Assembly: GCA_003445035.1 (NCBI GenBank)
Contig: DLVV01000016.1
Coordinates: 22,929-43,908, forward strand
Direction: 5' to 3'
DNA: 20,980 nt
DNA from: Planctomycetaceae bacterium
GTDB taxonomy: Bacteria; Planctomycetota; Planctomycetia; Planctomycetales; Planctomycetaceae
The notes beneath the pieces were generated by a model. It was not told the origin of the DNA and searched no databases. It saw only the letters and a list, made by a program, of their open reading frames with translations. Below are positions 1 to 20,980 of the stretch, piece after piece. Each line of letters begins with the position of its first letter. Position 1 is the first letter of the stretch. Both the position numbers and the translations under genes were made by a program.

Positions 1-768
1 CGGGTCTGGCACTACCACTTCGGACAGGGGTTCGTGTCCACCCCGAGCGATTTCGGGTTCAACGGTGGCCTCCCCAGTCACCCGCAACTTCTCGACTGGC
101 TCGCGTCCCGGTTGGTCCAGGACGGCTATCGCCTCAAGGCACTTCACCGCCGAATCGTCCTGTCCTCCACCTACCGTCAGGGGTCCCGGCCCAACCGCAA
201 CGGATTGGCCAAGGACGCCGGCAACCGCCTGCTTTGGCGGATGTCCCCACGGCGAGTTGAGGCCGAAGTCGTTCGAGACGCCATCCTGTCCGTCTCCGGC
301 CAACTCAACCCCGAGCGAGGGGGACCCGGTTTCGAGGACGTATCGATCACACCCAACAACGGGACAGTTTATTACGAAGCACGCGATCGTGACGACCCGG
401 CCGTGCACCGCCGAACCGTCTACCGTTTCACCCCCCGGGGAGGCCGCACGGCAATCCTCGACACTTTCGATTGCCCTGACCCTTCGACCGCAGCCCCCAC
501 CCGCAACGTCACCACGACCCCGCTGCAAGCGCTCAGCCTTTTGAACAACCCATTCGTCCTGAGAATGGCGACGAGGATGGCCGAACGCATCGCCGGACGG
601 GTCGGCGAGGACGTCAACAGCCAGGTCATTCGCGCATGGCAACTGGCGATCCAACGCGACCCCGATCCTCGTGAACAACGGCTGTCGATCGAACTGGTCC
701 GGCAACACGGCCTGGCCACGCTTTGCCGCGGCCTCTTCAACATCAATGACTTCGTGATCATCGAGTGA
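1..768 (+). CDS. DUF1553 (PSD1) domain protein, C-terminal 255 residues; 5' end outside window
   Basis: The reading frame is open from the first base, so this is the 3' part of a longer gene. The first residues (RVWHYHFGQGFVSTPSDFG) match the conserved start of the DUF1553/PSD1 block, and the frame continues with the familiar SHPQLLDWLA, LSSTYRQ and RRVEAEVVRDAIL segments. Near residues 155-180 it has the DCPDPST and NVTTTPLQALSLLNNPF motifs. In planctomycetes this domain normally follows a DUF1549 and often a haem-binding cytochrome domain in an exported protein of roughly 700-1100 residues; those parts would lie to the left. The biochemical role of the family is unknown. The DUF1501 gene begins 4 bases after the stop, the usual genomic partner, so the two are probably translationally coupled. 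The family call is firm; function is not assigned. Confidence 0.93.
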   Translation, partial: RVWHYHFGQGFVSTPSDFGFNGGLPSHPQLLDWLASRLVQDGYRLKALHRRIVLSSTYRQGSRPNRNGLAKDAGNRLLWRMSPRRVEAEVVRDAILSVSGQLNPERGGPGFEDVSITPNNGTVYYEARDRDDPAVHRRTVYRFTPRGGRTAILDTFDCPDPSTAAPTRNVTTTPLQALSLLNNPFVLRMATRMAERIAGRVGEDVNSQVIRAWQLAIQRDPDPREQRLSIELVRQHGLATLCRGLFNINDFVIIE

Positions 769-772
769 CGAC

Positions 773-2191
773 GTGACAACAGTTACAGACACCTTCGACC
801 GACGACGCCTGTTGAACTGGGGCAGCCAGGGCCTGGTCGCCACCGCGCTAACCCACCTTCTGCAATCAGAGTCTCGTGCCGATTCGCCGAACCCGGGGTT
901 CGCCCCTCGAGCTCGACGGGCCATACAGATTTCCCTTATCGGTGGCATGAGTCACGTCGATTCGTTCGACCACAAACCCGAACTCGATCGCCATCACGGC
1001 CAATCCCTGAAGACCGACGAAACACCTGACATCTTCTTCGGCCGTGTGGGCCTGTTGCGTCGAAGCGACTGGGCATTCAAGCAGCGTGGTGAAAGCGGAC
1101 TGTGGATTTCGGACATGTTCCCACACATTGCCGAGATGGCGGACGAAATGACGCTTTTGCGATCGCTCGTCTCCGATTCCGCGAATCACACTCCAGCCCT
1201 CTTCCTGCTCAACAGCGGGTTCGGTGCCAACGGTTTCCCTTCAACCGGAAGCTGGATTTCCTACGGCCTGGGAAACGAATCGCAATCCCTGCCAACCTTC
1301 GTCGTGTTACCGGACGGCCGTGGCGGACCCAACGGCGGTGCCAGCAACTGGAGCAACGGATTTCTGCCTGCCCAACACCAGGGAATTGTCTTTCGAGGCG
1401 GAACCCAGCCGGTTCGTGACCTGTTCCCACCAACCAAGCAGCCCCGAGGGGCCGACGCCGCGGTCCAACGATTTCTCTCCACGCTCAACCGCCAACGCAC
1501 AGCGTCCTCAGCCGACGGCCTGGTCGACGCCCGCATACGCAGCTACGAACTGGCGGCTCGCATGCAGGCCTCGGTTCCAGAAGTCAGCGACCTCACCGGC
1601 GAACCTCGCCACATCCAGGACATGTACGGCCTGAATGACAAGCTGACCGCCGACTGCGGCCGTCGATGCCTGCTGGGCAGACGGCTGCTGGAGAAGGGCG
1701 TACGTTTCGTCCAGATCTACTCCGGGGGGCCAATCGCCGGAAGCCCAAGGGCCAGTTGGGACGCTCACGAGAGCGTACGGCAGAACCACGGCTTTGAAGC
1801 ATCGAGAATCGACCGGCCGGTCGCTGCCCTGCTCAGGGATCTCCGCCAGCGAGGAATGCTCGACGACACGCTGGTCCTGTTCACCACGGAATTCGGACGA
1901 ACGCCGTTTGCCCAATCCGCCGCCAACGCAGTCGGCCCCGGCCGCGACCACAATCGTTACGGATTTTCCGGCTGGCTGGCCGGTGGTGGTGTGCGCCGGG
2001 GTGCCTCCTATGGCAGCACCGACGATGTCGGCTGGAAGGCGGCCGAGCATCCGATGCCCTGGCACGACTTTCACGCGACGCTGCTGCACCTCCTGGGAGT
2101 CGATCACACCGAATTGACTTACTATCACAACGGCATTCAACGCCGCCTGACTAACGTCCACGGCGAGGTGCACACCGGCGTTTTCGCGTGA
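773..2191 (+). CDS. DUF1501 domain-containing exported protein
   Basis: This 472-residue protein has the planctomycete DUF1501 layout. A twin-arginine-like leader (FDRRRLLNWGSQGLVATAL, residues 8-26) suggests Tat export. The core begins with IGGMSHVDSFDHKP (about residues 56-69), a family hallmark, and TEFGRTPF follows near residue 373, then a GRDHN segment and a C-terminal HDFHATLLHLLGVD segment. The fold belongs to the alkaline phosphatase/sulfatase superfamily, but no member is known to me to have a defined substrate. The chosen GTG start lies 4 bases after the DUF1553 stop and puts the twin arginine close to the N-terminus. The ribosome-binding site is weak, which fits coupling to the upstream gene. 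A few downstream bases separate it from the large propeller gene, likely the same operon. Confidence 0.93.
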   Translation: MTTVTDTFDRRRLLNWGSQGLVATALTHLLQSESRADSPNPGFAPRARRAIQISLIGGMSHVDSFDHKPELDRHHGQSLKTDETPDIFFGRVGLLRRSDWAFKQRGESGLWISDMFPHIAEMADEMTLLRSLVSDSANHTPALFLLNSGFGANGFPSTGSWISYGLGNESQSLPTFVVLPDGRGGPNGGASNWSNGFLPAQHQGIVFRGGTQPVRDLFPPTKQPRGADAAVQRFLSTLNRQRTASSADGLVDARIRSYELAARMQASVPEVSDLTGEPRHIQDMYGLNDKLTADCGRRCLLGRRLLEKGVRFVQIYSGGPIAGSPRASWDAHESVRQNHGFEASRIDRPVAALLRDLRQRGMLDDTLVLFTTEFGRTPFAQSAANAVGPGRDHNRYGFSGWLAGGGVRRGASYGSTDDVGWKAAEHPMPWHDFHATLLHLLGVDHTELTYYHNGIQRRLTNVHGEVHTGVFA

Positions 2192-2227
2192 ACAACAAGA
2201 CCACGGTTAATACGTCAGAGACACAGC

Positions 2228-5200
2228 ATGGCACTTTCACACCTCCCGTCACGACTTTTGTCGGCACTTCTTGTCAGCTGCCTCACCACCTGCCCTTTCA
2301 CGGCCCCGGTTGCCGCTGCTGCCCCCGATGATGCCGCGCGGCTGATCGAACAATCCCAGGTTCGAGGCGGACTGGTCGTCCACCTGGGCTGTGGAAAAGG
2401 GGATCTGACCCGAGCCCTGCGAATCAACACCCGGTACCAGGTCCACGGTCTCGACCGCGACGCCACCCACATTGACACGGCCCGCGGCCTGATGCTCGCC
2501 GAAGGGGTCTACGGCCAGGTCACCGCCAGCCGACTCGCCGGCACCGAACTCCCCCTGATCGATGGACTGGTCAATCTGCTGGTCGTTGATGCGGCCCAGG
2601 GAATCACTCGAGACGAGATGCTCCGGGTGCTGGCTCCGCACGGGGTACTGATGACCCGCAGTGCAAACAGTTGGACACGACATCAGAAGCCACGTCCGAA
2701 AGACATCGACGACTGGACGCATTACCTCCACGATTCCAGTGGCAACGCTGTGGCGCACGACAGGCAAGTCGGACCACCCCGGCACATGCAGTGGGTTGGC
2801 AGTCCTCGCTGGTCACGACACCACGACCGGATGGCCAGCCTCAGTGCCATGGTCTCGGGGGGAGGTCGCCTGTTCTACATCATGGACGAAGGTTCGCGTG
2901 TCTCGATCCAGCTCCCCCCGGACTGGAAACTGGTAGCCCGCGACGCTTTCAACGGCACGATTCTCTGGAAACAGCCCCTGTCCAACTGGCACAGCCACCT
3001 CTGGCCACTCAAAAGCGGCCCGACCCAACTGGCTCGGCGACTGGTCACAGACGGCCAACGCATCTATGTCACACTCGGCCTCAAAGCCCCCTTGTCCGTC
3101 CTGGATGCCGCCACGGGAGAACATCATCTCGACCTCGCGGGAAGTGTCGGAACCGAGGAAATCGTCGTCAACTCCGGAACCGTCTTCGGCATGGTCAACG
3201 ACGGCGACTCGGCGCTGGTCAAGTACAACGTCGAATTGAACCTCGGCGACCAAAGGCGCGTCGCCAAGGATTTCCAGTGGAATCGACAGCCCCGACGAGT
3301 TGTGGCGTGGGATTCGACCACTGGCAAGCGGCTGTGGCAGATCACCACCCGGATCGCTCCGCTGACGCTGGTGGTCGGCCCAAAACGCGTCTATTTCCAC
3401 GACGGCGAAAACATCGTCGCCAGGGATCGCAACACGGGGGCGTCGGCCTGGTCTTCCCCAGGTCCGGTCAAGGTCAAAATCAATTTCAACTTCGGCCCGA
3501 AGCTTGTCCTTTACGAGGACGTGCTGCTCTTTGCCGGCGGCGATCGCACCATGCGTTCGCTGGATGCCGCCACAGGCAAAGTGCTCTGGACCGCCCCGCA
3601 TGATCAGTCCGGGTACCAGTCTCCCGAGGACCTCCTGGTGATGCAGGACCTGGTCTGGTCAGCACCCACCACCCGCACCAAGGACACCGGCATCTTCACA
3701 GGCCGGAATCCTCGCACTGGAAAGATCATCAAGGCCTTCTCCCCCAACGTCCAGACCTACTGGTTTCATCACCGATGCTATATCGCCAAGGCGACCGATC
3801 GCTTCCTGTTGCCGTCGCGGACGGGAATCGAGTTCGTCGACCCCCAGAAGGAAGCCTGGGACATTCACCACTGGGTCAGGGGAGGGTGCCTTTACGGCAT
3901 TATGCCTTGTAACGGCCTCCTCTACGCACCGCCCCACAACTGCGCCTGCTACCCGGAAGCAAAGCTCTACGGCCTGAACGTGCTGGCCCCGGCTTCAGCC
4001 ACGCGCCGTGTACCCAAACCACTTTCCGATGAACAACGTCTGCGGCGCGGCCCCGCTTTTGACGAATTGCAAAAAGTGAAGTCGCTCCCCGCACACGCGG
4101 CTGATTGGCCCACCTATCGCCACGATCGGGGCCGCAGCGGCACTTCACCCGCCCCCGTATCCGCTCAACTCACCACCACCTGGCAGGCCAAGCTCACCGG
4201 CCGCCTGACCAGTGTCGTGGTCGCCGACGGTCGATTGTTCGTGGCCGAAACCGACCGGCACACGTTGCACGCCCTGGACGCCAACACCGGCAAACGACTC
4301 TGGTCCCGCACCGTTGGCGGCCGAATCGACTCCCCACCGACCATCTCCGGGCACCGTGTCCTCTTTGGCTCCGCTGACGGCCAGATACACTGCCTGCGAG
4401 CCAAAGACGGCGCATTGGGCTGGAGTTTCCAGGCCGCACCCGCCGATCGCCGCATGATGGCATTCGAACAACTCGAATCAGCCTGGCCGGTACACGGCAG
4501 TGTTCTGCTTCGAGATGGGGTCGTCTACGCCGTTTCGGGACGGTCGACCTTCGTCGACGGCGGCCTGAGGATGCTGCGGCTTGATGCCCGCACCGGGTAC
4601 AAGTTGTCCGAGACACTGATGGACGACCGAGACCCTCGCACAGGCAAGAATCTGCAGACAACGCTTCAGACTCTCCAGATGCCCGTCGGACTGCCTGACA
4701 TCCTTTCGTGTTCCGACAACGCGGTCTTCATGCGAAGCCAGGAGTTCTCCTTTGACGGCGAACGATTGGCCATGGGCCCCCATTCGGGAAACCCCTCTGT
4801 CCAGGGCTCTGTCCAGAAAGGGAAGTCCGCACACCTGTTTGCACCGATGGGTTTCCTCGATGGCACATATTTTCACCGCGCGTACTGGGTTTTCGGTCGA
4901 AGTTTTGCCGGAGGACACGCCGGCTACGCCCAGGCCGGCAAGTTCACCCCGTCGGGCCGCCTGCTGGTCACAGACGGCGAGACGATTTACGGCTTCGGTC
5001 GTAAACCGCAGTACTACCGCTGGACGACAACGATCGAGCACCAGTTGTTCGCTGCCCCATCGCAACCGCCCGAACAGGCCCGATCGGCCGTGGATGAAAA
5101 GACGGCCCGAAAGAACGCCCGCCGTGGCAAAACATCCATGGTCTATGTCCCGAAAACTCCAGCACTCAACCCCAAGGGCAAGGAGTTGACGATCGAGGCG

Positions 5201-6154
5201 TGGGTGCGTTCGAACCGCAAGTCCGGAGTCGTGGTCGCTCGAGGAGGCCCCGCCGCCGGCTTCGCACTGATTGTGGTGTCCGGAAAACCCCGCTTTCTGG
5301 TTCGAAACGGAGGAACATTGAGCCTGGCCATCGGCAAGACTGACATCACACGTCGTTGGGTCCACCTGGCCGGACGACTTGCTGCTGATGGAACCATGAG
5401 TCTTTTCCTGGACGGCAAGCCGGAAGCCACTGCCCAGACCGCCGGGCTACTGACAGCCGACCCGGTACAGTCAATGGAAATCGGCGGAGATGACCAGGGC
5501 GCGGTTGGCGCCTACCAGTCCCCTTACTCGTTGACCGGGCAGGTCGACGATGTCCGGCTCTATTTCGGGACTGTCAGCTCCAAGGAAATCGCCGCCCACC
5601 ATGCGGACCCGGCGAACACCGAGGCCGCCGGCGCAAACCTTGTCCTCGACTACGACTTCAATGACGGGAAAGCCCGCGACAAAACCCGGGGTGGACACGA
5701 CGGCCGTCTCTCGGGAGTCACGACCGTCAAGGCTCGTCGCGGCTTGGCCCTTCGGTTCGCCGGCCGCCCGGGGCAGCCGCGGGCCAATTCCTTCGTCAAA
5801 CCTCGCTGGACATCCGACATCCCATTGATCGCCAGGGCAATGACCAAGGCCGGCACCACGCTGTTTGTTGCCGGTCCTCCTGACCTGGTGGACGAAGAGC
5901 AATCGTTCCGGCTTTTGGTCGGAGGTGCCAAAAAGGTCCAGAAGACACTGGCCCGCCAGGACGCCGCCCTGAAGGGCGCCGAGGGAGGGATCCTGCTGGC
6001 CGTGTCGACAACCGACGGCAAGACCATCGGACGGATCCACCTGGACGCCCTGCCGACCTGGGACGGCATGGCCGCGGCTCGCGGACGACTCTATCTCTCA
6101 ACGACCGACGGCCGGGTACTCTGCCTGGGCCCAGCTTCCAAAAACACACCCTAG
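2228..6154 (+). CDS. Giant exported protein: methyltransferase-like domain + PQQ-type beta-propellers + LamG
   Basis: The product is 1308 residues. Residues 1-31 form a signal peptide (hydrophobic core ending VAAAAP). Residues about 37-145 look like a class I SAM-dependent methyltransferase: VVHLGCGKGDLTRAL is motif I, GLDRD ends strand 2, and LAPHGVLMTRS is a late strand. Two PQQ/BamB-like propeller modules follow, each opened by a similar sequence, DWTHYLHD near residue 161 and DWPTYRHD near 625. They carry repeated blades such as LDAATGKVLW and LDANTGKRLW. A Cys-rich stretch (PCNGLLYAPPHNCAC) lies near residue 560-575. Residues about 970-1180 are a LamG/concanavalin-like domain (LTIEAWV, WVHLAGRLAADGTMSLFLDG, GQVDDVRLY). 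A last partial propeller segment closes the protein. It lies 36 bases after the DUF1501 gene, without a strong ribosome-binding site. The substrate is unknown; carbohydrate binding or oxidation is only inferred. Confidence 0.88.
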   Translation: MALSHLPSRLLSALLVSCLTTCPFTAPVAAAAPDDAARLIEQSQVRGGLVVHLGCGKGDLTRALRINTRYQVHGLDRDATHIDTARGLMLAEGVYGQVTASRLAGTELPLIDGLVNLLVVDAAQGITRDEMLRVLAPHGVLMTRSANSWTRHQKPRPKDIDDWTHYLHDSSGNAVAHDRQVGPPRHMQWVGSPRWSRHHDRMASLSAMVSGGGRLFYIMDEGSRVSIQLPPDWKLVARDAFNGTILWKQPLSNWHSHLWPLKSGPTQLARRLVTDGQRIYVTLGLKAPLSVLDAATGEHHLDLAGSVGTEEIVVNSGTVFGMVNDGDSALVKYNVELNLGDQRRVAKDFQWNRQPRRVVAWDSTTGKRLWQITTRIAPLTLVVGPKRVYFHDGENIVARDRNTGASAWSSPGPVKVKINFNFGPKLVLYEDVLLFAGGDRTMRSLDAATGKVLWTAPHDQSGYQSPEDLLVMQDLVWSAPTTRTKDTGIFTGRNPRTGKIIKAFSPNVQTYWFHHRCYIAKATDRFLLPSRTGIEFVDPQKEAWDIHHWVRGGCLYGIMPCNGLLYAPPHNCACYPEAKLYGLNVLAPASATRRVPKPLSDEQRLRRGPAFDELQKVKSLPAHAADWPTYRHDRGRSGTSPAPVSAQLTTTWQAKLTGRLTSVVVADGRLFVAETDRHTLHALDANTGKRLWSRTVGGRIDSPPTISGHRVLFGSADGQIHCLRAKDGALGWSFQAAPADRRMMAFEQLESAWPVHGSVLLRDGVVYAVSGRSTFVDGGLRMLRLDARTGYKLSETLMDDRDPRTGKNLQTTLQTLQMPVGLPDILSCSDNAVFMRSQEFSFDGERLAMGPHSGNPSVQGSVQKGKSAHLFAPMGFLDGTYFHRAYWVFGRSFAGGHAGYAQAGKFTPSGRLLVTDGETIYGFGRKPQYYRWTTTIEHQLFAAPSQPPEQARSAVDEKTARKNARRGKTSMVYVPKTPALNPKGKELTIEAWVRSNRKSGVVVARGGPAAGFALIVVSGKPRFLVRNGGTLSLAIGKTDITRRWVHLAGRLAADGTMSLFLDGKPEATAQTAGLLTADPVQSMEIGGDDQGAVGAYQSPYSLTGQVDDVRLYFGTVSSKEIAAHHADPANTEAAGANLVLDYDFNDGKARDKTRGGHDGRLSGVTTVKARRGLALRFAGRPGQPRANSFVKPRWTSDIPLIARAMTKAGTTLFVAGPPDLVDEEQSFRLLVGGAKKVQKTLARQDAALKGAEGGILLAVSTTDGKTIGRIHLDALPTWDGMAAARGRLYLSTTDGRVLCLGPASKNTP

Positions 6155-6173
6155 GCACCCGGTTTCGAGCGGC

Positions 6174-8546
6174 TCACTTGGACTTGCCACCTTTGACGGG
6201 AGGCAGGCTCTTGATCCACTCGCGGAACAATGCGACGGCCCGGGTGTCGGGAAACGAGGTCGCCAACTGGGGCATCTGCCCCCGCCCTCGCATCGCCAGG
6301 CGTTTGAGCAACACCGATCGTTCCGGATGCCCCGGAACGACCAGCCTCGCATCAGAGAGCTTGAACGTGTCGTGCACCGGCACCGCACCAACCAGTTTTG
6401 CCTTGGCGATGGGCGTCGAGAAATTCAGTTCCATCTGTGCGTTTCCCCCGCCAGCGGCAACGTGACACTGCGCGCAATTGGCGTGCAGATAGGACCGCAC
6501 CCGCATCTCCAACCCTCCCTTTCCATAAGGATCGATCAGGGCAGGCTTGGAGACAACTTTCCCGGCGAACATCTGGCCGGGTGGCATCTTTGGCTTGTAC
6601 TTGGCCAACTCCTGCTTGACCTTCTCGGCTGCCAGCCCGCCGGCTTCAAGCCGCTTTTTGAAACGGGCGCGGAGTTCGTCGGCGGAGTTCAGTTGCGCCA
6701 AGCCCAGTTCGGACAACACGCTGAGTTGGTTGACCGCCACTCCGCCATGAACGTGGTCGCGGTTGATCTGTACGGTGGTCAGACCGAGCACGTATTCCGC
6801 GGCACGACTGTGGCAGACCATACATTCCGCCCGCGATGGATAGTGCCAGACCTGCCGGCCGGATGATCCATCGGCGTTCGCAACCCGGAATTCCCGATCC
6901 CGGCCCCGGGCATCGACGAGCATCGCTTCTGTCTGCTCGTCATTCCATTCGTACGAATACCCCACCCATTCCCCTTGTTCCCGGTACATCAACCTGGTCT
7001 CGACCCACCGGTCTACCGGGTCGTCCTTCCCCGCCACCTTCAGGCCAAACGACTTGACCAACACAGTTCCGTCGGGGAATGACCAGCCCCTGGTCGCGTT
7101 CCCTGTGCCGATCTTCGCGACGGTCTTTTTTCCCTTCCCATCAGTGGAGACAGCCATGGCCACAAACCGCTCTTTCCGAGCACCATCGGACCACAGCGGA
7201 GAATTGACACTGTAGGGAATCAGCGAGGGATGGGTCTTGTGCCCCGGCACCGACTCAAAGAGCCCCGTCTGACTCAATCGACGAGGAAATTTCGGCGCGG
7301 ACTCCGCCACGGGAACAGAACGCTTCAGGGCATAGAACGTGGCCGGACTGCGATAGTCGACGACCAGCATGTTTCCAGCCGCATCGTGCCCGAAACCGAC
7401 GATCTGCAGCGCCGTATCGGCAATCTCCCTGTGCCACGCCACCTTGTCGCCGTCCATCTTGCCCGCCCAGATTTTTCCGGTCGAGTGGTCGCCGTAGATG
7501 TAGGCGCCGTGAAGCTCGGGAAACGCTTTGGCGGTGTACACGACGCCGCCGGTCATCGACCGGGCTTCGGAATGCGAGTGCTCGAACGTCGGCTTCACAT
7601 GGGGGGCCGGCCCCAGCTTTCGCTGAAGATAGAAGGCGTGAGAGCCCTCGTAGACACTCCATCCATAATTGTCGCCCTTCTTGACCCGGTAGATCTGTTC
7701 CCAGAGATCCTGTCCGTTGTTTCCGACCCAGATGTCACCGGTCAGGGGATCCACGGAAAGCCGCCACGGGTTTCGCAACCCGAAGGCCCACGTTTCGGGG
7801 CGAACCCCCTTTGTCCCGATGAACGGATTGTCCCGTGGAACAGAATAGGTCTTGCCTTTGTCGGGATGGTCGACGTCGATCCTCAGGACCTTGGACAGCA
7901 GCAGGTCCATCCGCTGCCCGGTGACGTTCGTGTCCGAATCGGAAGTTCCATCGCCGGAGGTGATGTAGAGCATTCCGTCATGCCCGAAACCCAACGCGGC
8001 TCCGTTGTGCCCGTTCGAATCCCAGGTGATGATCATTCGCTTCGACCCCTCAACCAGGGCAAAGCCCTTCGCCGGATCGAGGGTCAACTCGGTGACAGTG
8101 CACTCCTTGCCGCTGGGGGTCTTCGATGTACGATCACCACCAAGATAAATTCGTCCGTTTTCAAGGAACTTCGGGTGAGTACAGAAGCTGTACTGGATCC
8201 CCTCGTTCGTGTAGAGAACGTCAATTTTTCCGGTCGCGGGATCGTCTCCCGTGCGGCAAAGACGCTTCCCCCCCTGGTCAATGAACAGCAGCCGAGTCGA
8301 GCCCGGCTGCAACATCACGATCATCGGATTCTTCAGGCTCAGTTTCGGGTACACCGGCTCGACGGTGAAGGGCAGGGGAGGGTCCGGCCGTCCGACCACT
8401 CGGCTTTCCAGCGTGGCCAGCTTGGCCTTCAGCACTGTCAGCGCCTTGGGCACCTTGACAGTCCCATTCGGTTCGGCGGATTCAGCCCCAGCACAGCACA
8501 ACAGGACGACCGCGACGACGGTGGGCAACAGCACGGGGTGTTTCAT
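6174..8546 (-). CDS. PQQ-dependent sugar dehydrogenase (sGDH/Hhip-type) fused to dihaem cytochrome c
   Basis: The ATG at 8546 is chosen from a longer open frame because it directly opens a signal peptide (MKHPVLLPTVVAVVLLCCAG), giving 790 residues; no strong ribosome-binding site is visible. Residues about 60-430 are a soluble-glucose-dehydrogenase-like six-bladed propeller, shown by HNGAALGFGHDGMLYITSGD, WAFGLRNPWRLSVDP and GDIWVGNNGQD. Residues about 450-790 resemble the SO2930-type dihaem cytochrome family (LIPYSVNSPLWSDGA, SFPDGTVLVKSF). They contain two covalent haem sites, CMVCH at 575-579 and CAQCH at 691-695, with a likely Met ligand in RGRGQMPQLA. Known sGDH-type enzymes oxidise aldoses or polyols in the periplasm with PQQ. 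Having the electron acceptor on the same chain is plausible, but the substrate is not known. It is convergent with the propeller/LamG gene, 19 bases apart. Confidence 0.88.
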   Translation of the reverse strand: MKHPVLLPTVVAVVLLCCAGAESAEPNGTVKVPKALTVLKAKLATLESRVVGRPDPPLPFTVEPVYPKLSLKNPMIVMLQPGSTRLLFIDQGGKRLCRTGDDPATGKIDVLYTNEGIQYSFCTHPKFLENGRIYLGGDRTSKTPSGKECTVTELTLDPAKGFALVEGSKRMIITWDSNGHNGAALGFGHDGMLYITSGDGTSDSDTNVTGQRMDLLLSKVLRIDVDHPDKGKTYSVPRDNPFIGTKGVRPETWAFGLRNPWRLSVDPLTGDIWVGNNGQDLWEQIYRVKKGDNYGWSVYEGSHAFYLQRKLGPAPHVKPTFEHSHSEARSMTGGVVYTAKAFPELHGAYIYGDHSTGKIWAGKMDGDKVAWHREIADTALQIVGFGHDAAGNMLVVDYRSPATFYALKRSVPVAESAPKFPRRLSQTGLFESVPGHKTHPSLIPYSVNSPLWSDGARKERFVAMAVSTDGKGKKTVAKIGTGNATRGWSFPDGTVLVKSFGLKVAGKDDPVDRWVETRLMYREQGEWVGYSYEWNDEQTEAMLVDARGRDREFRVANADGSSGRQVWHYPSRAECMVCHSRAAEYVLGLTTVQINRDHVHGGVAVNQLSVLSELGLAQLNSADELRARFKKRLEAGGLAAEKVKQELAKYKPKMPPGQMFAGKVVSKPALIDPYGKGGLEMRVRSYLHANCAQCHVAAGGGNAQMELNFSTPIAKAKLVGAVPVHDTFKLSDARLVVPGHPERSVLLKRLAMRGRGQMPQLATSFPDTRAVALFREWIKSLPPVKGGKSK

Positions 8547-8640
8547 GGTGACTCTGTTTCTGGTCAAGGTGACTAGGGCCTGCGGACGGAACAGTCGGCG
8601 TGGGCGTGTCGAAGAAACCACATCGTACGATGGCATCCGG

Positions 8641-8668
8641 TTGCTGCCCACCCGACCCATGCTATTCT
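8641..8668 (+). promoter_or_regulatory. Possible extended -10 promoter for sulfatase at 8701
   Basis: TTGCTG at 8641-8646 is followed, after 16 bases, by TATTCT at 8663-8668, preceded by TG one base upstream (TGCTATTCT), the extended -10 form. It sits 33 bases before the ATG at 8701. The match to sigma70 consensus is modest (3 of 6 and 4 of 6). Support comes from a similar TGCTAT element ahead of the gene at 19133. Confidence 0.35.
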
Positions 8669-8700
8669 GACCGCGAACCACTCGCCGCTGCCGGCCCCTG

Positions 8701-10263
8701 ATGGACCTGGAACACATGACCAAGCGACCGCCACTCCATCTTCGCGTACTCCTGACATTTCTGATGGGTCTGCCCATCGCCCAGAACGCCGACGCTGCGG
8801 CCCCTGGCCGCAATTCCAAGCCGCTCAATGTTGTCCTGATCACTGTTGATGACATGAATTGCGATTCAGTGGGTGTCTACGGTTGTCCGATTCCGAACAT
8901 CACACCACATATCGACCGACTGGCATCGCAGGGAATTCGCTTCGAACACAGCCACGTGACTATCGCCATCTGCCAGCCAACACGGGCCGTCTGGATGACC
9001 GGCCGGTTCCCACACCGCAGCGGAGCTCTTGGCTTTGACCCCATTGCCCGGAATGTCCCCACGTTGCTCGAAACCCTCAAACAGGGCGGCTACTTCACCG
9101 GCATATTGGCCAAGGTCTCCCACGTGGTCCCAACCCGCACGAGGCACTGGGATGTGGTTGTCCGCGCCAATCAACTCGGCACCGGGAGAGACCCCGACCG
9201 TTACCACGCCCACACCGCCAGGTTTCTCAAGCAGGCCGCCGCCAGCGGCAGACCTTTTTTCTTGATGGCCAATTCCCAGGACCCCCACCGGCCATTCGCG
9301 GGAAGCAGGCAGGAACGCAATCGGGTCAGGAAGGCTCGTAACAAGCGCAACAAGAAGACACGAAAAAACGAGAACACCTCTGCCAGTCAACCACGGCGCG
9401 CCGCCAGGAAGCCGCGAGCCAATCCGGACCCTCTGACCCTCGCGGCGATCCCTCGGCGATTCCAACCCGAACAGGTTCCCGTGCCGGGATTCCTTCCGGA
9501 CCTGCCCGCAATCCGGCAAGAGTTATCCGAGTACTATGCCTCGGTTCACCGCGCCGACAAGATTGTCGGACGAGTGCTGGCCGCACTGGACGAAGCCGGG
9601 GTACGAGACAACACCCTGGTGATGTTCCTCTCGGATCACGGAATGCCGTTGCCGTTCGCAAAGACCAATTGCTGGAGACACTCGACGCGCACCCCCTGGA
9701 TCATCCGCTGGCCCGGAGTGACACAATCGGGCCAACACGATCGCCAACACATGATCGCGGGAATTGACCTGGCCCCCACCATCCTGGAGGCCGTCAACTT
9801 GCCCCAGTTGACTGACTGTGATGGACGGTCCTTCACGCCGCTCCTGTCAGGAAAATCACAAGGTGGCCGCGATCACGTGATCACGCACATCAACCGTACT
9901 GCCGGTCGCCGCGAGTTTCCGATGAGATCGGTTGTGGAAACCCGGTTCGGCTACATCTTCAATGCCTGGCCCGACGGCAAGACACTGTTCCGCAACGAAT
10001 CACAATCGGGCTTGACCATGAAGGCCATGAAGAAGGCGGCTGCCAACAACTCCAAAATCGCCGCACGGGTCAAGCTGTTCCTCAAGCGAACGCCGGAAGA
10101 ATTGTACGACTACCAAGTCGATCCTGATGCCCGCCACAACCTCGCCAACGACCCACAACACCGCAAGACTCTCGAACGACTTCGGGCCCGCCTGCTGGCC
10201 CACATGCGTTCCACCGTCGACCCTCAACTCGCAGCCTTCGGCAAAGCCACCGGGCAGCGGTGA
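8701..10263 (+). CDS. Secreted sulfatase, heparan N-sulfatase-like
   Basis: This formylglycine-type sulfatase has 520 residues from ATG 8701. An in-frame ATG at 8716 is equally possible and opens a cleaner signal peptide (MTKRPPLHLRVLLTFLMGLP). The metal-binding VDDM is at residues 49-52. The activation motif CQPTR starts at Cys91, the residue converted to formylglycine. SDHGMPLPFAKTNCWRHSTR (about 308-327) supplies later metal and sulfate ligands and resembles the N-sulfoglucosamine sulfohydrolase branch. LYDYQVDPDARHNLA is the usual C-terminal block. Residues about 201-245 form a very basic, low-complexity insertion (KARNKRNKKTRKNENT and following). It is probably periplasmic or secreted and removes sulfate from a glycan. 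It ends 8 bases from the oppositely oriented sulfatase. Exact substrate is unknown. Confidence 0.92.
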   Translation: MDLEHMTKRPPLHLRVLLTFLMGLPIAQNADAAAPGRNSKPLNVVLITVDDMNCDSVGVYGCPIPNITPHIDRLASQGIRFEHSHVTIAICQPTRAVWMTGRFPHRSGALGFDPIARNVPTLLETLKQGGYFTGILAKVSHVVPTRTRHWDVVVRANQLGTGRDPDRYHAHTARFLKQAAASGRPFFLMANSQDPHRPFAGSRQERNRVRKARNKRNKKTRKNENTSASQPRRAARKPRANPDPLTLAAIPRRFQPEQVPVPGFLPDLPAIRQELSEYYASVHRADKIVGRVLAALDEAGVRDNTLVMFLSDHGMPLPFAKTNCWRHSTRTPWIIRWPGVTQSGQHDRQHMIAGIDLAPTILEAVNLPQLTDCDGRSFTPLLSGKSQGGRDHVITHINRTAGRREFPMRSVVETRFGYIFNAWPDGKTLFRNESQSGLTMKAMKKAAANNSKIAARVKLFLKRTPEELYDYQVDPDARHNLANDPQHRKTLERLRARLLAHMRSTVDPQLAAFGKATGQR

Positions 10264-10271
10264 CCTCCGTC

Positions 10272-11759
10272 TTACCGCCGAGACCGGGTCGTGGGCTTAC
10301 GATCCCACGGCTGCGGCGCTGTCGGCGAATAGCGAGGCCGCGGATCACGTTTCGGGAACCCGGCGATGACGCGGGCGAATTTCCTGATTGCGGCAACGTG
10401 TTCCGGTTCTCGACTGCCAACCAGGTTCGTCGCTTCCTCGGGATCGTTGGCCAGGTCAACCAGCCGCGTAACCCGTCCCGCTTCGACCAGGACCTTGAAG
10501 CGTTTGTCCCTGAGCACCCGATCGGTATAGACCTGTGTTGGCCGGACCCCCTTTTCGTCGAGCACAGCAGCCCCTCGGCCCATGGACAGAATCCACGAAC
10601 GGGGGCCCTCCTTCTTCTTTCCCAGGAGAACCGGCGCAATCGACTGCCCGTCAACAACAAGGTCCTCGGGAAGATCGACTCCTGCCAATTCAGCAAAGGT
10701 TGGCAGCATGTCGGTGAAATCGATCAACGTGTGATTGACCGCGCCGGCAGGCACAGTCCCGGGACAGTTCACGATGAAAGGCTGCCAGGGACCGTTTTCG
10801 GTCAGCAACGCCTTCCCCCCACGCACAACGCGAACCCCAGAGGCCACCTGCATCCGAGCCCGAAACCGTTTGCTCGTCCCGTTGTCGGTAGTAAAGATCA
10901 CGATCGTACGGCGGCGAATGTCGAGTTGGTCGAGAGTCGTCACCAGCCGACCGACAATGCGATCGGTGTAACGGACCATCGCCTTGTGCTTCTCCAATCG
11001 CGTCCTGGCTTGCGGGTCTGCCGGCGTGTGCACCTGCGGGCCGTGAGTCAACACCATCGGAAAATACAGCAACATCGGCTGACGTCGATGGCGTCGCATG
11101 AAATCCACCAGGAAGTCGGTGTACACATCGGGCCCGAACCGCTCCTTGTGCGTCCGGCTCCGCTCTCCACTGGAAAACACATACGGATCCCAGTACCGAC
11201 GTCCGCTGGGAGGGTTTTGGCCTTCGTAACCGGTCCACATACACCACTCATCAAAGCCGTGCTCTTTCAGTACCCCGGGCTGAACCCGAAAATCATTGAT
11301 CTGCCACTTCCCGGCGATCGCGGTCGCGTATCCGCCGCCACGGAGCAGCCGAGCAAATGTCACGTTCTGCCCCGGGTCGAAATGACATCCCGCGCCCCAG
11401 CGAGGAACGTCCCAGTGGTTGCACCAGCCATGGCGAAACGGGTACTGACCGGTCAGTAACGTGACGCGGGTCGGAGTACACTGCGGCATCGAGTAAGCGT
11501 TCGTGAACCGCATGCCGCCACGGGCCAAGGCGTCAATATGGGGCGTCTTCAATTCCAGCCCGCCGTAGCAACTGATCCACTCCGGCCCCAGGTCGTCAAC
11601 CATGATGAACAGGATGTTCGGACGGGACACCTCCGCCGACGCCTGGACGGGCAGCAGCAGTCCAATCGGAAGGATCGCCCAAAGGGTCACCATCTCCAGG
11701 GGGTTCATCAGCGACTCGCGAAGTCGCTCCAGGCTGTGACGTTCGATGTTGTCCAACAC
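10272..11759 (-). CDS. Secreted sulfatase, arylsulfatase A-like
   Basis: I choose the GTG at 11759 as start because GGAGGAG lies 5 bases upstream of it (11765-11771), giving 495 residues. An ATG at 11708 (MNPLEMVTLWAILPIGLLL) is the main alternative and opens the signal peptide directly. An ATG at 11825 is rejected because it falls inside a terminator hairpin. The metal-binding motif is MVDDLG. The activation motif is MPQCTPTRVTLLTGQYPFRHG-like, with Cys94 as the formylglycine precursor. TTDNGTSKRF gives the later metal ligands. The C-terminus holds the LVDLANDPEEATNL block and a basic tail. It should hydrolyse sulfate esters outside the cytoplasm. It lies downstream of the small haem protein gene and is separated from it by a strong terminator, so its expression probably depends on read-through or an unseen promoter. 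Substrate unknown. Confidence 0.92.
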   Translation of the reverse strand: MLDNIERHSLERLRESLMNPLEMVTLWAILPIGLLLPVQASAEVSRPNILFIMVDDLGPEWISCYGGLELKTPHIDALARGGMRFTNAYSMPQCTPTRVTLLTGQYPFRHGWCNHWDVPRWGAGCHFDPGQNVTFARLLRGGGYATAIAGKWQINDFRVQPGVLKEHGFDEWCMWTGYEGQNPPSGRRYWDPYVFSSGERSRTHKERFGPDVYTDFLVDFMRRHRRQPMLLYFPMVLTHGPQVHTPADPQARTRLEKHKAMVRYTDRIVGRLVTTLDQLDIRRRTIVIFTTDNGTSKRFRARMQVASGVRVVRGGKALLTENGPWQPFIVNCPGTVPAGAVNHTLIDFTDMLPTFAELAGVDLPEDLVVDGQSIAPVLLGKKKEGPRSWILSMGRGAAVLDEKGVRPTQVYTDRVLRDKRFKVLVEAGRVTRLVDLANDPEEATNLVGSREPEHVAAIRKFARVIAGFPKRDPRPRYSPTAPQPWDRKPTTRSRR

Positions 11760-11794
11760 GGTCGCTCCTCCGGTCATGCATCTTCCCGGCAGGA

Positions 11795-11835
11795 CAAAAA
11801 AATAACAGGAGGGCATGGAAACCATGCCCTCCTGT
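11795..11835 (-). terminator. Canonical intrinsic terminator after the small haem-protein gene
   Basis: A perfect 14-bp stem (11805-11818 with 11822-11835) encloses a 3-base loop. On the minus strand it is followed by TATTTTTTT. It lies 32 bases after the stop at 11868 and about 25 bases ahead of the Shine-Dalgarno of the next sulfatase. It is the only textbook hairpin-plus-U-tract terminator I found in the window. Confidence 0.92.
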
Positions 11836-11867
11836 CAGGATTCAGTGCTCACTAAGAGCAATGGCGA

Positions 11868-12242
11868 CTACTTCTTCGCAGGCGTGGCGGGCAGCTTGCC
11901 AGCCTTCAGGCGATCACCGTAGGTCTTCTTTTCCTTCTTATCCTTCGAAACCTTGACCTTTTCGGTCTTGGTCAGGGCTTCGACGATCTTCGCCACGACC
12001 TTGCAGTTCTTCTTCGGAATCGACTTCTGCAGTGCGACGCCGTAGTCGTTGCGGGGCTTGCCCTTTTCGCCAGCCTTCTTTTTGCGATGGCAGACGTTGC
12101 ACTTGGCCTTCTTGGCCGCAGTCACCTTCTTGTACTTCGACAGAAACGCCTTCTGATACTGAGGACGTGCATCAGCTTCCGTGGCGGCCACGAAGGCGAT
12201 CGCCAATACCAACACACCACTGAGAGTAAATAGCTTGTTCAT
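11868..12242 (-). CDS. Small exported lysine-rich monohaem c-type protein
   Basis: This gene encodes 124 residues. Residues 1-25 form a signal peptide (MNKLFTLSGVLVLAIAFVAA ending ADA). The mature chain of about 99 residues carries one haem-attachment motif, CNVCH, at 48-52, followed by RNDYGVAL near 64-71. About 29 of the mature residues are lysine, almost all encoded by AAG. The mature chain has no methionine and no histidine apart from His52, so the sixth haem ligand cannot be Met or a second His; Cys80 or a lysine are the remaining side-chain options. GGGAG stands 8 bases before the ATG, a plausible promoter lies further upstream, and a strong terminator follows, all suggesting good expression as its own unit. 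A periplasmic electron carrier is the simplest idea. I recognise a planctomycete-style small CxxCH protein but no named family. Confidence 0.85.
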   Translation of the reverse strand: MNKLFTLSGVLVLAIAFVAATEADARPQYQKAFLSKYKKVTAAKKAKCNVCHRKKKAGEKGKPRNDYGVALQKSIPKKNCKVVAKIVEALTKTEKVKVSKDKKEKKTYGDRLKAGKLPATPAKK

Positions 12243-12365
12243 CCAGATGTCTCCCGATTCACATGATCCCGTTGAGTCGCCGGCCCGTCCGAAACCACTT
12301 CGGAAACCAGTTGCGTCGCGCAGGCAAGCTGGGCGACGTTTGCCGTCTCGGTCATATCAACGATT

Positions 12366-12394
12366 ATTTGATTGATTCGAGCCCCGACTGTCAA
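12366..12394 (-). promoter_or_regulatory. Probable sigma70-type promoter of the small haem-protein gene
   Basis: On the minus strand TTGACA (12389-12394, full consensus) is followed after 17 bases by TCAAAT (12366-12371, 4 of 6). Predicted transcription start is near 12358, leaving a leader of about 115 bases. That leader includes a small 6-bp inverted repeat (12288-12293 with 12299-12304). No experimental start is known. Confidence 0.5.
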
Positions 12395-12500
12395 CCGAAC
12401 TGTGGCACTAGCCGTATTGGAGAACTGAACGGTTCTGCCTAAAGTGGGTAACTTCGGTCGACCGTCCGCCGCATCGTCAACCCTTAGGAGAACCGCACAA

Positions 12501-13844
12501 ATGGGCCTTTGTTTTCCTCGATTTGCGAGACGACAGTCCAGGATGGCTCTTCTCGGCCTGTTGCTGTTGACGCTGGCCACAACGGCAATATCGACTTCGT
12601 GCTACGCAGCCCCGCCGAACGTGCTATTGATCATCTCCGACGACCAATCGTGGACCGATTTCGGCTTCATGGGCCATCCAGCGATTCGAACGCCACACAT
12701 CGATCGCCTGGCACGACAATCTGCCGTGTTTCCTCATGGCTACGTGCCCAGCAGTCTCTGTCGCCCCAGCCTGGCAACGATGGTCACGGGGCTTTATCCG
12801 CACCAACACGGGATCACCGGGAATGACCCACCCCGCGGGACCGATCGGGGCAAAATGCTCAAGCACATCCGGGCACACCCCACGTTGCCTCGCTGGCTCG
12901 CCGCGAAGGGCTTTCGAAGCCTTCAGACGGGCAAGTGGTGGGAGGGCCATCCACGCCTCGCTGGATTCACCGATGCAATGACTCACGGTGATCCGAAACG
13001 CGGTGGCCGCCACGGGGACCTGGGCCTGAAGATAGGCCGGACCGGGTTGGAGCCGATCTTTCAATTCATCGAGGACTGTGGAGAGACTCCTTTCTTTATC
13101 TGGTATGCCCCTTTCCTCCCCCACACGCCTCATAATCCGCCACAGCGACTGCTGGACCGCTATCGTGCCAAGGACAGGCCCATCGCGTTATCCCGTTACT
13201 ACGCCATGTGCACCTGGTTCGACGAAACCTGCGGACAGTTGCTCGACCACCTGGACCGCAAACAACTCAGTGACAACACCCTTGTCCTGTTCGTCGTGGA
13301 CAACGGCTGGATCCAGCGGACACCACAGACCGAGGTCCCCAAGGGATGGCGTTTCCGTTTCGCCCCCGGGTCGAAACGTTCCCCCAACGAAGGTGGCGTG
13401 CGGACACCGATCATGGTTCGTTGGCCCGGCCATATCAAACCCGGTACCCGACAGGCCCTGGCCAGCAGCATCGACCTGGCCCCCACAATTCTGGCCGCCA
13501 CCGGCGTACGCCCCAAGAAGAAGCTTCCCGGCCTTGACCTGATCACCCTGGCTGGCCAACCCCCGGACGCGCAAGCGACTCGCAAGACGATCTACGGTGA
13601 GATTTTCGCTCACGACGTGGCCGACATCGACCGCCCATCGGCCAGTCTTCAGTACCGTTGGCTACGACATGGTGCATGGAAGCTGATTTCTCGAGCCGGC
13701 TCGAGCACTCCCCAACTCTTCAATCTTGGCAACGATCCGCACGAGATCCGAGACCTGGCCGGAGGCCAGTCGAACCGCACCTCTCGCATGCAACAACTGC
13801 TGGACGACTGGTGGCATCCCTCACGCCGCCAGTCACGCCCCTGA
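12501..13844 (+). CDS. Secreted sulfatase with atypical CRPSL activation motif
   Basis: The start ATG at 12501 follows AGGAG at 12486-12490, giving 447 residues; an upstream in-frame ATG at 12444 lacks such a site. The N-terminus is a signal peptide with a basic n-region and a core MALLGLLLLTLATTAIS, ending before APPNVLLIISDDQ. The ISDDQ aspartates bind metal. The activation site reads LCRPSLATMVTGLYPHQHG, with Cys87 in the formylglycine position. The canonical Arg of CxPxR is replaced by Leu91, a variant I recall in a planctomycete sulfatase branch. VVDNGW (about 270-275) and a GGVRTPIMVRWPG segment complete the active-site framework. It is divergent from the small haem-protein gene and its last 12 bases overlap the end of glnE. 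Likely a periplasmic glycan sulfatase; substrate unknown. Confidence 0.9.
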   Translation: MGLCFPRFARRQSRMALLGLLLLTLATTAISTSCYAAPPNVLLIISDDQSWTDFGFMGHPAIRTPHIDRLARQSAVFPHGYVPSSLCRPSLATMVTGLYPHQHGITGNDPPRGTDRGKMLKHIRAHPTLPRWLAAKGFRSLQTGKWWEGHPRLAGFTDAMTHGDPKRGGRHGDLGLKIGRTGLEPIFQFIEDCGETPFFIWYAPFLPHTPHNPPQRLLDRYRAKDRPIALSRYYAMCTWFDETCGQLLDHLDRKQLSDNTLVLFVVDNGWIQRTPQTEVPKGWRFRFAPGSKRSPNEGGVRTPIMVRWPGHIKPGTRQALASSIDLAPTILAATGVRPKKKLPGLDLITLAGQPPDAQATRKTIYGEIFAHDVADIDRPSASLQYRWLRHGAWKLISRAGSSTPQLFNLGNDPHEIRDLAGGQSNRTSRMQQLLDDWWHPSRRQSRP

Positions 13845-16800
13845 CGGATCCAATCGGGCCGACAGCTCTTCAACCAGGCTCGCATGCCGGTCGATCTCCG
13901 CGGCCAGCCCGTCTGGGTTGCCGTCGATTTCGAGACGCCGGGCCAAGAATGTGAATTCCGGCGTCTCGCTTGGAGGTACCGCGAGGTCTCGCGCATCGCC
14001 CCGGACGACCCTCAACGCGTCAATCAACCGGCGATGAAACACGTAAGCCTCCCGGAGATGTCCCCACGTCTCCTCGTCAACAAGTTGCCGGTCATGCAGT
14101 GCATCGATGGCCTCCAGCGTATTGGTGGTTCGAACTTCAAAGAACCGATGCCCGTGTTCCAACTGCAAGCCCTGGACGAGATATTCGCAGTCGACCAGCC
14201 CCCCGGGACTCAACTTCGCGTTGAACGTACCGGCTCGAACCAACTGCCGCACTTGCCGATCCCGCATGGCACGCATCGCTGCGACATCAAAAACGTCGTC
14301 ACTGTAAATCCATGAATCCCTGAGGCTTTCCAGTTCATCGCCGAGGCCCCGATCACCGGCCACAGTCCGCAACTTGACCAGCGCCTGCCGCTCAAACGGC
14401 CACGCCGGCCCCTCGCCCTGGTAATAAGTTGTGAACGCCGCCAGCGAACTCGCCAAGGGACCCGCCTGGCCATGCGGCCGCAGCCTCAGATCCAACTCGA
14501 ACACGCCGGCCCGATCCGAACGAATTGTCGTCAGCAAACGCTCGATGACCCGGCAATAAAACTCCGACGCGGATACGACGCGGGGCGAGGCCTCAACACC
14601 GGCATCGTCGTAAACGCACACCAGTTCAATATCGGAGGCGAATCCCAGTTCACGTCCACCGAACTTCCCGAGGCCGACAACCGCCATCCGACCTGGCGGA
14701 TCGACGCCGAGCTTGTCACTGACTTCCTGGCAACACAGATCCACGGCCTGTGCCACAACGCACTCGGCCACGTGTCCAAGTTCTCGGGAGAACTGGCCAA
14801 ACTCACGGTCCGGCCACAGGATGTGCCGCATGTCCGCCGCGAACATCTCGCGGTCCTTGAACACGTTCAGACGTCGAACCCGATCCTCGCGGCCATCACA
14901 CTCAACCAGTTGACCAGACAGGACTTTGGCGAGTTCCGACGGGGACGGGGCCTGGCTGGCCGCTTCAACGTCGTCCAGCAAAGGAAACAGCGTTTCGTGC
15001 TGCAACCTGAGAAAATCCTGCCACAGAAACTCTCTGACCCCAAGCACCCGAGCCAACGTCGACAGCACTTCGGGTTTCTCCAGGGTCGCCACGCTGGCGG
15101 ACCAATCGTCCTGTTCCAGCAGCGTCGAGAGCAACTCTCGGAATTGACGCAATGCGAACAACGGATTCGGAGACTTTGGCAACAGGTGTGTGAAGTGCTT
15201 GGTCAGCACGACCACCGTCTTCAACTCCTGTATCCGCTTCGGATCGGTCAATTTGTTTCCGGCCGAATCGACCACATCCAACCGATCTCTTACCCGCTGT
15301 CCCCGGGTCTCGATCACCACTCGCCGGACCAGGATTCCTGCCAGGGAGAGTGCGTGCGTACAACCATAAAGGAATGCGACCGTGTCATCGGCACGAATCG
15401 TCAACACGGTCACCTCGTCGGAGGAGTCGTTATCAATGTCGATCTCTACCGGCAGCAGACTGCCGCTGACATCCGCGACCCGTGACACGCTACGTGCCAC
15501 CTGCTCCGTCAATCCCGACAGGGCCTCCTCACGTTTCCCCTCAGCGGACGCCTCGACGAATTCGATCAGATCACCGTGGTACCGCGACCACAACACGTCC
15601 CAGTTGCACCCTTCGGGAAGGCTCAACTCAAACGTGTCGACGCAACGGGACGGACCGCCCGGGACATCCAGCGTGAACGCGTGACCGTTGAGAATTTCGA
15701 CTCCGTGAACAACCAGCAGGCCGCTGATTGCTGCCAACAGCCCTTGAGAGTCGAACGCGACCACCGTCAATTCTGCCCTGCCGTCCTCCAGCCAGACCGG
15801 CTCCACCATAGCCAAGCCAAAGCGGTCCAACTCCGCCAGCAAAGTCTCGTGCCGCGAGCGTTGGTCGGGCCCAAACACTTCCAGGTACAACGGTTCGTCG
15901 AACGACGTCATGTCGACAGAGCCGGAGTTATCGAACGTGTCACCGAGCACTCGATCGAACACCTCGCGGATCTCGCGGCAATGCTCGGTGTAGTGTTTCA
16001 CGAAAGGGCCGGCATCGTCGAAATCCAAACGCCTGGCAAGGTAGGACAACTCTCCTTCGTCCACCGGCAGGGCATGCACCTGCTTGTTGTGCATCAGTTG
16101 CAACGAGTGTTCGATCGCTCGCAACAGCAAGTACCCGGTCGAAAGCTTGCGGTACTCCTCAGCCCGCAGACAGCCTGCGGCGGCCAGGGCTGTCAGCGAC
16201 CGCAACGTGTTTGTCCCCAGGACCTCGGGGTGCTCCTCGGCATTCTGCAATTGCAGAAACTGTGTCACGAATTCGATATCTCTGATCGACCCGACTCCCG
16301 ATTTCACCTCACCGTGCTCACGCAGTTTGCGCGGCAACGCCTCCTCGATCCGCCGCTTCATGTCCCGTACCATCTCACGCTGCCCCGTCCGACTTTTCTC
16401 CACAATCAGTCGTGACACCGTTGCCAACACCCGGTCTCCCACCATTCTGTCGCCGGCGACCGCCCTGGCCTTGACCAGTGCCTGGAGTTCCCACGCCGCG
16501 GCGTGCGTTTCCAGGTATTCCCCATAAGCGGCAACGTCCGCCACCAGCGGCCCAGAACTCCCCCACGGCCGCAATCGCATGTCCACGCGATACAAGAACC
16601 CCTCGGAGGTCATGCGGCCCAGTTCGCGAACCAGCTTTTGAGCAATTTTCAGAGTGGTCTCGTCGGGACCATCGGCCAGAAGCAGCAGGTCAATATCGGA
16701 ACTGTAGTTGAGTTCCTCACCGCCGAGTTTTCCCAGGGCCACCACGGCCAGCGGCATTTCCCTTCCAGAGGTTGACCCGGAAACCGTAGCGATCGACACC

Positions 16801-17408
16801 TCCAGCACCGCCTGGATCGTTGCGTCAGCCAGCAGCGACAGTTGAAGCGTGATCCGCCGCAGGTCCATCAGGCCGAAACAGTCGCATGCTGCGATCCTCA
16901 GGATTTCCCACCGCTGAATCCGTCTGACAGCGTCGATCGGATCCAACTCGCCCTCCGAGGCGGCCAGTCGAAGATCTGCCAGAAACTCATCTCGGCTACG
17001 CACCTCCGACAACCGCCTCGACTCGGTCAACCTGCGAAGATATTCCGGATGCTTGAGCACCAGCTCGGTCAAGAACTGGCTGTTGACCAAAAGACGAATC
17101 AGGACTTCGACGGCTCGCGATCTTTGCTCGAGGAACTCCAGCCACCCCGCCGGATCGTCCCAGACCCGAAGACACCGCCGAAGATTCCGCAGGGATGTGT
17201 CCGGGACCGCATTCTGTGCCATCACACCCAGAAGTGATGCCAGCAACTCCGCCGAAAGGCCATCCTCTCCGGCCGTCTCGACAATCACTTGCCAATCGGC
17301 CCGGGCCGTCGCAGGATCGACAAATCCCATCTCGGCCAGCGCGTCGAGCAACTGTCGCTCATCAGGGCCCGGGGGCCGCAACAACCGGTCGGCCGTGTCC
17401 CGGTACAT
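13833..17408 (-). CDS. glnE: Glutamine synthetase adenylyltransferase/adenylyl-removing enzyme with inserted ACT domains
   Basis: The product adenylylates and deadenylylates glutamine synthetase in the cytoplasm to tune nitrogen assimilation. The ATG at 17408 is preceded by AGGAG with 9-base spacing, giving 1191 residues against about 946 in E. coli. The two homologous halves are both complete. The N-terminal half (about 1-490) has LGKLGGEELNYSSDIDLLLL (225-244), YRVDMRLRPWGSSGPL (273-288) and GVGSIRDIEFVTQFLQL. The C-terminal half (about 765-1191) has LGKFGGRELGFASDIELV (913-930), FELDLRLRPHGQAGPL (970-985) and LVDCEYLVQGLQL. Between them, about 505-730, are two segments resembling the ACT domains of GlnD: LTVVAFDSQGLLAAISGLLV (547-566) and a second from VTVLTIRADDTVAFLYGC (666-683) to KLTDP. 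Its start lies 52 bases after the leucine-rich-repeat gene, perhaps one operon. Confidence 0.95.
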   Translation of the reverse strand: MYRDTADRLLRPPGPDERQLLDALAEMGFVDPATARADWQVIVETAGEDGLSAELLASLLGVMAQNAVPDTSLRNLRRCLRVWDDPAGWLEFLEQRSRAVEVLIRLLVNSQFLTELVLKHPEYLRRLTESRRLSEVRSRDEFLADLRLAASEGELDPIDAVRRIQRWEILRIAACDCFGLMDLRRITLQLSLLADATIQAVLEVSIATVSGSTSGREMPLAVVALGKLGGEELNYSSDIDLLLLADGPDETTLKIAQKLVRELGRMTSEGFLYRVDMRLRPWGSSGPLVADVAAYGEYLETHAAAWELQALVKARAVAGDRMVGDRVLATVSRLIVEKSRTGQREMVRDMKRRIEEALPRKLREHGEVKSGVGSIRDIEFVTQFLQLQNAEEHPEVLGTNTLRSLTALAAAGCLRAEEYRKLSTGYLLLRAIEHSLQLMHNKQVHALPVDEGELSYLARRLDFDDAGPFVKHYTEHCREIREVFDRVLGDTFDNSGSVDMTSFDEPLYLEVFGPDQRSRHETLLAELDRFGLAMVEPVWLEDGRAELTVVAFDSQGLLAAISGLLVVHGVEILNGHAFTLDVPGGPSRCVDTFELSLPEGCNWDVLWSRYHGDLIEFVEASAEGKREEALSGLTEQVARSVSRVADVSGSLLPVEIDIDNDSSDEVTVLTIRADDTVAFLYGCTHALSLAGILVRRVVIETRGQRVRDRLDVVDSAGNKLTDPKRIQELKTVVVLTKHFTHLLPKSPNPLFALRQFRELLSTLLEQDDWSASVATLEKPEVLSTLARVLGVREFLWQDFLRLQHETLFPLLDDVEAASQAPSPSELAKVLSGQLVECDGREDRVRRLNVFKDREMFAADMRHILWPDREFGQFSRELGHVAECVVAQAVDLCCQEVSDKLGVDPPGRMAVVGLGKFGGRELGFASDIELVCVYDDAGVEASPRVVSASEFYCRVIERLLTTIRSDRAGVFELDLRLRPHGQAGPLASSLAAFTTYYQGEGPAWPFERQALVKLRTVAGDRGLGDELESLRDSWIYSDDVFDVAAMRAMRDRQVRQLVRAGTFNAKLSPGGLVDCEYLVQGLQLEHGHRFFEVRTTNTLEAIDALHDRQLVDEETWGHLREAYVFHRRLIDALRVVRGDARDLAVPPSETPEFTFLARRLEIDGNPDGLAAEIDRHASLVEELSARLDPSGA

Positions 17409-17460
17409 GCCCCGCAACTCCTGCCCGTTCCACAGCGGACCAACAAGGCCCGTGATGGGT

Positions 17461-18822
17461 TCACCGCTTGACCTCACAACCCGGCACAGCCTTCCGGAAT
17501 GCCGCCAAGGCGTCGTCACCAACCTGGGTGAAGCTGAGATTGAGTTCCTTCAGCCCCGTCAACGCTTCCAACGACTTCAGCCCGGCATCAGTGATGCGCG
17601 TCCTCGACAGGTTGAGCGTCAGCAACCCCGAGTGGCCCAGTAACCCCAAGATGCCCTTGTCGCCGACATCGGTTTCCTCGAGGTTGAGCCACTCGAGCTG
17701 CTTCATCCCGGCCAGGTGCGGCACCCCAAGGTCAGTAACCTTTGTGAACCAGAGATTCAGCCGTTTGAGTTTCCTCAGTGTCGCGAGGTGCGCCAGCCCG
17801 GCGTCATCGACCTGTGTCTCACTGAGGTCGATGCGTTCCAGCCCCTTGACAGTTGCCACGCTTGCCAGCCCGGCCCCTTGAACCGCAGTGTCCCGCAACA
17901 CCAGGGTCTTTAACTCTGTCATTCCCGACAGCGGCCTGAGTCCCTTGTCTGTGATCCCGGTCCGAAACAGGTTGATCTCTCGCAACTTCGTCATCCCAGC
18001 CAGCGACTCCATCCCCTCGTCGGTGATCGCTGTATCCTCAAGAATCAACGAGGTGAGGCCGGTCAGCCCCTCGATCGCCTTCAGCCCGACATCGGAGACC
18101 TGAGGGTTTCTCATCTTGAGGCTTCTCAAGGTCTTCACCCGGCCCAGGTATTCCAGTCCAGTGTCGGTAATCAGCACACACCCCCGAATGTCCACCAGCT
18201 TGAGTTTTTTCAGGGGGACCAAATGAGCCAGGGCCTCGTCACTGATGTTGGTATACAGCAGATGAATTTGCTCAAGCCCCTGCATTGACGCAATGTGCGC
18301 CACACCCTCATTCGTGACGTTCGAACACCGTCGCAGGTTCAGGGACCTCAGCGTCGACAGCTTGGCAACGGTGGCCAAACCGTCATCGGTCAGTTCGCTG
18401 TTCTCCAACCCCAGGCTCCTGAGCTTCGACAGTTCTGCCAGGTGCCCGACAGCCGTGTCCCCGATGTTCGCTCCCCAGATCTTCAGGTCTTTGAGATCAG
18501 CCAGCCCGGCCAACTGCTGGCACTGTTCGTCATCAAACGGACATTCTGTCAAATCGACGGAAATCACGGCACCGTCCAGACGGGTCCATCGCCCGCCCGC
18601 CGCCTGAATTGCGTCAACAGCAGACTGTTCCCGTTCCGTCTGAGCAGCCCGCTGCTGTTCGTCAGGTTGATCGTCGTTGTGCTGGTCCGCCCCTGTCGCA
18701 CGTGGCGAATCTGTCGAGGAATCGGAGACAGAAGGTTCTGGCCCGCCATTCGATGGACAGCCAGCCACCATCGCTGTCAGCAGCAGACAGGCACATCTCT
18801 GGACGAATCGGGAACACGTCAT
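17461..18822 (-). CDS. Leucine-rich-repeat lipoprotein, 15 repeats
   Basis: The ATG at 18822 is chosen because AAGGTGAG lies 6 bases upstream and the next residues form a lipoprotein signal (MTCSRFVQRCACLLLTAMVAG) with lipobox VAGC, lipidated Cys22. This gives 453 residues. Residues about 23-65 are a polar, acidic, probably disordered linker. From about residue 86 to the end the protein is 15 consecutive leucine-rich repeats. Thirteen follow a 24-residue pattern (LxxLxLxxTxITDxGLxxLxxLxx) and the fourth and sixth are 25 residues with a Cys at the variable position, like cysteine-containing repeats. No catalytic domain is present, so a binding or scaffold role on the cell envelope is likely, partner unknown. 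It precedes glnE on the same strand by 52 bases, but no functional link to nitrogen control is evident. Confidence 0.9.
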   Translation of the reverse strand: MTCSRFVQRCACLLLTAMVAGCPSNGGPEPSVSDSSTDSPRATGADQHNDDQPDEQQRAAQTEREQSAVDAIQAAGGRWTRLDGAVISVDLTECPFDDEQCQQLAGLADLKDLKIWGANIGDTAVGHLAELSKLRSLGLENSELTDDGLATVAKLSTLRSLNLRRCSNVTNEGVAHIASMQGLEQIHLLYTNISDEALAHLVPLKKLKLVDIRGCVLITDTGLEYLGRVKTLRSLKMRNPQVSDVGLKAIEGLTGLTSLILEDTAITDEGMESLAGMTKLREINLFRTGITDKGLRPLSGMTELKTLVLRDTAVQGAGLASVATVKGLERIDLSETQVDDAGLAHLATLRKLKRLNLWFTKVTDLGVPHLAGMKQLEWLNLEETDVGDKGILGLLGHSGLLTLNLSRTRITDAGLKSLEALTGLKELNLSFTQVGDDALAAFRKAVPGCEVKR

Positions 18823-19132
18823 GATGGACTCACCTTGCGACGGATCACGCTGGCGACGCCGGCTCACGTCGACCGTTCCAACCGCCGACGGTCAGCACAG
18901 CCTCAAAGCCGCCCCCAAGATTAGTGGTGCTGCGCCACCAAGGCAACGACCCCCTGCAGGCGGTCGACGACCAGGCAAAAGACCGGTCCGGCCAGTTGTT
19001 GCCCTTCAACCGGTCGTGCTATCATTTCCCGCGTGCTGGCCCGAAACGTCTCGCTCGTATGCCGGCTGCAACCCCACTCATACGTCAGTTCCCGTTGTCC
19101 ACCAGACTTACGTTTCTCCTGGGAAGATCAAC
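18823..19132. other. Intergenic region between the divergent LRR and oxidoreductase genes
   Basis: These 310 bases separate two divergently transcribed genes. The plus-strand frame stays open through it, but no start codon with a ribosome-binding site or recognisable protein was seen, so I read it as non-coding. It contains the Shine-Dalgarno of the LRR gene (18829-18836), a plausible plus-strand promoter (18996-19025) and the Shine-Dalgarno GGGAAG (19121-19126) of the oxidoreductase. I found no convincing minus-strand promoter. Confidence 0.6.
18996..19025 (+). promoter_or_regulatory. Probable extended -10 promoter of the Gfo/Idh/MocA gene
   Basis: TTGTTG (18996-19001) is followed after 18 bases by TATCAT (19020-19025, 5 of 6 matches). 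TG sits one base upstream of the hexamer (TGCTATCAT), making an extended -10. Predicted start is near 19032, giving a leader of about 100 bases before the ATG at 19133. Confidence 0.5.
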
Positions 19133-20449
19133 ATGACCACCTCGCCTCACAGTGGCTCGACACGCCGTGATTTCCTTCAGACATCGGCCGCGATGGGAAC
19201 CGCCTTCTGGGTGGCCTCCGACCAGGAGTCCTGGGCCGCGCCAAAGTCGCCCAACGAAAAGATCCGGTTCGCCTGCATCGGCGTTGGCGGCAAGGGCAGC
19301 AGCGACTCGGCCGATGCCGGGCGACACGGTGATGTGGTGGCCATCTGTGATGTCGACTCCAACACGCTGAACAAGGCCGGCAACCGCTTCAAGAATGCCA
19401 AGAAATTCTCCGACTACCGGGACATGCTCACCAAGATGGCCGACAGCATCGACGCCGTCACTGTCAGCATCCCCGACCACAACCACGCTCCCGCAAGTGC
19501 CATGGCGATGAAACTGGGCAAGCACTGCTTCACCCAGAAGCCGATGACGCACAGCATCTACGAGGCTCGGCAGATGGCCATCCTCGCAACAAAGAACAAG
19601 GTCCAGACCCAGATGGGCAACCAGGGGACCGCCTCGTCAAAACTCCGCGAAGGCGCCGCCATCGTGCAATCCGGCGTGCTGGGCCAAATCAAAGAGGTCC
19701 ACGTCTGGACCAACCGGCCGGTATGGCCCCAGGGTGGACCTCGGCCCAAGGCCGCGACGCCCCCCAAGCATCTCAACTGGGACGCATGGCTGGGACCGGC
19801 ACCCGAGCGGCCCTACGGCAACGGTTACCACCCCTTCGCCTGGCGCGGTTGGTGGGACTTCGGAACCGGCGCCCTGGGCGACATGGCCTGCCACACCATG
19901 AACATGCCCTTCATGGCCCTGAACCTCAAAGACCCCATCTCGGTGGAAGCCACCAACTCGGGACACAACAAGGACAGCTACCCCAAGTCCAGTGTGATCA
20001 CCTACGAGTTCCCCAAGCTCGGGGAACGCAACGCGGTGAAGATGATCTGGTACGACGGAGGTGAACGTCCCGCTCAAAAACTGCTCCCCAAGGAACACAA
20101 GGTGCCGCGCACCGGGTCGCTGCTGATCGGTGACAAGGGCATGCTGCTGTCCCCGGGCGACTACGCCAGCAACAACAACATCGTCATCGGAGTCGATACA
20201 CCGAAGGTCGATTTCGAAAAGTCTCCGGGCCACTTCACCGAGTACGCCCGTGCGATCACTGACGGAAAGCCGGCACGGTCGAACTTCCCCGAGTACGCCG
20301 GGCCGCTGACCGAAGTCGTGCTGTTGGGTAACCTCGCCGTCTGGGCCGAGAAGAAGGTCGAGTGGGACGCGAAGACGCTCACGCCCAAAAACGCACCGGA
20401 GGTCAAGCAGATCGTCAGGCGCGAGTACCGAAAGGGCTGGACCCTCTGA
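19133..20449 (+). CDS. Tat-exported Gfo/Idh/MocA family oxidoreductase
   Basis: The ATG at 19133 follows GGGAAG by 6 bases and gives 438 residues; a longer open frame upstream is ignored because this start places a classical twin-arginine signal (STRRDFLQTSAAMGTAFW) at the N-terminus. A mature NAD(P)-binding Rossmann fold follows: IRFACIGVGGKGSSDS, then VVAICDVD at the end of strand 2. The family's EKP motif appears as TQKPMTHS, keeping the catalytic-type lysine. WWDFGTGALGDMACHTMNMP is typical of the planctomycete secreted branch. Relatives oxidise or reduce sugars and inositols with tightly bound nicotinamide cofactor; folded, cofactor-loaded export would explain the Tat signal. The substrate cannot be told. 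It has its own probable promoter and is convergent with the gene at 20519. Confidence 0.93.
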   Translation: MTTSPHSGSTRRDFLQTSAAMGTAFWVASDQESWAAPKSPNEKIRFACIGVGGKGSSDSADAGRHGDVVAICDVDSNTLNKAGNRFKNAKKFSDYRDMLTKMADSIDAVTVSIPDHNHAPASAMAMKLGKHCFTQKPMTHSIYEARQMAILATKNKVQTQMGNQGTASSKLREGAAIVQSGVLGQIKEVHVWTNRPVWPQGGPRPKAATPPKHLNWDAWLGPAPERPYGNGYHPFAWRGWWDFGTGALGDMACHTMNMPFMALNLKDPISVEATNSGHNKDSYPKSSVITYEFPKLGERNAVKMIWYDGGERPAQKLLPKEHKVPRTGSLLIGDKGMLLSPGDYASNNNIVIGVDTPKVDFEKSPGHFTEYARAITDGKPARSNFPEYAGPLTEVVLLGNLAVWAEKKVEWDAKTLTPKNAPEVKQIVRREYRKGWTL

Positions 20450-20478
20450 AAGGGTCCGCCGAACCGCCCAACAGGGCC

Positions 20479-20512
20479 TGGCCCCGTCGCTGACACCTCT
20501 GCGGCGGGGCCA
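20479..20512. terminator. GC-rich hairpin between convergent genes, possible bidirectional terminator
   Basis: A 12-bp inverted repeat (20479-20490 with 20501-20512, one T/G position) surrounds a 10-base loop. It lies 29 bases after the oxidoreductase stop and 6 bases after the stop of the opposing gene. There is no U-tract in either direction, so termination is likely but unproven. Confidence 0.45.
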
Positions 20513-20518
20513 TCCCCA

Positions 20519-20980
20519 TTAATGCGGCCTCCCGCGGCCCACGACATCCGTCAACCGCAACGGATGTCGTGCCAGGTCCCATCGACGCGCCAGGTGTTCG
20601 AGCCAGACAACCAATCCGTCGTCCGGATCCAGGTACAACTCGTGCAACGCCTTCTGCGTCCGGTTCCCGCTCCGTAGAACGAACTGTTCCGACGGCAGTT
20701 GGAAAAACGTGTGCAACTGGAAACTGCTGGCCCCCCGAAGAGCGTATTCCAACGCCATCCGCCCGCTGTTGATATCTCCGGTGGCGGCCATGGGCCTCGT
20801 TTCCGATCCACACTCGTCGTGAAACGCTGACAGCACACGCAGGTTCCGATCGCTCAGATCAGGCCCCCCGTAGGCTATCCCCACGTGTCCGTCGAATTCT
20901 CGGCCCGGATCGAACAGCCGATTCCCGTAGACAATCCAATCAGCACCCGCCTCGGGGGAGGCCTGTTCCACCGACCGCAG
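20519..20980 (-). CDS. Dihydroorotate dehydrogenase-like TIM-barrel protein, C-terminal fragment
   Basis: The frame is open to the right edge, so the N-terminus lies outside; about 153 residues are visible. The segments NRLFDPG, GHVGIAYGGPDLSDRNLRVL, RPMAATGDINSGRMALEYAL and RGASSFQLHTFF follow the order of the last strands of an FMN-binding dihydroorotate dehydrogenase barrel. In that fold a Gly-rich loop and an SGxDALEYLLAGA-type helix bind the FMN phosphate. Here the phosphate loop reads ATGDINSG rather than the usual GxGGI. The region after the barrel (HLARRWDLARHPLRL) is not typical. I infer a DHOD-like or related flavin barrel, perhaps not pyrimidine synthesis itself; the catalytic residue would be outside the window. 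Confidence 0.55.
   Translation of the reverse strand: MRSVEQASPEAGADWIVYGNRLFDPGREFDGHVGIAYGGPDLSDRNLRVLSAFHDECGSETRPMAATGDINSGRMALEYALRGASSFQLHTFFQLPSEQFVLRSGNRTQKALHELYLDPDDGLVVWLEHLARRWDLARHPLRLTDVVGRGRPH

Follow-up and report, generated by a model that had tools for sequence, protein, structure and literature searches.

Textbooks present the GlnD-PII-GlnE cascade as a circuit of two cycles, and GlnE is its enzyme that turns glutamine synthetase (GS) off by adenylylation and back on by deadenylylation. In the GlnE of Escherichia coli, the catalytic pairs are located at 173/175 and 701/703. The deadenylylase (AR) and adenylylase (AT) ends of this enzyme are connected through a central regulatory part, as described in one account (PMC12409994), and the ACT domains of GlnD are considered glutamine sensors in another (PMC3173338). 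A search of open-licence PMC papers found none on a GlnE that carries a pair of ACT domains, and database domain annotation already flags ACT in some of the proteins treated here as ACT-class GlnE. The glnE gene discussed below lies in a window of 20,980 nucleotides from Planctomycetaceae bacterium (contig DLVV01000016.1), the whole stretch of DNA that was analysed. Two GlnD-type ACT domains are present between the AR and AT halves of its product, a finding that is real and beyond chance.

The gene occupies positions 13833..17408 on the minus strand, as do all domains of the protein given below. Its open reading frame was confirmed and encodes 1191 residues from an ATG at 17408; an upstream TTG, if used as the start, would make the protein 1229 residues long. 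Two Pfam GlnE domains reside in the one chain (190.7 and 146.1 bits, cut-off 24), accompanied by GlnD_UR_UTase helical domains. The AR half comprises a nucleotidyltransferase domain with the motif NYSSDIDL (16422..17111, residues ~100-329; Pfam GlnE at 101-328, and HMM) and a helical domain (15942..16373, residues ~346-489; Pfam GlnD_UR_UTase at 348-487). The AT half comprises a nucleotidyltransferase domain with the motif GFASDIEL (14328..15071, residues ~780-1027; the second Pfam GlnE match) and a helical domain assigned by HMM (13851..14291, residues ~1040-1186). Each half carries a carboxylate pair: D238/D240 in AR, a DxD motif, and D926/E928 in AT, where DxE stands in place of the usual DxD. 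The AT pair, D926-x-E928 (14625..14633), is invariant in 45 of 45 alignment rows. The HD (uridylyl-removing) family is absent from the Pfam matches of this protein. Its scores against the NCBI GlnE equivalog models (477.5, 469.9 and 360.3 bits) fall below cut-offs of 625, 487 and 724, respectively, which are naming thresholds and not biological definitions. Because such scores fit a divergent subfamily, the protein is classed with a subfamily of GlnE rather than among its ordinary orthologues.

A leucine-rich-repeat protein (LRR by Pfam) with a lipoprotein-like N-terminus is encoded on the minus strand at 17461-18867, upstream of glnE and ending ~50 bases from it; at loci L003 and L004, ORFs that resemble it in length and N-terminus directly precede glnE. 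On the other side, a small secreted-looking protein with the motif CNVCHRKKK is encoded at 11868-12242 (minus). An ORF similar to it is found downstream of glnE in L004, and one sharing an ARPQYQKAF stretch in L003. Three further ORFs, 8701-10263 (plus), 10272-11825 (minus) and 12444-13844 (plus), may encode sulfatases, which their translations resemble.

The preliminary description placed the excess of this GlnE over the E. coli protein precisely between the two halves. The excess itself is as described, 1191 versus 946 residues, a difference of 245, but its placement is less tidy: the distance from the first Asp of one site to that of the other is 688 residues (D238-D926) versus 528 in E. 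coli (D173-D701), so that only ~160 of the extra residues lie between the active sites, with ~65 at the N-terminus and ~20 at the C-terminus. The ACT module therefore partly replaces the E. coli linker. The extent first given for the insert, 15219..15896, proved slightly short, since the module with its leading helices covers residues ~503-736 (15201..15902), as delimited by model matches, predicted fold and structure matches.

Evidence for a GlnD-type ACT pair, as first proposed from the letters of the sequence, comes from both profile models and structure prediction. Searched alone, the 226-residue insert matches the GlnD models PRK05092 (E = 3.8e-18), PRK03381 (7e-12) and TIGR01693 (9e-12), and the match spans residues 508-732, from ahead of ACT1 (15483..15818, residues ~531-642) to the end of ACT2 (15201..15452, residues ~653-736). 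General Pfam ACT models are weak and under cut-off on the full protein (PF13291, 0.017; PF24931, 0.018), so the case rests on the GlnD-specific models together with the structure. An AlphaFold2 model of the module (pLDDT 92.5) displays two alpha/beta units, each of the form beta-beta-alpha-beta-beta-alpha. Both units are read as the ACT fold, with the fourth strand predicted to be contributed from the N-terminal side. In a structure search, the nearest solved folds are mostly amino-acid-regulated ACT proteins. Foldseek TM-scores against the whole tandem are low (between 0.24 and 0.41 for ACT matches among the best 14 listed), which indicates that the two units are arranged unlike any solved pair. 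The full-length model has a pTM of 0.52, which makes its predicted contacts between the ACT and AT parts unreliable.

The two units differ in the loop between beta1 and alpha1. The loop glycine is present in ACT1 of the window protein (DSQGLL) and is replaced by Ala in ACT2 (DDTVAFLY), where relatives mostly have D-T-x-G-F-L-Y. Across the subfamily, the ACT2 loop reads D-x-x-G-F-L in 212 of 236 proteins (Ala in 8, Met in 2, pattern unmatched in 14) and is among the best-conserved portions of the module. The ACT1 loops vary even between close relatives, with Glu in place of Gly in close relatives of the window protein, and ACT1 as a whole is strongly degenerate in some family members, being very divergent in G307, G344 and genus g2. 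In the GlnD of the same genome (L012, 1423-4155), it is the ACT1 loop that is degenerate (GEHSEGCF), and the ACT2 loop is canonical (DRPGLLY). The GlnE pair is opposite in this respect, its ACT1 looking more canonical than its ACT2.

ACT-class GlnE is constant in the sampled genomes of the window's family and also occurs outside it. With the insert as a protein-search query, 52 proteins were retrieved, 51 GlnE-like and one GlnD, the full-length GlnE-like members having 1173-1298 residues. A search from a Thermoanaerobaculia member returned 72 proteins, most of them GlnE and a few of the last-ranked ones GlnD, whose source names include Planctomycetota, Thermoanaerobaculia, Nitrospinota, Anaerolineae and Ardenticatena, and Rhodothermia/Bacteroidota; the source names of ACT-class GlnE cover five phyla and are mostly metagenome names. 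Within the window's phylum, GlnE was found in 144 of 392 genomes. An ACT match falls inside a GlnE ORF of 1202-1386 residues in all 28 sampled genomes of the family (the window's own included), and the order AR-ACT-ACT-AT was read in each of them (the window protein, L086-L093 and 19 others). Twelve genomes sampled from other families of the class all have GlnE, with an ACT match within it in none; there, the only ACT match is in an ORF of 864-921 residues in 11 genomes and is absent in one. The remaining 352 genomes of the phylum yielded ACT-class GlnE in seven (G004, G037, G077, G111, G200, G280 and G290). Seven other long ORFs outside the family (1022-1584 residues) that matched the insert model were set aside as GlnD-like rather than GlnE.

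The phylogeny of the catalytic halves shows that ACT-class GlnE is a deep, separate GlnE subfamily in which the ACT pair directly precedes the AT half. The tree had 70 rows, which sampled 20 of the 37 AT and 16 of the 33 AR halves of the ACT class and, from conventional enzymes, 16 of 19 AR and 16 of 19 AT halves, with two GlnD sequences added. All 20 ACT-class AT halves form one clade (SH-aLRT 100, stem 0.72), and all 16 ACT-class AR halves one group with a support of only 68. The conventional AR halves also group together (16/16, support 95), as do 15 of the 16 conventional AT halves (support 96), the E. coli AT half being unplaced. A single AR/AT duplication may lie behind all C-terminal halves, conventional and ACT-class, which the best tree places on one side with a support of 54; a tree constrained to join the AR and AT halves of the ACT class is also acceptable (p-AU 0.205). 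In a tree of the ACT pairs themselves, 28 pairs from GlnE and 16 from GlnD fall on opposite sides of a branch with support 99, which implies that the joining is old, whichever its direction. The view of the module as an insertion into GlnE thus gives way to that of an old, separate subfamily, and the trees of the halves and of the ACT pairs speak against a planctomycete GlnE that acquired the module locally and recently, a reading that is rejected.

Rearranged forms indicate which half the ACT pair accompanies. The GlnE of G290 (L079, G290:C7) has the permuted order ACT-ACT-AT-AR. In G111, ACT-ACT-AT is followed in the same ORF by a further stretch, read as a truncated AR N-terminus, and in G077 and G037 the AR domain is absent from the ORF that encodes ACT-ACT-AT; G037, G077 and G111 each have a single GlnE-family match. 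Similar proteins are numerous. A 764-residue query from Tautonia plasticadhaerens has at least 133 relatives, scoring being confined to candidates sharing most words with it; most of the 120 matches listed have 738-795 residues, and six are named Tautonia or Isosphaeraceae. Among 248 ACT plus AT proteins collected, the AR domain is absent in 110, fragments included. Eighty-seven of these start with Met and have 700-860 residues, others are fragments, and three are the ORFs read at the loci of G037, G077 and G111. Retention of the ACT pair in AR-less forms would be odd if it served AR; judged from these domain arrangements, the AT half is therefore the likelier target. The AR-less Tautonia proteins (P0114, P0127 and relatives) bear the public name '[protein-PII] uridylyltransferase family protein', and Pfam gives them a GlnE domain.

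The preliminary description also suggested that a GlnE of this kind would have less need for PII, which fails in the window's own lineage. The genome encodes a PII carrying the uridylylation Tyr in its T-loop, adjoining a GlnD above the equivalog cut-off. All 28 family genomes have PII, as well as a second ACT match in an ORF of 897-979 residues. The identity of the latter as GlnD was supported by phmmer with the window genome's own GlnD for all 25 re-fetched ORFs (468-854 bits); the GlnD proteins of the window's genome and G307 were assigned by the equivalog model, and in G048 only the length of the ORF and an ACT2 match identify it. A general loss of glnD or glnB from lineages that carry the insert is accordingly rejected, both being found in all 28 family genomes. 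PII and GlnD also occur in G004, G200 and G280, which have the order AR-ACT-ACT-AT; in G280, the GlnD is divided between two ORFs. The picture differs in the four genomes with an ACT-first GlnE (G290, G037, G077 and G111): none has a full GlnD-like match, and a PII match is missing in G290 and G037 and present in G077 and G111. These absences, in genomes of 84, 95, 99 and 98% completeness, respectively, with 8% contamination in G037, represent about two lineages in the tree and are for these reasons only suggestive of PII-independence. For other actinomycetes, one paper describes GlnE as not under GlnK regulation (PMC3612183).

The constancy of PII and GlnD in the window's family means that the ACT pair may have no more than an auxiliary role. 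Together with the variability of the ACT1 beta1-alpha1 loops, it also gives some credit to an unlikely alternative, that the pair serves protein docking or dimerisation, with partners such as PII or GS, and has no small-molecule ligand. However, the ACT2 loop is well conserved, and the module is retained in G290 and G037, where no PII match was found (the former 84% complete, the latter 8% contaminated). That the pair is a decayed structural spacer with no regulatory role is improbable: Pfam ACT models miss it at cut-off and ACT1 has diverged strongly in G307, G344 and genus g2, but the fold is predicted with high confidence, the domain order is the same in 28 of 28 family genomes, and the module persists in permuted and AR-less forms.

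The active-site motifs of the two halves differ. Every AR site read in ACT-class proteins (131 of 131) is DxD, whereas their AT sites read DxE in 232 of 236, DxD in two (both from family f80) and are unmatched by the pattern in two. DxE is expected to be tolerated in this nucleotidyltransferase superfamily. With an anchored pattern, conventional AT halves have DxD in 19 of 19, and 37 ACT-class AT halves gave DxE in 32, DxD in two and nothing usable in three (among them L089, which reads SDIEL). The 19 further family GlnE proteins all have DxE. L084 and L085, from G200 and G280 of family f80, are ACT-class GlnE proteins with a DxD AT half, unlike the others read.

The presumed substrate is widely retained. 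A protein related to the genome's own GlnA is present in 27 of 27 chosen genomes. Own GlnA contains DKDLYDLQPEELGEVP, with the putative GS target tyrosine, which we take from E. coli to be the adenylylated residue. A scan of 30 GS loci gave the motif for 26, each with the tyrosine, as Y-D-[LM] in 23 and Y-E-L in three (G004, G200 and G280); L128, L129, L132 and L148 gave no motif. In G290, glnA abuts the permuted glnE (L079) downstream on the same strand in an operon-like arrangement; it lies ~2.3 kb from glnE in G077, and in G280 it is on the opposite strand at a distance of ~1.6 kb. The two genes do not share a contig in the window's genome. It is highly improbable that the DxE half modifies another protein or uses another nucleotide and no longer adenylylates GS: the single long-branched AT clade and the departure from the DxD of all 19 conventional AT halves would fit such a change, but both carboxylates are present, G200 and G280 combine the module with DxD, the GS tyrosine is kept, and glnA lies near glnE in three relatives.

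On balance, the ACT pair is probably a sensor of an amino acid, most plausibly glutamine, that acts on the AT half; a sensory role was already suggested in the preliminary description and is plausible. The parts of this reading that go beyond the sequences and models are the ligand, the direction of its effect and the action of PII on the window's GlnE. The pair would bind an amino acid, with glutamine as the leading candidate, and in the bound state would raise adenylylation of GS by the AT half when nitrogen is plentiful; the AR half would reverse the modification. In the window's organism, this direct signal would probably be integrated with the ordinary GlnD/PII signal. Counting against a sensor are the Ala in ACT2, the loop changes in ACT1, the low tandem TM-scores, the low pTM of the full-length model, the invariable co-occurrence of PII and GlnD in the window's family and the location of glnA and glnE on separate contigs. 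More tentatively, ACT-ACT-AT may constitute a self-contained, one-component glutamine-sensing AMPylase, which would operate in a two-way enzyme alongside PII in the window's lineage, could control GS without GlnD, and sometimes without PII, in ACT-first relatives, and in AR-less forms might lack any deadenylylase of the GlnE type, leaving adenylylation one-way or reversed by other means.

A probable sensor fused to the adenylylase half, spread over several phyla and found even where the enzyme is permuted or halved, hints that the circuit can be shorter, and the ACT pair offers a site at which direct control of GS adenylylation by glutamine can be tested. For annotation, the AR-less forms named PII uridylyltransferases look like GS adenylyltransferases.

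Compared with known systems, the window's GlnE shares with the E. coli enzyme two homologous halves, each a nucleotidyltransferase plus a helical domain, with AR first and AT second, and its best full-length structure matches are 3k7d and 1v4a. It departs from that enzyme in carrying an ACT pair where E. coli has a short central regulatory linker, and in an AT half that forms its own clade and has DxE, not DxD, in its site. With GlnD it shares the same kind of tandem ACT module, C-terminal in GlnD; in GlnE, by contrast, the pair is internal and joined to the adenylylase half, and the HD family is lacking. The Isosphaeraceae ACT-ACT-AT proteins, such as P0114 from Tautonia plasticadhaerens, have the same ACT pair and the same DxE AT half, but the AR half is missing from the protein. 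Finally, in structure comparison, the ACT pairs of CASTOR1, threonine dehydratase and aspartate kinase share the tandem ACT regulatory fold, although they belong to other enzymes and, as the low TM-scores indicate, differ in pair geometry.
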